64,000 bases of DNA from a bacterium (GTDB lineage Bacteria; Cyanobacteriota; Vampirovibrionia; Gastranaerophilales; Gastranaerophilaceae), in contig JAGAJM010000011.1 of NCBI GenBank assembly GCA_017626055.1, positions 1 through 64,000 of the forward strand, in the 5' to 3' direction. The notes under the pieces are model-generated. The model made no database searches and was not told the origin of the DNA. It saw nothing but the letters and a program-made list of their open reading frames with translations. Below are positions 1 through 64,000 of this stretch, in pieces. The position numbers and the translations under genes are program-made. The stretch's first letter is position 1; each line of letters starts with the position of its first letter.

Positions 1-47
1 GGTTTGATTTTTTTATACGATATTCTAAACTCCTAAAAGGAGGCATT

Positions 48-365
48 ATGACTGTCAAACAATTGTTAGGGCTCCGCATTAAGGAATTAAGAACTAAAAT
101 AAAATTAACCCAAGCCCAACTTGCAGAAAAAGTTGGGATAGATCCTAAACATCAAAGTTGTATTGAAAATGGGAAAAATTTTCCATCTGCTGATTTGTTA
201 GATAAATATGCAAAAATTTTCAACTTAGATATTTGCGTATTATTAGAATTAAAACACAATCAACCAAGAGAAGTTTTAGAAAATTACATACATGAAAAAA
301 TTCGTTCTTGTTGTGATGAGGATTTAAAGATTATTTACAGAATAATTTCTGCGGTATTGACTTAA
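48..365 (+). CDS. XRE-family helix-turn-helix regulator
   Basis: A 105-residue protein with an N-terminal Cro/C1-type DNA-binding domain (about residues 5-65). The helix-turn-helix is visible as LTQAQLAEKVGI followed by the recognition-helix region ending SCIENGKNFPS. The C-terminal 40 residues are a short helical tail with two adjacent cysteines, possibly for dimerisation. The start is supported by AAAGGAGG 6-13 bases upstream. It lies 9 bases ahead of the glycosyltransferase gene, so the two are probably co-transcribed. The target is unknown; the pairing suggests local control of a surface-glycan gene, which is inference. The upstream end is cut by the window edge, so the promoter cannot be judged. 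Confidence 0.85.
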   Translation: MTVKQLLGLRIKELRTKIKLTQAQLAEKVGIDPKHQSCIENGKNFPSADLLDKYAKIFNLDICVLLELKHNQPREVLENYIHEKIRSCCDEDLKIIYRIISAVLT

Positions 366-374
366 AGGAGTTTT

Positions 375-1289
375 ATGAAAGAATATAATATTTGTTTATC
401 TTGTGATAATAATTATGCTCAATATGCTGGAGTTGTTATTGCATCAATTTTATTAAATTCCGATGATAAATCTTTTTTTAATTTTTATATATTGGATGGA
501 AATATTGAACAAGAAAATAAAGATAAAATAGAAAAACTTAAAGAAATAAAAAATTTTAATTTGAATTTTATATCTATTGATGAAAATTTATTTGAGGTTT
601 ATAAAAAAATTGGAACACATTCTTATATTTCTTTATCTGCATATTATAGACTAAAACTTGCTTCATTATTACCAAAAATAGATAAAGTTTTATACTTAGA
701 TTGTGATGTAATTGTAAGTAGTGATTTAACAGAACTTTTTGAAACTGATATTTCAGAATATTATGCTGCAGGTGTAAAAGATATTGCTGTAAATTCCAGT
801 GGTTATGTTCCAAAATTAGAAAAAGGTAATATATATTTTAATTCTGGTGTTCTTTATTTTAACCTTGATAAAATTAGAAAAGATAATATTGAATCAGAAT
901 TTGAAAAATATACCATAGAAAACTTCGATAAAATAAGAGTTGGCGACCAAGAAATTATAAATGTTGTTTGCCAAGGTAAAATAAAAGAATTATATTCTAC
1001 TTGGAATGTTCAATCAAGTAATTTTGTAAATCGTTCTGATTATACAAAAAATCCTAATATTGTACATTATGTAGGAAGAAATAAACCTTGGAAATTTGGT
1101 TCTATAAATTATTGGAAAAATTTATATTTCAATGTTTTAGAGAAAACACCTTGGGCAATTCCTTCAGAAGAAATAAATAAATGGACTAAAGAAAATCAAA
1201 AACAATCAATTATCAATTATTTAAAATATAGACCTTTATTCTTTTTAAGACCAAGATTTTATAAAGCTTTAATTAAAACTTATTTATAA
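375..1289 (+). CDS. Family 8 glycosyltransferase (LPS/capsule type)
   Basis: A 304-residue protein with the GT8 (GT-A fold) layout. The N-terminus NICLSCDNNYAQYAGV starts the nucleotide-binding strand, and the metal-binding DxD motif is YLDCDVIV near residue 110. NSGVLYFNLDKIR and a late HYVGRNKPWK segment (HxxGxxKPW) are diagnostic of the family. GT8 enzymes of the RfaJ/GspA kind are retaining hexosyltransferases that use UDP-sugars to build lipopolysaccharide or glycoprotein glycans at the cytoplasmic face of the inner membrane. The acceptor cannot be read from sequence. The C-terminus ends in a basic, aromatic amphipathic helix (RPLFFLRPRFYKALIK), common for membrane association. AAGGAG precedes the ATG by 5 bases. 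Confidence 0.9.
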   Translation: MKEYNICLSCDNNYAQYAGVVIASILLNSDDKSFFNFYILDGNIEQENKDKIEKLKEIKNFNLNFISIDENLFEVYKKIGTHSYISLSAYYRLKLASLLPKIDKVLYLDCDVIVSSDLTELFETDISEYYAAGVKDIAVNSSGYVPKLEKGNIYFNSGVLYFNLDKIRKDNIESEFEKYTIENFDKIRVGDQEIINVVCQGKIKELYSTWNVQSSNFVNRSDYTKNPNIVHYVGRNKPWKFGSINYWKNLYFNVLEKTPWAIPSEEINKWTKENQKQSIINYLKYRPLFFLRPRFYKALIKTYL

Positions 1290-1296
1290 TCTATAC

Positions 1297-1325
1297 TTGA
1301 TTTTTAGTTAAAAAAGTAGTATAAT
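1297..1325 (+). promoter_or_regulatory. Sigma70-type promoter for the 62-aa gene
   Basis: A -35 box TTGATT (1297-1302), a 17-bp spacer and a perfect TATAAT (1320-1325) lie 37 bases before the next ATG. Confidence 0.7.
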
Positions 1326-1361
1326 ACCTTACTGTAACCAGTATTTAAGGGGTAAACAATT

Positions 1362-1550
1362 ATGGCAGAAAAAATCACTATTCGTTCAGACAGAGACACA
1401 GATTACAAATTCATGTACAAAGGAGAAGAAGTTGTCCTTGGTGCAGGTAAAATTATTGGTATTGCAGATGGTTTAGAACATGTTGTTTTACCTACTTGTG
1501 CTATGAAAATTATGAATAACTTAATCGTTATTAAACAAGATGTTAAATAA
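1362..1550 (+). CDS. Conserved small protein of unknown function
   Basis: A 62-residue protein with no recognised family. It is rich in beta-prone segments (KITIRSD, YKFMYKGEEVVLGAGKIIGI, HVVLP), reads like a small beta-barrel or SH3-like fold, and has no signal peptide or membrane segment. It has its own consensus promoter, an AAGGGG ribosome site and an immediately following Rho-independent terminator, so it is a well-expressed monocistronic gene. The function is unknown. Confidence 0.7.
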   Translation: MAEKITIRSDRDTDYKFMYKGEEVVLGAGKIIGIADGLEHVVLPTCAMKIMNNLIVIKQDVK

Positions 1551-1579
1551 GACTTTTTAAACATAATAAAAGCTTTTTG

Positions 1580-1617
1580 AAGACCGAAAAAATCGGTCTT
1601 TTGTTTTATTTTTTTAA
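1580..1617 (+). terminator. Rho-independent terminator after the 62-aa gene
   Basis: A perfect 8-bp stem AAGACCGA/TCGGTCTT (1580-1587, 1593-1600) with an A5 loop is followed by a T-rich tract. It overlaps the 3' end of the convergent gene. Confidence 0.85.
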
Positions 1618-2166
1618 CCAATCTAACATTGGACGAATTTCACCAGAATCTAAATTATACTTCTTTGCATTTTCACTATTTAAAACAACATCTATTCTTA
1701 AATTTTGACGTGGAATATCTTCTATTTCAAGCGTTTGAGTTTCTTTATTATAAACTTCTGAATAATTTAATCCATTGTGAACACACCCAGGAAGCCTTAC
1801 ATATTTTTTTACATCATCATAATAGCAAAGCCCAAATGTCCTACAAATTACTCCTCGATAATTATAAACACTACAATTGTTTTCTATAAGAAATGGGCAA
1901 GTATGTTCAAATCTTTTACCAGTAAATGATTCTTTTTCTTTTAATAATCTTTTTATATTGTTTTGAACAATTTGTTTTTGCTCGTTTGGTAAAGATATAA
2001 AACCTTTTGTCAGATATGTAAATTCTAATTGTGAATATGGGAATTCCCCACCTGTACAACATAAAGAACAACCTTTTTTACATTTCAAATACTTTTTATG
2101 ATTGTTAAAAAGCTCTTCTAATACACAATCTAACTCTTTTAAAAATTGTTCGTATCTGTTCAACAT
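1606..2166 (-). CDS. YkgJ-family cysteine-cluster protein
   Basis: A 186-residue protein of the CxxxCxxCC family (YkgJ/Fliw-type zinc or iron chelating domain, PF03692). The cluster is seen as CKKGCSLCC near residue 30, with the companion cysteines in CPFLIENNCSVYNYRGVICRT near residues 90-110 and one late CVHN. The cysteines are expected to hold a metal ion or Fe-S cluster; the biochemical role of the family is not established. There is no Shine-Dalgarno sequence before the ATG. The upstream side is the AT-rich gap proposed below as oriC, which therefore must also hold this gene's promoter. Confidence 0.8.
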   Translation of the reverse strand: MLNRYEQFLKELDCVLEELFNNHKKYLKCKKGCSLCCTGGEFPYSQLEFTYLTKGFISLPNEQKQIVQNNIKRLLKEKESFTGKRFEHTCPFLIENNCSVYNYRGVICRTFGLCYYDDVKKYVRLPGCVHNGLNYSEVYNKETQTLEIEDIPRQNLRIDVVLNSENAKKYNLDSGEIRPMLDWLKK

Positions 2167-2545
2167 AATAATTATTATAACTTATTTTCACATGTAGAAA
2201 ACTTTGTTAAATTTTTGTAGAAAACTTTTTTTGGTTTTCTACATGTTTCTACAAAATTTTATTTATAATTATTTTTTGAAAGTTTTCTACAATTTTTCTA
2301 AAAATCTATATTTTGTTTTCTACATTATTTAAACATGCTGAAATTATTTAATAATCATTATTTCAGAAGTTTTCTACAAATATTGATTGCTTACTATCAT
2401 GAATAAATATTATATATATTAATATATTTATTTATATTGTTATATATTAGTATTTTAGTTTTCTAAAAAAGGGAAGTTGTAATCAATTAAAAAATATATT
2501 ATAATATAGGAATAGAGTTTAAACTTTAAAGAGGATATTTTTGGT
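2167..2545. other. Candidate replication origin (oriC) next to dnaN
   Basis: This 379-base non-coding gap carries the 10-mer GTTTTCTACA six times exactly. Two copies are on the minus strand (2193-2202, 2216-2225) and four on the plus strand (2234-2243, 2282-2291, 2315-2324, 2369-2378). One-mismatch relatives lie at 2244-2253 and 2458-2467. A 50-base stretch that is 47/50 A or T (2401-2450) follows, resembling a DNA unwinding element. The motif differs from the cyanobacterial DnaA box TTTTCCACA at one base. In several cyanobacteria oriC lies next to dnaN, as here. A cluster of regulator sites for the flanking genes is the alternative. Confidence 0.6.
2477..2505 (+). promoter_or_regulatory. Promoter for the pseudopilin gene
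   Basis: TTGTAA (2477-2482), a 17-bp spacer and TATAAT (2500-2505) lie 40 bases before the ATG, at the edge of the AT-rich tract. Confidence 0.7.
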
Positions 2546-3235
2546 ATGTTGAAAAGATTTATGGATAAAAAGTCTGGTTTCACTCTAACAGAATTGTTGA
2601 TTGCTTTGACTATTATTGGAGCTGTTTCTGCAATGGCTATTCCAAACTTAATTGATGGAATCCACAGAAGATCGCTTATGATTCAAGTTAAGAATAATTA
2701 TGAGGCAATACAAGAAGTAGCAAGAGAACAGTTGGCTACAAAAAATACAAAAAATTTAATGGATACAGATTTTGCCAGTCCAGCAAAATTATTAAGAGAT
2801 AAAAATTTCCAAATTTCAAAAAAATGTACTAATGGTGCAGATTGTTGGTCTGCCAAATATAAAAGACTAAGTGATAAAACTGTTACAACAAGGGTTGTAG
2901 ATGAAAAAATTAATACTGGCAAATCCGTTATTTTGAAAAATGGTACAATTCTTACATATACAACTGATTTAACAACAAATTATCCTGTTATGAAAGACGG
3001 AGATAAAGTTATTGGTATGTTTAGAATAGATGTAAATGGTGCTGATAAACCAAACTTTATTGGTCGTGATGTTTTTTGGTTCTTAATAACAAGAAAAGGT
3101 AAAGTTGTAGATTTCTATACTGCAACAAATAAAACATATGTTAAATCAACTGCGTTAGTAGAATGTAAGTCAGCAACAACAATTACATCTTGTTTAGCAT
3201 TAGTTATGAGAAGTGGTTGGGTTATGGATTACTAA
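2546..3235 (+). CDS. Type IV pseudopilin-like protein
   Basis: A 229-residue protein with a class III prepilin leader: short basic MLKRFMDKKSG, then processed FTLTELLIALTIIGAVSAMAIP. Phe1 and Glu5 of the mature form are both present. PilD-type peptidase would cut after the Gly. The globular part contains RIDVNGADKPN and GRDVFWF, a signature shared with the four pseudopilins at 58-61 kb. It ends in a cysteine-containing, aromatic tail (GWVMDY). It is probably a minor pilin or pseudopilin of a type II secretion/type IV pilus machine in the inner membrane and periplasm. It is isolated from other pilus genes here. Confidence 0.85.
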   Translation: MLKRFMDKKSGFTLTELLIALTIIGAVSAMAIPNLIDGIHRRSLMIQVKNNYEAIQEVAREQLATKNTKNLMDTDFASPAKLLRDKNFQISKKCTNGADCWSAKYKRLSDKTVTTRVVDEKINTGKSVILKNGTILTYTTDLTTNYPVMKDGDKVIGMFRIDVNGADKPNFIGRDVFWFLITRKGKVVDFYTATNKTYVKSTALVECKSATTITSCLALVMRSGWVMDY

Positions 3236-3259
3236 TCTGAAAGATTTTAAAAATATATA

Positions 3260-3286
3260 AAGACTCCTTTTTAAGGGGTCTTTTTT
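3260..3286 (+). terminator. Rho-independent terminator
   Basis: The stem AAGACTCC/GGGGTCTT (one G-T wobble) with loop TTTTTAA is followed by a run of T. Confidence 0.8.
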
Positions 3287-3321
3287 ATATTACAAAATGT
3301 TTATAAAAACCTTGTTATTAT

Positions 3322-3349
3322 TTGTTTTCAATTGTATTTATTTTATAAT
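3322..3349 (+). promoter_or_regulatory. Promoter for dnaN
   Basis: TTGTTT (3322-3327), a 16-bp spacer and TATAAT (3344-3349) precede AAGGAG and the dnaN ATG. Confidence 0.6.
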
Positions 3350-3376
3350 AATCTTAATAATAGAAGGAGTTAGGGA

Positions 3377-4498
3377 ATGAAATTCATTGTAAGAAAAGAG
3401 GATTTATTTAACGGGATTAAAATTGTTGAACGTGCAACTTCTCAAAAAGCAGTTCAGCCAGTTTTGTATAATATTTTGATTGAAACTTTAGATAATAATC
3501 AAATTAGATTGACTGCAACAGATTTAGTTTTAACAGTTATTACAACTGTTGATGCTCAAATTGAACAAGCTGGTAAAATAACATTACCTGCAAGAAAGTT
3601 GAACGAAATTGTTTCTAAATTAGGTAATGATTTAGTTACTTTTGAATGTGAAGACAATGGCGTAAACGTAAATATTTCTTGTAATAAATCAAAATTTGAT
3701 ATCATTGGTATCACTGCAAATGAATTTCCTCCAGAGGTTTCAAATTATGAATTAGATGAATCAAAATGTTTTGATGTCGAATTAAAACCATTCCTAAAAG
3801 CTATTAGACAAGCAGGTTTTGCTGCTGCAAGCTATGAAGTAAGTAATCTTTTATCTGGTATTGTTTGTGATTTTTCTAATGGTATTTTAGAGATTGCTTC
3901 AACAGATGGTAATAGACTTGCACGTGTTAGAGAAAAAATAAATTCTGATATTACAGAACAAACTCAGTTGATTATTCCATCAAGAACACTTAATGAATTT
4001 ATGAAAATGGGTGCATTGATTGACGATGAAACAATAAAAATATGTAAAGATAAATCTACAATTGTTTTAAAATCAGAAAAAACTCTTACAATTTCAAGAC
4101 TTTTAGAAGGTCAATTCCCTAAATATAATCAATTAATTCCTTCAGCAAGCCCAAAACAAGCAGTTGTAAATGTATCTCAATTAATCTCAGCATTAGAAAG
4201 AGTTTCTGTAATGGTTAATGATAAAACAAGTATTGTTAAAATGCACTTTGCAGATAATGAATTAACTCTTTCTGCTGATACTCCAGATTCAGGTAAATCA
4301 GAAGATAAAATTGATATTCAATACACTTCAGAAGAATTGTTAATTGCGTTTAATTACAAATTTGTTCTTGATGCATTAAGAATTATTGAAAGTGATGAAG
4401 TTGTTATTGGTTTGAATGCTAGCTTATCTGCAACAGTATTAAAACCAAATAGTGAAGATGATTTTATCTGTTTAATTATGCCTGTTCAAATCAGATAA
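3377..4498 (+). CDS. dnaN: DNA polymerase III beta sliding clamp
   Basis: A 373-residue protein of normal length for the beta clamp, made of three similar clamp folds. Family landmarks are the N-terminus MKFIVRKEDLFNGIK, PVLYNILIE, TDLVLTVIT, ASTDGNRLARV and the C-terminal CLIMPVQIR, close to the canonical MPMRL-type end that shapes the partner-binding cleft. It encircles DNA and tethers the replicative polymerase and other clamp-binding proteins. An AAGGAG ribosome site and its own promoter precede it. dnaA and recF are not adjacent in this window, unlike the dnaA-dnaN-recF order of Firmicutes and proteobacteria. Confidence 0.97.
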   Translation: MKFIVRKEDLFNGIKIVERATSQKAVQPVLYNILIETLDNNQIRLTATDLVLTVITTVDAQIEQAGKITLPARKLNEIVSKLGNDLVTFECEDNGVNVNISCNKSKFDIIGITANEFPPEVSNYELDESKCFDVELKPFLKAIRQAGFAAASYEVSNLLSGIVCDFSNGILEIASTDGNRLARVREKINSDITEQTQLIIPSRTLNEFMKMGALIDDETIKICKDKSTIVLKSEKTLTISRLLEGQFPKYNQLIPSASPKQAVVNVSQLISALERVSVMVNDKTSIVKMHFADNELTLSADTPDSGKSEDKIDIQYTSEELLIAFNYKFVLDALRIIESDEVVIGLNASLSATVLKPNSEDDFICLIMPVQIR

Positions 4499-4530
4499 TT
4501 AAAGATTTAACAAAAGTAAATAATATTATA

Positions 4531-4563
4531 AAAACCCGCAAATTAAATATTTAGCGGGTTTTA
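4531..4563 (+). terminator. dnaN terminator
   Basis: The 9-bp stem AAAACCCGC/GCGGGTTTT encloses an AT-rich 14-base loop. Confidence 0.8.
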
Positions 4564-4595
4564 TACTGTTGAAACAAAACTAAAAAGGACAGAAT

Positions 4596-6740
4596 ATGCA
4601 AATAACCCCTATTAAAAGTGTTGTAACACAGAAAATACCAGTATTTAAAAGTCGTGAAGTTCTAGAAAAAGAAGAAATAAAAAACGAAGGGTATAGTGAA
4701 AAACAAGTTGGTGGAGCTGTTTTAGCAACAGCTTTATCAGCTGCAGTTTTGGCTGGGTCTGTTGTTAGGGGTAAGAATAAAGCAATAAAAGCTTTAGCTG
4801 GTGAAGTTGCTGAATTAAAAGACGGTTTAAAAGTATTAGAAAAAGAAAAATTTGAAATAACAGAATCGAATTGTTTTCTAAGTGGTGAAATTGCAAAATT
4901 ACGTGGCAAATTAAAAGAATATTTGTTGTTGGGTGAAGATGAAATAGATATAGATATATTAAATAATCTTCGCAGCAAAATTGGTAAAGGTAAATTATCA
5001 TATGATCCTACACAACCTGTATTTATAAAAAGAAAGCCATATACAAAAAAAGAAGATGGTATTGATTTTGTAAGTTCAATATTTGACGGATTAAAAATTA
5101 AAACAAAAGAAAAAAGTTTAGATATTCCTGAAATAAAATCAGATGGAAGTTTTGTTTATGAATTACCAACTTCATCAAATATGCATATTGAAAAAGCAGA
5201 ACAAATAGATTTTACCCCTATGAAAGATGTTTCAACAAGTATTTCTGAGAAATATGCAGATTCTGTTCAATGGGATGTTGATAAAATTGCAAGAGATATA
5301 TTACAGAACTTCTATGATGGTCATGGACAAACATTAGATGGTGTAAGGTTTGAATTTACACCTATGAAAAATGGTAAATATAAAGTAAGAATTATAGGAA
5401 AATCAACTTATACTCCTGACAAAGCTGTTTATATTGGTGAATCAACAAAAAGAGAAAACGCAAAAGCAGCTGGTAATTATGGTGAAGGTTTAAAAATGGC
5501 GGCATTAAAACTTTTACGTGATAAAGGAGCAGATAGTGTTGTTTACAGTTCTGGTAATTGGAGAGTAAATTATACATTATCAAAAGGTAGTTTATCTGAT
5601 AGAAGAGTTTTGACGTATTCTTTAGATAAAGTAGATTTCCAAGATGGTAACTTTGTTGAATTTTGTGTTGATGATAGAAATATTTTAGAAGCGTTTAGAA
5701 AAACAATAAATAGATTCCATCACACACATAATACTCATTTCAAAAATCCTGATTTTGAGAACGAAACTTTTGGTATAAAACTTTTGCCAAAAGGTGAAAA
5801 AGGTGGTATTTATATTGCTGGTCAAAAATTAGAATTTGACGGAGATTATGATGGAATTGATGGTGCAGTTATTTATTTAAAAGAAAAACCACCAGTAGAT
5901 ATTCTTGATTTATCACGAGATAGAACTTCAATTAATGAATCTCAATTAAAGAAAATTGCTGAATGGTTATCTAGTAAAAAAACAACAAAAGAAGAAAAAG
6001 TTAAAGTAATGAGAGTTTTAGAACCTTATTTTAAACATGTTTCAGATCCAGAAAAAGTAACAATAATGGATAGATTTTTAGATAGATTTGTTTATTATTC
6101 AGATACAGGTAACTTTGATATAAAAAACAAAATCAATTTTCCTAAAAAATATGTAGCGTATTCTCCTTGTTCAGAAAGCATTTATAAGGATTTATTAAAC
6201 GAAGGTTATATTATTTGTAAAAGTAATTTTGAATGTCCTGGAATGTGGACAATAAACGATGTTATTGGTGATGTTAGAGAACATAAAATTATTAAACCAA
6301 ATATGTTCCAAAAACAAAAAATGTCTGTTATAAGACGTGCAATTTATGTTCTACAAAATGCACTAAAAAAACAAGGTTTTTCAAAAGAAGAAATAGATAC
6401 AAGAATTTTGTTATTCAATGCAAAAGCAACAGAAGAAAGTGGTATGTATAAACATACCCGAGCAGAAGCAATTATTGATGATGGTTTAACAAAAGGTTTT
6501 TGGCTTGATGAAAAATATTTAGAAGAAGGATCTTTTTCTGATATGTTAGAAACAACATTGCATGAATTATGCCATAAAGTAGGTGGAGATACATCTTCTG
6601 AATTTTCTTACAAATTAACAGATGTAAATAGAGCTGTTTTAGATGAAATTTTACATAATTCATTAGTAAGACAACAATTACAAGCGCTTGACGTTATTTG
6701 GAAAGAAATAACAGAAAACGCAGCAAAACATACAAATTAA
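4596..6740 (+). CDS. Large protein with GHKL-like ATP-binding motifs and C-terminal HELCH motif
   Basis: A 714-residue protein that I cannot place in a named family. Residues 37-58 form one hydrophobic segment, and 62-112 are a probable coiled coil. The centre has GHKL-type (Hsp90/histidine-kinase) features: an N-box-like RDILQNFYDG (233-242) and a lid/G2-like GNYGEGLKMAAL (293-304). A conserved-looking DLSRDRTSIN lies at 438-447. The end has HELCH at 656-660 followed by KVGGDTSSEF, a zincin-like HExxHxxGG arrangement with Glu669 as a possible third ligand. A membrane-anchored ATPase coupled to a metalloprotease is the simplest reading, but it is inference. AAAGGA precedes the ATG by 7 bases. 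It is probably monocistronic. Confidence 0.7.
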   Translation: MQITPIKSVVTQKIPVFKSREVLEKEEIKNEGYSEKQVGGAVLATALSAAVLAGSVVRGKNKAIKALAGEVAELKDGLKVLEKEKFEITESNCFLSGEIAKLRGKLKEYLLLGEDEIDIDILNNLRSKIGKGKLSYDPTQPVFIKRKPYTKKEDGIDFVSSIFDGLKIKTKEKSLDIPEIKSDGSFVYELPTSSNMHIEKAEQIDFTPMKDVSTSISEKYADSVQWDVDKIARDILQNFYDGHGQTLDGVRFEFTPMKNGKYKVRIIGKSTYTPDKAVYIGESTKRENAKAAGNYGEGLKMAALKLLRDKGADSVVYSSGNWRVNYTLSKGSLSDRRVLTYSLDKVDFQDGNFVEFCVDDRNILEAFRKTINRFHHTHNTHFKNPDFENETFGIKLLPKGEKGGIYIAGQKLEFDGDYDGIDGAVIYLKEKPPVDILDLSRDRTSINESQLKKIAEWLSSKKTTKEEKVKVMRVLEPYFKHVSDPEKVTIMDRFLDRFVYYSDTGNFDIKNKINFPKKYVAYSPCSESIYKDLLNEGYIICKSNFECPGMWTINDVIGDVREHKIIKPNMFQKQKMSVIRRAIYVLQNALKKQGFSKEEIDTRILLFNAKATEESGMYKHTRAEAIIDDGLTKGFWLDEKYLEEGSFSDMLETTLHELCHKVGGDTSSEFSYKLTDVNRAVLDEILHNSLVRQQLQALDVIWKEITENAAKHTN

Positions 6741-6802
6741 TATTTTTATTATACTAAAATCTTTTATTTATTTTATAATTAAGTAAATAAGAGGAGTTGA
6801 CT

Positions 6803-7837
6803 ATGACAACAATAGAAAAGGCAAATATTGACTGGGTAAACTTAGGTTTTGGATATTATAAAACAGATAAAAGATTTGTTTCAAACTTTAAAGATGGAGC
6901 TTGGGATGAAGGTGCTTTAGTTGATGATGAAAATATTGTTATGAATGAAAGTGCTGGAGTTTTGCAATATGCTCAAACATGTTTTGAAGGTATGAAAGCA
7001 TACACAACAGTAGATGGAAAAGTTGTTATTTTTAGACCTGATATGAATGCAAAAAGAATGTCAGATACTGCAAAAAGACTTGAAATGCCAGTGTTTCCAG
7101 AAGATAAATTTGTAGAAGCTGTTGAAAAAGTTGTAAAAGCAAATTTGAAATATGTTCCACCATATGGAACAGGTGCTTCTTTATATATAAGACCATTTAT
7201 GTTTGGTATCGGTCCTGTAATGGGAGTAAAACCAGCTCCAGAATTTCAATTTAGAATATTTACATCTCCAGTTGGACCTTATTTTAAAGGTGGAGCAAAA
7301 CCAATTACATTAAAAGTAAGTGATTTTGACAGAGCTGCACCAAATGGTACAGGTCATGTTAAAGCAGGTTTAAATTATGCAATGAGTTTACACGCAATTG
7401 TTCAAGCTCATAAAGAAGGTTATGATGAAAACTTGTATCCAGATGCATTAACTCGTACAAAAGTTGAAGAAACAGGTGGTGCAAACTTCTTCTTTGTAAC
7501 TAAAGACAACAAAGTTGTTACACCAAAGTCAGATACAATTCTTCCATCAATTACAAGACGTTCTTTAATGTATGTTGCAAAAGAATATCTAAGTCTGGAA
7601 GTTGAAGAAAGAGAAGTTTATTTATCAGAACTTTCAGAATTTAGTGAATGTGGTTTGTGTGGAACTGCTGCAGTAATTTCACCTGTTGGTAAAATTGTAG
7701 ATCATGGTAAAGAAATTTGTTTCCCATCTGGAATGGAAGAAATGGGACCAATTTCTAAAAAATTATATGATACATTAACAGGTATTCAATCTGGAAAAAT
7801 AGAAGCCCCAGAAGGTTGGATAAAAGTTATTGCATAA
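6803..7837 (+). CDS. ilvE: Branched-chain amino acid aminotransferase
   Basis: A 344-residue class IV PLP aminotransferase that interconverts Leu, Ile and Val with their 2-oxo acids using glutamate/2-oxoglutarate, in the cytosol. The PLP lysine lies in GHVKAGLNYA. The family motif EETGGANFFFV and the phosphate-binding GLCGTAAVISPV follow. Length and motifs match the long BCAT group (eukaryotic/Bacillus YbgE-like), not the short E. coli form. I place the start at ATG 6803 because GAGGAG at 6791-6796 gives a normal 6-base spacing there; a TTG at 6797 would abut the ribosome site. Confidence 0.93.
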   Translation: MTTIEKANIDWVNLGFGYYKTDKRFVSNFKDGAWDEGALVDDENIVMNESAGVLQYAQTCFEGMKAYTTVDGKVVIFRPDMNAKRMSDTAKRLEMPVFPEDKFVEAVEKVVKANLKYVPPYGTGASLYIRPFMFGIGPVMGVKPAPEFQFRIFTSPVGPYFKGGAKPITLKVSDFDRAAPNGTGHVKAGLNYAMSLHAIVQAHKEGYDENLYPDALTRTKVEETGGANFFFVTKDNKVVTPKSDTILPSITRRSLMYVAKEYLSLEVEEREVYLSELSEFSECGLCGTAAVISPVGKIVDHGKEICFPSGMEEMGPISKKLYDTLTGIQSGKIEAPEGWIKVIA

Positions 7838-7857
7838 TAAAAAACTTAAAAAGAAAG

Positions 7858-7885
7858 CCGGTGTTGGGAATTAACACCGGTTTTT
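7858..7885. terminator. Bidirectional terminator between ilvE and tolC-like gene
   Basis: The perfect 8-bp stem CCGGTGTT/AACACCGG has T5 on the plus side and a T-rich tract on the minus side, between convergent genes. Confidence 0.85.
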
Positions 7886-7929
7886 AGTAAGTAAAAATAT
7901 GATTAAGATTTTGAGTTTTTAATTATTTA

Positions 7930-9321
7930 TTAAAGTTTACTGCCAGTTGCTTTGTATAAGCCAATATAATTTACTAGGCAGTTTACTTTATTATTCACAA
8001 GTGTTTTATCTGTGTATAAAACATTTTCTTTAACTTGAGTTAAGTCTAATTTAGAAATAATACCAGCATCGAATTTATCATTACTATATCCGAAATCTTC
8101 TCTTTCCAAATCAGCTTGTTTTTTAATATCTTGATATTTTTCTTCATCAAGTTTAATTGTTACTAAAGCATCATTAACTTCTTGAATAGATGTTAAATTA
8201 GTTTTATAGTAATTATTCAAAATTCTTTCATAAGTTGATTTTTTAAGTCTAAGGTTTGCAAGTCTTCTTCCACCAGTGAAAAGAGGTAAGTTTAATCCAC
8301 CAGCAAGTGCTGCTAAAGCGTTACCTGTTGACCAAGCACTACCAATATCATTTGCCATTAACAAAGCAATACCATTGATATTAAATGTTGGTAAAAATTC
8401 TTTTTTTGCAACTCTAACGTCTAAACCAGCTTTTTCAACAAGTTTTTCAGCTTTAATATAATCTGGTCTTGCAGCAATAACTTCTGTTGAAATTTCTGTT
8501 GGAATAACACCAGAGAAGTTTAATTCATCATAAGAAGTTCTTGTTAATTTATCAATATTGTTTGGATTTTCACCAATAAGAACGGCTAATTGGTGTAATA
8601 ATTTACTTCTATTTTTTTTGTATTCTGTTAATTCTGTATTACCTGCAATATAAGATTTGTTAGCTTTAACAGTATCAGAAGTAGAAGTTAAACCTTCTTT
8701 ATTTCTTGCAAGCATAAGTTCATAAATAACTTTTCTATCTTGAACAATTTCTTCTTGAAGTTCAATCATTTTATCAAGTTTTACGATATTTAGATATGTT
8801 GCGCCAACGGCTGATGCAATACCAATGTATGCAGCTCTTTCATCTTGCAAAGATGCTTCATAATCTTTTTTAGACATAGAAGTTTTATCTCTGTTTTTTA
8901 AGAATAAATCTAATTCATAACTAGCAAAAGCAGGAGTTACAAAATTAAAATCTCCACTTGCATTTGGTAATTTTGCATAAGCAGTATTAAACCCAACAGT
9001 TGCTGATGGTAATTGATTAGCAAAATTAATTTTTATAGCTTGATAATATTCATCAACAGCATTTGTTGCCATTTTTAAATCAAAGTTATTTTGAATAGCT
9101 TTGTCAATATAACCAGTTAAAATAGGATCGTTAAAATTATCCCACCATTTGTAATTAATATATTCATATTTAAAACTATCATTTTTAGCTCTTTGTTTGT
9201 GTGATTTTGATATAGAAACTTTTTTAGCTTCATTTTTATCACCCACTGCAAAACAAGCTACAGGTGTGATTTGTGTCATCACAAAACTAGCTAATAATAG
9301 TGTTATAATACCCTTTTTCAA
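7930..9321 (-). CDS. TolC/OprM-type outer-membrane efflux channel
   Basis: A 463-residue outer membrane factor protein. A signal peptide (about residues 1-25, ending ACFA) is followed by two outer-membrane-efflux repeats. Family features are WWDNFNDPILTGYIDKAIQNNFDLKMA at the start of the channel, AARPDYIKAE in mid-protein, and LNLPLFTGGRR before the second set of coiled-coil helices. It would form a trimeric channel linking the periplasm to the outside. It diverges from marR-emrA-emrB-emrB, making a complete tripartite pump with that operon. The start codon is TTG with AGGA 9 bases upstream; no ATG fits the signal peptide. A TTGCAT-17-TATCAT promoter lies upstream. Confidence 0.9.
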   Translation of the reverse strand: MKKGIITLLLASFVMTQITPVACFAVGDKNEAKKVSISKSHKQRAKNDSFKYEYINYKWWDNFNDPILTGYIDKAIQNNFDLKMATNAVDEYYQAIKINFANQLPSATVGFNTAYAKLPNASGDFNFVTPAFASYELDLFLKNRDKTSMSKKDYEASLQDERAAYIGIASAVGATYLNIVKLDKMIELQEEIVQDRKVIYELMLARNKEGLTSTSDTVKANKSYIAGNTELTEYKKNRSKLLHQLAVLIGENPNNIDKLTRTSYDELNFSGVIPTEISTEVIAARPDYIKAEKLVEKAGLDVRVAKKEFLPTFNINGIALLMANDIGSAWSTGNALAALAGGLNLPLFTGGRRLANLRLKKSTYERILNNYYKTNLTSIQEVNDALVTIKLDEEKYQDIKKQADLEREDFGYSNDKFDAGIISKLDLTQVKENVLYTDKTLVNNKVNCLVNYIGLYKATGSKL

Positions 9322-9368
9322 TGTTTTATTTCCTCTTAAAATTATTTACTTGCAATTTTTATAACAGT

Positions 9369-9399
9369 ATGATAGCATAATATTGTTGTAAATGCAACA
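9369..9399 (-). promoter_or_regulatory. tolC-like gene promoter with overlapping MarR-type operator
   Basis: On the minus strand TTGCAT (9397-9392), a 17-bp spacer and TATCAT (9374-9369) form a promoter facing the channel gene. The -35 box lies within an inverted repeat TGTTG-N6-CAACA (9384-9399), the size expected of a MarR-dimer site. The adjacent MarR gene is the obvious candidate regulator; this is inference. Confidence 0.6.
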
Positions 9400-9438
9400 C
9401 ATAAAATTTTCAACATAAAGAAAAATCTCAATCTAAAG

Positions 9439-9900
9439 ATGTATAAAACAAAACATTTCACAGATTCATTATTTTATCAGATGGAACTTACAGCAAAATA
9501 TTGTAGGTCTTTAGGGGTGCAAGTTTTTGCAAAATTAAACTTTCCAATAACAGTTGATGAATATTCAGCTATGGATGTTATAATGTTACATGATGGCATT
9601 TGCCAAAGAGAGTTGGCAAAATTAATTTTAAAAGACAGGGCTAATACTGGTAGAATTTTGAATACTTTAGAAGAAAAAGGTTATATTGAAAGATTTGTTG
9701 ATACAAAAAACAAACGTCTTGTAAGAAAAATGATAATCACAGATGACGGGAAAAAAATATTCAAAAAAGCTTCTGATATTTTAAAAGAGCATTTAAGTAG
9801 TATTCCTAAAATTCTTACAGATGAAGAAAAAGAAACTCTTAAAAACACAATGAAAAAATTAAGAGAAGGTTTGAAACAAGAAGTAGAAATGAAAATATAG
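9439..9900 (+). CDS. MarR-family transcriptional regulator of the efflux locus
   Basis: A 153-residue winged-helix protein. The DNA-binding part is seen as QRELAKLILKDRANTGRILNTLEEKGYIERF followed by the wing DTKNKRLVRKMIITDDGKK, typical of MarR (the DxRxxR-like wing is DTKNKRLVR). Terminal helices provide dimerisation. Such proteins usually repress a linked efflux operon and are released by small phenolic ligands. It heads emrA-emrB-emrB and diverges from the channel gene, with a palindrome in the shared intergenic region. The ATG lacks a strong Shine-Dalgarno sequence. Its stop codon is followed at once by the GAGG ribosome site of emrA. Confidence 0.9.
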   Translation: MYKTKHFTDSLFYQMELTAKYCRSLGVQVFAKLNFPITVDEYSAMDVIMLHDGICQRELAKLILKDRANTGRILNTLEEKGYIERFVDTKNKRLVRKMIITDDGKKIFKKASDILKEHLSSIPKILTDEEKETLKNTMKKLREGLKQEVEMKI

Positions 9901-9911
9901 AGGTTATTAAC

Positions 9912-10925
9912 ATGGAAGAACAAATTCAAGAACAACAAAATGTTGCAACTGAAGAAGTAAAAGATGAAAAAACAAAAGGCAAAAAAAGAAAAATTTTTGC
10001 TTGTGTGGCAATATTAGCGGTTATTTTAGCTGGTTTTTATATTGCACACGAAATGCATTTTCAATCAACAGATGATGCTTATGTAGAAACAACAACAGTA
10101 AGTGTTTCTCCTCGTGTATCTGGTCAAATTGATGATGTTTTAATTAAAGATAACCAATTTGTAAAAGAAGGCGATTTAGTTGCAGTAATTGATGACGCAG
10201 ATTATGTTGTTAGATTTGAACAAGCAGATGCAAATTATGAAAGAATTAGACTTGACCAATCAAATGCAAAAGCTAATTTAGTTGCAGCTGAATCAAATAT
10301 TGATTTAGCTAAAAAAGATTTAGAAAGATATAGAAACCTTTATGAACAAGGTGCGGTTTCAAAACAAACATTTGATACTGCTCAAGTTAAGTATGATGGT
10401 GCTGTTGCAAATTTAACCCAAGCAAAACAAGCATTATTCTCTGATGAAAATGGAAAAACAGTTGCAGATGCTAATTTAAGAACAGCAAAAGCGGCAAGAG
10501 ATAAAGCAGAATTAGATTTATCTTATACAAAAATTTATGCACCTCAATCAGGTACTGTTTCTTCTCGTAGAGTTGAAAAAGGTATGTTTGTAACTGCTGG
10601 TTCTCCTTTATTTACATTGGTTCCAGAAGAAGTTTGGGTTGTTGCTAACTTCAAAGAAAATCAATTAAAAGATATGAAACCAGGTCAGCCTGTTGATATT
10701 AAAATTGATACTTATCCAAATAAAGTTTTCAAAGGTAAAATTGACAGTATTCAAAGAGCATCTGGTGCAAAATCAAGTTTATTCCCACCAGAAAACGCAG
10801 TTGGTTCATTTGTTAAAATCGTTCAAAGAATTCCTGTAAAAATCGTATTTACAGAAGAAATCGATACCGATAAATATAACATTGTACCAGGTATGTCAGT
10901 TGTACCAAAAGTAAAAGTTAAGTAA
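9912..10925 (+). CDS. emrA: EmrA-like periplasmic adaptor (HlyD family)
   Basis: A 337-residue membrane fusion protein. An acidic/basic cytoplasmic N-terminus is followed by one transmembrane helix (about residues 28-46). Then come the first half-lipoyl strand (TDDAYVETTTVSVSPRVSGQIDDV), a coiled-coil hairpin, and the second half-lipoyl segment (DLSYTKIYAPQSGTVSSR, EKGMFVTAGSPLFTLV). It would bridge the inner-membrane MFS pump to the TolC-type channel. Two EmrB paralogues follow, so one adaptor probably serves both. Confidence 0.93.
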   Translation: MEEQIQEQQNVATEEVKDEKTKGKKRKIFACVAILAVILAGFYIAHEMHFQSTDDAYVETTTVSVSPRVSGQIDDVLIKDNQFVKEGDLVAVIDDADYVVRFEQADANYERIRLDQSNAKANLVAAESNIDLAKKDLERYRNLYEQGAVSKQTFDTAQVKYDGAVANLTQAKQALFSDENGKTVADANLRTAKAARDKAELDLSYTKIYAPQSGTVSSRRVEKGMFVTAGSPLFTLVPEEVWVVANFKENQLKDMKPGQPVDIKIDTYPNKVFKGKIDSIQRASGAKSSLFPPENAVGSFVKIVQRIPVKIVFTEEIDTDKYNIVPGMSVVPKVKVK

Positions 10926-10939
10926 TTAAACAAATAAAT

Positions 10940-10968
10940 AAAGGGTGATAAATTCACCCTTTAATTGT
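10940..10968 (+). terminator. Intra-operon hairpin between emrA and emrB
   Basis: The perfect 9-bp stem AAAGGGTGA/TCACCCTTT (10940-10948, 10954-10962) is followed by TAATTGTTTT. The short imperfect T-tract suggests partial termination or an mRNA-stabilising hairpin. Confidence 0.55.
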
Positions 10969-10982
10969 TTTAGGATAAATTT

Positions 10983-12566
10983 ATGTCAGATGAACAAGTA
11001 ACAACAAATGAGCAATGGCAACCATCGGGAAACCCTTGGTTACTTATAATTCCAGTTATGGCTGCAACGTTTATGTATGCATTAGATGAAACTGTTGCAA
11101 ACGTAGCTTTACCTCATATTGCTGGTTCATATTCTGTAAGTCATCAAGAATCAATTTGGGTTTTAACAAGTTATTTGATGGCAAGTAGTATAGTTATCCC
11201 GATGATAGATTTTTTCTGTAAGTTTTTGGGTAGAAAAAACTTCTTTATGTTGGGTGTTTTTATATTTACTGTTGCTTCATTTCTTTGTGGGATTGCAAAT
11301 TCTATCGGAATGATTGTAATTGCAAGAGCTTTGCAAGGTTTTGGTGGTGGATGTTTGATGCCGATGGCACAAGCCGTTTGTATGGAAACTTTTAAAGGTG
11401 AAGCAAGAAATCAAGCAATGGCAGTGTTTGGTCTTGTTGTAGTTGTTGCACCAATTTTAGGCCCTGTTTTAGGAGGTTGGATTACTGAAAATTGGTCTTG
11501 GCCGTATATTTTCTTTATAAATATTCCTGTTGGGTTTTTGTGCATAGTTTTGGCTAAAAAATATATGGAAGATCCTCCTTATGCAAAACGACAAAAGAAT
11601 GTTCATCTAGACAAATTTAGCTTTTTGTGGCTTTGTGTATGGTTAATTCCATTACAAATAGTTTTTGATAAAGGGAATGAAGCAGATTGGTTTAATGCAG
11701 AATGGATTTGTTGGTTTACGGCAATATCATTAATTGCTGGTATTTTATTTTTCTATCGACAAGTTAAAAGTGAAAAACCAATTGTCAAATTAGATGTTTT
11801 AAAAGACAGTAATTATCTTTGTGGTACAGGGATGATTATTTTGGTTAATGCTGTTATGTTGGCATCGTTGGCAATTTTGCCTCAAATGCTCCAAAATATG
11901 CTTGGATATGATGCTTTAACAAGTGGTTTAGCTATTATGCCAAGAGGTTTGGGTGCATTTGCAGGGTTATTGTTTTTTGGTGCTGTTGGTGGAAAATTAT
12001 CATATAGAACTTATGGTTTGATAGGAATATCTGCTCTTGCTTTGGGCGGATGGATGTTGAGTGTTCTTAATCTTCAAATCAATACTATGAATATTGTTAT
12101 TCCAAATTTTGTGTTTGGTGCAGGTATGGTTTTAACTATGATGCCTATTAAAACATTATCTTGTATTACTTTAAGAAATGATCAAATGACAAATGCTTCA
12201 GGTTTGCAAAATCTATTACAAACAATTGGTGGAGCGATAGGAACATCATTAGTTGCAACAATGATTTCAAGATTTTCACAAGTTCATCAATTTGGTTTGG
12301 TTAAATCTTTAACTGAATTAAATCCAAATTATATCGAAAGACTTAATACTTATACAGGGGCATTATTACACCAAGCTGGTGAGTGGACACATGCAAGTTA
12401 CATGGCGTCAAAAATGTTGTATAATCAATTATTACAACAATCAACCCTTTGTGCTTATATGACAACATTTAAAGTGTTTGCATTAGCGTGTATGGTTTTG
12501 ATACCATTTATGTTTATTTTAAAGGGTGAAAATAAAGTTAAACAAGATGAAACTATAAAGGAATAA
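10983..12566 (+). CDS. emrB: EmrB/QacA-type MFS drug exporter (DHA2), first copy
   Basis: A 527-residue polytopic inner-membrane transporter with 14 predicted membrane segments, the DHA2 layout. The helix-1 motif LDETVANVALPHIAG (motif D1), the loop motif FLGRKNFF (motif A) and APILGPVLGGWI (motif C, antiporter signature) are all present. It exports hydrophobic compounds against the proton gradient and couples through EmrA to the outer-membrane channel. It is about as long as the downstream paralogue and very similar through the first 200 residues. Confidence 0.93.
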   Translation: MSDEQVTTNEQWQPSGNPWLLIIPVMAATFMYALDETVANVALPHIAGSYSVSHQESIWVLTSYLMASSIVIPMIDFFCKFLGRKNFFMLGVFIFTVASFLCGIANSIGMIVIARALQGFGGGCLMPMAQAVCMETFKGEARNQAMAVFGLVVVVAPILGPVLGGWITENWSWPYIFFINIPVGFLCIVLAKKYMEDPPYAKRQKNVHLDKFSFLWLCVWLIPLQIVFDKGNEADWFNAEWICWFTAISLIAGILFFYRQVKSEKPIVKLDVLKDSNYLCGTGMIILVNAVMLASLAILPQMLQNMLGYDALTSGLAIMPRGLGAFAGLLFFGAVGGKLSYRTYGLIGISALALGGWMLSVLNLQINTMNIVIPNFVFGAGMVLTMMPIKTLSCITLRNDQMTNASGLQNLLQTIGGAIGTSLVATMISRFSQVHQFGLVKSLTELNPNYIERLNTYTGALLHQAGEWTHASYMASKMLYNQLLQQSTLCAYMTTFKVFALACMVLIPFMFILKGENKVKQDETIKE

Positions 12567-12569
12567 ATT

Positions 12570-14144
12570 ATGGCAAATGAACAAGTAATTGTTGAAGATG
12601 AAGATAGTAAATACCTTCCAAAAAATCCTTGGTCGGCAGTTGGTCCAATATTGTTGGCCGTATTTATTTACGTAATGGATGGTACAATTGCAAACGTTGC
12701 ATTACCACATATGGCTGGTTCATTTTCAGCTACTCGAGATGAGAGTATGTGGATTTTAACAAGTTATTTGATTGCTAGTGGTATTGTAATTCCATCAGTT
12801 GATTTTTTCAGTAAATTACTAGGAAGAAAAAATTTCTTTGTAATAAGTATTTTAGTTTTTACAATTGCATCATTACTCTGTGGTATGGCAAGAAACCTTA
12901 CAGAAATGGTTATTTATAGGGTTTTACAAGGTGCAGGTGGTGGCGGTATTGTTCCAATTTCTCAAGCTGTTATTATGGAAAGTTTTCCAAAAGAACAACG
13001 AGGAAAAGGGATGGCAATTTTTGGAATGGGAATTATCTTAGCTCCAATTATTGGTCCTGTTTTGGGTGGTTGGATTACTGATAATTGGTCTTGGCCTTGG
13101 ATTTTCTTTATAAACGTTCCTTTTGGTTGTATGGCGGCGATATTGTGTCATAAGACAATGTTCAATCCTCCATATTCTTGGCGTCAAAAAGGGGTTAAAA
13201 TTGATGGTTTAGGATTTTTGTTTTTAATTATTTGGTTATTCTTTTTACAAATATTTTTTGATAAAGGAAACAATGCAGATTGGTTTAATGCAACTTGGAT
13301 TTGTTGGGTGTTTGGTATTTCTTGTGCTTCAGCAGTTGCATTTTTTATATCTCAAATTATGCGAAAAGATACATTATTAGATTTGAGTGTATTTAAAGAT
13401 AGAAACTTTGTAATCGGTACTTTAATTCAAGTTGTTATGCAATCCGTTCTGTATGCTTCATTGGCGATTTTACCACAATTTTTACAAAGTATGATGGGTT
13501 ATACTGCGTTCTTGAGTGGATATTCTATGATGCCTCGAGGTTTAGGCAGTTTTACGGCAATGGTAATCTGTGCATTGATTGCTGATAAAGTTGATAAAAG
13601 AAAACTTGTTGCAGTTGGTTTGACTTTGTTGGGTTGTGCAGGATTGTTCTTTGGTTTCTTGAACTTACAAATTGCAAGTATAAATATCATGATTCCAAAC
13701 TATATAATGGGTGTAGGTATGGGTTTATGTATGGTTCCAATTATTAACTTGTCATTAGAAACTTTGACAAACCAACAAATGACAAACGCTTCAGGTATTC
13801 AAAACTTGTTGAAAAATATTGGTGGAGCAATTGGTACATCATTAGTTGCAACAATGCTTACAAGGTTTGCTCAGGTTCACCAATATATGATGGTTGGGAA
13901 TTTGAGTGAGTTGAATGAAGTGTTTGTTAATAGAGTCAATACTTATACTGCAGCATTATCTCAATATTATCCAACAGAAGTTGCTCGTCATATGGCTGAA
14001 TATTTACAGTATGGCACATTGATTAAACAATCAACGTTGTGGGCGTTTATGGATGCTTTTAGAATATTTGGTTTGTTATGTTTTGCTTTAATTCCATTGT
14101 TATTACTTTTAAAACGAAGCAAATTCCAACCAAAGAAAAAATAA
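12570..14144 (+). CDS. emrB: EmrB/QacA-type MFS drug exporter (DHA2), second copy
   Basis: A 524-residue paralogue of the preceding gene, separated by 3 bases, with AAAGGA overlapping the previous stop. It carries MDGTIANVALPHMAG, LLGRKNFF and APIIGPVLGGWI. The helix-1 acidic residue is kept, but the first copy has DET where this one has DGT, so substrate range may differ. Both copies share NPW near the N-terminus and DKGN.ADWFNA.WICW in mid-protein, which points to a tandem duplication followed by divergence. It probably uses the same EmrA. Confidence 0.93.
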   Translation: MANEQVIVEDEDSKYLPKNPWSAVGPILLAVFIYVMDGTIANVALPHMAGSFSATRDESMWILTSYLIASGIVIPSVDFFSKLLGRKNFFVISILVFTIASLLCGMARNLTEMVIYRVLQGAGGGGIVPISQAVIMESFPKEQRGKGMAIFGMGIILAPIIGPVLGGWITDNWSWPWIFFINVPFGCMAAILCHKTMFNPPYSWRQKGVKIDGLGFLFLIIWLFFLQIFFDKGNNADWFNATWICWVFGISCASAVAFFISQIMRKDTLLDLSVFKDRNFVIGTLIQVVMQSVLYASLAILPQFLQSMMGYTAFLSGYSMMPRGLGSFTAMVICALIADKVDKRKLVAVGLTLLGCAGLFFGFLNLQIASINIMIPNYIMGVGMGLCMVPIINLSLETLTNQQMTNASGIQNLLKNIGGAIGTSLVATMLTRFAQVHQYMMVGNLSELNEVFVNRVNTYTAALSQYYPTEVARHMAEYLQYGTLIKQSTLWAFMDAFRIFGLLCFALIPLLLLLKRSKFQPKKK

Positions 14145-14158
14145 TTTACAAATAAAAG

Positions 14159-14185
14159 GCTATCTGTTCACAGATAGCTTTTTAT
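14159..14185 (+). terminator. Terminator of the emr operon
   Basis: The perfect 9-bp stem GCTATCTGT/ACAGATAGC with a 2-base spacer is followed by T5. Confidence 0.85.
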
Positions 14186-14227
14186 AGTATAATCAAATCA
14201 ACGGATATGAAAAATTAAGGAGAGCAA

Positions 14228-15598
14228 ATGTTTGGAGTAATTTTAGCGGGTGGATCTGGAAGTAGATTATGGCCATTATCAAGAGAGTTATATCCAAAAC
14301 AGTTATTGAATTTATGTGCTGAAAAGAGTTTGTTACAATCTACATTTGAAAGATTGAATAAATTTATTCCTGCTGAAAATATTATTAGTGTTACAAACTC
14401 AAAACACTATTCAAATGTAAAAATGCAATTGGGTGAAATGAGTGAAAATTCAATTATTTTATCCGAACCAATATCAAAGAATACGGCTCCAGCGATTGCT
14501 CTAAGTGTTAAATATATTATTGAAAACACAGATGAGGATGAAATTATTTTGGTTGTTCCATCTGATTTGTTGATTGAAAATGATGAAAAATTTGTTCAAA
14601 CTGTTGAGGTTGCGAAACAATATGCACAAGAAGGTAAAATTGTAACTTTTGGTGTAAAACCAGATTATCCAGAAACAGGTTTTGGTTATGTATGTTGCGA
14701 TGGCGGGAAAGTAATTTCATTTACAGAAAAGCCAAACAAGCAGATTGCACAAGAATTTATTGAAAAAGGTAATTATTTCTGGAATAGCGGAATTTTCATG
14801 TTCAAAGTTTCAACAATTATTCAAGAATTAGAACAATATTGTCCAGAAATTTCTTCCATTATTAGAAATATTAGTTGTGCAGACAAAACAGCTCCATTTA
14901 CAGAGTTTGAAAAAATGCCTTGTATTTCAATTGATTACGCTTTAATGGAAAAGAGTCAAAACATTGCAATGGTTGAATTACAATCTGATTGGAAAGATTT
15001 AGGGTCTTGGAAATCTATTTACGAAGTCAGTTCAAAAGATAATGACGGAAATGTTTTTGTAGGTCATGTTTTAGATAAAGGTTCAAAAAATTCTTTTGTA
15101 TATTCATCATCAAAACTTGTTGCAACAATAGGGTTAGAAGATACAGTTATTGTTGAAACTGAAGATGCTATTTTAGCTTGTAAAAAAGATAAAACACAAG
15201 AAGTTAAACAAGTTTATGAAACATTAAAAGAACAACATGATGGGACTCAAATGGTTCATAAAACAGTTTATAGACCTTGGGGATTTTATACAGTTATTGC
15301 AGAGGGAAAAGGTTTCCAAACAAAACTTATTCACGTAAATCAAGGTCAAAAACTTTCTGTTCAATCACATAATCACAGAAGTGAACATTGGGTGGTTTTA
15401 TCTGGTATGGCAAAAGTTGTTTTAGAAGGTCAAGATCATATATTGTCCCCTGGACATAGTATTGATATTGCAGTGAAAGCAATTCACTCGCTTCAAAACC
15501 CTTATGAAGGGGATTTGGAAATAATTGAAATTCAAAAAGGTGATATATTATCTGAAGACGATATTATTCGTTACGAAGATATGTATGGAAGAGTTTAA
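14228..15598 (+). CDS. manC: Bifunctional mannose-1-phosphate guanylyltransferase / mannose-6-phosphate isomerase
   Basis: A 456-residue type II PMI-GMP enzyme. The N-terminal nucleotidyltransferase domain begins GVILAGGSGSRLWPLSRE, followed by YPKQLL, the GTP/sugar-phosphate-binding signature, and later FTEKPN. The C-terminal cupin (about 335-456) carries RPWGFY, QSHNHRSEHWVV with the metal-binding histidines, and GHSIDI. It makes GDP-mannose from mannose-1-phosphate and can supply the latter from fructose-6-phosphate via mannose-6-phosphate. The product feeds capsule, LPS or fucose pathways. It is monocistronic, with AAGGAG before the ATG and TATAAT at 14188-14193. Confidence 0.95.
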   Translation: MFGVILAGGSGSRLWPLSRELYPKQLLNLCAEKSLLQSTFERLNKFIPAENIISVTNSKHYSNVKMQLGEMSENSIILSEPISKNTAPAIALSVKYIIENTDEDEIILVVPSDLLIENDEKFVQTVEVAKQYAQEGKIVTFGVKPDYPETGFGYVCCDGGKVISFTEKPNKQIAQEFIEKGNYFWNSGIFMFKVSTIIQELEQYCPEISSIIRNISCADKTAPFTEFEKMPCISIDYALMEKSQNIAMVELQSDWKDLGSWKSIYEVSSKDNDGNVFVGHVLDKGSKNSFVYSSSKLVATIGLEDTVIVETEDAILACKKDKTQEVKQVYETLKEQHDGTQMVHKTVYRPWGFYTVIAEGKGFQTKLIHVNQGQKLSVQSHNHRSEHWVVLSGMAKVVLEGQDHILSPGHSIDIAVKAIHSLQNPYEGDLEIIEIQKGDILSEDDIIRYEDMYGRV

Positions 15599-15610
15599 AA
15601 GTAACAAAAC

Positions 15611-15633
15611 CCTCTGATTATTCAGAGGTTTTT
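15611..15633. terminator. Bidirectional terminator after manC
   Basis: The stem CCTCTGA/TCAGAGG (15611-15617, 15622-15628) lies between convergent genes, with A-rich left and T-rich right flanks. Confidence 0.75.
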
Positions 15634-15636
15634 AAT

Positions 15637-16020
15637 TTATAACATTTCAATTTTTTGTAATTTTTCTAATCCAGAGATGAAATATAAAACTTGATTAATA
15701 TTTTTTGAATTAAGTGAAGTTTTAGTTGCTAAAATTTCTCTTAATTCATCTTCAACAGACTTTTCTGGTACTTGTAATTCTTTTTGTTCGAATAGAATAT
15801 CAGCTAATAAAAATAATTCATTTTCAAATTTTAGAGCATCACTAAGTTGTTTAATAGTGATAGCTTTAGGGAAGTTTGCCATCTTCCCATTTTCAAGTTT
15901 AGTAATCAAAGCCGCACTAACATTAGATAATTTTTCAACATCTCTAAGACTAAGGTTTAGAGATTGTCTTCTGCTTTTTAGCACGGTTCCAAATTTAATC
16001 AATTGTTCTTGTTTATTCAT
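15637..16020 (-). CDS. XRE-family repressor of the adjacent cassette
   Basis: A 127-residue protein with an N-terminal Cro/C1 helix-turn-helix (about 8-70): LSLRDVEKLSNVSAALITKLENGK, then IKQLSDALKF. The C-terminal half is helical. AGGTGA precedes the ATG. It diverges from the 438-residue unknown gene. The intergenic region holds a 13-base palindrome over that gene's -35 box, so it probably represses the cassette and possibly itself. The binding assignment is inference. Confidence 0.85.
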   Translation of the reverse strand: MNKQEQLIKFGTVLKSRRQSLNLSLRDVEKLSNVSAALITKLENGKMANFPKAITIKQLSDALKFENELFLLADILFEQKELQVPEKSVEDELREILATKTSLNSKNINQVLYFISGLEKLQKIEML

Positions 16021-16061
16021 AATTCACCTCAAAAAAATAATACCACACAAGAAATAATAAA

Positions 16062-16099
16062 TCAACAATGTTGACAAATATTAAATAATGTGATAATAA
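16062..16099 (+). promoter_or_regulatory. Cassette promoter overlapped by a palindromic operator
   Basis: The palindrome TCAACA-A-TGTTGA (16062-16074) shares its right arm with a consensus TTGACA (16071-16076). After a 17-base spacer, which includes an extended -10 TG, lies TAATAA (16094-16099). A half site TGTTGA recurs at 16115-16120. The layout fits repression by the divergent XRE protein. Confidence 0.6.
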
Positions 16100-16146
16100 T
16101 GTATTTGTAAACGATGTTGAAAAATAAATAGAAAAGAGGTATAATC

Positions 16147-17463
16147 ATGAGAAAACAAATTCATGTAAATAGTTATGTAAAAAAAGATGGAACAGAAGTA
16201 AAAGAGCATTATAGAATAATAAATACAGATAATTACGGAGTTTTAACTACTCTACCTGAAGATGGAGATAATGTAAAAATAGAAGAACGCAGTCCCGAGA
16301 CATTGGGAGAAATTTTAAATTATTCCACAATCACGGGCGCATCGCCTGTATTGCAAGGTGGAGTATCTATGGATGTTGGATATCCTGTAACTTCAGGAGG
16401 AGGTATTGGTGATATTTTTGGTGGTATTGCTCAGATTTTAGGTACAGTATTAGCGACAGGATTTGAATTAACTCCACTTGCTCTTCAAATGCTTCAGGCA
16501 ATGAACGGAGGAAACATTCAAGCTTCAGAATATTTAAAACCACAATTCGATAATAAAATTAAGCAACTAGATACTCAAGTAATACAAATAAAACAGAATA
16601 TAGACAAAATTGTTCCAAAGTTGATTAATGCCAAAAATCAAACAGAGTATGCGAAATTATATAAACCATTGTTGAAAGAATATCAAGCCTATCAAGTTGC
16701 ATCAAAGTTATTAAACAAAATAAAAGCTCATGCAAATAATGGCAATTATCAAGAAGTAGCCAATGAGATTGAAAATTTTACAAATGAAAATTTTAATCAA
16801 AGCGTAAAAATGCCAACGAATATATATCAAAATAATCAATTTAATATTGGTAACCAATCAAAAGGTATGATATTCGAAGAATCTATGATGGATACTTTTG
16901 GACAAGTTATTAGCAAAGGTTTAAAAGTAGCAGGTTCAAATTTGCAAAATGCACGAAATGATTTTAGTTATGCAAAAAAAAATCCACATGCACACATTAT
17001 AAATTCACGAACAGAAGTTATAAATCAGAGTTTAAATAAACTAATGGATGAAGTAGAAATCCCAAAAGATTCTAGAGGTGTGATATATGATAACAATTCA
17101 GAACAATCAAAACTTTTGTGGAATTCTCCAGAAATTCAAGATTTCATAAAAATGAATTTACAGGATTTGATTTCAGGTAATGCTAAAGAGGTTTATGATA
17201 TAGAATTTATAATAAAACAACATTTAAAAGGTATCGACAATTTTATGGGGCTTCAACATTGTAAGTTGTTTAAACCTCAAATTACTTCAGATGGTTATTT
17301 TAAAGGTATAATTATTGATTATTATGATTTTGAATTTCGACCATTGGAAGGAAGTCTTAAAAAAATTATGCAAAATTATATAAATAACTGGGGGTATTCA
17401 ATGCAAGAAAAGGGATATCTTGAGAATATATTTAATATTTATATTATTTTCGAAAAACTGTGA
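16147..17463 (+). CDS. 438-aa accessory protein of unknown function
   Basis: I do not recognise a characterised family. The N-terminus (RKQIHVNSYVKKDGTEVKEHYR) resembles the VxxYxRxDGTxVxxHxR opening seen on many phage- and island-encoded proteins. Residues 78-115 are Gly-rich and hydrophobic (GGGIGDIFGGIAQILGTVLA), possibly one membrane insertion. Residues 130-220 are helical and Gln/Lys-rich. The C-terminal 120 residues are a compact-looking domain with GIIIDYYDFEFRP and NWGYSMQEKGYLENIFNIYII. There is no signal peptide. It is followed 12 bases later by a small membrane-protein gene. An exported or contact-dependent effector is possible but unproven. Confidence 0.55.
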   Translation: MRKQIHVNSYVKKDGTEVKEHYRIINTDNYGVLTTLPEDGDNVKIEERSPETLGEILNYSTITGASPVLQGGVSMDVGYPVTSGGGIGDIFGGIAQILGTVLATGFELTPLALQMLQAMNGGNIQASEYLKPQFDNKIKQLDTQVIQIKQNIDKIVPKLINAKNQTEYAKLYKPLLKEYQAYQVASKLLNKIKAHANNGNYQEVANEIENFTNENFNQSVKMPTNIYQNNQFNIGNQSKGMIFEESMMDTFGQVISKGLKVAGSNLQNARNDFSYAKKNPHAHIINSRTEVINQSLNKLMDEVEIPKDSRGVIYDNNSEQSKLLWNSPEIQDFIKMNLQDLISGNAKEVYDIEFIIKQHLKGIDNFMGLQHCKLFKPQITSDGYFKGIIIDYYDFEFRPLEGSLKKIMQNYINNWGYSMQEKGYLENIFNIYIIFEKL

Positions 17464-17475
17464 TACAATCTACAC

Positions 17476-17955
17476 ATGAATAAAGATAAAATTGGTATAA
17501 TAAAATATTTATCTATATTAGTGGTAGAAATGTTTCTACCGCTAATATGGTTTGCAATGTTTTTTGTTCTTGTGGGATTTAGTGCAAGTGATTCGACTAT
17601 TCCAGATTTTATTGGAATAGTTTTAATTATAATATTTTGTTTATTGCCAATAGTATATTTTTTACTTCCAATAGTAATAACAATATTAGCAATAAAGCAA
17701 CATTGGAGTTGTTATTTAGATAAATTTTTCAATCAACTAAAAATACCAACAATAATATTTGCAGTAGTGGTTGCAGTAATAGTCTTATATGAAAATCTGC
17801 ATATAATGATTGATTTTAGGTATAGTCGCTTTTGGGTGTGGTTATATGAAGGTGTAATCCCACCATACTGTTTAATATATTTAGTTATATTGGTACATAA
17901 TATATGTAAAAAGATAAACAAATTACGAAGTTCTAATACCGATCGCGTCTTGTAG
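17476..17955 (+). CDS. Small polytopic membrane protein
   Basis: A 159-residue protein with about four hydrophobic segments (roughly 9-35, 44-77, 89-107, 127-144) and basic ends. There is no family match that I can name. It starts 12 bases after the 438-residue gene but has no Shine-Dalgarno sequence. TACAAT at 17464-17469 is placed such that a leaderless message could begin at or near the ATG. By position it could be a partner or protective protein for the upstream product; this is inference. Confidence 0.55.
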   Translation: MNKDKIGIIKYLSILVVEMFLPLIWFAMFFVLVGFSASDSTIPDFIGIVLIIIFCLLPIVYFLLPIVITILAIKQHWSCYLDKFFNQLKIPTIIFAVVVAVIVLYENLHIMIDFRYSRFWVWLYEGVIPPYCLIYLVILVHNICKKINKLRSSNTDRVL

Positions 17956-17956
17956 T

Positions 17957-17971
17957 TTGGGTGAAACCCAA
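17957..17971. repeat. Hairpin repeat TTGGGT-GAA-ACCCAA, copy 1
   Basis: A 6-bp stem with a GAA loop directly after the stop codon of the preceding gene. The same element recurs at 18706 and, in a wobble-paired form, at 18854. Confidence 0.7.
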
Positions 17972-18174
17972 CATCGATATCTATGATTTTGATAAACTTC
18001 CTATAAATCATTTTGATAATATAAAAACTTATTTGTTAAATAATACTGCATATTATCTACAATTTTTACATAAATTGAAAAATTATTATTTTTTAATTCC
18101 AATAGAATTTAAATGGTAGTATTTAGACAAATGGGTATATTGTTATATCCATTTGTTTTTAATACAATTGCTAT

Positions 18175-18693
18175 GTGGGAAATTTTTTGTATAAAAATAA
18201 AGACTTATTGATTTTAGTATTAATACACATTCTAGTGATAAATAGTTTTGTGCATCTGTTAATTATTGGTCCTTTATTGTTGGTAATATTGCTCGTTACG
18301 TGTGGAGCTACTGCTGAAGTTTTGTTTAATTATTATGATACAGATATGATATTGGTATGTATTATTATTCTTTTAATAATATTAAGTTATATAGTAAAAT
18401 GTACTATTTTGCCAATAGTATATTCTTATTTTGAACGGAATAGTAAAAATGTTATTGTTAAAACTTTTATATGTAACTTAAAAAACAATTGGAAATGGCG
18501 TATAGGTGTATTAGTTCTTGCAATGTTATTACCTTTTAATATATATCAAAATACTAATAATGATTTAGTTCAAATAGTTCTTTTGCATATTTTTGTTATG
18601 TCATTTTTTGTTAGTTATCTAACTTTATATTTATGGTGGGATGTAAAAAATTTAGTTACAAAAAATAAAGAAAATAAAATGAAAATACTTTAG
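18175..18693 (+). CDS. Small polytopic membrane protein
   Basis: A 172-residue frame with about four hydrophobic segments (roughly 11-45, 58-80, 111-122, 130-155) and a Lys/Asn-rich tail. The start is uncertain: the first start codon is GTG at 18175 with no ribosome site, and an ATG two bases earlier is in another frame that stops after 12 codons. It resembles its neighbour in size, topology and base composition but not obviously in sequence. The family is unknown. Repeat hairpins flank it on both sides. Confidence 0.45.
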   Translation: MGNFLYKNKDLLILVLIHILVINSFVHLLIIGPLLLVILLVTCGATAEVLFNYYDTDMILVCIIILLIILSYIVKCTILPIVYSYFERNSKNVIVKTFICNLKNNWKWRIGVLVLAMLLPFNIYQNTNNDLVQIVLLHIFVMSFFVSYLTLYLWWDVKNLVTKNKENKMKIL

Positions 18694-18705
18694 CAAGCAA
18701 GTAGG

Positions 18706-18720
18706 TTGGGTGAAACCCAA
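18706..18720. repeat. Hairpin repeat TTGGGT-GAA-ACCCAA, copy 2
   Basis: Identical 15-base inverted repeat to the one at 17957, lying 12 bases after the stop of the 172-aa frame. Confidence 0.7.
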
Positions 18721-18758
18721 TAAAAATCTGAAATGAAGATTTATAGAGGACTATATGA

Positions 18759-18798
18759 GATTCTTCGGTTGGCATCATTCTGAACGAAGTGAAGAATC
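18759..18798. repeat. REP-like inverted repeat GATTCTTC/GAAGAATC
   Basis: An 8-bp perfect inverted repeat (18759-18766, 18791-18798) contains ATTCTGAACGAAG. A CAGAATGAC tail lies further on. It is related to the element at 23858 and more loosely to 36603, indicating a dispersed intergenic repeat family. Confidence 0.55.
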
Positions 18799-18853
18799 CC
18801 TAACAAAAGCCACCTCAGAATGACAATGTAATATTATTACTTAATCATTGTAA

Positions 18854-18870
18854 GTTGGGTGAAATTCAAC
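18854..18870. repeat. Hairpin repeat, degenerate copy 3
   Basis: GTTGGGT-GAA-ATTCAAC. The left arm matches copies 1 and 2, and the right arm pairs with two G-T wobbles. It lies just past the stop of the DUF2130 gene, where it may assist termination. Confidence 0.5.
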
Positions 18871-18875
18871 AATAT

Positions 18876-20114
18876 CTATTTTTTTAATTCAGCAAATTTT
18901 GCTTGCATAGTTGGATTATTTCTTGTTAATTTTTTGATAGATAAATCTTCGGCTTTGTTATTTGCTAAGCGTAAATTATTTTCTGATGATAACAATGCTT
19001 CTTTTGTTTTCTGAAGATGGTCTATTGTTTTATCAATTTCTTCAATAGCTAATTTAAATTTCTTACTTGCAAGTTCATAATTCTTGGCAAATTTTTCTTT
19101 AAAATCGTTCATAGCATCTTCAAAATTTGATACATCAATATTTTGTGCTTGAACAATAGCCAATTGTCTGCGGTATTCTAATGAATTCAGTGCTGCGTTT
19201 CTTAGAAGTGTTATTATAGGGATGAAAAATTGTGGTCGGATAACATACATTTTTTCGTAACGATGTGACATATCCACAATCCCACTATTATAAAATTCGT
19301 TTTCAGATTCCAACATAGATACAAGAACTGCGTATTCGCATTTTTTTTCACGTCTATCTTTATCTAATTCTTTTAGAAAGTCTTCATTTTTCTTTTTTGT
19401 TGCGGTTGCATCTGCTTCGTTTTTCATCTCAAACATTATTGAAATAAATTCATTGCCTTCTGAATCAAAATCTCGAAGAATATAATCCCCTTTACTTCCA
19501 GTTTTTGAATCATTATCTTTTTCAAAATAAGTGTTTCTAAATCCAGTTGCTCTAAGTTTGTTAAATTCATTTTCGCAATGTTGCTCAAGAGATTCACCAA
19601 TCATTTTTGTTGAAAGTTTCAGTTTGAAATCTTTATAGCGAGCAATTTCTTCTTCTTTAAAACGAAGTTCATTTTCGTATTGGGTTTTGAGGTTTTGTTC
19701 TTTTAGTAAAAATTCTTTTTCACTTAAATCCTTTTCTCCACTAAGTTTTGCAATCAAATTGTCTTTCTGTGTTAATTCAAGATTTTTTTCATTGATAAGT
19801 TTATTTATCTCAAGTTCTTTGTCTTTGCCAAAAGAATCCAATTTATTTTTAAGTTCAGCAATAATTTTATCTTTTTCTGCTTCAGTTTCTTTCATTACAG
19901 ACTCTTTTTTGTTCAACTGTTCATTAAAATCTTTTTCCATTTCAAGTTTAACTAATTGAACGGCACTATCTTTTTGTGCTTCAAATTGAGCTTCACGACT
20001 TTGTAATTCATCTGCAAATTCTTTATCTCTAACTTGTTTTAAAATAGCTGCATAACCTGCTTCATCAACTTGAAATACTTCGTGACATTTTGGACATTTG
20101 ATTGTATTTTTCAT
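18876..20114 (-). CDS. DUF2130 protein, RmuC-like nuclease fold suspected
   Basis: A 412-residue protein. The N-terminal zinc-ribbon-like segment has CPKC near residue 8. A long coiled coil spans about 30-165. The DUF2130 core (about 170-335) contains [10 protein letters not shown] and IMFEMKN. Asp210, Glu229 and Lys231 give a D-(18)-ExK spacing like PD-(D/E)xK nucleases, and DUF2130 is thought to be related to RmuC. The biological role is not established. Another helical segment ends the protein. AGGGGA precedes the ATG. It is a single gene. Confidence 0.8.
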
Positions 20115-20195
20115 TGGATTTTCCCCTTTTAGTAAATATTATACTAAATTATTTTGGATTACGAACTATTTATTAACGTTTAATAAGATAAAAAT

Positions 20196-20221
20196 AAAGA
20201 CTTATCATAAGACAAGTCTTT
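20196..20221 (-). terminator. Terminator-like hairpin downstream of the tRNA region
   Basis: The 8-bp stem AAAGACTT/AAGTCTTT is followed on the minus strand by a T-rich tract. It would end read-through from the tRNA-Ile side before the DUF2130 gene. Confidence 0.5.
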
Positions 20222-20347
20222 TGCTGTGAGAGCAGATATCATTGAGATTTAATTAGGTAGTTATTTTTGTTTATAGATACATACTAAAACACCCCTACGT
20301 CAAAATCGGACGCAAGAAAATAGAGTAAAATAATTTAAAAAGCAAAT

Positions 20348-20412
20348 CACAATTCAAATCAAATGCAGATATTAAAAAAGACCCCATTAAGGAGTCTTTT
20401 TTAATATGGGCC
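20348..20412. repeat. 65-bp direct repeat, copy 1 (tRNA 3' end plus terminator)
   Basis: Identical to 20646-20710, exactly 298 bases apart. It contains the last bases of the tRNA-Ile acceptor (GGCCCATATT on the minus strand), its hairpin terminator and downstream flank. The arrangement matches a tandem duplication or an att-type repeat. Confidence 0.85.
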
Positions 20413-20417
20413 AAGGA

Positions 20418-20509
20418 CTCCATTGGTGAACAGCAAAAGTTGACTAAATGTCAAGTTTTGCGTGGAGTATAGTATTTAGGTTTGAATGTTTTATCAGAAG
20501 CCAATGGAG
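20418..20509. repeat. 92-bp segment bounded by 9-bp inverted repeats
   Basis: CTCCATTGG (20418-20426) and CCAATGGAG (20501-20509) enclose 74 bases with no coding capacity. It interrupts the 3' part of the decayed tRNA-Ile copy. A tiny non-autonomous insertion or an RNA stem are both possible. Confidence 0.5.
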
Positions 20510-20630
20510 GGGGACTCGAACCCTACATTCTTGACAACCCTTATCAGGGGCCCTCTCACAAAACAATTCACTGGATTGTTTTGTTCGGCAGAGTGCTCTA
20601 ACCACATACTGAATACTTAGAGTGCGGCCC
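20501..20630 (-). pseudogene. Decayed tRNA-Ile(GAT) copy with internal hairpin insertion
   Basis: Read on the minus strand it begins GGGCCGC, like the acceptor of the intact tRNA-Ile. It keeps a D-loop-like GTGGTTAGAGC, the anticodon arm with CCCCTGATAAGGG, and a T-loop TTCGAGT. The T-stem no longer pairs. An insertion with a perfect 10-bp hairpin (20558-20567/20575-20584) separates the D and anticodon parts, and the 3' acceptor is displaced. It is unlikely to fold as a functional tRNA. Confidence 0.65.
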
Positions 20631-20645
20631 GTTAATGTGTAATTC

Positions 20646-20704
20646 CACAATTCAAATCAAATGCAGATATTAAAAAAGACCCCATTAAGGAGTCTTTTTT
20701 AATA

Positions 20705-20710
<6 letters not shown>
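20646..20710. repeat. 65-bp direct repeat, copy 2 (at the intact tRNA-Ile)
   Basis: Same sequence as 20348-20412. Here it joins the 3' end of the intact tRNA and supplies its terminator (stem at 20672-20700, minus strand). Confidence 0.85.
20672..20700 (-). terminator. tRNA-Ile terminator
   Basis: On the minus strand AAGACTCC-TTAAT-GGGGTCTT followed by T4, a few bases past the tRNA. The identical hairpin recurs at 20374-20402. Confidence 0.75.
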
Positions 20711-20778
<68 letters not shown>

Positions 20779-20861
20779 GCGTTTTGTTGAAGTATCGGCT
20801 AATACTTCCGCATGAACAAATGTACTATAAACATTTTTTAAAATCAAGTCTTTTCTTTTAT

Positions 20862-20899
20862 AAAAATAAAAAGGCTGAAAAACCGCAGTTCACCAGCCT
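20862..20899 (-). terminator. Terminator of the 141-aa periplasmic protein gene
   Basis: On the minus strand AGGCTG...CAGCCT (20899-20894, 20877-20872) is followed by TTTTTATTTTTA. Confidence 0.7.
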
Positions 20900-20931
20900 A
20901 ATATCTAATATACATTGTTCAAGTCACAAAA

Positions 20932-21357
20932 TTACATGTTAATTTTTTGTTCAAAGTTTTTTCTGATTTTCTTTTTTGCTTTTTCTAAGTTTTTAATTCT
21001 TTTTTCTGCTTGTTTAATTTTTTTCTTTGCAGCTTTTCTTTCTGCTTTGATTGTTTTGTATTTACCATCAAGTTCAGAGTAACTTGTTCTGTGGTTTAAC
21101 AATTGGTTTCTTACTTCGATTTGAGCATTGTCTAATTGTAAAATAGCATTTTGCATTTTTGTTCCACCAGTTACTTGTGATGGGTCAAGTAATACTTCAC
21201 CTTTTGAATCAACAGTTGCTTTTTGAACAGTAGTTGTTTTTACAGGTGTGCTATCACCAAAATTTAGTGGTGTGAATTTTGTTTCAGCAGCTGCAATGCC
21301 AGCAGTAACTACCATTACACCAAATGTTATAGCAAACAATCTTGATAATTTATTCAT
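20932..21357 (-). CDS. Exported coiled-coil protein of unknown function
   Basis: A 141-residue protein with a clear Sec signal peptide (MNKLSRLFAITFGVMVVTAGIAAA, cut after AAA). A short linker follows, then a Lys/Glu-rich coiled coil from about residue 95 to the end (KAERKAAKKKIKQAEKRIKN). It is expected in the periplasm or at the inner face of the outer membrane. The family is not recognised. AGGGG precedes the ATG, and a terminator follows. Confidence 0.75.
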   Translation of the reverse strand: MNKLSRLFAITFGVMVVTAGIAAAETKFTPLNFGDSTPVKTTTVQKATVDSKGEVLLDPSQVTGGTKMQNAILQLDNAQIEVRNQLLNHRTSYSELDGKYKTIKAERKAAKKKIKQAEKRIKNLEKAKKKIRKNFEQKINM

Positions 21358-21489
21358 GTATTATACCCCTTTCGTATAGTTGTAATCTTTAACTACATTT
21401 TAGATTATTTTTTTCTAAAGAAAAAGAAATTTACATAATTTAATATCTCAATTTTCTGTGTTATGATTTAATCAATAGGACTTGGGAAA

Positions 21490-23841
21490 ATGAAAAAAGA
21501 ATGGATATTTGAGAGTACAAATTCATCAGAAAAGTCTTTAATAAAAAGACTGCTATATTCTCGTGGAATAAAAACAGAACAAGAAATTCATGAATTTCTA
21601 CATCCATTAGAAATGACATTAACATCTCCAAATGCTTTTACTGATATGGAAAAAGCGGTAAATCGTTTATCAAAAGCGATTGATGAGAAAGAAACAATTA
21701 TTATTTATGGAGATTTTGATGCAGATGGTGTGACTTCAACTTCTGTTCTTTATAAGACATTGAAATTTTTAGGTGCAAATGTTCATTATTTTATCCCAGA
21801 TAGAGAAAACGAAGGTCATGGTTTTGATAAAGGTGCGTTGATTAAACTTATGACATCTGTTAAACCAAAGGTTATAATCTCTGTTGACTGTGGGATTTCA
21901 GATGTTGATGCGGTGAAATTTATCAATAGTTTTAAGATAGATACTATTATTACCGATCACCACGAGGCACCAGAAGAATTACCAGAAGCTTTTGCAATTA
22001 TTAACCCAAAAGCCCCAAATGCTCTGGATGAAAGTTTAAGTGCAAAACAAATTGAATATTTAACATACTTAGCGGGTTGTGGTGTAGCGTTTAAGGTTGC
22101 TCAAGCTCTTTTGACAAAATATGGGAAAACAGAATTTGTTTACGAGATTTTGCCATTTGTTGCTGTTGGTACAGTTGCTGATGTTGTACCACTTTTGGGC
22201 GAAAATAGATACTTTGTGACTAAAGGTTTAGAACTTATCTCTCGTGGTAAGCATTATGGTTTGCAAAGACTTTTGGAAAGTGCTGGATATAAAATTGAAA
22301 GTGGTGTAACGTCTGAAAATATCGCATTCGGTATCGCACCTCGAATCAATGCTTCAGGACGTTTGGATACAGTTGATGCGGCGTTAAAGGTTTTAATTTC
22401 TGAAAATCCACATGAAATAAATATGGCAGTTGATAGTTTGAATGAACTTAATAAGGTTCGTCAAACATTATGCCAAGAGGTTTTTGAACAAGCAGATAAA
22501 ATGGTTCAAAAAGAAGGTAACAAAAACCCTGCAATTGTTTTATATAGTGATGCTTGGCATATTGGAATTATTGGTATTGTAGCATCCAAGTTGGTTGAAA
22601 AATATTATAAACCAGTATTTTTGATGTCTTATGTAAAAGAAAAAGATCAATTTAGATGTTCAGCAAGAAGTATTGAGGGTGTGCCACTTTATGATGTTTT
22701 AGATGCCAATGCAAGTTTATTTGATGGGTTTGGTGGTCATAAATTAGCCGCTGGTCTAAGTTTTACAGGTGCAAATACTCCGTTTGAAATTGTTAAAAAA
22801 GCATTAAATGAAACAGTAAAAGAATACACTGCAACAAAAGAATTGAAGCCTTTTGTGAAGATTGATTTGTTGGTTGAACCTCAAGATGTTACAACGGATT
22901 TGATTGAAGAAATTTCTCAATTAGAACCTTTTGGAGCGTCAAATCCTAGTCCTGTTTTTGCAATGAATGGTTTAAAAGTTACTCAAAAACGCTTGATGGG
23001 TAGTGATAATTCTCATTTAAGACTAACAGTATCTTCTGGTGCTACTGATTATACGGCAATTTGGTGGAAAAAGGGTGATATTGGTTTAGGTTCAGGTGAT
23101 AGTGTTGATATTGCTTTTCATCCACAAATTAATGAGTTTAATGGTAATGTTTCGGTTCAATTGATTATTGATGATATTCATTCAGATGCTCTGCCTGAAG
23201 AAGATTTGGTGTCAAAATGTAGTTACAAAATCTACGATAACCGCACAAAGACGGGCATTTTGAACAATGTTAATGACTATATTAAAAACTCAAAATTGAA
23301 CATAAAAGTTTTCGCAGAAAGTAAGTATATTTTAGATACTGTAAAATCGTACTCAGAAATAGGGTCAAGAACCTTTACTAGGCAGGATATCCCGACTTGT
23401 GATGTTGTAATGTTCTTTGATTACCCTGCTGATAAACAAACTTTGGATTTAATTCTAGAAAAAGCCCAACCAAAAGGGTTGCATTTTATGAATTACGAGC
23501 CGAAAATCCTTGATGAGCAAGAGTTTTTGAAAATATTTACTGGGATGTTGAAATTTGCAGCTCATAATAATTCTGGGAAAGTTGAATTAGTCCGTTGTGC
23601 AAGCTTTTTAGGGAAATCTTTGAAAATTTTTGAAATGTTATTAGCACTTTATGAAGAAGTTGGATTTATAAAAATCTTAGATAAGAATTCTTCATTTTAT
23701 ACAGTTGAGTTTTATGGTGTGGATGATATAACAAAAATTTTGCATAGTGAAAAGTACGCTCAGATTTTTGAACTTATTATTGAATGTGAGCAATTCCAAA
23801 AAAGCCTTTTAGAAGATGATTTAGAACAAATTTTGTGTTAA
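21490..23841 (+). CDS. recJ: Single-stranded-DNA-specific exonuclease RecJ
   Basis: A 783-residue DHH-family nuclease. The phosphoesterase motifs are IIYGDFDADGVTS (I), ISVDCGISD (II), ITDHHEAPEELP (III, DHH) and VAVGTVADVVPL (IV). The DHHA1 part carries GFGGHKLAAGLS. An OB-fold segment (LEPFGASNPSPVF onward) and a C-terminal extension of about 200 residues follow, a length like Bacillus RecJ/YrvE and longer than the E. coli enzyme. It degrades single-stranded DNA 5'-3' in recombination and mismatch repair, using Mn2+ at the Asp/His centre. GGGA lies just before the ATG. Confidence 0.95.
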   Translation: MKKEWIFESTNSSEKSLIKRLLYSRGIKTEQEIHEFLHPLEMTLTSPNAFTDMEKAVNRLSKAIDEKETIIIYGDFDADGVTSTSVLYKTLKFLGANVHYFIPDRENEGHGFDKGALIKLMTSVKPKVIISVDCGISDVDAVKFINSFKIDTIITDHHEAPEELPEAFAIINPKAPNALDESLSAKQIEYLTYLAGCGVAFKVAQALLTKYGKTEFVYEILPFVAVGTVADVVPLLGENRYFVTKGLELISRGKHYGLQRLLESAGYKIESGVTSENIAFGIAPRINASGRLDTVDAALKVLISENPHEINMAVDSLNELNKVRQTLCQEVFEQADKMVQKEGNKNPAIVLYSDAWHIGIIGIVASKLVEKYYKPVFLMSYVKEKDQFRCSARSIEGVPLYDVLDANASLFDGFGGHKLAAGLSFTGANTPFEIVKKALNETVKEYTATKELKPFVKIDLLVEPQDVTTDLIEEISQLEPFGASNPSPVFAMNGLKVTQKRLMGSDNSHLRLTVSSGATDYTAIWWKKGDIGLGSGDSVDIAFHPQINEFNGNVSVQLIIDDIHSDALPEEDLVSKCSYKIYDNRTKTGILNNVNDYIKNSKLNIKVFAESKYILDTVKSYSEIGSRTFTRQDIPTCDVVMFFDYPADKQTLDLILEKAQPKGLHFMNYEPKILDEQEFLKIFTGMLKFAAHNNSGKVELVRCASFLGKSLKIFEMLLALYEEVGFIKILDKNSSFYTVEFYGVDDITKILHSEKYAQIFELIIECEQFQKSLLEDDLEQILC

Positions 23842-23857
23842 CAAGTACAAGTTATGG

Positions 23858-23882
23858 GATTCTTCGCTTTGCTCAGAATGAC
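23858..23882. repeat. REP-like element GATTCTTCGCTTTGC...AATGAC
   Basis: A 25-base element starting GATTCTTCG and ending CAGAATGAC, sharing both ends with the region 18759-18833. It lies 17 bases after recJ. Confidence 0.5.
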
Positions 23883-23990
23883 GTATAAATTATATTTACC
23901 CCAAAAATCCATTAAATAGAGGATAAAAGCAATCTCGTCATAATTTAAAATATAAATGGGTAGGTCTTAAAAAGAATTTGGGAGGCTTGT

Positions 23991-24227
23991 ATGGAGAGCA
24001 TTATCAATGAAAATGTTGATATGTATTTGCCAGGCAATGAAGAGATGTCTGATTCTATTACTCAGAATTGGACAGAACAAGCCTTGGAATGTTATTCAAT
24101 CCAATGTGATTGTAAACGTTGTTCTTTGAGAAATGGACACTATTCTTTTATTTGCCAAATGCCAAAAGTAATCGACGCTTTATTACAGACGGTGGGAGAG
24201 CCTGAAACCGAACGAATGACAGCTTAG
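23991..24227 (+). CDS. Small Cys-rich protein of unknown function
   Basis: A 78-residue protein with the pattern C-x4-C-x-C-x2-C-x12-C (residues 34-58: CYSIQCDCKRCSLRNG...C). That pattern could bind zinc or an Fe-S centre. GGAGG precedes the ATG by 5 bases. The acidic N-terminus and lack of signal peptide suggest a cytosolic protein. The family is unknown. It may be an adaptor or regulator, but there is nothing to pin the role. Confidence 0.6.
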   Translation: MESIINENVDMYLPGNEEMSDSITQNWTEQALECYSIQCDCKRCSLRNGHYSFICQMPKVIDALLQTVGEPETERMTA

Positions 24228-24278
24228 TAAACTCCTTTTACAACAACCCTGAAGTTTTGTACAAAAGTACAAAAAAAG

Positions 24279-24306
24279 AGCCATAAACTCGCTTTATGGC
24301 TTTTTA
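24279..24306. terminator. Bidirectional terminator
   Basis: The perfect 9-bp stem AGCCATAAA/TTTATGGCT with loop CTCGC has T-rich tracts on both sides, between convergent genes. Confidence 0.85.
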
Positions 24307-24328
24307 TTATGTATGTGTCTGGTAGTCG

Positions 24329-24553
24329 TTAATCTTTAGCTAATTGATTTTCGTTGAAGTGAATCAATTTTGCTAGTTGCCATTGTCTGGCTTGAATTTC
24401 TTGAATTCGGTCTTTAATATTGTCCAATTCGCTTAAAAGTGTTTGTAGATCTTTTCTTTCATAGGAATAGGCTACTGAGATTGGTCTTTCGTCAGTATCT
24501 GTTGCCCATTCAGGTAAGAAACATCCTTTTTCAAACAGTTCTTTTTCGTTCAT
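24329..24553 (-). CDS. Small protein of unknown function
   Basis: A 74-residue, Gln/Glu-rich, mostly helical protein (LQTLLSELDNIKDRIQEIQARQWQLAKLI is a likely coiled-coil helix). I take ATG 24553 as start because GGAG lies 9 bases upstream; a TTG at 24568 would put the ribosome site inside the gene. It follows the 69-aa gene in the same direction. Unknown family. Confidence 0.55.
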   Translation of the reverse strand: MNEKELFEKGCFLPEWATDTDERPISVAYSYERKDLQTLLSELDNIKDRIQEIQARQWQLAKLIHFNENQLAKD

Positions 24554-24581
24554 ATCACATATCTCCAAAATCTAACAGCTA

Positions 24582-24791
24582 TTAACCTTCAGTGGTTAAT
24601 AATGAATGGAAAAAATCCACCAATTTGAAATTGCCATACTTAAATGCAATAGGTTTATTAGCATATTCATTGTGTGTGATTTTATTTAATGTATCCATTT
24701 CTTCGTTTGTAAGTGTGCCAAAATCGAAACTTGTCATTTCAGCATAATCTACCATTAAATCTTCTACATCCATAATCTTTTTCTCAAACAT
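24582..24791 (-). CDS. Small acidic protein of unknown function
   Basis: A 69-residue protein, acidic in its first half (MDVEDLMVDYAEMTSFDFGTLTNEEMDTL), with an AAGGAGT ribosome site 9 bases before the ATG. It probably forms a two-gene unit with the 74-aa protein downstream. No recognisable motif. Confidence 0.55.
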   Translation of the reverse strand: MFEKKIMDVEDLMVDYAEMTSFDFGTLTNEEMDTLNKITHNEYANKPIAFKYGNFKLVDFFHSLLTTEG

Positions 24792-24943
24792 TTTAAATAC
24801 ACTCCTTAGATTCTAATTACAGAGTATGTATCGGAACATTGGGAGAAAATCTTTAGAAATTTTAGAAGTTTGTTACAAATATTAATATTTAACCCCTCAA
24901 GACTAGAAAAATGAACCTTTATAATTTATACTATAATTGTAGT

Positions 24944-25135
24944 AGAAAGTATAAAATCATAGGTTGATGTTTTAGGAATTCAGACATGTCGGAATTCTAT
25001 TTTTCCGTCTGTTTGCAGTATTGATTTTATGGCTACATGAGGTTAGAATTATGTAGTAATGTAAAATAATTTAGATTCACATATCAAAATATTTTCATTA
25101 CACGATTTATAAAGGAAAATTGTAGGTAGATTCTG
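24944..25135 (+). promoter_or_regulatory. Structured leader of the GGDEF/HD-GYP gene
   Basis: A TATAAT at 24932-24937 would give a leader of about 190 bases. ATAAAATCA (24951-24959) can pair with TGATTTTAT (25022-25030), closing a 62-base domain. Inside is a 22-base near-perfect palindrome (24976-24997, core GACATGTC). An alternative stem CAGAC/GTCTG (24981-24985, 25007-25011) competes with it. It does not match the c-di-GMP-I riboswitch consensus. Regulation is inferred from structure only. Confidence 0.45.
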
Positions 25136-27136
25136 TTGGAAAATTTAGGAAATAAAGAATTAAATAAAGCTAAAAAACAGCAGGGTAGAAAAAGTCTCAG
25201 TTCTAATCCAATGGCGAAAAAGCTTCCAATTGATGGTGTGAAAATGATTTCAACACCTGTTGAGTCTGCTGCAATTGAAGTTCCTGACTCGAGCAAGTTA
25301 AAAGAGACTAAAAATAAGCTTAATGATATGATTAAGCCGATTTCGTTTGAGGAAGAGTCTAATATCAACAGTCTTATCGAAACTATCAACAATTTTAACA
25401 CGACGAAAACGAAATCCAGATCATATACCAACGAATACGCTACAAATACATTCAAAGTAAATCCAAATGTGAATTATTTTGATGTCATGAAAAATCTTTG
25501 TGAGGCATTTTCTTCTCACAAAAATATGGCGGATTTAATTTCTCAGTTGAACAATTTGTTCGTCCACAAGTTAAAATGGAATTTTGTAGGTTTTGGTTTG
25601 TTGCACGAAAAATCAAAATGTATCAATTTGAAATTGTACAGTAAAACAAGTAGCACCTACACATCAAAAGTATTTTTATCTGATGAAAACAATCCGATTG
25701 TCCAAGCATTCAACAGTAAATCGGTTATAGATAAAGATAATATCAACTATTTGAACATTCCATATTTAGTGAAAACAAGTTCAGTTATTGTACCAATGAT
25801 ATCTATTAACAAATGCATTGGTGTTGTTCTTGTTGGACAAAATATTGCTAATATCAATTTAGATTTAGTATCGTTCTTTGCAAATCACTTAGGAATGTTT
25901 ATCCACAACGTTCAATTATCTGAACAGACTAATAAGTTTGCAAATACAGATACTTTAACTTCATTGTATAACCACAGAGGTTTCCAAGAAATATTGGCAA
26001 CAGAAATGGCAAAATCAAAAGATACAAGAAAGCCATTATCAGTTGTTATGTTTGACGTTAACAATATTTCTAAAATCAATAGAGAACTTGGTCACGCTAA
26101 AGGTGATGAAGTTATCAAAACTGTTGCTGAAAAGATTAAACAAAATATTCGAGCAAACGATTCTGCTGGTAGATACGGCGGGGACGAAATTGCTGTAATC
26201 ATGCCTGATACAGACACAAAAGATGCAAAATACTTGGCAGAATATATTACATACTGCTTGTCTTGTTGTTTTGTTGATGATGTTGGTCCTGTAAAAGTTT
26301 CTGTTGGTATTTCAACCTATCCAGAATGTACAATTGACCAAGAAAAATTGTTAATCTTAGCTGAACAAGCAATGTTTATTTCACAAGCTAAAGGTTACAA
26401 AGAAGGTATGTCAGCAATCGTAAGTTCTTCAGATTTCAATTTCTGGGATGATGTTGCATTAAATTCATTTGCAGAAGTATTAACAAAACGTCACTCTCAA
26501 ATTGGTATCAACTTCGAAGAAGAACTTGTACACAAATTCAACCAAGAAGAAATTGTGAACCACACTCACTTGATGGAAATGGTTACATCTTTAGCTGGTG
26601 CAATTGATGCAAAAGACCCATATACAAAAGGTCACTCAACATCAGTTTCAAGATACGCAGAAGCTCTTGCTCGTGCGGTTAACCTTCCAGAAGCAGAAGT
26701 TGAAAGAATTAAAATTGGTGCATTGCTTCACGATGTTGGTAAAATCGGTATTCCAGAAAGTGTATTGAAAAAGCCTGGAAAACTTGATGATGAAGAATGG
26801 GAAATCATGAAACAACACCCTACGATTGGTGCTGAAAAAGTATTAGCGCCAAACGAAGCGTTAAGAGATTTGATTCCTATTGTTAAATACCACCACGAAA
26901 GACTTGATGGTAAAGGTTATCCAGAACAGTTAAAAGGTAATGAAATCCCACTTGCTGCAAGAATTGTATCTGTTGCTGATGCTTATCACGCATTAGTAAG
27001 TGACAGACCTTACAGAAAAGGTATGCCAATCGAAAAAGCGTGTGCAATTCTTAAAGAAGGTGCTGGAATTCAATGGGATAGCGATTTGGTAAGACAATTT
27101 ATTTCAATCGCACCATCGTTAACAACAAATGTATAA
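25136..27136 (+). CDS. GAF-GGDEF-HD-GYP c-di-GMP enzyme
   Basis: A 666-residue signalling protein. Residues 1-100 are a low-complexity tail, about 115-260 a GAF-like sensor, 270-430 a diguanylate cyclase and 485-660 an HD-GYP phosphodiesterase. The cyclase has RYGGDEI (348-352) and an inhibitory-site RAND at 339-342, five residues ahead. The HD-GYP has LHDVGKIGIPE (531-541) and HHERLDGKGYP (586-596). Both catalytic sites look intact, so it may both make and degrade c-di-GMP. There is no membrane segment. The start is TTG; the only plausible ribosome site is weak (AGGT), and the next in-frame ATG is residue 26. Confidence 0.93.
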   Translation: MENLGNKELNKAKKQQGRKSLSSNPMAKKLPIDGVKMISTPVESAAIEVPDSSKLKETKNKLNDMIKPISFEEESNINSLIETINNFNTTKTKSRSYTNEYATNTFKVNPNVNYFDVMKNLCEAFSSHKNMADLISQLNNLFVHKLKWNFVGFGLLHEKSKCINLKLYSKTSSTYTSKVFLSDENNPIVQAFNSKSVIDKDNINYLNIPYLVKTSSVIVPMISINKCIGVVLVGQNIANINLDLVSFFANHLGMFIHNVQLSEQTNKFANTDTLTSLYNHRGFQEILATEMAKSKDTRKPLSVVMFDVNNISKINRELGHAKGDEVIKTVAEKIKQNIRANDSAGRYGGDEIAVIMPDTDTKDAKYLAEYITYCLSCCFVDDVGPVKVSVGISTYPECTIDQEKLLILAEQAMFISQAKGYKEGMSAIVSSSDFNFWDDVALNSFAEVLTKRHSQIGINFEEELVHKFNQEEIVNHTHLMEMVTSLAGAIDAKDPYTKGHSTSVSRYAEALARAVNLPEAEVERIKIGALLHDVGKIGIPESVLKKPGKLDDEEWEIMKQHPTIGAEKVLAPNEALRDLIPIVKYHHERLDGKGYPEQLKGNEIPLAARIVSVADAYHALVSDRPYRKGMPIEKACAILKEGAGIQWDSDLVRQFISIAPSLTTNV

Positions 27137-27140
27137 TTAG

Positions 27141-27226
27141 GTAGCTAGGATGTTAAGTAGCTGGGAAGTTAAGCTTAACTTATCTTTTTATTTCTCAGTT
27201 TCATGGCATCTTAGCTGCTTAGCTAC
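27141..27226. terminator. Imperfect inverted repeat between convergent genes
   Basis: GTAGCT (27141) and AGCTAC (27221-27226) with further TAGCT/AGCTA repeats and a central palindrome AGTTAAGCTTAACT. It lies between the GGDEF gene and thiE, where it can act as a two-way terminator. Confidence 0.4.
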
Positions 27227-27228
27227 TT

Positions 27229-27879
27229 TTATGGTAAGTATTTCAGAAAACTTCTTGCTGTTTGTTCTGGAATTTTTGCATACATTATTGGATCTGTTAC
27301 TGCGATTTTGTAAATTCCAGACTGAGTTAATTCAACAACATTGTTTAAAGTGATATCTCCAGTCACAAATGTTGGAATTTTTGCATTGTCTTGCGCCCAT
27401 TCTACTACTGAAAAATCAATAGCGTGTGGATTTTTATTATTTAAACTTATTGGACCAAGAGTAATATAATCAGCTCCGTCTTTAATTGCTTTTTCGACTT
27501 CATCTGGAGTGTGGGTTGTTTTCCCAACAATTGCGTTGTCACCTAAAACTTCTCTAGCATCCGAAACATTTATGTCTTCTGAGCCCAAATGAACGCCATC
27601 GGCTTGAACAATTTTTGCGATATCTGCCCTGTCATTCACTATAAATGTCGCTCCGAATTCATCACAAAGTGTTCGGATTTTATGTCCGATTTCTACAATT
27701 ACATTATCAGGGATTGATTTTTCTCTTAATTGAATAATATCAACTCCACCTTGAAGAGCCGATGCTATTGCATCTAAAAACTCGTCTTTAGATACAAATT
27801 TTTCAGAACTTGTAATTAAATATAATTTTTTCTTTTCAAGTTTTAGTAAATTGAATTGCTCTTTTAGTTTATCCCACAT
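27229..27879 (-). CDS. thiE: Thiamine-phosphate synthase
   Basis: A 216-residue TIM-barrel protein. Family motifs are GGVDIIQLREK, FIVNDRADIAKIVQADGVHLG, VGKTTHTPDEV (normally GxSTHS) and DYITLGPI near the pyrophosphate site. It joins hydroxymethylpyrimidine-PP and thiazole phosphate to thiamine phosphate. The altered G-K-T-T-H-T and the absence of other thi genes nearby leave a small chance that it is a TenI-like aromatase paralogue, but the substrate-binding loop is kept. AGGGGT precedes the ATG. Confidence 0.88.
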   Translation of the reverse strand: MWDKLKEQFNLLKLEKKKLYLITSSEKFVSKDEFLDAIASALQGGVDIIQLREKSIPDNVIVEIGHKIRTLCDEFGATFIVNDRADIAKIVQADGVHLGSEDINVSDAREVLGDNAIVGKTTHTPDEVEKAIKDGADYITLGPISLNNKNPHAIDFSVVEWAQDNAKIPTFVTGDITLNNVVELTQSGIYKIAVTDPIMYAKIPEQTARSFLKYLP

Positions 27880-27958
27880 ATAATGAACCCCTTTTGATGT
27901 AAAAATTTTACCACAAAGGTTATTTTAATGTCCAGAAACTCGAAAATCATGTCTAATC

Positions 27959-27986
27959 TTGATTTTTCTGTGTTTTTTGTTAAAAT
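27959..27986 (+). promoter_or_regulatory. Promoter of the fatty-acid synthesis cluster
   Basis: TTGATT (27959-27964), a 16-bp spacer and TAAAAT (27981-27986) with an extended TG lie just before AAAGGAG and the ATG at 28014. Confidence 0.6.
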
Positions 27987-28013
27987 ATTCTTATCTGAAA
28001 AAAGGAGAATTCT

Positions 28014-28277
28014 ATGGCACAGCAATTTAACCCACAAGGTATGAATGCTCAAAATATCAAATTACGCTACGCAGTATTGGTATTTATCAAAGGTTCAACA
28101 GCACCATTGGTGTTATATGTTCAAGATTATCAAGAACTTTATGATGAACTTGCAGAAAGAATGATTCAACCAAACCCTGTTTTAATCAGAAAAGAAACAG
28201 AAGGACCTTTGAAAGAAGTATGCTTTGTGTCTAACCAAATTGCCGCTCTAGCAATTCAAGAAGAACAGTATATGTAA
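28014..28277 (+). CDS. Conserved small protein at head of rpmF-fab cluster
   Basis: An 87-residue cytosolic protein without known motifs. A beta-strand-rich centre (LRYAVLVFIKGSTAPLVLYVQD) is followed by a helix and two more strands, suggesting a compact alpha/beta fold. AAAGGAG supports the start. It is separated by 8 bases from yceD, so it belongs to the rpmF-plsX-fab operon. Its role there is unknown. Confidence 0.7.
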   Translation: MAQQFNPQGMNAQNIKLRYAVLVFIKGSTAPLVLYVQDYQELYDELAERMIQPNPVLIRKETEGPLKEVCFVSNQIAALAIQEEQYM

Positions 28278-28285
28278 TCAAAGCT

Positions 28286-28786
28286 ATGGAAAAAATATTA
28301 TCTTTAGAAGATTTAGAAAATGCCGAAAATAAAACGCTATATTGTACATTCGATGAAAAAATCGAAGGTATAGATTGTGTTACCCCTATTCATGCTGAAT
28401 TGACTGCAAAATCTTTGGGTGATTTTGTAGAAATTTCTGGAAATGTTACAGGAGTTGTAAATCTAGAATGTGATTTGTGTTTGGAAAAATTTGAACATGA
28501 ATTGGATTTTGAAATTGATGAACTTTTTTCAAAAGGCTCTCTATTAGGGGAATACGAGGAATCTGGGCAAGAATTTGAAATCAAAGATGGACAATTTGTA
28601 ACTGATTTAAACGGCGAAAAAGAAATTGATATTTATGACTTATTGTATCAATCTGTAATATTAAATCTTCCAAATAAAAAAGTTTGTGGTATTAATTGTA
28701 AAGGGAGAGAATTTCTTACCGAAGAAGAAATTATCGACCCAAGACTGGAAGTCTTTAACAACATCCAAATTAACCCAAAAAAATAA
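28286..28786 (+). CDS. yceD: DUF177/YceD-family protein
   Basis: A 166-residue protein with the DUF177 hallmark LECDLCLEKFEHELDFEIDELF (paired cysteines followed by an acidic strand), a CGINCKG motif, and a C-terminal DPRLEVF. The family is nearly always just upstream of rpmF, as here. In plants and bacteria it has been linked to 23S rRNA or ribosome assembly. No strong Shine-Dalgarno sequence is present; translation may be coupled to the upstream gene. Confidence 0.88.
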   Translation: MEKILSLEDLENAENKTLYCTFDEKIEGIDCVTPIHAELTAKSLGDFVEISGNVTGVVNLECDLCLEKFEHELDFEIDELFSKGSLLGEYEESGQEFEIKDGQFVTDLNGEKEIDIYDLLYQSVILNLPNKKVCGINCKGREFLTEEEIIDPRLEVFNNIQINPKK

Positions 28787-28818
28787 TAGTAAGTACAAGA
28801 AAATAAAGGAAAAAGAAA

Positions 28819-29154
28819 ATGGCAGTACCTAAGAAAAGAACTGGACATTCAGCTCAAGGTAAAAGAAGAGCTAACTGGAAAGCTACAAAGCCAGAAACAA
28901 CTAAATGTCCTACATGTGGAGAAACAGTTTTAACTCATACAGTATGTACAGCGTGTGGCACTTACAAAGGTCAACCTGTAAGATTAGCTGATAAAGCAGC
29001 TGCAGCAGCAGTAGAACCAGCTAAAAAAGCTACTAAAAAATCAACAAAAAAAGCAGCTCTAAAAGCTGAAGAAACAAAAGTTGAAGAAGTTAAAGAAGAA
29101 GTAGTTGAAGAAGTTAAAGCTGAAGAAGCTACTGAAGAAAAAACAGAAGAATAA
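28819..29154 (+). CDS. rpmF: Ribosomal protein bL32 with long acidic/basic tail
   Basis: A 111-residue protein whose first 57 residues are standard bL32: MAVPKKRTGHSAQGKRRANW, then the zinc-ribbon cysteines in CPTCGETV and CTACG. From about residue 58 it has a low-complexity extension, first Ala/Lys-rich (KKATKKSTKKAA), then Glu/Val/Lys-rich to the end (EEVKEEVVEEVKAEE). Typical bL32 is about 57-60 residues, so the tail doubles it. The reading frame is continuous and followed by plsX. AAGGA precedes the ATG. Confidence 0.93.
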   Translation: MAVPKKRTGHSAQGKRRANWKATKPETTKCPTCGETVLTHTVCTACGTYKGQPVRLADKAAAAAVEPAKKATKKSTKKAALKAEETKVEEVKEEVVEEVKAEEATEEKTEE

Positions 29155-29226
29155 TTATTTTTTATCAGGAGCGACAATTTTAATTGCCGCTTCTGATTTA
29201 TAACCAAACTTTGGAGAGAGAAAATT

Positions 29227-30291
29227 ATGTCAAGAATAGCAATAGACGCAATGGGTGGGGATTATGCTCCAAGAGCAATCGTAGAAGGTTCTTTATGGGC
29301 TGCACAAGAATATGGTGTAGGTCTAGAACTTGTTGGTAAAGAAGCTGAAATTCAAGCCGAAATTGATAGAATTAAGGCTAAAGGTTATATCCTTTCTGAT
29401 TGTGGTACAAAGGGACATAAGAGAAGAATTGCAATCGATGTTGATAAAATTGATTATGTAATCACTCATGCTACCGAAGTTATTGGTATGGGTGAAGCGG
29501 TTGGTCAGTCAATCCGTAAGAAAAAAGATTCATCAATCGTTGCGTCAGTTAGAGCAGTTGCAGAAGGTAGATGTGAAGCTGTTGTTTCTGCAGGCTCAAC
29601 AGGGGCTGCAATGGCTGCAAGTTTATTTGGTTTAGGTCGTATTTCTGGCGTTTTAAGACCAGCTATTTCAGTTACTCTACCTACAATGAACAAACCAGTT
29701 GTTTTAATTGATGGTGGTGCAAATGCTGATTGTACCGCTGAGATGTTGGCTCAGTTTGCTCAAATGGGTAATGTGTATGCTAAATATATTTTAGATATTG
29801 AAAAACCAAAAGTTGGTATTTTGAGTATCGGTGAAGAAGAAGGTAAAGGTAACGCTTTAGTTAAAGATACTTATCCTTTATTAAAAGAATTACATGATCA
29901 AGGAAGAATTGATTTTGTTGGTAATATTGAAGGTAAAGAATTATTTGTAAACAAAGCTGATGTTGTGGTTACAGATGGTTTTGCGGGTAATGTTGCATTG
30001 AAAGTTACTGAAGGTACTGCATCAATGCTATTAAAAATGATTGCTCGTGAATTTAAGTCAAATATTTTGGGTTGCATTATTGGTTTATTGGCTAAACCAT
30101 TCTTGAGAAATATGTATAAACGTATCAATTGGGAAGGTTTTGGCGGCATGTTGTTGTTAGGCGTTAAAGGGATTTCTGTTATCGCTCACGGACGTAGCTC
30201 ATCATTTGCTATGAAAAACGCAGTAAGGGTTGCGGCTACAACCTTGAACAATGACATTAACAAAAAGATTGCTGAAAATATTAACAGATAG
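29227..30291 (+). CDS. plsX: Phosphate acyltransferase PlsX
   Basis: A 354-residue protein that converts acyl-ACP to acyl-phosphate for PlsY in phospholipid synthesis. Motifs are RIAIDAMGGDYAPRAIVEG at the N-terminus, VSAGSTGAAMAASLF, VLIDGGANADC, and VVTDGFAGNVALKVTEG. It lies in the rpmF-plsX-fabH order common to many bacteria. GGAGAGAG precedes the ATG. Peripheral inner-membrane association is expected from the family. Confidence 0.95.
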   Translation: MSRIAIDAMGGDYAPRAIVEGSLWAAQEYGVGLELVGKEAEIQAEIDRIKAKGYILSDCGTKGHKRRIAIDVDKIDYVITHATEVIGMGEAVGQSIRKKKDSSIVASVRAVAEGRCEAVVSAGSTGAAMAASLFGLGRISGVLRPAISVTLPTMNKPVVLIDGGANADCTAEMLAQFAQMGNVYAKYILDIEKPKVGILSIGEEEGKGNALVKDTYPLLKELHDQGRIDFVGNIEGKELFVNKADVVVTDGFAGNVALKVTEGTASMLLKMIAREFKSNILGCIIGLLAKPFLRNMYKRINWEGFGGMLLLGVKGISVIAHGRSSSFAMKNAVRVAATTLNNDINKKIAENINR

Positions 30292-30300
30292 GGTAAAAAT

Positions 30301-31311
30301 ATGATTAAAAATATGAAACCACTTAGAATTGCAGGTATAGGATATGCTGTTCCAGATACCGTAATTACTAATGAAGATTTGACAAAGTTGTATGATACTT
30401 CTGATGAGTGGATTTATACAAGAACAGGAATCAAGGAAAGACGTGTGGTTTCTGGTAATGAAAATGCTGTGGATTTAGGTGAAAAAGCAGCTAGAAATGC
30501 GATTGCAAAATCAGGTATTAAAATTGAAGATATTGATTGTGTTATTGCTGCAGCTTCTGCTCCACCTCAGTTATACCCTGCATTATCTTGTAATATTCAA
30601 ACAAGACTTGGAATTCCAAACTATGTTCCATCTTTTGATATGACTGCTGCTTGTTCTGGTTTAATTTATTCATTACAAGTTGCAAGAGGTTTGATTGGTT
30701 CAGGTCTTTATAAAAATATTTTATTAGTCGCTTCTGATAACAATTCACGTTTAGTTGACTGGGAAGATAGAGGTTCTTCTATTCTTTTTGGTGATGGTGC
30801 TGGGGCTATGGTTGTTACTGAAGCTGAAGACGGCATAGATGATGTATTATCTTTAGATATTAGAGCTGATGGTTCTATCGGTCAGTATATTTATATGAAT
30901 ATCCCTGGCAAAAATTGTCCATTAGTTGAGCCTTGTGATGAAACAGATGCAAAAATTCATATGTCTGGTCGTGATGTTTACAAATTCGTTGTTACAACAC
31001 TTCCAAATTATATTGACAAATGTATTGAAGATGCAGGCATGAAAGCTGAGGATATTGATTATTTAATTCCTCACCAAGCTAACCAAAGAATTATTGAAGC
31101 TATGCAACAAAGATTAGATTACCCAGATGAAAAAGTTATTTCAAATATCAAATATTATGGAAATACTTCTGCCGCATCCATCCCAATTGCACTTGTAGAA
31201 GGTGTTGAACAAGGTAAAGTGAAATTAGGTTCAACAGCAATTCTTTGTGGGTTTGGTGCTGGTATGACTTGGGGTGCCGCGGTACTTAGACTTCGTGAAG
31301 GTATTTGCTAG
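30301..31311 (+). CDS. fabH: Beta-ketoacyl-ACP synthase III
   Basis: A 336-residue condensing enzyme that starts fatty-acid synthesis from acetyl-CoA (or another acyl-CoA) and malonyl-ACP. The catalytic Cys is in DMTAACSGL, His in PHQANQRI and Asn in YGNTSAASIP. It is 9 bases after plsX. Two ATGs (30301 and 30313) are possible; the first is used here, though the ribosome site AGGG is weak for both. Confidence 0.95.
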   Translation: MIKNMKPLRIAGIGYAVPDTVITNEDLTKLYDTSDEWIYTRTGIKERRVVSGNENAVDLGEKAARNAIAKSGIKIEDIDCVIAAASAPPQLYPALSCNIQTRLGIPNYVPSFDMTAACSGLIYSLQVARGLIGSGLYKNILLVASDNNSRLVDWEDRGSSILFGDGAGAMVVTEAEDGIDDVLSLDIRADGSIGQYIYMNIPGKNCPLVEPCDETDAKIHMSGRDVYKFVVTTLPNYIDKCIEDAGMKAEDIDYLIPHQANQRIIEAMQQRLDYPDEKVISNIKYYGNTSAASIPIALVEGVEQGKVKLGSTAILCGFGAGMTWGAAVLRLREGIC

Positions 31312-31368
31312 TACTCGCCGCCCATAATAAGGATTTAAACATTAAAATCGATATAGGGAGATATATTT

Positions 31369-32316
31369 ATGGTTAAAAAAATAGCATTTGTTTTTCCAGG
31401 ACAAGGTTCTCAATCTGTTGGAATGGGAAAAGATTTATATGAAAATTTTGAAGCAGCAAAAAATGTTTTTGATACTGCAGATAAAGTTTTAGGCAAAAGT
31501 ATTACAACAATTTGTTTTGAAGGTCCAGAAGATGATTTGAAATTGACAGTAAATACTCAACCTTCAATTGTAACTATGTCAATTGCAGCTTTAGAATCAT
31601 TCAAATCTGAATTAGATGTTGAAGTTTCAGCTACTGCAGGTCATAGCTTGGGTGAATATTGTGCGATGTATGCTTCTGGTGTTATGGATTTAGAAACCAC
31701 ATTAAAAGCTATTCAAAAAAGAGCAGATTTGATGGGTGCTACAAAAGGTGGTGCTATGGCTGCAATTTTAAACGCTCCAGAAGGTAGTTTAGAAAAAGCT
31801 TTAGAAGAAGCATCAAGTGTTGGTTATGTTGATGTTGCAAACTACAACTCACCAGCTCAAGTTGTAATCACAGGGGATGAAGTGGCAGTTGCAAAAGCTG
31901 GCGAATTATTATCAGCAGCTGGTGCAAGACGTGTTGTTCCTCTTGCCGTTTCTGGTGCTTTCCACTCTAAATTTATGGAAAATGCGGGTAAGGAATTTGC
32001 AGGATTTGTTTCTGAATTAGACCTAAATGATGCTTCAATTCCTGTATTTACAAACGTAGATGCGCAAGCAACAGTTTTAGGGGCAGAATTTAAAAATAAA
32101 ATGCCAAAACAAATTTATTCTTCAGTTCAATGGACTCAATCAGTTCAAAAAATGGTTGCTGAAGGAATTGATACATTTGTAGAAATTGGACCAGGTAAGG
32201 TTCTTGCTGGTTTAGTTAAAAAGATTGATGCTAGTGTAAATGTTTATAATGTTTATGATAAAGCCTCACTTGAGGCAACAGTTACTTCTTTAAAAGAAGA
32301 AATGGCTGCTGTATAG
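31369..32316 (+). CDS. fabD: Malonyl-CoA:ACP transacylase
   Basis: A 315-residue acyltransferase that loads malonyl onto ACP. FVFPGQGSQSVGMGKDL opens the protein, the nucleophile elbow is AGHSLGEYCA (Ser), and the catalytic His is in SGAFHSKFM. Cytosolic, with AGGGAG before the ATG. Confidence 0.95.
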   Translation: MVKKIAFVFPGQGSQSVGMGKDLYENFEAAKNVFDTADKVLGKSITTICFEGPEDDLKLTVNTQPSIVTMSIAALESFKSELDVEVSATAGHSLGEYCAMYASGVMDLETTLKAIQKRADLMGATKGGAMAAILNAPEGSLEKALEEASSVGYVDVANYNSPAQVVITGDEVAVAKAGELLSAAGARRVVPLAVSGAFHSKFMENAGKEFAGFVSELDLNDASIPVFTNVDAQATVLGAEFKNKMPKQIYSSVQWTQSVQKMVAEGIDTFVEIGPGKVLAGLVKKIDASVNVYNVYDKASLEATVTSLKEEMAAV

Positions 32317-32349
32317 AAATTTAATTTAACTTATATAAGGAGAAAAATT

Positions 32350-33081
32350 ATGACAGACAAAAAAGTTGCATTAGTAACAGGCGGTTCTCGTGGTATTGGT
32401 AAAGCGTGTGCTTTAGAACTTGCTGCTGCAGGTTGCGACGTTGTTATCAACTATGCGGGTAATGTTGAGGCTGCTAACAAAACAGTTGAAGAATTAAAAG
32501 TATTAGGTGCTAACGCTGAAGCTGTTAAATTTGACGTTTCAAACCAAGTTGAAGTTGATGAAGCTATCGCAGGTATCATTGAAAAATATGGTAGAATCGA
32601 TGTTTTAGTTAACAATGCTGGTATTACAAGAGATGATTTATTTATTAGAATGGGTGAAGATAAATGGAACGCAGTTATCAATACTAATTTGAACAGTGCA
32701 TTCTATGTTTCTAAACCTGTTGTTAAATTAATGATGAAACAAAGATCAGGTGCTATTGTAAACACAACATCAGTTGTTGGTTTGTATGGCAACCCAGGTC
32801 AAGCTAACTATTCAGCAGCAAAAGCTGGTTTGGTTGGTTTTACAAAATCATTGGCAAAAGAACTTGGCTCTCGTGGTATCAGAGTTAACGCAGTTGCTCC
32901 TGGTTTTATTGCAACTGATATGACTAAAGACCTTGGTAATACTGATGAATATATGAAAATGATTCCATTGAAAAGAATGGGTGAAGCAGTTGATATTGCA
33001 AAAGCAGTTAAATTCTTGGCGTTGGATGCCGAATATGTTACAGGACAAGTGTTACAAGTTGATGGTGGCTTAATTATTTAA
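32350..33081 (+). CDS. fabG: 3-oxoacyl-ACP reductase
   Basis: A 243-residue short-chain dehydrogenase. The NADPH site is TGGSRGIGKA, with NNAGITRD in the centre. The catalytic Ser is in NTTSVVG and Tyr/Lys in YSAAKAG. The C-terminal VTGQVLQVDGGLII is typical of FabG. It reduces 3-oxoacyl-ACP in the elongation cycle. AAGGAG lies upstream. Confidence 0.95.
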   Translation: MTDKKVALVTGGSRGIGKACALELAAAGCDVVINYAGNVEAANKTVEELKVLGANAEAVKFDVSNQVEVDEAIAGIIEKYGRIDVLVNNAGITRDDLFIRMGEDKWNAVINTNLNSAFYVSKPVVKLMMKQRSGAIVNTTSVVGLYGNPGQANYSAAKAGLVGFTKSLAKELGSRGIRVNAVAPGFIATDMTKDLGNTDEYMKMIPLKRMGEAVDIAKAVKFLALDAEYVTGQVLQVDGGLII

Positions 33082-33122
33082 GTTAAGAATATTAACAAAA
33101 ACCTTGAGAAATTGTAAAATTC

Positions 33123-33151
33123 TTGCAAAAAAATATTGAACAAGGTATAAT
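33123..33151 (+). promoter_or_regulatory. Internal promoter for acpP
   Basis: TTGCAA (33123-33128), a 17-bp spacer and TATAAT (33146-33151). It gives acpP its own transcript, in keeping with the high ACP demand. Confidence 0.75.
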
Positions 33152-33200
33152 GTAACAAGAAAAGTATTAGTAATACAAATTATAAAAGAGGAAAAAGAAG

Positions 33201-33437
33201 ATGAGTACATTAGAAACAGTAAAAAAAGTTGTAGTAGATCAATTGAGCGTTGATGAAAAATTAGTTACACCTGAAGCTCGTTTCACAGATGATTTAGGTG
33301 CTGATTCATTAGACACAGTTGAATTAGTTATGGCTTTAGAAGAAGAATTCAAATGCGAAATCCCAGATGAAGACGCAGAAAAAATTCAAACAGTTCAAGA
33401 TGCTGTAAGCTATATTGATAGCAAATTAGGTAAGTAA
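33201..33437 (+). CDS. acpP: Acyl carrier protein
   Basis: A 78-residue acidic helical protein. The phosphopantetheine serine is in [19 protein letters not shown]. It carries acyl intermediates for the Fab enzymes, PlsX and lipid A synthesis. Its own promoter precedes it and a terminator-like hairpin follows before fabF. Confidence 0.97.
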
Positions 33438-33492
33438 TTACCTCACTAATTGAATTTTTTAATTTTGAATTATTCAAACTGGTTATTATATT

Positions 33493-33532
33493 TGCGAGAG
33501 TGAGGTTATAATACTTCTCTCTCGCATTTTTT
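33493..33532 (+). terminator. Terminator/attenuator between acpP and fabF
   Basis: The 8-bp stem TGCGAGAG/CTCTCGCA (33493-33500, 33519-33526) is followed by T6. It would let acpP be expressed above fabF. Confidence 0.75.
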
Positions 33533-33560
33533 GATTATTAGGGAAAAAAGGGATAATACA

Positions 33561-34817
33561 ATGACAAAAAGAAGAGTAGTAATCACAGGTTTGGGTGCTG
33601 TTACACCTTATGGTGTTGGCGTTAACAAATTCTGGGATGCTTTAAAAGCTGGTAAAAGTGGTATTAGTACTACTGAATCAATCAGTTTAGAAAGACACGT
33701 TGTTCATATTTCAGGCGAAGTAAAAGATTTTAATCCTGAAGAATATATGGATCCAAAAGAAGCTAAAAAAATGGATAGATTTATTCAATTTGCAGTTGTT
33801 GCAGCAGATGAAGCTGTTAAAGATGCAGGTTTGGATAATATTGCAGAAAGTGATATTGACCCATACAGAGTTGGTGTAATTGTATCTTCAGCTGCGGGTG
33901 GTTTCAGAACTTTTGAAGACAACCACATAAGAATTATTGAAAAAGGACCAAACAAATGTTCACCATTTACAATTCCTATGTTAATTGTAAATATGCCATC
34001 AGGTAAAATCTCAATTAAATATGGTTTTAAAGGTATTAATAAAGTTGTTGTTTCAGCTTGTGCAACTGGTTCTCACTCAATCGGTGATGCTTTCCGTTCA
34101 ATTCAATGGGGTGATGCTGATGTAATGGTTGCAGGTGGTGCTGAAGCTACAATTTGTGATGTTGGTTTGGGTGCATTCTCAGCAGCTAGAACACTTTCAA
34201 AACGTAATGATGAACCAGAAAGAGCATCTCGTCCATATGACGTTGACAGAGATGGTTTTGTTATGTCAGAAGGTGCTGGTGTTTTAGTTCTTGAAGAATA
34301 TGAACACGCTAAAAAACGTGGTGCAAAAATTTATGCAGAAATTGTTGGTTATGGTCAAACAGGTGATGCTTATGACGTTGTTGCTCCAGCTCCAGATGGC
34401 TCTGGTGCTATCAAAGCAATGGAATTAGCACTTGCTGATGCTGGTATGAAACCATCTGAAGTTCAATATGTAAACACTCATGGTACAAGTACTGGTTTAG
34501 GTGATAAAGCTGAATCTCACGCGGTTGCTAAAGTTTTTGGTGACAAACATGAAAACCCAGGCTTGTTTGTAACTTCGACAAAAAGTATGCATGGTCATAT
34601 GTTAGGTGCAACAGGTGCAGCGGAAGCTATTGTATGTGTTAAAACACTTACTGATAATGTTGTTCCTCCAACTATCAATCTTGATAATCAAGATCCTGAA
34701 GTTGCTGAACTTAACTATACACCTTACAAAGCAGTTAATGCAGAAGTTAATGCAGCTCTATCAAATTCATTCGGATTTGGTGGTCAAAATGCTTCATTAG
34801 TTTTCAAAGCTGTTTAG
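33561..34817 (+). CDS. fabF: Beta-ketoacyl-ACP synthase II
   Basis: A 418-residue condensing enzyme that elongates acyl-ACP with malonyl-ACP. The catalytic Cys is in VSACATGSHSIG, with His in NTHGTSTGLGD and STKSMHGHMLGATGA, and NSFGFGGQNASLVF at the end. The start is ATG 33561 (TKRRVVITGLGA) with AAAGGGA 8 bases before. An upstream in-frame TTG at 33531 lies in the terminator stem tail and is unlikely. Confidence 0.95.
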   Translation: MTKRRVVITGLGAVTPYGVGVNKFWDALKAGKSGISTTESISLERHVVHISGEVKDFNPEEYMDPKEAKKMDRFIQFAVVAADEAVKDAGLDNIAESDIDPYRVGVIVSSAAGGFRTFEDNHIRIIEKGPNKCSPFTIPMLIVNMPSGKISIKYGFKGINKVVVSACATGSHSIGDAFRSIQWGDADVMVAGGAEATICDVGLGAFSAARTLSKRNDEPERASRPYDVDRDGFVMSEGAGVLVLEEYEHAKKRGAKIYAEIVGYGQTGDAYDVVAPAPDGSGAIKAMELALADAGMKPSEVQYVNTHGTSTGLGDKAESHAVAKVFGDKHENPGLFVTSTKSMHGHMLGATGAAEAIVCVKTLTDNVVPPTINLDNQDPEVAELNYTPYKAVNAEVNAALSNSFGFGGQNASLVFKAV

Positions 34818-34833
34818 TAGGCTAGAAAATATT

Positions 34834-34874
34834 AAGAACGGGTAGGTTTAAAATGAACTTATCCGTTCTTTTTT
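34834..34874 (+). terminator. fabF terminator
   Basis: The outer stem AAGAACGG/CCGTTCTT (34834-34841, 34863-34870) with an inner partly paired region is followed by T-rich sequence. Confidence 0.8.
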
Positions 34875-34907
34875 CGTTATACTGTTATAGAGATAAAGAG
34901 GTGTGTT

Positions 34908-36188
34908 ATGAAAAAGATATTATCAACTTTAGCAGTGTGTATATTATTAACAAATAACGTTGTTTTTGCGGCTGAAGGATATGTGTTTACTGCAGCTGAT
35001 GTTCAAAAAGCACCTGTTTATACTCAAAGTCTTCAAAGAACAAATTTGCTCTATGGTGAATATTTGAAGTATTACAACATAAATCCAAGCAAAATTGATG
35101 CGGATTTTATTGTTTTATCAAAAGATGAAGAAAAAAGATTTTTAAAAACTCTTTCTAAATCAGAAAAAGAGAATTATGAATATGCAAAAAAGGTTCAAAA
35201 ACTAATTCAAAAACGTGATTGGAACAAGATTTTTCAAAAGTATCCAAATTATTTTCCTGCATATTTGCAGTATTTTGATGAATGTTATTCAAAAGGACAT
35301 AATGCTGAAGCTCTTCGCATTTTGAAAAAGATTAATGATATGGATAAAAAAGGACAAGTTTTTGACATAAGACTTGTTAATTATACATTTGGAACTTTGC
35401 ATTTCAGTTTAAACCAATTTAATCAAGCGATAAATTATTTCAAATTGTATGAAAGCTCAGGCGATGATTTGATTATAGCATCTATTGCTAACTGTTATTA
35501 TGGGATGAAAAATTATCAATCTGCGATAAAATATGCAAAACAATTAAAAGAAGTACAATATCAAGATAAAGAATTGTTATATGCATCTTATTTTGCACTA
35601 AAAGATTATCCTCAAGCAAATAAATACGCTTTGGAATTATTAAATGAATTATATGGTTTTGATAATTTGATGAAAGTTCAAGCAACATCAGCATACGACA
35701 ATATAAAATTATCATATGCTTATAAGGCAAGAGAAGTTGCGCAAAACGACAGTCAAATTATGATGGCAAATGATGTAATTGCTAGTTTAGAGCAAAAGAA
35801 ACTTGATGCTTCAACTTCTAAAACAAATCAATTTGTAAAAATTCCAAAGTGGATTGATTATGTAAAACAGATGCCTCAAGGAATTCCTGTTTCTGAGATT
35901 ACAGAAAAACAAGATGAGTTTTTTAAAACCGCAAATCAATATTTGAAAAAATATCAAGGACAACAATTAACAAATGCGTTTAACTCTTTGTCGCAGGATT
36001 TTAATACATATGTTCAAAATAAGAAAACAGAGTATTATCAAGCTCAACAACTTGAGGCTCAAAAGGCATTGTTATTAGAGCAACAACGTAGTAATGCTAT
36101 CCAACAACAAAGGAATTATATTGATGCTCAGCGTATGTATTACTTAACTAGACCTTATTATTCACCAAGATATTATGGCTGGTGGTAG
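34908..36188 (+). CDS. Exported TPR-like repeat protein
   Basis: A 426-residue protein with a Sec signal peptide (MKKILSTLAVCILLTNNVVFAA). A helical repeat region follows (about 110-290), with TPR-like units such as FGTLHFSLNQFNQAINYFKLYE, IANCYYGMKNYQSAIKYAKQLK and ASYFALKDYPQANKYALEL. A Gln-rich coiled coil occupies 345-405, and it ends in an aromatic tail YYSPRYYGWW. It is probably periplasmic or outer-membrane associated, as a scaffold for envelope proteins. No specific partner is evident. GAGGTG precedes the ATG. Confidence 0.75.
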   Translation: MKKILSTLAVCILLTNNVVFAAEGYVFTAADVQKAPVYTQSLQRTNLLYGEYLKYYNINPSKIDADFIVLSKDEEKRFLKTLSKSEKENYEYAKKVQKLIQKRDWNKIFQKYPNYFPAYLQYFDECYSKGHNAEALRILKKINDMDKKGQVFDIRLVNYTFGTLHFSLNQFNQAINYFKLYESSGDDLIIASIANCYYGMKNYQSAIKYAKQLKEVQYQDKELLYASYFALKDYPQANKYALELLNELYGFDNLMKVQATSAYDNIKLSYAYKAREVAQNDSQIMMANDVIASLEQKKLDASTSKTNQFVKIPKWIDYVKQMPQGIPVSEITEKQDEFFKTANQYLKKYQGQQLTNAFNSLSQDFNTYVQNKKTEYYQAQQLEAQKALLLEQQRSNAIQQQRNYIDAQRMYYLTRPYYSPRYYGWW

Positions 36189-36256
36189 GGGTAAATTTTT
36201 ATAATTGGTGCTTTTTACCAATAGCAAAAAGTTTCATTTTCTGATTTAATATTAGT

Positions 36257-36580
36257 ATGAATTTGATTCAAGCTACGGCTTTTAAACAAAATGTAATAGA
36301 TTTATCCAATTGGGTTGATTCAACTCCTGTACCTCAAGTAATAGATACTGTTACTTACGATTTGTATGAGAGTAATAATCCTTTTCGTTATAGATTTTCA
36401 AAAGAACAAATTAGTAATAAACCATTAAGAGTTGCTGCCAATGCTACAACTTCGGTTGGGGCTGAGGTTTTTTCTGTTTTTACAAATCCGTATTATATAA
36501 CCCACAAAATTGTTAATATCCCAACGGCATATAATTCGGTGGTCAATGCATATAAAAATTATTCAATAAATAAGAATTAA
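36257..36580 (+). CDS. Small protein of unknown function
   Basis: A 107-residue protein with no signal peptide and no recognised family. The C-terminal half (AANATTSVGAEVFSVFTNPYYITHKI) is uncharged and may contact a membrane. No ribosome site is present. TAATAT at 36247-36252 lies 4 bases before the ATG, so the message may be leaderless. It is moderately likely to be a real gene, from composition and the terminator that follows. Confidence 0.5.
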   Translation: MNLIQATAFKQNVIDLSNWVDSTPVPQVIDTVTYDLYESNNPFRYRFSKEQISNKPLRVAANATTSVGAEVFSVFTNPYYITHKIVNIPTAYNSVVNAYKNYSINKN

Positions 36581-36592
36581 TTAACGAAAAAA

Positions 36593-36645
36593 CGGAAAAT
36601 CTGTCATTCTGGACTTAATTCAGAATCTCAAATTTTCCGCTTTTG
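36593..36645. terminator. Bidirectional terminator containing a repeat-like core
   Basis: The stem CGGAAAAT/ATTTTCCG (36593-36600, 36632-36639) encloses a second inverted repeat ATTCTG/CAGAAT. The core begins GTCATTCTGGA, like the dispersed elements at 18.8 and 23.9 kb. T-rich tracts are present on both sides. Confidence 0.7.
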
Positions 36646-36660
36646 TTTTTATATATTGGA

Positions 36661-37512
36661 TTATAGTAACTCTTTCAAGTGGTTTGGAAGAGCGAAACGA
36701 GCATTGTGATATTCTTTGTTGTAGATTTTACAAGTTGGAATAATTTCTGCTGCACGTTCTTCGTTATAGTATTCCAAAGGTTTTACATCAACTGAGCAGA
36801 AAGCCCAAGCCCAATATCCACCAGGGTATGTTGGAATATTTGATGTGTATGTTGAAACTGTTGGGAATACTTTTTTCAATAAGTTATACATTTTTTTGAT
36901 TTCTTCTCTGTTTACAAAAGGTGATTCAGATTGAGCTGCAACGATACCACCTTTTTTCAAAGAGTTTTTAACGTTTGTATAGAATTCTTCTGTGAATAAA
37001 CCTTCTCCAGGACCCATTGGATCTGTTGAGTCGATTAAGATAATATCGAATTCATCTTTTTTATCTTTGATATATTCAATTGCATCTTGAACTAAGATTT
37101 CTACTTTAGGGTTATCTAGTTCACATGAAATTGTTGGTAAGTATTGTTTACAAGCATCAATAACCATTCCGTCAATTTCACATAAAACAGCTCTTTCAAC
37201 TGTTTTGTGTTTCATAACTTCACGGATAGTACCGCCGTCACCACCACCAATTACAAGAACAGATTTTGGACATGGGTGTTGCATCATTGGAATATGAGCA
37301 ATCATTTCGTGGTAATGGTATTCATCACCTTCTGTTGTCATCATTAAATCATCTAGTGTTAAAACTCTGCCAAGTTGAGAATCTGTTTCAAAAACTTCAA
37401 CTTTTTGGAATGGAGAGTTATCAGAAAATAAAACTTTTCCAGCTTTTATTGCGATACCGAAACCGCCTGGGGTAATTTCGTGGTAGTAACCATTTTCAAT
37501 ACCATTTTTCAT
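36661..37512 (-). CDS. speE: Spermidine synthase
   Basis: A 283-residue aminopropyltransferase (decarboxylated SAM plus putrescine to spermidine). Motifs are EYHYHEMIAHIPMMQHPCPKSVLVIGGGDGG, CEIDGMVIDACKQYLP, and the gatekeeper DSTDPMGPGEGLFTEEFY. The N-terminal beta-domain is present in short form. speD and speB are not adjacent. AGGGA precedes the ATG. Confidence 0.93.
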   Translation of the reverse strand: MKNGIENGYYHEITPGGFGIAIKAGKVLFSDNSPFQKVEVFETDSQLGRVLTLDDLMMTTEGDEYHYHEMIAHIPMMQHPCPKSVLVIGGGDGGTIREVMKHKTVERAVLCEIDGMVIDACKQYLPTISCELDNPKVEILVQDAIEYIKDKKDEFDIILIDSTDPMGPGEGLFTEEFYTNVKNSLKKGGIVAAQSESPFVNREEIKKMYNLLKKVFPTVSTYTSNIPTYPGGYWAWAFCSVDVKPLEYYNEERAAEIIPTCKIYNKEYHNARFALPNHLKELL

Positions 37513-37535
37513 TCTTAAGTTCCCTTTCTATCATT

Positions 37536-37567
37536 AAAACAAAAAGTTACGTGAAAATTCACGTAAC
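37536..37567 (-). terminator. Terminator of the 826-aa gene
   Basis: The perfect 10-bp stem GTTACGTGAA/TTCACGTAAC (37546-37567) has a TTTTTGTTTT tail on the minus strand. Confidence 0.85.
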
Positions 37568-37600
37568 CTATGTTATCATATAAAAATTTATTTTCAAATA

Positions 37601-40081
37601 TTATTCAGCTTCATCAGCTTTAAATGTTTGAATTAAAGAACCAAGTTCGTTATTTTTGTATAATTCGTTTATGATTTTAGCGGCTTTTCCGTAGTTAATT
37701 TCATTGCCTTTTGCATTGAAGAATTTGCCATCTCTATAAGTTACAACAGTTTCGCCATTTGAATTTTTAATTTCTTGGTTAGAGAATTTAGCCTGAGTTG
37801 CAGGAGCTTGTTGTTGTAGAGAAGACATTAATCTTGCCACAGGAGTAGCGTTGGTGATAGTATCTTTTATTAGTGTCTGATCTAGGTTAGACAAATCTGT
37901 TGAAAGATGAGTTGCTTTGCCATTTTCAAAATGTCTTGTAGAAACGATTTCTTGCATGTGGTAAAGACCTTCAGGGATTTGTTCATATGAAATGACAGTC
38001 TTTCCATCTGACGTATATGTAGTTGAGTAATTATTTGTTAATGTTTTACCTTTAGTATGAACGAAATCGGGTGCTGTTTTAGTTAGTGTTCCATCTTCAT
38101 TTCTTGTCCAAGTTATAGGTTTTGATTCATAGCTTGAACCGCTACCCCAGCTTACTGAAGTTTTTAATTGATAAGAATAACTTTCTCCAGGTTTTAAACT
38201 TCCGATTTTAGCATTTATTTCTTCTTGAGTTAACGAGTCTTTTTGTTTGCCTGCAGGAGCCGCATTTTCTTTTTCTGTTTCGTCAATTGGTTCTGTTGGA
38301 GTGTTTAAAATTTCATTAACAGAATCTGCGAAATTGCCGATAACTCTTTCTGCGTGTTCTTTTAATTCGGCTTTAGTTAGTGCGCCATTTTTATCTTTAA
38401 CATCCATAGAGTCAAAATCATTTTGAATTAGATTTAATATTTGTTCTCTGTTGGAATCGTCAATTGTAATGCCTGCTTCACCCATAAATTCAATGATGAA
38501 GTTTGTGTATTCATTGATATCAAGGGAAGAACTTCCATCTCCATCATATGCCATCATAAGATTTATTTCTGAATCATTATCGGTCGCACCATTTGCCATT
38601 TTAGTAGCTTCAGGAAGGATATTACCATTAGTATCTTTTACGACAAATGTTCCGTCTTCTGCTATTTCAACTTTATTTTCAGGTCCAAATATTTCTTGGA
38701 GTTCTGCTTGTCTTGCTTTTGTTTCTTCAGGAATTTCAACATCTTTTGGGTCAGTATTGCCAGATGTATGTTCAACAGTATTGTCATTGTTTTCAACTGT
38801 ATTGTTGTCCTTAACAGGTGCAGCAGCTTCCTCTTTTACAAAGTTTGGAATTTTAACAACATCATCTGGGTAGAAGAATTTATTTCCGTGCCATTCTTTT
38901 TTTACACCTTTGTAAGTTTTAACTAAATCTTTATTTAGTTCTAGGAATTCTTTTTTAGCTTCTTTTAACTGTTCTGGAGTTGGGTTTTCAATACCTTGTT
39001 GTGAAAGTGCATCTTTTACAATTTGGGTAATAGATTCACCTTTTACAACAGTATGTGTTGTAGGAACTTCTGGTTTTTGTTCTTTAACAATTTCTGTTCC
39101 GTCAGCATTGAAATTTTTAACAGTTTTCTTACCAGCTGAATCTGTCGTTTCAGTCGAATATGTTCCGTCTTCGTTATAAGTAAATTTAGTTACAGTTTTT
39201 TGTGTTGGGTTATGCGCATCGGTTACAATTTCAGAAGGTTTATTATTTGCCATATCTTCTTCTGTTGCAAATTTTGTATCGATGTTATGACCATCTTTCT
39301 TTTCTTTGACGGTGATAGATGTTAATGGCGCATCATCTCCAACATCTGAAAATTCTCGTTCAATAGTTTTACCATCTTGATATTCAAAATCTGTGCGAAC
39401 GATAGCTCCATCCTTAACTGTAACTGTCTGGATAGTTTGTCCGTCAAGATTTTTGGTAATACTTGTATTCTCATCTGGGAAAGTTGTTGTGTTTCCGTTT
39501 GCCATAACGGAGGTTTTATTCCCATTTTTATCATAGGTAATAATTGTTCCGTCAGTTTTAATTTGTTGACTTGTACCATCCTTAAATTGGATTTCTTGAG
39601 TTCCGTCGTCTAAAGTTGTGGTAACGGCTCCATTTTGGTCAGTTTCTTGTGTATAAGATACCCCTTTAACTGTGTGGTGAATTGTTTCGCCATCTTTTAC
39701 CTCAGTGTAACTATAACCTTTTGAATAATGGGTAGATTTATTGCCATTGGTTTCGATATATTCTTTGCCTTCTTCAAAGGCTTTTTGTTGGTCTGCAAGT
39801 GCATTAATGGCATCAAATGCGTTCATTTGTTCGCCATAATTTCTATTTGCTTCACGTTGGGAAATCTTTCCATTTCCCCCTGAACCAGTTAAAAGATTAC
39901 CCTGAAGAATTTGTACTTCTTTTTTATCAATTACACCATCTTTGTTTTTATCAGCCATATCAAAGATAGCTTTGTTTTGTTCAGTTCTTTGTAAACCTTC
40001 TAATTTTGTAAGGTCAATTTTTTTGTCTGTTCCTTTGATTTTGATAATATCAGAGTAACTTTTTCCGTTAATATCTACCAT
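37601..40081 (-). CDS. EF-hand / LysM-like repeat protein, unknown function
   Basis: An 826-residue, acidic, Thr/Asn/Asp-rich protein. The first EF-hand loop is DKNKDGVIDKKE (44-55); further loops are near 511 (DGDGSSSLDINE) and near 558 (DVKDKNGALTKAE). Residues 95-335 form a long series of short beta repeats with DGT/NGN turns, like RHS/MORN-type strands. Around 342-415 is a LysM-like segment (THTVVKGESITQIV then FYPDDVVKIPN). A second beta-rich part follows 640. There is no signal peptide or membrane span, so localisation is unclear; export by a non-Sec route or a cytosolic scaffold are both possible. GAGGT precedes the ATG. Confidence 0.75.
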   Translation of the reverse strand: MVDINGKSYSDIIKIKGTDKKIDLTKLEGLQRTEQNKAIFDMADKNKDGVIDKKEVQILQGNLLTGSGGNGKISQREANRNYGEQMNAFDAINALADQQKAFEEGKEYIETNGNKSTHYSKGYSYTEVKDGETIHHTVKGVSYTQETDQNGAVTTTLDDGTQEIQFKDGTSQQIKTDGTIITYDKNGNKTSVMANGNTTTFPDENTSITKNLDGQTIQTVTVKDGAIVRTDFEYQDGKTIEREFSDVGDDAPLTSITVKEKKDGHNIDTKFATEEDMANNKPSEIVTDAHNPTQKTVTKFTYNEDGTYSTETTDSAGKKTVKNFNADGTEIVKEQKPEVPTTHTVVKGESITQIVKDALSQQGIENPTPEQLKEAKKEFLELNKDLVKTYKGVKKEWHGNKFFYPDDVVKIPNFVKEEAAAPVKDNNTVENNDNTVEHTSGNTDPKDVEIPEETKARQAELQEIFGPENKVEIAEDGTFVVKDTNGNILPEATKMANGATDNDSEINLMMAYDGDGSSSLDINEYTNFIIEFMGEAGITIDDSNREQILNLIQNDFDSMDVKDKNGALTKAELKEHAERVIGNFADSVNEILNTPTEPIDETEKENAAPAGKQKDSLTQEEINAKIGSLKPGESYSYQLKTSVSWGSGSSYESKPITWTRNEDGTLTKTAPDFVHTKGKTLTNNYSTTYTSDGKTVISYEQIPEGLYHMQEIVSTRHFENGKATHLSTDLSNLDQTLIKDTITNATPVARLMSSLQQQAPATQAKFSNQEIKNSNGETVVTYRDGKFFNAKGNEINYGKAAKIINELYKNNELGSLIQTFKADEAE

Positions 40082-40170
40082 TTTTTACCTCATATATAGT
40101 TCTATACAATGAGGTGTTCGGCAGATTTACAAAATATCTTTAAAGATTTTGGGGTTCTGTTAATAAAATG

Positions 40171-40491
40171 TTACTTTTCCCAACCACCCAAAATGTGAAT
40201 GTGTAGGTGAAAAACTTCTTGACCAGCTTCTTTACCTGTATTGATTTGGGTTTTGTATGCTTTTAAGCCAACTTTCTTAGTAACGGCTTTTACTGTTTGT
40301 AAAAGTTCTGACATTAAAGCTGTATCTTCAAGTTCATTTAATGATTCAACGTGAACTTTTGGACAAACTAGCATATGAACTGGTGCTGCTGGATTTATAT
40401 CGTTGAATACGACAGTGTTTTCTGTTTCGTAAACAAATTCTGTTCCAAAATCCCCTCTAATAATTTTACAAAAAATACAATTGTCGCTCAT
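40171..40491 (-). CDS. HIT-family nucleotide hydrolase (HinT-like)
   Basis: A 106-residue histidine-triad protein. CIFCKIIRGDF at the N-terminus has CxxC, HMLVCPKVH is in the centre and the catalytic triad is HLHIHILGG. HinT proteins hydrolyse purine nucleoside phosphoramidates such as aminoacyl-AMP. It is the last gene of the grpE-dnaJ run, 9 bases after the O-methyltransferase. Confidence 0.93.
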   Translation of the reverse strand: MSDNCIFCKIIRGDFGTEFVYETENTVVFNDINPAAPVHMLVCPKVHVESLNELEDTALMSELLQTVKAVTKKVGLKAYKTQINTGKEAGQEVFHLHIHILGGWEK

Positions 40492-40500
40492 ATAAATCTC

Positions 40501-41070
40501 CTATCTTAATTTTTTAGCTAATGACAAACCTGCAGGAAGTGGTAATACTACATTTTCATAATCTGGGTTCGCATTGATATCATCTATAAAATCTTGAACT
40601 TTATTAGCGTGTGATAAAACGTTATCGCAAGCAATATAACCACCCACTTTTAAGTGGGGTGCAATTAAATGAAAGAATTTGATATATTGAGCTTTTTGCG
40701 CATCGACAAAGGCAAAATCAATTTCAAAATCTTCTGGTAAATATTCTAAAATAGTTGCGGCATCTCCCTTTCTTGGAGTGATAATATCTGCAACGCCACA
40801 TTTTTCAAAGTTTTCTTTTGCAACATCAAGTCTTTTGTCATAAAACTCGATAGTCATTAACTTCCCGCCAGTTTGCTTAAGAGCTTTGCCCAGCCAAATT
40901 CCAGAATAACCATTTGAAGTTCCAACTTCTACAACACTTTGAGATTTTGCATCAACGATAAAATTGTATAAAAATTCAGCAGTTGTGCGAGAAATATTCC
41001 AAAATTCTTTTTGTGTTTTTTCTAGTTCTAATAAAACTTCTTGTGTTGTTGTATCAAATTTTTTAATCAT
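40501..41070 (-). CDS. SAM-dependent O-methyltransferase (CCoAOMT-like)
   Basis: A 189-residue class I methyltransferase of the PF01596 group. SAM motif I is VVEVGTSNGYSGIWLGKAL, the acidic end of strand 2 is MTIEFYDKR, and FAFVDAQKAQYIKFF and GGYIACDNVL follow, with metal ligands likely among the Asp/Asn residues. The substrate is unknown. Its ATG overlaps the stop of the beta-propeller gene by one base (TAATG), so it is translationally coupled. Confidence 0.88.
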   Translation of the reverse strand: MIKKFDTTTQEVLLELEKTQKEFWNISRTTAEFLYNFIVDAKSQSVVEVGTSNGYSGIWLGKALKQTGGKLMTIEFYDKRLDVAKENFEKCGVADIITPRKGDAATILEYLPEDFEIDFAFVDAQKAQYIKFFHLIAPHLKVGGYIACDNVLSHANKVQDFIDDINANPDYENVVLPLPAGLSLAKKLR

Positions 41071-42488
41071 TATTTTATTGTTTTAACCTTATTTGTAATT
41101 GTCATAGCTCTTACTGGCACATCAATTGGACTTGTTTTTACAACTTCTTTTAAGTCAGTATCAATTACTGAATACAAACCAGACATTGCATTTGTAATCA
41201 TGATTAAATTACTGTTTTCAATTGGCGTAATATTTGTTGCAAAAGCGTTTGTGTTTAAGAATAATTTATCAGTAATAACATCTTCTTTAGTATTCAAAAC
41301 TTCTACGATATTTTCTTGTGCACCTAAGATATACAAGTCATCATTATACGCATATAAATCAACAGGTTTTTCACAAACATCATATTCTGTAATATATTCG
41401 TTTGTTTCGTAGTCAACAATTGCAAGTCTGCTTTTTGTTCTGCTAATGATGTATATTTTACCATTTGCATAAGTGATTTTTGAGATATTTGGGAAACGTC
41501 CAATGTTGTTTAATTTGTAATTGTTATCAAGTTCAATTGCCCAAATATCGTTGGTATTTCTGTCAACATAGAACATTTTTGTTCCGTCTTGTGTAAGTGT
41601 AAATTTTTCACAGTAACCATTAATTTTTAATTGTTTTTTTAATGTCATTGTTTCTAGTGAAACTACATATACACTTGAGTTTGCACTAGAGGTTACATAT
41701 GCTAGTTTTTTGTCTTTATCAATAAGAATTTGCTCTGGGCAAGTTTCAAAATTAATTTTTTTAATAACTTTTTCATCCATTAAAGAAATAATATTCATAA
41801 CTTTGTGGTCATAATAAGTTACAAATAAAAACTCATCATTATATGCTTTTAAATCATAAATTACGTGTTCTTGTTCAAGAGAATATTCTGGGTTTTTAGA
41901 ATTTGTGTGGATAACTTGAATATTTTTGTTTGCACCTGTTGAGATGTAGAAAGATTTGTTATTCAACGGTTCAACAGGAGTTGTTTCTGATTTTTTAGTT
42001 TTCTTTCTGTTGTTGTTAATTCTCAAACCTGTATCTTGAGCAACTGAAACATCAAGATTACCAATAATTCCTTTTAGGTTTTCAGGTAAAACAAGACCTT
42101 TTGGCAATAAAATTTCTTGAGGAAGCAGACCTGATTGCAATTCGGCAGGAACATCAACTAAGTTGATAACAGTTTTTTTGCCATTTGTATTGATAACTTT
42201 TAGAAGAACAAAATTATTGTTCAAAATCAACATATCAGGTTTTTGTTTCATTCCCATATTTTCAGGGTAACTTGATTTGATAGAAATTTCAGCTGGAGTT
42301 TCTAATTTTGCAGGGGTTACTGGGATGTACATTGTTTTATCTGGCAATAAAATTGCACCATCAAAACGGAAATTCGTTTCAGGAAAATCTTTGTTGATAA
42401 AATCTTGAACAGTTTTTGGAACTTCAGCACCAAATGCTGTTGTGCATGCTAAAAAACCTATGCAAATTGCAGCTAAAATTTTACGCAT
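41070..42488 (-). CDS. Exported beta-propeller (YncE/WD-like) protein
   Basis: A 472-residue protein with a signal peptide ([22 protein letters not shown]). An N-terminal part of about 170 residues is followed by six or seven beta-propeller blades (for example VYVVSLETMTLKKQLKINGYCEKFTLTQDG and IYIISRTKSRLAIVDYETNEYI). It is periplasmic by inference, and resembles the YncE/YVTN lactonase-like repeat group without clear catalytic residues. Its start overlaps the dnaJ stop by one base, an odd coupling of a secreted protein to a chaperone. Confidence 0.82.
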   Translation of the reverse strand: MRKILAAICIGFLACTTAFGAEVPKTVQDFINKDFPETNFRFDGAILLPDKTMYIPVTPAKLETPAEISIKSSYPENMGMKQKPDMLILNNNFVLLKVINTNGKKTVINLVDVPAELQSGLLPQEILLPKGLVLPENLKGIIGNLDVSVAQDTGLRINNNRKKTKKSETTPVEPLNNKSFYISTGANKNIQVIHTNSKNPEYSLEQEHVIYDLKAYNDEFLFVTYYDHKVMNIISLMDEKVIKKINFETCPEQILIDKDKKLAYVTSSANSSVYVVSLETMTLKKQLKINGYCEKFTLTQDGTKMFYVDRNTNDIWAIELDNNYKLNNIGRFPNISKITYANGKIYIISRTKSRLAIVDYETNEYITEYDVCEKPVDLYAYNDDLYILGAQENIVEVLNTKEDVITDKLFLNTNAFATNITPIENSNLIMITNAMSGLYSVIDTDLKEVVKTSPIDVPVRAMTITNKVKTIK

Positions 42489-43612
42489 TATTTGAATACT
42501 CCCTTAACCTTTGACATAATTGATTTTTGAGGCTTTTTGCCTCCGTTTAATTCATACAATCTTTGGTATAAACGTTTTTCTTCTTCACTTAATTTTGTAG
42601 GAATTACAACTTTTATTATAACAATGTGATCCCCTCTTTGTGCAGGTTTTGTGATAACTGGAACACCAGCACCTTTGATTTTTACCAAATCTTCGTATTG
42701 ACTGCCTGCTGGTATTTGTACTTCTTGTTCTCCATCAAGTGTTTTGATTGCGATAGAATCCCCCATAACAGCTTGAGCTGGAGTTATTTCAAGTTCAGTA
42801 AATACATTTATGCCATCACGTTTGAAATATTCTGATGGTTCAACATGGATTACAACAAATAAATCCCCGTTTGGTCCGCCATTTATACCGCAGTCACCTT
42901 CACCAGATACTCTGATTTTTGACATATTATCAACACCAGCTGGGATTTTAATTTCGATTTTCTTTTCTCGATTTACCAAACCTTGTCCGTGGCATGTTTT
43001 ACAAGGTTTTTCGATTACTTGACCAGCACCTTTACAGTGAGGGCAAGTTGTAATTTGTGCAAAATTGCCAAGAGGAGTTCTTGTAACTGTTTTTACTTGA
43101 CCAGAACCTCCGCATTGAGGACAAGTCTTTTTAGATGAACCACGTTCTGCACCTGTGCCGTCGCAATCTTTACAGACTTCTAGGTGATCAAATCGGATTT
43201 CTTTATTAACCCCAAAAGCAGCGTCTTCAAAGTTTAATCTTAAATCGTATCGTAAGTCATCTCCACGTTGAGGTGCATTTGGGTCTGGCCTGCCACCAAA
43301 ACCGAACCCCCCAAAACCACCAAAGAAACTTTCAAAAATATCATTTAAATCGCCAAAACCGCCAGCGAATGGTCCACTTGTGTCAAAACCTGCGTTTTTC
43401 AAACCATCTTCGCCATATGTATCGTATGTAGCTCTTTTATTGTCATCAGATAAAGTTTCGTATGCCTTACCCAATTCTTTAAATTTTTCTTCAGCATCTG
43501 GGGCTTTATTAACGTCGGGGTGTAGTTCTCTGGCTTTCCTGCGGAAAGCGGATTTTATTTCATCTTTAGTTGCCTCTTTTGAGACCCCTAATATTTCATA
43601 ATAATCTGCCAT
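42488..43612 (-). CDS. dnaJ: Chaperone protein DnaJ
   Basis: A 374-residue type I Hsp40. The J-domain has HPD at residues 31-33, followed by a Gly/Phe-rich linker (about 75-110) and four zinc-binding CxxCxGxG repeats ([32 protein letters not shown]). C-terminal substrate-binding domains follow. It stimulates DnaK; no dnaK gene is visible in the window. It lies 40 bases downstream of grpE. Confidence 0.97.
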
Positions 43613-43652
43613 TTTTAATATACTTCCTTCTAATCCTCAAGTCTGGTAGCGA

Positions 43653-44216
43653 TTATCCTTCTGTCGCTACGTTTACAAGCGCAGGTCTTAAAACTTTATC
43701 CCCTAGCTTGTAGCCTTTTTGTAATTCTGTAATAATTGTGTTTTCTGGGTGTTCATTTGTTGGTGTTTGCATTACCGCTTCATGGAAGTTAGGGTCGAAT
43801 TCTTCACCAATTGCTTTGATTTCTTCTAAACCTAATTTGCCCAAAGTTTCACAAACTTGTTTATGAACCAGATTAAAACTTTCTTTTACTTTTTCGCAGT
43901 CTTCAACTTTTTCCAAAGCTTTTTGACCACGTTCAAAGTTATCAAGAACTTCTAATAGCCCTTTTAAAGTGGTTTCTGTCCCAAATCTGATAAGATTTTC
44001 GCGTTCTTGTTCTTGGCGTTTTCTGTAATTATCAAAATCTGCAGCAAGTCGAATATATTGTTGGTTTAATTTGTCATATTCTTCTTGAAGTTTGTCATTT
44101 TTATTTTCTTCAACAGAAGTCTCTTCAACTTCTTCTTTAATTTCCTCAGTGTTAGTATTTTCTTCGTTTACAACGACATCTTCGTTTTTAAACGGATTCG
44201 AGTTTTCTATTGTCAT
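43653..44216 (-). CDS. grpE: Nucleotide exchange factor GrpE
   Basis: A 187-residue DnaK exchange factor. An acidic N-terminus is followed by a long dimerisation helix (LNQQYIRLAADFDNYRKRQEQERENLI) and the beta-wing domain (GEEFDPNFHEAVMQ, GYKLGDKVLRPALVNVA). I set the start at ATG 44216 because GAAGGGAA lies 7-8 bases before; an upstream TTG at 44270 adds an unrelated hydrophobic stretch and has no ribosome site. No CIRCE element is visible upstream. Confidence 0.95.
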   Translation of the reverse strand: MTIENSNPFKNEDVVVNEENTNTEEIKEEVEETSVEENKNDKLQEEYDKLNQQYIRLAADFDNYRKRQEQERENLIRFGTETTLKGLLEVLDNFERGQKALEKVEDCEKVKESFNLVHKQVCETLGKLGLEEIKAIGEEFDPNFHEAVMQTPTNEHPENTIITELQKGYKLGDKVLRPALVNVATEG

Positions 44217-44270
44217 AAAACATTTCCCTTCACAACATAATATACTTATATTATAAAGTATCAAGCTCAA

Positions 44271-44412
44271 TTCTCAAGAGAAATTTATTATTTTTTAATG
44301 TTTGTAAAAATACACGAACCCCTCCGAAAAGATTTGGTAGAATGACGTGGTTTCTCCGCACTTTAAGGAAGGGCTCAAACTTGTTATTTTAGTCTGGAAC
44401 GACTATATCGGT
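44271..44412. other. Non-coding gap, GC-richer than surroundings
   Basis: About 140 bases between grpE and the Ycf45-like gene. A part from 44318 to 44400 (for example GAACCCCTCCG, GTGGTTTCTCCGCAC) is richer in G and C than typical gaps here. It could be an untranslated or small structured RNA. I see no recognised RNA family or clear terminator. Confidence 0.35.
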
Positions 44413-46026
44413 TTATCCTAATTTTTCTTTGAAGTCTTTACCGCCAACAATTCTTAAATGACGGCTTTCGCCTTCGCCGATAGATTTACTCTCAAGGTTG
44501 TGTTGTTCAACTAACTCGTGTTGAAGTTTTCTGATATGGGTACTTTGTGGTTTTAATTCAATATCTCCAGAACCTGCTAAGATTTTTTCAATTGCAGATT
44601 TTGCCTCATCAAGAGCTTTTTCTGTAATATCGTAGAATGTTTGTCTGTCATTTACTTCTGCAATATCAAGAGCGTCTTTGATAACTTTTTGGATTTGTGC
44701 CATTGAATTTGTTTTTACATAGAAGATTTGCAATCTGTTTTCTTCTGCTGTACTTAGAACCTTCGCACCGCCCTTGATGAAGTTTTTGTGTGCAATCACA
44801 ATATCAGCATCATCAAGGTTTCTAGTAATTTCAGCGTTCAAGTCAAGTCTTTCTATGACTTTTTCTGCGATACTTCTAGATACGGCATAAAGATAGATTT
44901 TTTTGAATTTTTTAACTTCCTCAACATATTTTTGTCTTGAGAAGCTAAATTTTAAACTTTCTGGATGTTCAATTTTTTCATCCAAAGCGTTAATTTTGTC
45001 GATTACTGTTGGAGTTTTTTCTTGAGCAACATCTTCTGAGAAGTTGTAAGTTTTATCAACTTTTCTAAGTTCTGGTCTAATTGGCCAACCTCTTAAGATG
45101 TAGTCAACTGCTTCTGAAGCGTTTTTATATACCGCTAAAGTATTGCGGTCAATGATTTCGATTACGATATCGAAAGTCGGCTGTTTCTCACGTTCAAGAA
45201 CAGTTTTTTGTGAAGAACGGCGTTTTGCCTCATCATCACCCAAAGTAACGGATTGAATACCGCCGACTAAATCTGATAATGTTGGGTTTTTAATCAAACT
45301 TTCTAAACTATTACCATGTGCAGTTGCGATAAGCATAACCCCACGTTCTGCAATTGTTCTTGCTGCTTGTGCTTCGGCTTCTGTACCAATTTCGTCAACA
45401 ACAATAACTTCTGGAGTGTGGTTTTCAACAGCTTCAATCATAATATCTTTTTGATATTCTGGTTGTCTAACCTGCATTCTTCTGGCATGTCCAACTGCTG
45501 GGTGCGGAGTATCACCATCACCTGCAATTTCGTTTGATGTATCAACAATTACAACTCGTTTGCCTAATTCGTCTGCAACAAGTCGTGAAATTTCTCTAAG
45601 TTTTGTAGTTTTACCTACCCCTGGACGACCAAGGAATAGGATACTTTTATTTTGAAGGCAGATGTCCTTAATACAAGAAATGGTCCCCGTGATGACTCTA
45701 CCAATTCTACACGTAAGACCTACTACCCTGCCCTGTCTATTTCTGATTGCACTAATTCTATGTAACGTTCCTGGAATACCTGATCTATTATCTGAAGTAA
45801 ACTCTTGAACTCTAGAAGTAATATACTCGATATCTTCATAAGTTATGTCGGTGTTACCAAGATATTCAATCTTTCCGTCTGAATGTCTTATCTCGGGAGG
45901 ACGCCCAATGTCAAGAACAATTTCTATAACATCGTCCATAACGTGGTAGTCGATATACTCTCGAATCCTGTCGGGCAGAATTTCAACTAATTTTTCTAAA
46001 TCATTTTGAAGTTGTATATTGCTCAT
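44413..46026 (-). CDS. R3H-domain AAA-type ATPase (Ycf45-like)
   Basis: A 537-residue protein resembling the cyanobacterial/plastid Ycf45 group and SpoIIIAA. Residues 30-125 are an N-terminal domain (IRNRQGRVVGLTCRIGR). The ATPase has Walker A GRPGVGKTT (133-141) and Walker B VIVVDEIG (207-214), with TAHGNSLESLIKNP as a sensor region. The C-terminus contains an R3H single-strand nucleic-acid-binding motif (RKLQH, about residue 500). The role is poorly known; nucleic-acid or secretion-related functions have been suggested. Its presence is a lineage marker for Cyanobacteria and relatives. AAGGCAG precedes the ATG. Confidence 0.9.
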   Translation of the reverse strand: MSNIQLQNDLEKLVEILPDRIREYIDYHVMDDVIEIVLDIGRPPEIRHSDGKIEYLGNTDITYEDIEYITSRVQEFTSDNRSGIPGTLHRISAIRNRQGRVVGLTCRIGRVITGTISCIKDICLQNKSILFLGRPGVGKTTKLREISRLVADELGKRVVIVDTSNEIAGDGDTPHPAVGHARRMQVRQPEYQKDIMIEAVENHTPEVIVVDEIGTEAEAQAARTIAERGVMLIATAHGNSLESLIKNPTLSDLVGGIQSVTLGDDEAKRRSSQKTVLEREKQPTFDIVIEIIDRNTLAVYKNASEAVDYILRGWPIRPELRKVDKTYNFSEDVAQEKTPTVIDKINALDEKIEHPESLKFSFSRQKYVEEVKKFKKIYLYAVSRSIAEKVIERLDLNAEITRNLDDADIVIAHKNFIKGGAKVLSTAEENRLQIFYVKTNSMAQIQKVIKDALDIAEVNDRQTFYDITEKALDEAKSAIEKILAGSGDIELKPQSTHIRKLQHELVEQHNLESKSIGEGESRHLRIVGGKDFKEKLG

Positions 46027-46449
46027 ATATTCGCTGCCTTTCTATTTTGATTATAACAAAATATCCGTCGGCTATTAACTGCGATTTATAGTTTTAGGGA
46101 CTTCTACTTTTATTATAAATCATGTGTCGGCAATTTTCACATGCAACTTTACTAAAAATGTAGTAATTTTAACAAAACTTTACATTTTAAAATAGGTTCA
46201 AAACGTGTAAAATCAACACTTTTCATTTTAAAAAATGCAAAAAAAATAAATCGCTCAATCGAAAGATTGAACTTTCAAAATCCTCTTTACAATCTGAAAT
46301 ACAACTCAAATTTTCTATTAAAATTTGTTTACAAAAGGGTAAATAAGAGAATAAGTGAACAGGTTCTTTATGGCTATTTTTTAAATTTTTTCTTGTTTGT
46401 AGTAAGATGTTTTGTGTGAATACTGTTACAAAAGGAAAGGAACAATTAA
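46027..46449. other. Long AT-rich intergenic region upstream of pfp
   Basis: There are 423 bases without a credible gene between two divergent genes. It holds a small hairpin TCAATC-GAAA-GATTGA (46255-46270) with a GNRA loop and several poly-A/T tracts. A possible -35 TTGTTT is at 46393. It probably contains the divergent promoters and a leader for pfp, but I cannot define a consensus -10. A 91-codon open frame on the minus strand here is not convincing. Confidence 0.4.
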
Positions 46450-48132
46450 ATGACAAAACTTTCACCATTACAAATTGAAAGATTACAGTACCAACCAAAA
46501 CTTCCTTCTAGCTTACAAAGCGGTGTTAATTCATTGGAATTGGTTGAAGGATCTGCAACTCAATCAGTTAGAGATCAAGAACAAATCAAGGCTTTATTTG
46601 CAAATACTTATGGCAAACCAACTGTAACATTTAAGTCAACATCTTCTTCAGGTTCTTCTGAAATTAAAAATGTTGGTGTAATTTTATCAGGTGGTCAAGC
46701 TCCTGGCGGTCACAACGTTATCGCTGGTTTATATGATGCATTGAAAAATGCTAATCCATCTAACAAATTATATGGTTTCTTAGGTGGCCCATCTGGTATT
46801 ATCGATGGTAAATATGTAGAATTCACTGATTCATTCATTGACGATTACAGAAATACAGGTGGTTTCGATATTATTGGTTCTGGCAGAACTAAATTAGAAA
46901 CAGAAGAACAATTCCAAAAATCATTGGAAGTTTGTAAAAAATTAAACATCTCTGCTGTTATTATTATTGGTGGTGATGATTCAAATACTAACGCTGCATT
47001 GTTAGCTGAATGGTTTGTTAAAAATAATACAGGTATTCAAGTTATCGGTTGTCCAAAAACTATTGATGGCGACTTGAAAAATGAACAAATCGAAATTTCT
47101 TTCGGTTTTGATACTGCTACAAAAACTTATGCAGAACTTATTGGTAACATCCAAAGAGATGCTAACTCAGCTAAAAAATACTGGCACTTTATCAAAATTA
47201 TGGGTAGAAGTGCTTCTCACGTAGCTTTAGAAGCTGCATTACAAACTCAACCAAACATCACTTTAATCTCTGAAGAAGTTGAAGCTAAGAAAATGTCTTT
47301 ATCTTCTATTATTGATTATATGGCTGATATTATTGTTAAACGTGCAAATGCTGGTAAAAATTTCGGTATTGCCGTAATTCCTGAAGGTTTAATCGAATTT
47401 ATTCCAGAAATGGGTTCAATGATTTCTAACTTGAACGATATTATGGCTACTTTAGAAACTGACCCAAGTTTTGTTAATGCAACAACAATCAGAGAAAAAT
47501 TTGATATCGTTGAAAACAGATTAGATTCAGCAAATGCTGCCGTTTACTCTTCACTTCCAGCATTGATTAAAGAACAATTACTTGCTGATCGTGACCCACA
47601 CGGCAACGTTCAAGTTTCAAAAATTGAAACTGAAAAATTGTTAATTGAAATGATTTCAACAAGACTTGATGAATTAAAATCTCAAGGTGATTTCATTGGT
47701 AAATTCTCAGCACAATCACACTTCTTCGGTTATGAAGGACGTTGTGCATTCCCATCAAACTTTGATGCAGATTACTGTTATTCACTAGGTTACAACGCAT
47801 TTGCTTTGATTAACTTTGGTTTAACAGGTTATTTATCATCAGTTAGAAACTTAACTGCTCCAGCTTCTGAATGGATTGCTGGCGGTGTTCCTCTTACAAT
47901 GATGATGAATATGGAAAAACGTCACGGCGAAATGAAACCAGTTATCCAAAAAGCTCTAGTTAGACTTGATGGACCTGTATTCAAACAATTAGCTGACAAC
48001 AGAGAAGACTGGGCATTAAATGACAGATATTTATTCCCTGGTGCTATCCAATACTTTGGACCAAGCTCTGTTTGTGACATCACAACAGTTACATTACAAT
48101 TAGAAAGAGCTAAAGAATTAGCTTCAGTTTAA
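46450..48132 (+). CDS. pfp: PPi-dependent 6-phosphofructokinase
   Basis: A 560-residue long-form phosphofructokinase. The nucleotide/PPi loop is [25 protein letters not shown] at 174-182 has Asp where ATP enzymes have Gly, diagnostic of PPi use. PKTIDGD (202-208) holds the catalytic Asp, and [13 protein letters not shown] binds fructose-6-phosphate. It interconverts fructose-6-P and fructose-1,6-bisP reversibly, saving ATP in fermentation. AAAGGA lies upstream. The gene is single, ending in a terminator. Confidence 0.95.
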
Positions 48133-48155
48133 TCTGTAATTTCTGAATAATTGAA

Positions 48156-48187
48156 AAGGGTTGCGGGTTTATCTGCAACTCTTTTTT
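48156..48187 (+). terminator. pfp terminator
   Basis: The 9-bp stem AAGGGTTGC/GCAACTCTT (one wobble) is followed by T-rich sequence. The rsmI start codon is only 17 bases further on. Confidence 0.75.
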
Positions 48188-48204
48188 CATGTTAAAATGG
48201 TCTT

Positions 48205-49017
48205 ATGAAAGAATTCGATTTTTACATAGTTCCAACACCTATTGGAAACTTAGGTGATATTACTTTAAGAGCAATTGAAGTTTTAAAATCAGTCGATTTG
48301 ATTGCTTGCGAGGATAGCCGTGTTACCCAAAAATTGTTGAACCATTTTGATATCAGAACAAAATGTGTTTCTTATCATAAGTACAATGAAAAAGAGCGTG
48401 TAAATCAAATTATTGAAACTTTAAAAAGTGGGAAAAAAATGGCTCTTGTATCAGATGCAGGAACTCCGCTTATTTGTGATCCAGGTTCAGTTATAGTGAA
48501 AGAATTGAGAGATAATGGTTTTTCTGTAACTGCGCTTCCAGGGGCTAATGCTATTGCAACATTTTTATCTCAAGTTTCTCGTGAGGACGAAACTTACACT
48601 TTTATCGGATTTTTACCAAAAACTCAAGCGAAAATTGAAGAAGTAGCACTTCAATACAAATTTAGTGATTTTGTTTTTTATGAATCTCCAAATAGAATTA
48701 TTCAAACTTTAGAAATTATCAAAAATGTTCGACCAGAATGTAAGGTTGCATTTGGTAGAGAATTAACAAAAGTTTTTGAAGAAGTTGTAGTTGATAAAAT
48801 TGATAATGTAATTGAACATCTGAAAACAAATGTTGCAAAGGGTGAATTTGTTTGTTTGATATATAGAGATGGTGAAGTTTCTGATTTAACTCAAATGGAA
48901 GATAAGGTAAAACTATTACAAGACAAGGGTTTTGGGGCAAAAGATATTTCGGTAATTTTATCAGAATTATATGGCGTGAATAAAAATAAAATTTATAAAA
49001 TTGTAGTTGGTAAATAG
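48205..49017 (+). CDS. rsmI: 16S rRNA C1402 2'-O-methyltransferase RsmI
   Basis: A 270-residue tetrapyrrole-methylase-fold enzyme. Motifs are YIVPTPIGNLGDITLRAIEVL, ACEDSRVTQKLLNHF, VSDAGTPLICDPG and FGRELTKVFEE. It 2'-O-methylates C1402 of 16S rRNA. There is no ribosome site; an extended -10 (TGTTAAAAT, 48190-48198) lies 6 bases before the ATG, suggesting a leaderless message. Confidence 0.93.
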   Translation: MKEFDFYIVPTPIGNLGDITLRAIEVLKSVDLIACEDSRVTQKLLNHFDIRTKCVSYHKYNEKERVNQIIETLKSGKKMALVSDAGTPLICDPGSVIVKELRDNGFSVTALPGANAIATFLSQVSREDETYTFIGFLPKTQAKIEEVALQYKFSDFVFYESPNRIIQTLEIIKNVRPECKVAFGRELTKVFEEVVVDKIDNVIEHLKTNVAKGEFVCLIYRDGEVSDLTQMEDKVKLLQDKGFGAKDISVILSELYGVNKNKIYKIVVGK

Positions 49018-49028
49018 ATGTAAATATT

Positions 49029-49058
49029 TTGTACATTTTTTATAATTTATGCTACAAT
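49029..49058 (+). promoter_or_regulatory. Promoter of the bamA operon
   Basis: TTGTAC (49029-49034), an 18-bp spacer and TACAAT (49053-49058) with an extended TG at 49050. Confidence 0.55.
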
Positions 49059-49100
49059 TCTTATTGAACAAAGAGTGAGAGTTTGTAAGGAAGTATATTC

Positions 49101-51071
49101 TTGAAATTTCATAAAATTACTAAACAATTATTGTTAGCAGTAATCTTGGTTATGATGACACAGACAAATGTTGTCGCTATGGATGATGTATGGGGCGGAA
49201 TGGGTCTTTCAGAAGAGGCTGTTCAGGATGTTCCACGTCCTAGTGATATGTTTAAAAGCCAAGATGGTTCTGCTACTTCTCAAACTCAAACAAGTTCAGA
49301 AACCCCAGTAGATAAAGAATTAAGACTTATTAAAGATATTGAAATTTATGGTCTAAATTCTGTTGCAGAACACGAAATCAGAGAAAAAATCCAAATGAAG
49401 CAAGGTGGAACTTATTCTCGTGATTTGTTACAAACAGATTTAAAAACTATCTATCAAATGGGTTATTTTACAGAAAAAATGAAAGCTATTCCGTCTAAAA
49501 ATGAAGATGGTTCAGTTACTGTAAAAATTGTTGTTGAAGAAAATATCCCAGTTAAAGATTTTACTATTGAGGGTAATACAGTTATTCCTATTGAAGATAT
49601 TTTAGCAACCTTAAATGATATGAAAGGTAAGCCTCAAAATATCGCTCAATTAAATATTGCAATTTCTCAAATTCAAGAATTATATACTTCAAAAGGTTAC
49701 ATTTTAGCTCGAATTGATTCAGTTACAGATGATCCAGATGGTACTATCAATATTAGTATCAAAGAAGGTGTTATCGACAAAATTATGATTGAAGGTAATG
49801 AAAAAACCAAAGATTATGTTGTTGCTCGTAACATTTTGACTGAACCAGGAATGATTTATAATGAAAATCTTATCAAAGAAGATTTGGTTAGATTGTATGC
49901 AACTCAAGCGTTCAAAGATGTAACTCGTGAAATTGAACCAAGTGAAGAAATTCCAGATGCATACGATATCACAATCAAAATCCAAGAACAAAGAACTGCT
50001 AGTATCTCTGTTGGTGGTGGTGTTGATACAGTTACTGGTTTGTTTGGTTCTATGGGTATTACTGAAACTAACTTCCGTGGCAGAGCTGAAAGAATTTCTT
50101 TAACAGGTTTGGTTGGTACTGGGGTTATGTTGAATGACTCATCAGTTAAAGACCATATGAATATTCAAGCTGAATTGAGTTATTTTAAACCATATTTTTA
50201 TAATGCAGATACTTCTTTAAATAACAGAATCTTCTTTAGAGATTTTGGTTCATACCAAATTCCACTTGCTATTGAAAGAAGAATTGGTGCAGAAATGACA
50301 GTTGCACACAGACTCAAAAAGAATAGACATGCAACAGCATCTTTCAGTTTAGGTCTTGAAAATATTGATGTTCGTGAAGGCGATTTCAATGGTATTTCAA
50401 GAATGTATCAACGATACAATATTCCAATTGCAGAACGTGCTAAACAGTTAGAGGGCGGATTATTCTTATCTTTAAGTCCTGCATTGATTTACGATACAAG
50501 AGATTCTGCGACTGTAACAAGACATGGTACAATGGCTAGTATCAGATTTGATGAAAACTTTGGCTTAGATGGATTTGATAAAACAAACGGAAAACTTACA
50601 GGTATGATTAAACAATATATTCCTGTTGGTAAAAAGTCATCTTTATCATTCACAGCTAAAGGGGGTGGAGCTATCCATGGCGATATTCCAGAAGTTATGG
50701 CATATCGTGTAGGGGGTCCATATACTGTTAGAGGTTTCAAAATGAGTGGTGTTGGTACTGGTGATGCTTTTATCATGGGTTCTGCTGAATTTGCAACACC
50801 AATTCCATTTATGGATAGAACAAGAATTTCATTCTTACATAACATTAGATTCACAGTTTGGGCTGATGCAGGTAAAGTATTCGATGGCACAGTTTCAAAC
50901 AAAATTTACGACAGACCTGAATATGCGGTATCTGCCGGTGTTGGTTTGAAAGTATTTATCCCAGGTATGGGTCCTTTATCAATCGACTATGGTATTCCGC
51001 TTACAAATGCGGGTAGAAATGGCTCAGACCATGGTTACTTCACATTCGGTGTAGGTGATTTATTATACTAA
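49101..51071 (+). CDS. bamA: Omp85/BamA-type outer-membrane assembly protein
   Basis: A 656-residue protein with a signal peptide (about 1-26). Three POTRA domains follow (about 75-150, 152-230, 232-310; for example IKDIEIYGLNSVAEHEI and VIDKIMIEGNEKTKDYVV), then a 16-strand barrel with the lid-lock VRGF motif (GGPYTVRGFKMSG). Proteobacterial BamA has five POTRA domains and cyanobacterial Omp85 three, so this supports a cyanobacterial-type envelope. It inserts beta-barrel proteins into the outer membrane. The start is TTG with AAGG about 10 bases upstream; no ATG would keep the full signal peptide. Confidence 0.93.
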   Translation: MKFHKITKQLLLAVILVMMTQTNVVAMDDVWGGMGLSEEAVQDVPRPSDMFKSQDGSATSQTQTSSETPVDKELRLIKDIEIYGLNSVAEHEIREKIQMKQGGTYSRDLLQTDLKTIYQMGYFTEKMKAIPSKNEDGSVTVKIVVEENIPVKDFTIEGNTVIPIEDILATLNDMKGKPQNIAQLNIAISQIQELYTSKGYILARIDSVTDDPDGTINISIKEGVIDKIMIEGNEKTKDYVVARNILTEPGMIYNENLIKEDLVRLYATQAFKDVTREIEPSEEIPDAYDITIKIQEQRTASISVGGGVDTVTGLFGSMGITETNFRGRAERISLTGLVGTGVMLNDSSVKDHMNIQAELSYFKPYFYNADTSLNNRIFFRDFGSYQIPLAIERRIGAEMTVAHRLKKNRHATASFSLGLENIDVREGDFNGISRMYQRYNIPIAERAKQLEGGLFLSLSPALIYDTRDSATVTRHGTMASIRFDENFGLDGFDKTNGKLTGMIKQYIPVGKKSSLSFTAKGGGAIHGDIPEVMAYRVGGPYTVRGFKMSGVGTGDAFIMGSAEFATPIPFMDRTRISFLHNIRFTVWADAGKVFDGTVSNKIYDRPEYAVSAGVGLKVFIPGMGPLSIDYGIPLTNAGRNGSDHGYFTFGVGDLLY

Positions 51072-51093
51072 AATTTAATATAGGAGGTTTTTT

Positions 51094-51546
51094 ATGAAAA
51101 ACTTAAAAATGATGGCTTTACTTATGGCTGCTGGCTTTGTATTCTCTACTGGATTATCTGCTAGTGCTGAAGTTGGATATATTGATTATCAAAAAGTTTT
51201 GACAAGTTATCCTGCTGCTCAACAAGCTGCAAAAGAAATTGATGCAAAAGGGCTTGAATTACAACAATATATGATTGACAAAGAAAAACAATACAAAGCG
51301 TTAGATACACCTTTGAAAAAACAAAACTTTGAAGCTCAAACTAGACAAGAATTGATTGCTAAAGAAGATGCGTTGATTAAATTAAGACAAACAAAAGAAT
51401 CTCAAATTCTTACTCAAGTTCAAACTGCAGCAAAATCTGTTATGGTTACTCAAAAACTTGATGCAGTTTTATCTAATCAAGTAATCTTTGTTGGTGGTGT
51501 TGATATCACTGATGCAGTTATTCAAAAATTGAAAGAAACAAAATAG
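51094..51546 (+). CDS. skp: Periplasmic chaperone Skp/OmpH
   Basis: A 150-residue protein. After the signal peptide (to SASA, about residue 25) it has VGYIDYQKVLTSYPAAQQAA, then two helical tentacles and a C-terminal strand (VIFVGGVDITDAVIQKL). It holds unfolded outer-membrane proteins on the way to BamA. AGGAGG lies upstream. The bamA-skp order is widespread. Confidence 0.92.
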   Translation: MKNLKMMALLMAAGFVFSTGLSASAEVGYIDYQKVLTSYPAAQQAAKEIDAKGLELQQYMIDKEKQYKALDTPLKKQNFEAQTRQELIAKEDALIKLRQTKESQILTQVQTAAKSVMVTQKLDAVLSNQVIFVGGVDITDAVIQKLKETK

Positions 51547-51555
51547 GTTTGGCTT

Positions 51556-52317
51556 ATGAAAAACTATTCTGATGATGGCAGACAATATCATGTTGGATTA
51601 AAAGAAGGTGACATTGGAAAATATGTTATTCTTCCTGGTGACCCAAAACGTTGTGAAAAAATTGCACAGTATTTTGAAAATCCAGTTTTAGTGGCAGACA
51701 GACGTGAATATGTTACTTATACAGGTTATGTTGATGGTGAAAAAGTTAGTGTAACTTCTACTGGGATTGGTGGACCATCAGCGGCAATTGCGATGGAAGA
51801 ACTTGTAAAATGTGGTGCAGAAGTATTTATTCGTGTTGGTACATGTGGCGGTATGCAACTTGATATTAAAGGTGGTGATTTAGTTATCGCAACTGGAGCT
51901 ATTCGTGCTGAAGGTACAAGTAAAGAATACGCACCGATTGAGTTTCCTGCGGTTGCTGATTTTAGAATAGTTAATGCTTTAGTTGATGCGGCTGAAAATT
52001 TAGGCTATACACATCATACGGGCGTTGTTCAGTGTAAGGATTCTTTCTATGGTCAACATAGTCCAGAAACTAAGCCTGTTAGTTATGAATTGCAAAACAA
52101 ATGGGAAGCGTGGAAACGTTTAGGATGTTTGGCTTCTGAAATGGAATCTGCGGCATTATTTGTCGTTGCAAGTTACTTAAATGTAAAAGTAGGTTCAATT
52201 TTCTTGACTGTTGCGAACCAAGAAAGAGAAAAGTTAAGTCTTGAAAATCCTGTGGTTCACGATACTGAAAGAGCTATCAAAACTGCAATTGAAGCAATTA
52301 AAATTTTAAAAGGATAA
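51556..52317 (+). CDS. udp: Uridine phosphorylase
   Basis: A 253-residue nucleoside phosphorylase of the NP-I family, the same length as E. coli Udp. [17 protein letters not shown] binds phosphate, with [26 protein letters not shown] and RVGTCGGMQ, and [12 protein letters not shown] supplies ribose-binding Glu-Met-Glu. It releases uracil and ribose-1-phosphate for salvage. It follows skp by 9 bases and precedes the FlhA-like gene by 4. Confidence 0.9.
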
Positions 52318-52321
52318 GATT

Positions 52322-53797
52322 ATGTTTAGAAAAAACAGAATGGAATATGTTATCAAAACATGTTCAGGGGAAGATGCTCAAGAATTACAAAATTTGTTGA
52401 ATGAAATGTCAATGAATGGTTGGGATTTATACAGCATGCATGATGTAGGTGATGAAGAATCAGGTTCAGAATTGAACTGTATTTTTATGCGTCCTGCAAA
52501 ACAAGATTCTGCCTCTGAGTCTGACATAATCAATATTTCCGATTTTAAAAGTCAAATGGAAAAAATGCTTTCTCCTAAATTGACTGAATATGAACAATGT
52601 TTGGAAATTCAATCTCAAATCCGCAGACAAAAAGAAAAAATGAATAAGATTAAGGCTGAACTTGAAGGTGAAGCTCCAGCTTCAGTTTCAAGAAAAAAAC
52701 TTAATGACAAAATTTCTGCAGGGTTGAAAGAATTAGAAGATTTGAAGGCAAAATTAAATAAAGCAACATCACCAGATTTGATGTATTCAAAGCTTCATGA
52801 AGAAAAATTGACAATCTATTTGAGTGAAGAGCTTTTAGGTTTTGTAGATTCTGATAGAGATAATTCTGGAGAAGAATTGATTGCAGAAACTGTTAAATCA
52901 CGTCTTAGATTGACTGAGGAAAAAGGTTATATTATTCCAAAAGTTGTATTTAAAGATGATGAAAATCTTAATCCTTGCGAATTTAGTATCAGAATTCGTG
53001 GTATGGAAGTATTTAAGGCTGGTGTTTGCCCAAATCATTTGATGTTTTATGTTGATGAATTAAATACAAAAATCAAAAATTCTGTAAAAGCTATTGATGC
53101 AATTACTGATAGAGACGTTGTTTGGGTTGAAAAAGACAAGGCAAAAGACTTTTGGCAAAAAGGTTTGACGCCATCAGAATATATTTCAAAAGCATTGGAA
53201 TATGTTGCAGTAAAACATGTTGAAGATTTACTAGATTATGATGATATTGACAAGTATTTGGAAGTTGTTGAAAAAGAAAACGAGTTCTTAATAGAAAATA
53301 TTATTCCAGATTTGTTGACTTATTCTGATGTGAAATATCTTTTGACAAGTTTAATCAAAGAAAAAGTTTCAATTAAGAATATCACTTACATTTTTGAGAA
53401 AATTAATGATTTTGCTGAAGATGGAAGTAAAGCTGATATTCTAAACAAAATTCGCCTATCATTATCAAGACAAATTTGCAGAAGTTATGCAAATGAAGAC
53501 GGTGAAACAATTAGCGCATTTGAACTTTCTGAAAAGACTTATGCTGATATTGTTTTAGGTTGTGATGACAGTGAAGATTGTCTAATTAAAATTGATGGGG
53601 AGTTAGCTGAAAAATTAGCTGATAAAATCATTAGAAAATCTAAAAAATTAGGTATTCATGCGCCAAAATTGATTGTTCCAATGGAATATAGACAAATTTT
53701 CTTCACATTGTTATCTTTGTATTTAAACGATATTACTGTTTTAGCGCACGAAGAAGTTGGTTGCCTATTCAAAATTGACAATTTAGGCGATATTTAA
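52322..53797 (+). CDS. Soluble FlhA/SctV-like cytoplasmic-domain protein with DUF4177-like N-terminus
   Basis: A 491-residue protein without membrane segments. Residues 1-58 resemble DUF4177 (MEYVIKTCSGE...GWDLYSM). About 75-150 is a coiled coil. From about 160 to 485 it follows the C-terminal cytoplasmic domain of flagellar/type III export gates (FHIPEP): LRLTEEKGYIIPKVVFKDD, CEFSIRIRGMEVFKAGV, GLTPSEYISKALEYVAVKHVEDLL, YLLTSLIKEKVSIKNITYIFE, and the terminal LIVPMEYRQIF...ITVLAHEEV. In FlhA this part docks chaperone-substrate complexes. The FlhA N-terminal membrane half is missing. It is the last gene of the bamA-skp-udp run. The function is inferred to be adaptor-like. Confidence 0.75.
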   Translation: MFRKNRMEYVIKTCSGEDAQELQNLLNEMSMNGWDLYSMHDVGDEESGSELNCIFMRPAKQDSASESDIINISDFKSQMEKMLSPKLTEYEQCLEIQSQIRRQKEKMNKIKAELEGEAPASVSRKKLNDKISAGLKELEDLKAKLNKATSPDLMYSKLHEEKLTIYLSEELLGFVDSDRDNSGEELIAETVKSRLRLTEEKGYIIPKVVFKDDENLNPCEFSIRIRGMEVFKAGVCPNHLMFYVDELNTKIKNSVKAIDAITDRDVVWVEKDKAKDFWQKGLTPSEYISKALEYVAVKHVEDLLDYDDIDKYLEVVEKENEFLIENIIPDLLTYSDVKYLLTSLIKEKVSIKNITYIFEKINDFAEDGSKADILNKIRLSLSRQICRSYANEDGETISAFELSEKTYADIVLGCDDSEDCLIKIDGELAEKLADKIIRKSKKLGIHAPKLIVPMEYRQIFFTLLSLYLNDITVLAHEEVGCLFKIDNLGDI

Positions 53798-53804
53798 GAG
53801 AAAC

Positions 53805-54608
53805 TTATTTATCTTCTTGAGTGATACCTGTTTGATAACCTGGTACAAGTAGTGCTAGTGGGATAAATCTGCCTAATAATGAGCCAACAGATGATGATTT
53901 ATTCATCATTGAAATTGCCATACACAAGTCGTCAAAGTGTGGAGCAAAATCTGTTGCTCTAATTTCTCTATCTACTTCTTTTTTATAAAGTTTTTCGTTG
54001 ATGAAGTTAGAAACTTTGTTTCCAACATAAATTCCAACACCTAGGAACGCAATTGTACAAGCTGCGTTAGGTAGAACTTTCATAAATTTATTGGTGAAAT
54101 CTGCAGTTTTTTTCAATGCTTCATTTGAAATTTTGCTAAGGTTAAATTGTGGAACTGCATTTTCAATACGATTTTCATATTTGCCGTAAAGTCTTGCGCC
54201 TTGTCCTACTAAAAATACTGGAACAGCAATGTTGCCAACCATTTGGCTTAATATTTCACGTTGTTTTGCTTTGCGGTTTTCTTTTTTATCAACTAAACAA
54301 CCGCCAATAAAACCACCAGCAACAGAGCCTGCTGCAACTCCAAGAATTTCTTTTTCGTGATATTGGATTGATTCATTTACAGGCTTGTATTTGAAAATAG
54401 CCCAATCTTTTATTGGAGTTTTGAATATTTGTTTTGGATTTAGTGAAAATCCTTTTCTATGAGCAAGAAGTGCTAAAACAGGAGCAGTGCCTGCAATGGC
54501 AGAACCTAAAACAATAGCTTTTTGCTTCTTGTTCATATCTGTTTGAGCCCCATGTGCGGTAAAATTTGGTTGATTATTTAGGTTATATGAATTTACTCTA
54601 GTAATCAT
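53805..54608 (-). CDS. Lineage-type membrane protein of unknown function
   Basis: A 267-residue protein. The N-terminus MITRVNSYNLNNQPNFTAHG is an unusual polar opening followed by a basic stretch. Hydrophobic segments are near 30-46, 90-108 (GVAAGSVAGGFIGG), 123-135, 180-195 and 245-258. The gene is convergent with the FlhA-like gene, 7 bases apart. AGGAAAG precedes the ATG. Similar Asn-Phe-Thr/Lys-Gly openings occur on other unknown proteins in this window; the family is not recognised. Confidence 0.65.
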   Translation of the reverse strand: MITRVNSYNLNNQPNFTAHGAQTDMNKKQKAIVLGSAIAGTAPVLALLAHRKGFSLNPKQIFKTPIKDWAIFKYKPVNESIQYHEKEILGVAAGSVAGGFIGGCLVDKKENRKAKQREILSQMVGNIAVPVFLVGQGARLYGKYENRIENAVPQFNLSKISNEALKKTADFTNKFMKVLPNAACTIAFLGVGIYVGNKVSNFINEKLYKKEVDREIRATDFAPHFDDLCMAISMMNKSSSVGSLLGRFIPLALLVPGYQTGITQEDK

Positions 54609-54813
54609 TTTTCTTTCCTGTTTGTACTTATTAGAAATCAGAACAAAAAAAATCTTGCTACTATATTATACCACTTTAAATATTTGTAACATATCAATTT
54701 GGATAAAGGTAGTAAATAAGATGTTTTGTAACAAAATATTAAAACGCTCTTAGCTTATCGCAAAAAAATATCTTGAGCGGTATTAAATAGATATTGTAGA
54801 AAGCAATATAATC

Positions 54814-56424
54814 ATGGCAATAAAACCGATAAATATACCAATAGCAAATACTCATAGCGTCATGTCTAGAAATCTGGTAAAACAGATGGCTAGTGACGGC
54901 TTTTTGCCTGTTATTGCTTTAGAAGCCTTTGTAGAAGCTGGTAGAACTTACCAAGCCTATCAAAGAGGTGGTTTTGACGAAGCGAGAGAAAGAATTACAG
55001 AAGAGTTTTCTGGAGCTGTTTTCTGGTTAGGTGGGGTAACTGCACTTAACTGGGTATTTGAAAAAATTGGTCAAAAATTATTAAAATTGCCTAATATTAA
55101 TGTAAGTATTGCCAATGATGATGTTCGTAAACCGCTTACAAATTATTTAACTCACGAGAGAACTAAAGAAGGTGCTGAGATTTTAGAAAAAACTATGGCG
55201 AAATTTAAGTTTGCTAAAGTCATTTCTAGTGTATTGATTGCAAACGCTTTAATTGGTTTGGTTCTTCCAAAAATTAACCAAGCAATCACTCGTTCTTATC
55301 ACAAAGATGATAATAAAACCTCAAATACTCCAGAAGTTCCAACAGAAATTGCTAATGTAGTACTTTCAGATCCAAAAGATAATCCATTTGTAGCAAGACC
55401 AACATTCAATGATTTTGCTCAAACTCAAGATAAAAAAGAAGATAAAAAAGATGTTTCATTCGGTATCAATTTGTTATCACTAGCTAACAAATTTGAAAGC
55501 AATAGAAATTATAAATTGTTATCAGTTGACGTTGGGACATCAACTGGTCGTGCTTATTCAGCTAGAAATAATGATGAAAGAGTAGAAATTCTATTCAGAG
55601 ATATCGCATCAATTTACTTCTATATGTTCAATATGCCAAATATTAACACTTGGTTGAATAAACTTGAACAAAGAAATGAAAAATCAAGTATGTTAATGTA
55701 TGGTACAAGACTTGACCCAGTTTCAGCTGAATTGGCAAACAAATACATGCAAGGCTATGTTGAAGGATTTGAAGGTAAAAAAGTTGATATCGAAACATTC
55801 AGACGTGATATGTTTGGTGAAAGAGTTACATTATCAGATGAATTTAAAGCTAAATTCCAAGGTGAAAAAATCAAAATTATCTCACTTGACGAATTCAAAG
55901 CTGAACTTAAATCGCTTGTACCAGAATCTGAACTTAAGCACTTTGAAGAAATGGCTGAACAGATGTCTAAACTTCAACCTCAAGTTAAAGGTATGTCTAT
56001 CTTAACTCAAACTCAAGTGGAAGATGTCTTAACTGGTGGACACTTGAATAATCCTAAGTTCTTACAAGAATTCTTCAAAAACAGATTTGGTAAGAAATTT
56101 ATGGAAAGATATAAATTTGTTGCTCAATCTGAACTTGATGCTCATAAACACGAACTTATTGATTTCGTAAACTCAGTAATTGAAAGAGCAAGAAAAACAA
56201 ATGCTGGTGAAGTTACTCAATCATTGTTGAATAAAGCATCTAACCACAACTTGAGAATGAATGCTCTTAACTGGGGAAGTGGTTTTGTTATCTCTGCATT
56301 GTTCTTGTCAACAATTATTCCAAAAGTTCAGTACCTTATTACAAAATGGAGAACAGGTTCTGATGAATTCCCAGGAACAGCAGAATTTAGAGAAAAAGAA
56401 GAACAAGCAAAACAAGTTGCATAA
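54814..56424 (+). CDS. Membrane-associated protein of unknown function
   Basis: A 536-residue protein. It begins MAIKPINIPIANTHSVMSRN. Hydrophobic segments lie near 70-83 (AVFWLGGVTALNWVF), 134-152 and 488-503 (SGFVISALFLSTIIPKVQYL). A long hydrophilic helical part between (residues 160-480) would be on one side of the membrane. No ribosome site stands out. It is divergent from the 267-aa gene across a 205-base gap. The function is unknown. Confidence 0.65.
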   Translation: MAIKPINIPIANTHSVMSRNLVKQMASDGFLPVIALEAFVEAGRTYQAYQRGGFDEARERITEEFSGAVFWLGGVTALNWVFEKIGQKLLKLPNINVSIANDDVRKPLTNYLTHERTKEGAEILEKTMAKFKFAKVISSVLIANALIGLVLPKINQAITRSYHKDDNKTSNTPEVPTEIANVVLSDPKDNPFVARPTFNDFAQTQDKKEDKKDVSFGINLLSLANKFESNRNYKLLSVDVGTSTGRAYSARNNDERVEILFRDIASIYFYMFNMPNINTWLNKLEQRNEKSSMLMYGTRLDPVSAELANKYMQGYVEGFEGKKVDIETFRRDMFGERVTLSDEFKAKFQGEKIKIISLDEFKAELKSLVPESELKHFEEMAEQMSKLQPQVKGMSILTQTQVEDVLTGGHLNNPKFLQEFFKNRFGKKFMERYKFVAQSELDAHKHELIDFVNSVIERARKTNAGEVTQSLLNKASNHNLRMNALNWGSGFVISALFLSTIIPKVQYLITKWRTGSDEFPGTAEFREKEEQAKQVA

Positions 56425-56436
56425 AGATTTTAAAAA

Positions 56437-56465
56437 AGACCCAACCATTTGGTTGGGTCTTTCAA
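56437..56465. terminator. Terminator between convergent genes
   Basis: The perfect 11-bp stem AGACCCAACCA/TGGTTGGGTCT with a TT loop, followed by TTCAATTTT, between the 536-aa gene and tpiA. Confidence 0.85.
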
Positions 56466-56487
56466 TTTTGTATTAACTATAAAAGTT

Positions 56488-57282
56488 TTATACGGCAACT
56501 TTCATAGTTTTTTCGATGATTGAGTTGAAGCTATCAGCTTTAAGTGAAGCACCACCGATTAAAGCACCATCGATGTCTGATTTAGACATTTGTTCTTCGA
56601 TAGTTTCAGGTTTTACAGAACCACCATAAAGAATTCTGATAGAATCAGCTGCAGCTGCGCCAGAAACTTCAGCAACAACGCCTCTAATCATTTTGATAAC
56701 TCTGTTAGCTTCTTCAGCATCACAAGATTTGCCAGTACCGATAGCCCAGATTGGTTCGTATGCGATAACTGATTTTGCAACGTCTTCTGAAGAAATACCT
56801 TCTAAAGCTGCTCTGATTTGTGAAGCGATATGAGAATCAGTAATACCGCTTTCTCTTTGTTCAAGAGTTTCACCGCAGCAAATGATAGGGATTAAACCAC
56901 CAGCTAGGATAGCTTTAGCTTTTTTGTTAATCATTTCATCTGTTTCTGAGAAGTATTCTCTTCTTTCAGAGTGACCAATGATTACATATGAGCAACCAGC
57001 ATCTTTTAACATTTCAACAGAAATTTCACCTGTGTAAGCACCAGAATTTTCCCAGTGGCAGTTTTGACCAGCAACATAAAGTTTGCTTTCGCCACAACCA
57101 CAAGAGCAAGGAATTTCTGCAACTTGGTTGATTGATGTGAATACAGGTGCAATTACAACAACTGGTAATTGAGGTGCTGTAAAGTTGCTTACGAATGATT
57201 TAATACCTTCGTATAGAGCTTTTGCATCGCTTTGGCAAAGGTTCATTTTCCAGTTACCAGCGATAATAGGTTTTCTTGACAT
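56488..57282 (-). CDS. tpiA: Triosephosphate isomerase
   Basis: A 264-residue TIM barrel. The catalytic Lys is in AGNWKMNL, His in VIIGHSERREYF, Glu in AYEPIWAIGTGKSC, and the phosphate loop is RILYGGSVKPE. It interconverts dihydroxyacetone phosphate and glyceraldehyde-3-phosphate. An inserted SCGCGES stretch near residue 65 is slightly unusual. AAAGGAGAG precedes the ATG. Confidence 0.97.
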   Translation of the reverse strand: MSRKPIIAGNWKMNLCQSDAKALYEGIKSFVSNFTAPQLPVVVIAPVFTSINQVAEIPCSCGCGESKLYVAGQNCHWENSGAYTGEISVEMLKDAGCSYVIIGHSERREYFSETDEMINKKAKAILAGGLIPIICCGETLEQRESGITDSHIASQIRAALEGISSEDVAKSVIAYEPIWAIGTGKSCDAEEANRVIKMIRGVVAEVSGAAAADSIRILYGGSVKPETIEEQMSKSDIDGALIGGASLKADSFNSIIEKTMKVAV

Positions 57283-57374
57283 AATTTTCTCTCCTTTGTA
57301 AGTAACACTTAACGATTCAATCTTAAATCAAACAAATATTGTTCGCAAGTGGACAGAATTCTAGAAGTTTTCCT

Positions 57375-58058
57375 CTACCCCTCATCTTTTTTTGTTGGCA
57401 TGAAGTGGTAAACTAAAAGAATGGTTAGGATAACTGCCAAACCGATAGTTTTAAATTTTATAATAGCAACTGATACAACTGAACCAATTATTATTGCAAG
57501 AACAAGTCTTTTGAAAAATTCTTTTATTTTTTCTTTAGTTTTTGCAACTTCCCTTATTTCTTCAGCCATTTTTTTAATGTTTGATTGTTCTTTAGCTTGT
57601 TCTTCGATGGTTTCATCAATAATGTCTGAGGCTTTTAGGTCTTCAACTGCATCGTTGTAAGTCCTATTCACAAATCGCTCGACTAAAGATAATACAACTG
57701 TTTCAGGCGCATCATTTTTTACGCAAGCATACATAACTTCCCACATGGCATACCAAATTTTTTGCATAACACCTTTCCAGTATCTAGCGGGAATACCAGA
57801 GCGGAAGAGGTCGATTTCTTTATGAAAAGACCATTCAGCTAGGACTTGGATATAGAAGCATTGTTGTTCAAAATCCAATTTGCTAAACTCGTCATTATCT
57901 GGCATGGAAGAAGCCATAAGCATAGCAGATTTTCTGATATTTGTAATCAGATAACTTTTTTGTAGTTCATTTACATCCTCAGGAAGTAAAGGTGTAACTT
58001 GTTCTATTAGATTTTCAATAAAATCCGTATATTTTTTATCGATAACTGTTTCTTCCAT
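57375..58058 (-). CDS. Membrane-anchored protein of unknown function
   Basis: A 227-residue protein with a helical N-terminal domain (about 1-150, with WYAMWEVMYACVKNDAPE), a Glu/Lys coiled coil (150-182), and two closely spaced C-terminal membrane segments (about 183-200 and 205-219). No family is recognised. There is no ribosome site; TATAAT lies 6 bases before the ATG (minus strand 58069-58064), so a leaderless transcript is likely. Confidence 0.6.
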   Translation of the reverse strand: MEETVIDKKYTDFIENLIEQVTPLLPEDVNELQKSYLITNIRKSAMLMASSMPDNDEFSKLDFEQQCFYIQVLAEWSFHKEIDLFRSGIPARYWKGVMQKIWYAMWEVMYACVKNDAPETVVLSLVERFVNRTYNDAVEDLKASDIIDETIEEQAKEQSNIKKMAEEIREVAKTKEKIKEFFKRLVLAIIIGSVVSVAIIKFKTIGLAVILTILLVYHFMPTKKDEG

Positions 58059-58119
58059 TCTACTATTATAGAAAATAAGTCGTCAGAATTTGTCATATAG
58101 ATAGACTAAATATTTAAAA

Positions 58120-58148
58120 AGCGGGACTGAAATTTTATCAACCCCGCT
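58120..58148 (-). terminator. Terminator of the pseudopilin operon
   Basis: On the minus strand AGCGGG/CCCGCT (58148-58143, 58125-58120), followed by TTTTTAAATATTT. Confidence 0.75.
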
Positions 58149-58167
58149 AATTTGTTAAAATATTTTC

Positions 58168-58830
58168 TTAGTCAGTAATAACCCAACCATTTTTTATAAG
58201 TTTGTATAAACAACCTTGGGCATAATCCCCAACGTGTCCCCAGTCAGAAACTTTTACACCACAGTTAGCCTCATCTGTACCCCAAGGAGTAACTTCTCCA
58301 GATTCAGCATCAATTCGCCCTGTGTAAACATCAAGTCCAACAATGTTTGGATAAGCAGGTCCGTTCACGTCAAATACATAGTGTAAAACGGCACTAGCAG
58401 TTATGTATTCCATACAAACAGTTGCACCATTTGCAGTTTGGATACAGTGGTCACCATAAAATCTTGGTACGGCTTCACCTGCAAGTGTTGTATAAGATTT
58501 ACCAAGACATTTTGAACCATATGCTGGACGACCAGGGCAGTCGTTTACAACTTTAAAATAATTTCTTAGAAAATAACAAGCACCTGTTTGTTTAACATTT
58601 GTACAAGAATATGCAACACCTGCTGTTGTTTGGCTGAAAGTTGAAGCCATTTCATCTGTCATAATTGTAGATACTGCATCATTTATTTGTGAGTAAACTT
58701 TTTGAGCACTTGCAGCATAAGTTTTATATCGGTAGTTTTTAACTACTGATGGGATTGTCAAAACGGAAATTACCGCAATAATACTAAGAGTAATCAATAC
58801 TTCTGCAAGAGTAAAACCTTTTTTTATCAT
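58168..58830 (-). CDS. Type IV pseudopilin-like protein (fourth in operon)
   Basis: A 220-residue protein. The leader MIKKG precedes FTLAEVLITLSIIAVISVLTIP (Glu5 kept). The globular part is Cys-rich and has VFDVNGPAYPNIVGLDVY, the shared signature, with two extra loops (TGRIDAESGEVTPWG). The start is ATG 58830, with AGGAGG close before it; an upstream TTG at 58869 overlaps the preceding gene. It is expected to be anchored in the inner membrane and processed by prepilin peptidase. Confidence 0.85.
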   Translation of the reverse strand: MIKKGFTLAEVLITLSIIAVISVLTIPSVVKNYRYKTYAASAQKVYSQINDAVSTIMTDEMASTFSQTTAGVAYSCTNVKQTGACYFLRNYFKVVNDCPGRPAYGSKCLGKSYTTLAGEAVPRFYGDHCIQTANGATVCMEYITASAVLHYVFDVNGPAYPNIVGLDVYTGRIDAESGEVTPWGTDEANCGVKVSDWGHVGDYAQGCLYKLIKNGWVITD

Positions 58831-58840
58831 GATAATCCTC

Positions 58841-59533
58841 CTAGTATTCCATTTTCCAACCAGCTTCAATAATGTTATTCAAGCAACCAGATGAAGCTTC
58901 ATATAATGTACTGGTGTTTCCTGCGGTACAATTTGAGGCAGGAGCACCTACGCTAGTCGGGCTACAACCACTTGCGTAGTCAGCCAAAGTCCCGTTTGAA
59001 CGAATATCAATCGCAAAAACATCTCGACCTGCAACATTTGGTGGCGCAACGCCATTAACGTCAACAACTAAACTTGTACAGTTGTTGGCTGAGTTGTAAG
59101 AACCGCCAATAGCTGCACCTGAAACAGTTTGAACAAAGTAATTACCAGAAGGTGGTGATATATTTACACCTCCAACTGTTTTGTACGCACCAGCTGTGGT
59201 TGGCATACATTTTTCTTCAGTTTTTAAACAGTTTTCTTTAATATTTTTAAAATATTTTTGTAAGAAAAATCCTAATCCAGATGTACAATCACCTGTTGTT
59301 GCATTACATACTGTTGCTCCACCAGCGGTTGTTTCGTAAAAGTCGTCGGTATGCTCATCATTCATAATTGATTGAGCAGCATCGGCAACTTGAGCGTATA
59401 TTTTTTCTAGTTGAGCTGTATATAATCTATTTTGGTAGTTTTTCATAACCCCAGGAATTGTCAAAACCGCAACAACGCCGACAACGCCTAAGGTGATTAA
59501 AACTTCTGATAATGTAAAGGCTTTTTTATTCAT
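58841..59533 (-). CDS. Type IV pseudopilin-like protein (third in operon)
   Basis: A 230-residue protein. The leader MNKKA is cut before FTLSEVLITLGVVGVVAVLTIP; the residue before the cut is Ala rather than Gly. The first 70 residues are nearly identical to the upstream gene product (YQNRLYTAQLEKIYAQ). It carries VVDVNGVAPPNVAGRDVFAIDI and a C-terminal CLNNIIEAGWKMEY. The start is ATG 59533 with AGGA before it. Its stop lies 10 bases before the next start. Confidence 0.85.
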   Translation of the reverse strand: MNKKAFTLSEVLITLGVVGVVAVLTIPGVMKNYQNRLYTAQLEKIYAQVADAAQSIMNDEHTDDFYETTAGGATVCNATTGDCTSGLGFFLQKYFKNIKENCLKTEEKCMPTTAGAYKTVGGVNISPPSGNYFVQTVSGAAIGGSYNSANNCTSLVVDVNGVAPPNVAGRDVFAIDIRSNGTLADYASGCSPTSVGAPASNCTAGNTSTLYEASSGCLNNIIEAGWKMEY

Positions 59534-59544
59534 AATAATTTTTC

Positions 59545-60219
59545 CTAATATTCCATTTTCCAACCAGCTTCAATAATCCTACTTAGGCAACCTTGAGCTG
59601 CCAAGTATATAGAATTAGATGCTATTTGTGTACATATATCACCTTTTGATTTGTTGACATCAGTTAATGTCCCATTTTCTTGAATTTCAATTGAAAAGAC
59701 ATCTCGACCAACAACATTAGGTTGTCCAAGTCCGTTAACATCTACAATTAATCTAACTTTTTTAGGGATAGTAGTTGTGTCTAGTTTCCCACCGATTGTT
59801 GCTCCAGTTATTGTTTGAATAAAGTAATCCCCATCAGGTTTTGTGTTTGTACCACCTATGGTTTTGTAAACACCAGTATCTGTTGACATACAAACATCAT
59901 CACCAGTACCTAAACAATTTTTTCTGATAACTTTGAAGTAGTTTGTTAGTAAGTAGCCTAAACCTTCCGTACATTCGCCAGTTGTGGCATCACATTTATT
60001 CGCATATCTGCCAGCAGTTGTTTCATAGAAGTTATCAACGTGTTGATCATTCATAACTGATTGTACTGCGTCAGAGATTTGTGCATATGCTTTTTCTAAC
60101 TGAGCTGTATATAACCTATTTTGGTAGTTTTTCATAACCCCAGGAATAGTTAAAACCGCAACGATTCCGACAACCCCTAGCGTAATTAAAACTTCTGATA
60201 ATGTAAACGCTTTTTTCAT
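59545..60219 (-). CDS. Type IV pseudopilin-like protein (second in operon)
   Basis: A 224-residue protein. MKKA precedes FTLSEVLITLGVVGIVAVLTIP. LIVDVNGLGQPNVVGRDVFSIEI and a C-terminal CLSRIIEAGWKMEY match the downstream paralogue closely, so the two come from a recent duplication. Three cysteine pairs suggest disulphides in the periplasm. Confidence 0.85.
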   Translation of the reverse strand: MKKAFTLSEVLITLGVVGIVAVLTIPGVMKNYQNRLYTAQLEKAYAQISDAVQSVMNDQHVDNFYETTAGRYANKCDATTGECTEGLGYLLTNYFKVIRKNCLGTGDDVCMSTDTGVYKTIGGTNTKPDGDYFIQTITGATIGGKLDTTTIPKKVRLIVDVNGLGQPNVVGRDVFSIEIQENGTLTDVNKSKGDICTQIASNSIYLAAQGCLSRIIEAGWKMEY

Positions 60220-60233
60220 ATATTTTTCCTAAA

Positions 60234-60839
60234 TTAATAAGTAACTTCCCAATTGTTTTCTAACAGTAATCCAAAACATCCTTCGCCTTTGAAGTTTGTT
60301 GTACAACCAGCTGTGGGGTATCCGTTATATAATTGGTTGGTATCTGGGTCAATATTCACAACAAAAAAGTCTCGTCCACCAACGTTAGGTCCATCTGTTG
60401 AGTTAACATCTACTCTGAAGTGGCAATTTGTTTTTGTATGGCAGAAAAATGATACTGCTTCACCACTTGCTAACTTTGCCCAACCGCTATTCACAAAGGT
60501 TATTGTGTTCTCGCTGTTGTCACCTACTGTTCTATATTTTGAGTTAAATGGACTTGATGTAACGTTACCAACTTTTTTGAAATATTTGTCCAAAAAGGCT
60601 TGTTGATTACCGCCACCACTGACATATTGGCTATATATTGTCTGATTGAAGTAAGAAACATTGTTGTCGATACATGCTTGGTTAATAGCGATTTCGATTG
60701 CTTCAACAGTTTTTTTCAACTTAGTAACATATAACTTCTTATGATAATCTTTCAAGAATCCTGGTAAAACCAAAGTTGCAATAACACCAATAATAGCCAT
60801 TGTGATTAGTAATTCGCCAATAGTAAGGGCTTTTTTCAT
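60234..60839 (-). CDS. Type IV pseudopilin-like protein (first in operon)
   Basis: A 201-residue protein with a divergent leader: MKKA, then LTIGELLITMAIIGVIATLVLP, with Leu instead of Phe at mature position 1 and Glu5 kept. The signature is FRVDVNSTDGPNVGGRDFFVVNI. A C-terminal CFGLLLENNWEVTY resembles the other members. AGGA precedes the ATG, and a consensus promoter lies 42 bases upstream. Confidence 0.85.
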   Translation of the reverse strand: MKKALTIGELLITMAIIGVIATLVLPGFLKDYHKKLYVTKLKKTVEAIEIAINQACIDNNVSYFNQTIYSQYVSGGGNQQAFLDKYFKKVGNVTSSPFNSKYRTVGDNSENTITFVNSGWAKLASGEAVSFFCHTKTNCHFRVDVNSTDGPNVGGRDFFVVNIDPDTNQLYNGYPTAGCTTNFKGEGCFGLLLENNWEVTY

Positions 60840-60880
60840 ACTCTATAATATCCTGTATTTAGTCTTATACGTATATATAG

Positions 60881-60909
60881 ATTATACACTTTTTTTCAAG
60901 GGTTTTCAA
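60881..60909 (-). promoter_or_regulatory. Promoter of the pseudopilin operon
   Basis: On the minus strand TTGAAA (60909-60904), a 17-bp spacer and TATAAT (60886-60881). Confidence 0.8.
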
Positions 60910-61095
60910 GTCATGTACTAAATAATAAAACCATTAGGAACAGAAAACGAGTAAATTGAATAGTGTTTGAGTATGAGATATATATTTTAATATATTGAGA
61001 ATGTTTTTTCTTTATGTTCAAGGGGTTATTGCATTGCAAATTTATATAGGTATAAAACCTATAAAAAAATTTTTTGCTAGTGATTTGTAAAAAAT

Positions 61096-62013
61096 TTAAT
61101 AATTTCCCTGAATACTTTTAATCATTTCATACATTACTGTATTATAAGGGGTTGGGATATTATGTTTCTTTCCTAATGTAATTATTACACCAGCAAGCAT
61201 TTCAACTTCTGTTTGACGTTTTGCTTCCACATCTTGAAGCATAGAAGTTTTACCTTCTGGCATAAGATTGTGTAATGCTTGTAAAGCATCTGGAATCATT
61301 TTCTCAGTGTTGTTCACACCTTCAGCTTTTGCAATTGTTTGGACTTCTGTCATAATGTTATTAAACATACTCATAAATTCAGGGTTTGATGTCATTTGAC
61401 CAAAAGTTAATCCTAAAATTGCAGATGGCTGATTGGTACTTACATTTAACATAAATTTTAGCCAATATGCGTAGTTCATATCTTCTGGAATTTTGTAATT
61501 TATACTGGATTTAATGAAAAAGTTTTTTAGAGTATTGATAATTTCTGGGTTTGTTTTGTTTTCTTTTACACCAAAAACAACGCATCCTCTACCATCGTAT
61601 GTATAATTATTTGTCTCGATAGTTTCACTGTGTCCTAAAAAATATGCTAAAGGAATATTTGTCCAATTATATTTTTGAGCAATAATTTCTTCGCTTGAAA
61701 TTCCATTTAAAATAGACATTATAATTGTGTTTTCATCAATGAAATTTTTGATATTTTCAACAACTTCATCTAAGGCATTGAACTTTGTTGCAATAAGTAT
61801 TAAATCTGCTTTGAAATCAGTATTATCTGGGGTGATGTAATTTAATTCTAACTTTTCACCATTAAAGATTTTGGGATTTTTTGCATAAGTTTCAATACGA
61901 TTTTCATCAACTAAAACTCTCAAATTCTCATTGTCGAATTTGCTGATTTTGTGTGCAAAAATCGAACCGATTGCCCCTATTCCACATATTAAAACTTTTT
62001 TAATTTCTTTCAT
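61096..62013 (-). CDS. panE: Ketopantoate reductase-family protein
   Basis: A 305-residue NADPH-binding protein. The dinucleotide site is VLICGIGAIGSIFAHKI, with LILIATKFNALDEVVENI next. The catalytic region has YWLKFMLNVSTNQPSA (Lys and Asn), and the C-terminal SMLQDVEAKRQTEVEML is a strong family motif. It is likely 2-dehydropantoate 2-reductase, giving pantoate for coenzyme A. No panB or panC is beside it, so a related 2-hydroxyacid substrate cannot be excluded. No ribosome site is visible. Confidence 0.82.
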   Translation of the reverse strand: MKEIKKVLICGIGAIGSIFAHKISKFDNENLRVLVDENRIETYAKNPKIFNGEKLELNYITPDNTDFKADLILIATKFNALDEVVENIKNFIDENTIIMSILNGISSEEIIAQKYNWTNIPLAYFLGHSETIETNNYTYDGRGCVVFGVKENKTNPEIINTLKNFFIKSSINYKIPEDMNYAYWLKFMLNVSTNQPSAILGLTFGQMTSNPEFMSMFNNIMTEVQTIAKAEGVNNTEKMIPDALQALHNLMPEGKTSMLQDVEAKRQTEVEMLAGVIITLGKKHNIPTPYNTVMYEMIKSIQGNY

Positions 62014-62149
62014 AACTATTAAATTCTATCATAATAAAATAAAGTTTTAATGTTGCTTAACAAATTGTATATTTTTGGCAAAAAATCTCAAAAAAATGCC
62101 TTTATATATAAGTAAGGTAAGTAGCAATATTTTCGTGTGGAAAAATTAG

Positions 62150-62929
62150 ATGGGAATAGATTTGAATAGCCTAAACGGATATTCTGTCGGGCTAAATCCA
62201 AATTTAAAAGTAAATAGTTACGGAAAGTTTGTTCATTTTGGGAATACCAAAAATGTGGATACTTTCCAAGCTACTTCGCCTGTTCGTTTGTTTGAAGAAG
62301 CTGAGATTAAGAAAATGATTGCTAACAGTCCTGAAGTTCAGAAAATTTTATCTGAACACAAAATTCCTGTGCGTTTGAATATGAAAGAATTACACGAACT
62401 TAGAGATGGACACGCTAAAGATACTCAAAATATTGCGGTTGCAATTGCCAATAACTTACCACCAGCTCTTAAACAACAAGTTAATATTAAAGACTTGAAA
62501 GATGGAGCGTTGCTTCATGATTTTGGCAAAGTTTTAATTCCGCCCGAAATTTTAAATAAAAATGGTAGTCTTACAGATGCGGAACATAAAATTATGGATT
62601 TACATACCGAGCTTGGTTACTACTTGCTAAAATCTACTGGTGTAAGTGACAAAGTTTTGGATTTGGTTAGAAATCACCACGACAATTATTTAGACAATAC
62701 TTCAGGAAGAAGTTATATTCCTGATATCAATTTGCAAATTCTAAATATTGCCGATAAATATTCTGCGCTTACTGAAAAAAGAGTTTACAAAGATGCTTAT
62801 GCTCCAAAAAGTGCACTTACTGTAATCTATGGTGATGTTCAACGTGGTGAAGTTCATCCATTCTTGTTCACAGCACTTGTGAAAGCCACAATGGACAGTG
62901 ATCCTATGTTGAATGTTAAGAAAGTTTAA
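62150..62929 (+). CDS. HD-domain phosphohydrolase, degenerate HD-GYP
   Basis: A 259-residue protein. The first 60 residues are a polar, lineage-type tail (KVNSYGKFVHFGNT). The HD part has ELRDGHAKDTQNIA, ALLHDFGKVLIPPEIL, DLHTELGYYLL and RNHHDNY, and then LQILNIADKYSALTEKRVYKDA. HD-GYP enzymes have HHExxDGxGYP; here HHD is followed by NYLDNT and no GYP, so c-di-GMP hydrolysis is doubtful though metal binding looks possible. It is placed after a weak GTGGA site. Confidence 0.8.
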   Translation: MGIDLNSLNGYSVGLNPNLKVNSYGKFVHFGNTKNVDTFQATSPVRLFEEAEIKKMIANSPEVQKILSEHKIPVRLNMKELHELRDGHAKDTQNIAVAIANNLPPALKQQVNIKDLKDGALLHDFGKVLIPPEILNKNGSLTDAEHKIMDLHTELGYYLLKSTGVSDKVLDLVRNHHDNYLDNTSGRSYIPDINLQILNIADKYSALTEKRVYKDAYAPKSALTVIYGDVQRGEVHPFLFTALVKATMDSDPMLNVKKV

Positions 62930-63117
62930 GCAGTATATAAACTTTATGGCAATTTTTAATAAGAAAAATTGTTTATATATATGTAAGGGATAATTAAGAG
63001 ATATACTAACGGGGAAATCTTAGTCTTACAAAACTAATCAAAAATTCTAAATTGGGGAAAATAAAACTTTAGGGGAAAATAAATAATCGAATCATCCATC
63101 ATAATCAATCTTTTTAC

Positions 63118-63147
63118 GGGTTGCTGATACTTTTCAGCGCCCTTTTT
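63118..63147 (+). terminator. Terminator-like hairpin in the non-coding island
   Basis: GGG..GCTGA (63118-63127) pairs with TCAGC.CCC (63134-63142), then T5. No gene reads into it from the left except the HD-domain gene 190 bases away. Confidence 0.6.
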
Positions 63148-63243
63148 ATTGTCCTCGGCCGGACGGGGCATTATGCTACCAGTGGCTTATCTATTTGTCA
63201 GATTAATGTGTGATTTTCGGTCGGAGGTGGCTATATTTCTATA

Positions 63244-63277
63244 AAAAGATACGGTTAGATTTTAACCGTATCTTTTT
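63244..63277. terminator. Strong bidirectional terminator
   Basis: The perfect 14-bp stem AAAAGATACGGTTA/TAACCGTATCTTTT with loop GATTT, T-rich on both strands. It ends the uracil-DNA glycosylase gene on the minus strand and any RNA on the plus strand. Confidence 0.9.
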
Positions 63278-63309
63278 GTCTTGAATATGATATAAATTTT
63301 ATTTTTTGA

Positions 63310-63954
63310 CTAGACCAAAGCCAATTCCTTATTGAAAGGGTTGGTGGAACACTCCTGTCTGTCACCAAGAATTTCTGACTTGATTACAGATAAATCGTGT
63401 TGCATCAATCTTCTTGGAGAACCTTCTTCCATTGAGTGGTTTCTTAACAAGTAAGATGGGTGGAAAATAGCCATTGCTCTATATTCTTTGCCATTTACTG
63501 TTACATTGAACCAGTTACCACGAACTTTTGAAATTTGAACCTTTTTATCTTCCCAGAATGATCTTAGAGAAGTTGCACCACAGAAAATAATTGCTTGTGG
63601 GTTCATAATATCAATTTGAGCAGTCAAATATCTTTCACATAATGCTTTTTCTACATCGGTTGGAACTCTGTTTTCAGGTGGTCTGCATTTTACAGTGTTG
63701 ATGATGTATAAATCGTTTTCTCTTGAAATGCCTGCTTCTTCTAAGAATTGGTTTAACAATTTACCTGCTCTACCTACAAATGGTTTTCCTGTTTCATCTT
63801 CTGTTTCACCAGGAGCTTCACCGATAAGTACAATTCTTGCAGTTTCAGGATTACCATCTGAAAAAACTACGTTTTTACGAGTTTTTGCCAAGATGCAATC
63901 TGTACAATTTTCGCATTTTGCTTGAACGATATCCAAACAGCCTTTTTTAATCAT
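63310..63954 (-). CDS. Family 4 uracil-DNA glycosylase
   Basis: A 214-residue Fe-S uracil-DNA glycosylase (UDGa). Cluster cysteines lie among C14, C17 and C20, then C90 and C106. The active-site motif is GEAPGETEDETGKPFVGRAG with the family 4 Glu, and the second motif HPSYLLRN replaces the HPSPLS of family 1. It removes uracil from deaminated DNA. The tail after SPRRLMQHDL is short and not conserved. GGAGAG precedes the ATG. Confidence 0.92.
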   Translation of the reverse strand: MIKKGCLDIVQAKCENCTDCILAKTRKNVVFSDGNPETARIVLIGEAPGETEDETGKPFVGRAGKLLNQFLEEAGISRENDLYIINTVKCRPPENRVPTDVEKALCERYLTAQIDIMNPQAIIFCGATSLRSFWEDKKVQISKVRGNWFNVTVNGKEYRAMAIFHPSYLLRNHSMEEGSPRRLMQHDLSVIKSEILGDRQECSTNPFNKELALV

Positions 63955-64000
63955 TTATAATCTCTCCTCTTATGTAGTCTTTATTGTTCTTTAAAAAATC

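Follow-up and report, generated by a model that had tools for sequence, protein, structure and literature searches.

The window analyzed here, a 64,000-nucleotide stretch from a member of the Gastranaerophilaceae, raises the question of what a protein resembling the cytoplasmic half of the flagellar export gate FlhA is doing directly behind genes for outer-membrane biogenesis. The protein, P0001, is encoded by a 491-aa ORF with an ATG start (52322..53797, plus strand). The original prediction described a soluble FlhA/SctV C-domain in which a DUF4177-like domain and a coiled coil take the place of the transmembrane half, and this description was confirmed.

A soluble FlhA C-domain with a new N-terminus

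Positions 309-652 of the FHIPEP family (PF00771) aligned with residues 139-479 of P0001 (E 2.7e-46; 158.8 bits, the cut-off being 29.1). The full-length FlhA model TIGR01398 gave 145.9 bits, under its cut-off of 772, as half a protein would be expected to do. The top sequence match in the PDB was B. subtilis FlhA-C (E 1.1e-25). In an AlphaFold monomer model built from 24 orthologues (mean pLDDT 77.5), residues 157-491 (52790..53794, plus strand), corresponding to domains D1-D4, superimposed on nonameric V. parahaemolyticus FlhA-C (7amy) with a Z score of 31.0 over 329 residues at 2.6 A, SctV-C being a close runner-up. A Foldseek search of the model against FlhA-C/SctV-C structures likewise returned the match (E 5.8e-22). 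A hydropathy scan found no transmembrane or hydrophobic segment in P0001, in keeping with a PF00771 match that begins only at position 309, and the same scan found five hydrophobic stretches in the full FlhA of the same genome. P0001 is thus a soluble FlhA C-domain without the membrane half.

The N-terminal 60 residues (52322..52501, plus strand) form a DUF4177/Sp36-like beta-alpha-beta-beta domain with a pLDDT of 83 when modeled alone. The matches of P0001 itself lie under the curated cut-offs (DUF4177, 12.7 bits against 25; Sp36, 19.6 bits against 50); among the 24 orthologues, NCBIfam Sp36 matched 21 (best 1.3e-6) and DUF4177 14 (best 3e-4), each at an E-value of 0.1 or better. The fold search with this domain gave weak matches only, and the one to the KCTD5 C-domain (E 0.027) was too weak for a function to be drawn from it. 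Residues 89-148 (52586..52765, plus strand) are predicted from the AlphaFold model to form two coiled-coil helices (89-115 and 124-148). A fusion of FHIPEP with DUF4177 was not found in our literature search, within whose reach most subscription papers did not fall.

Nei-Gojobori dN/dS values, taken from estimable pairs with some others saturated, were about 0.03-0.08 for the FlhA-C part and 0.01-0.06 for the N-domain and coil, so that all three parts are under strong purifying selection. The absence of the membrane half might be taken for the mark of a truncated FlhA pseudogene or an assembly artefact, but full-length orthologues with the same architecture occur across the order and dN/dS is low, which makes the chance of either negligible. 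The protein was found in 142 of the 143 genomes from Gastranaerophilaceae, in most other families of the order, and in 57 of the 58 members in the order-wide genome set, the one without it being G055 (83% complete). A row-by-row look at 21 genomes with FHIPEP from the class's other orders showed no soluble form, only full-length FlhA or fragments lacking the N-domain. One orthologue, 57% identical, lies in a record titled 'uncultured Brachyspira sp.' (L179; ONYB01000166.1), probably a misnamed Gastranaerophilales bin. No literature treating Gastranaerophilales and FlhA together was found in a search that excluded most subscription papers, and this real, conserved protein is apparently undescribed.

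A probable separate export machine in the same genome

The original prediction regarded the protein as an orphan and reported no flagellar or type III genes in the window. The second statement stands at most within those bounds, and the first fails, as other contigs of the assembly (1.87 Mb, 96% complete) encode a full-length FlhA together with most of a flagellar-type export set. The second FHIPEP match of this genome is a full-length FlhA (715 bits) on contig 10, at the end of the run fliE-fliF-fliG-like-fliH-flhA (C10:25845-31738; L033:10846-16739), in which the FliG-like gene was assigned by its position and by a weak match to MgtE_N. Contig 23 carries FlhB with an NPTH motif (C23:140684-141709; L051) and, grouped together, FliO, FliP, FliQ, and FliR (L081:8074-10529), and contig 4 carries FliI, which scored above its cut-off (C4:87390-88691; L184). 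Two rod-protein matches are also present, the identity of which was read from a genus mate, G035, where they are FlgB- and FlgC-like and stand behind two FlgF/G-like genes. FliJ of this set is only weakly detectable by Pfam in this genome (16.7-17.7 bits). A second FliJ-like gene, together with an adjoining gene of unknown family that is FliK-like by position, was also seen (L219:1447-1920 and 1922-2761; L222:1420-1908 and 645-1430); the pair is weak in Pfam and probably belongs to the same set. Flagellin (PF00669) was found neither in this 96% complete genome nor in 34 of its 35 genus mates, and the single match sits in a bin with 6% contamination.

Elsewhere in the order, outside the Gastranaerophilaceae, flagellin-bearing genomes usually contain two FliP proteins and two full FlhA proteins, one scoring about 860-890 bits and the other 670-720. 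We refer to the true flagellar FlhA as FlhA1 and to the lower-scoring type as FlhA2. FlhA2 is the sole full FlhA kept in the genus of the window, and its relatives are present in other orders of the class as well. In our reading of the gene content, the FlhA2 set would be a second flagellar-type export machine, carried by flagellate families beside the flagellar set. Soo et al. (2014) interpreted the incomplete flagellar genes of non-motile Gastranaerophilales as flagellar loss (PMC4040986); we read these incomplete "flagellar" genes as probably belonging, at least in part, to a separate, conserved, rod-bearing export machine. The flagellar-loss view is open to reinterpretation for these common gut bacteria, and the second machine, to which P0001 probably belongs, may be the larger finding.

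In a tree of the C-domains, the soluble proteins formed a single clade (100/100) nested within that of FlhA2 (100/100), apart from FlhA1 and E. coli FlhA. Alignment and tree show that the soluble protein had one origin within the Gastranaerophilales, as a duplicate of the cytoplasmic portion of FlhA2, in which a small N-terminal domain followed by a coiled coil took the place of the membrane half; the tree rules out descent from the flagellar FlhA1. This bears on the proposal that the protein works with the true flagellum through FlhA1 and persists as a relic in flagellin-less lineages. The proposal gains from one genus of two genomes (g7) in which the soluble gene heads a fliJ-fliK-flgD-flgE run, and that run belongs with the flagellar genes and not with those of the FlhA2 machine; but the descent is from the other FlhA type, and strong purifying selection persists in flagellin-less lineages, as shown for the genus of the window. 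We consider it quite improbable.

Since nearly all of the order has FlhA2, its co-occurrence with the soluble protein does not distinguish a functional link from common ancestry. In G035 and G245 the soluble protein is encoded and no FlhA2 was found; fliF is missing from both and a flanking gene from G035, so a missing contig is the likely cause. We rejected these two genomes as natural FlhA2 knock-outs, an unassembled region being the simpler explanation. The exception within the family, G257, represents the converse case, having kept both FlhA2 and FliF while lacking the soluble protein, and it counts against a role of that protein in the FlhA2 machine.

Gene neighbourhood within and beyond the family

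All genes of the run lie on the plus strand: bamA, with Omp85 and POTRA regions (49101..51071; PF01103 1.1e-41; TIGR03303 7.1e-71, below its cut-off), a skp/OmpH-like periplasmic chaperone gene (51094..51546; PF03938 2e-13), and udp for uridine phosphorylase (51556..52317; TIGR01718 8.5e-102). The coordinates confirmed the predicted spacing of 4 bases between udp and the gene for P0001. Among the 74 Gastranaerophilaceae loci that were named and had enough sequence upstream of the soluble gene, udp lies directly upstream and bamA within 5 kb in all 74, and skp in 72, with gaps of mostly 2-5 bases. In families f2-f7 the bamA-skp-udp context is absent, and the neighbours of the soluble gene vary by family. 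The predicted outer-membrane biogenesis operon therefore holds for Gastranaerophilaceae and not for the other families: the envelope context is real but family-specific, just as the export-gene context is real but was seen in the one genus g7. A general outer-membrane role drawn from this context was rejected, since the context is conserved only within Gastranaerophilaceae.

Such tight linkage, together with the retention of the protein in genomes lacking flagellin, could indicate exaptation to an envelope function that has nothing to do with type III export, in which the protein is co-expressed with bamA, skp, and udp. However, in families f2-f7 the protein occurs with identical signatures outside this context, it is hard to see where a protein without a transmembrane segment would fit into outer-membrane assembly in the periplasm, and FlhA2 is still present; we judge this role unlikely. 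The same linkage also counts against the involvement of FlhA2, as the Gastranaerophilaceae gene always stands behind bamA-skp-udp and not beside type III secretion genes in the 74 loci.

The gene downstream of the soluble gene differs among the relatives read. In the window, a protein with a weak mechanosensitive-channel-like helix is encoded just downstream of P0001 on the opposite strand (53805-54608, minus strand). Family f3 has, downstream of the soluble gene, a conserved gene for a protein of unknown family, 276-307 aa long and with hydrophobic stretches (L063:10234-11157, L062:6635-7546, L065:5047-5877, L066:6737-7612, L070:1877-2791).

Loss of the docking dimple, retention of the linker plug, and a possible role

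In Salmonella FlhA, chaperone-substrate complexes dock at a dimple of D456, F459, and T490, and Trp-354 of the linker can enter the dimple of a neighbouring subunit in competition with the chaperones (PMC8166844); Gly-368 of the GYxLI motif is needed for the open-close motion (PMC9431611). These sites were transferred by alignment to 28 soluble, 26 FlhA2, and 18 FlhA1 proteins, with conservative changes in the dimple allowed. The dimple triad was intact in all 18 FlhA1 and all 26 FlhA2 proteins and in none of the 28 soluble ones; in the FlhA2 encoded by the genome of the window (C10:29630-31738) it consists of D458, Y461, and T490. In P0001, T262 (53105..53107, plus strand) replaces the aromatic F459, a position that is aromatic in 26/26 FlhA2 and 0/28 soluble proteins; K290 (53189..53191, plus strand) replaces T490, which is mostly replaced among the soluble homologues; and D259 (53096..53098, plus strand), equivalent to D456 and Asp in 27 of 28, is the sole dimple residue kept. 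The switch glycine followed the same pattern, present in 18/18 FlhA1 and 26/26 FlhA2 proteins and Ser in all 28 soluble ones (S168 in P0001; 52823..52825, plus strand). The linker had the opposite fate: a proline plus aromatic, P-x-x-M-Y in FlhA2, was found in 28/28 soluble and 26/26 FlhA2 proteins and in 0/18 FlhA1. In P0001, this plug is SPDLMY at residues 150-155 (52769..52786, plus strand), with P151, M154, and Y155 aligned to Salmonella FlhA 351, 354, and 355. Model confidence falls under 50 at residues 153-159, which fits a flexible binding motif but also an unreliable model, and conservation of the plug could reflect a structural need or nothing more than descent from FlhA2.

Further reduced FlhA-C derivatives (about 210-509 aa, with D1 and D3 and without the dimple-bearing D2) occur in several Gastranaerophilales genomes, some with membrane segments, and were not found in the genome of the window itself. 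With a tenth row, a broken FlhA1, left out, the P-aromatic linker is present in 8 of the 9 true members (L036:8146-9036, L044:8286-9143, L045:8972-9979, L046:8740-9372, L206:1537-2184 and 3304-4020, L207:972-2501, L208:851-1501, L209:1067-1924).

These replacements bear directly on the original proposal that the docking platform had been reused as a soluble adaptor, perhaps in protein targeting. Such a platform would gather substrates or chaperones in the cytoplasm and pass them to the FlhA2 gate; the complete D1-D4 fold and the retained aspartate agree with it, and the coiled coil could make oligomers. The fold thus stood, but the adaptor function was weakened by the loss of the dimple aromatic and of the switch glycine in every soluble protein and by the frequent replacement of T490. 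With both its dimple and its switch glycine lost, P0001 is itself unlikely to offer an ordinary surface for docking, and we hold the platform version to be rather improbable. In agreement with the original prediction, the protein is not a simple paralogue of the FlhA in the export set found elsewhere in its genome.

The reading that we prefer, with a probability of roughly 0.45, is that P0001 acts as a soluble accessory subunit of the flagellin-independent FlhA2 export machine, working on the gate in trans. We infer action on the gate from the descent from FlhA2 and the opposite fates of plug and receptor. A link to FlhA2 is supported by the near-complete FlhA2 machine without flagellin in the same genome and by the P-x-x-M/F-Y/F linker common to the soluble and FlhA2 proteins and not to FlhA1, and an export role by the position of the gene at the head of the g7 run. 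P0001 would meet the FlhA2 ring from the cytoplasm, and its linker plug (P151-x-x-M154-Y155) would insert into the dimple for chaperone docking that FlhA2 subunits have kept intact, much as the Salmonella FlhA linker can do in the neighbouring subunit, and such insertion might control when, or which, chaperone-substrate complexes dock. A bolder form of this reading, which we regard as possible but doubtful, would make P0001 a dedicated soluble regulator derived from the gate's own ring domain, one that lost the receptor, kept the plug, and gates FlhA2 in trans in an order-wide, flagellar-type secretion machine that persisted after the flagellum was lost and was mistaken for flagellar debris. 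If the accessory-subunit reading is true, P0001 would add a trans-acting subunit to a type III export gate, bear on how substrate docking is controlled there, and offer a case in nature where plug and receptor are separated.

Compared with known systems, the N-terminal 60 residues weakly resemble the Sp36/DUF4177 small proteins, of which sP36 of Methanosarcina mazei binds AmtB1 and GlnK1 (PMC10714827) and is a stand-alone protein of 61 aa, in contrast to the fusion with FlhA-C in P0001. With the FlhA/SctV cytoplasmic domain, P0001 shares the D1-D4 fold, a significant sequence match, and the FlhA2-type linker plug; it differs in lacking the membrane half, the dimple, and the GYxLI glycine, in carrying the N-domain and coiled coil instead, and in being encoded away from export operons in its family, beside a full FlhA. 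A parallel in kind is FlhX of Campylobacterota, a soluble paralogue of the FlhB C-domain, in which we know of no extra N-domain or coiled coil. FlhX appears with FlhB in a list of flagellar secretion-system proteins (PMC9321776). It resembles P0001 in being a free-standing paralogue of the cytoplasmic portion of an export-gate component, but it derives from FlhB and not from FlhA, and the two are of unrelated origin.
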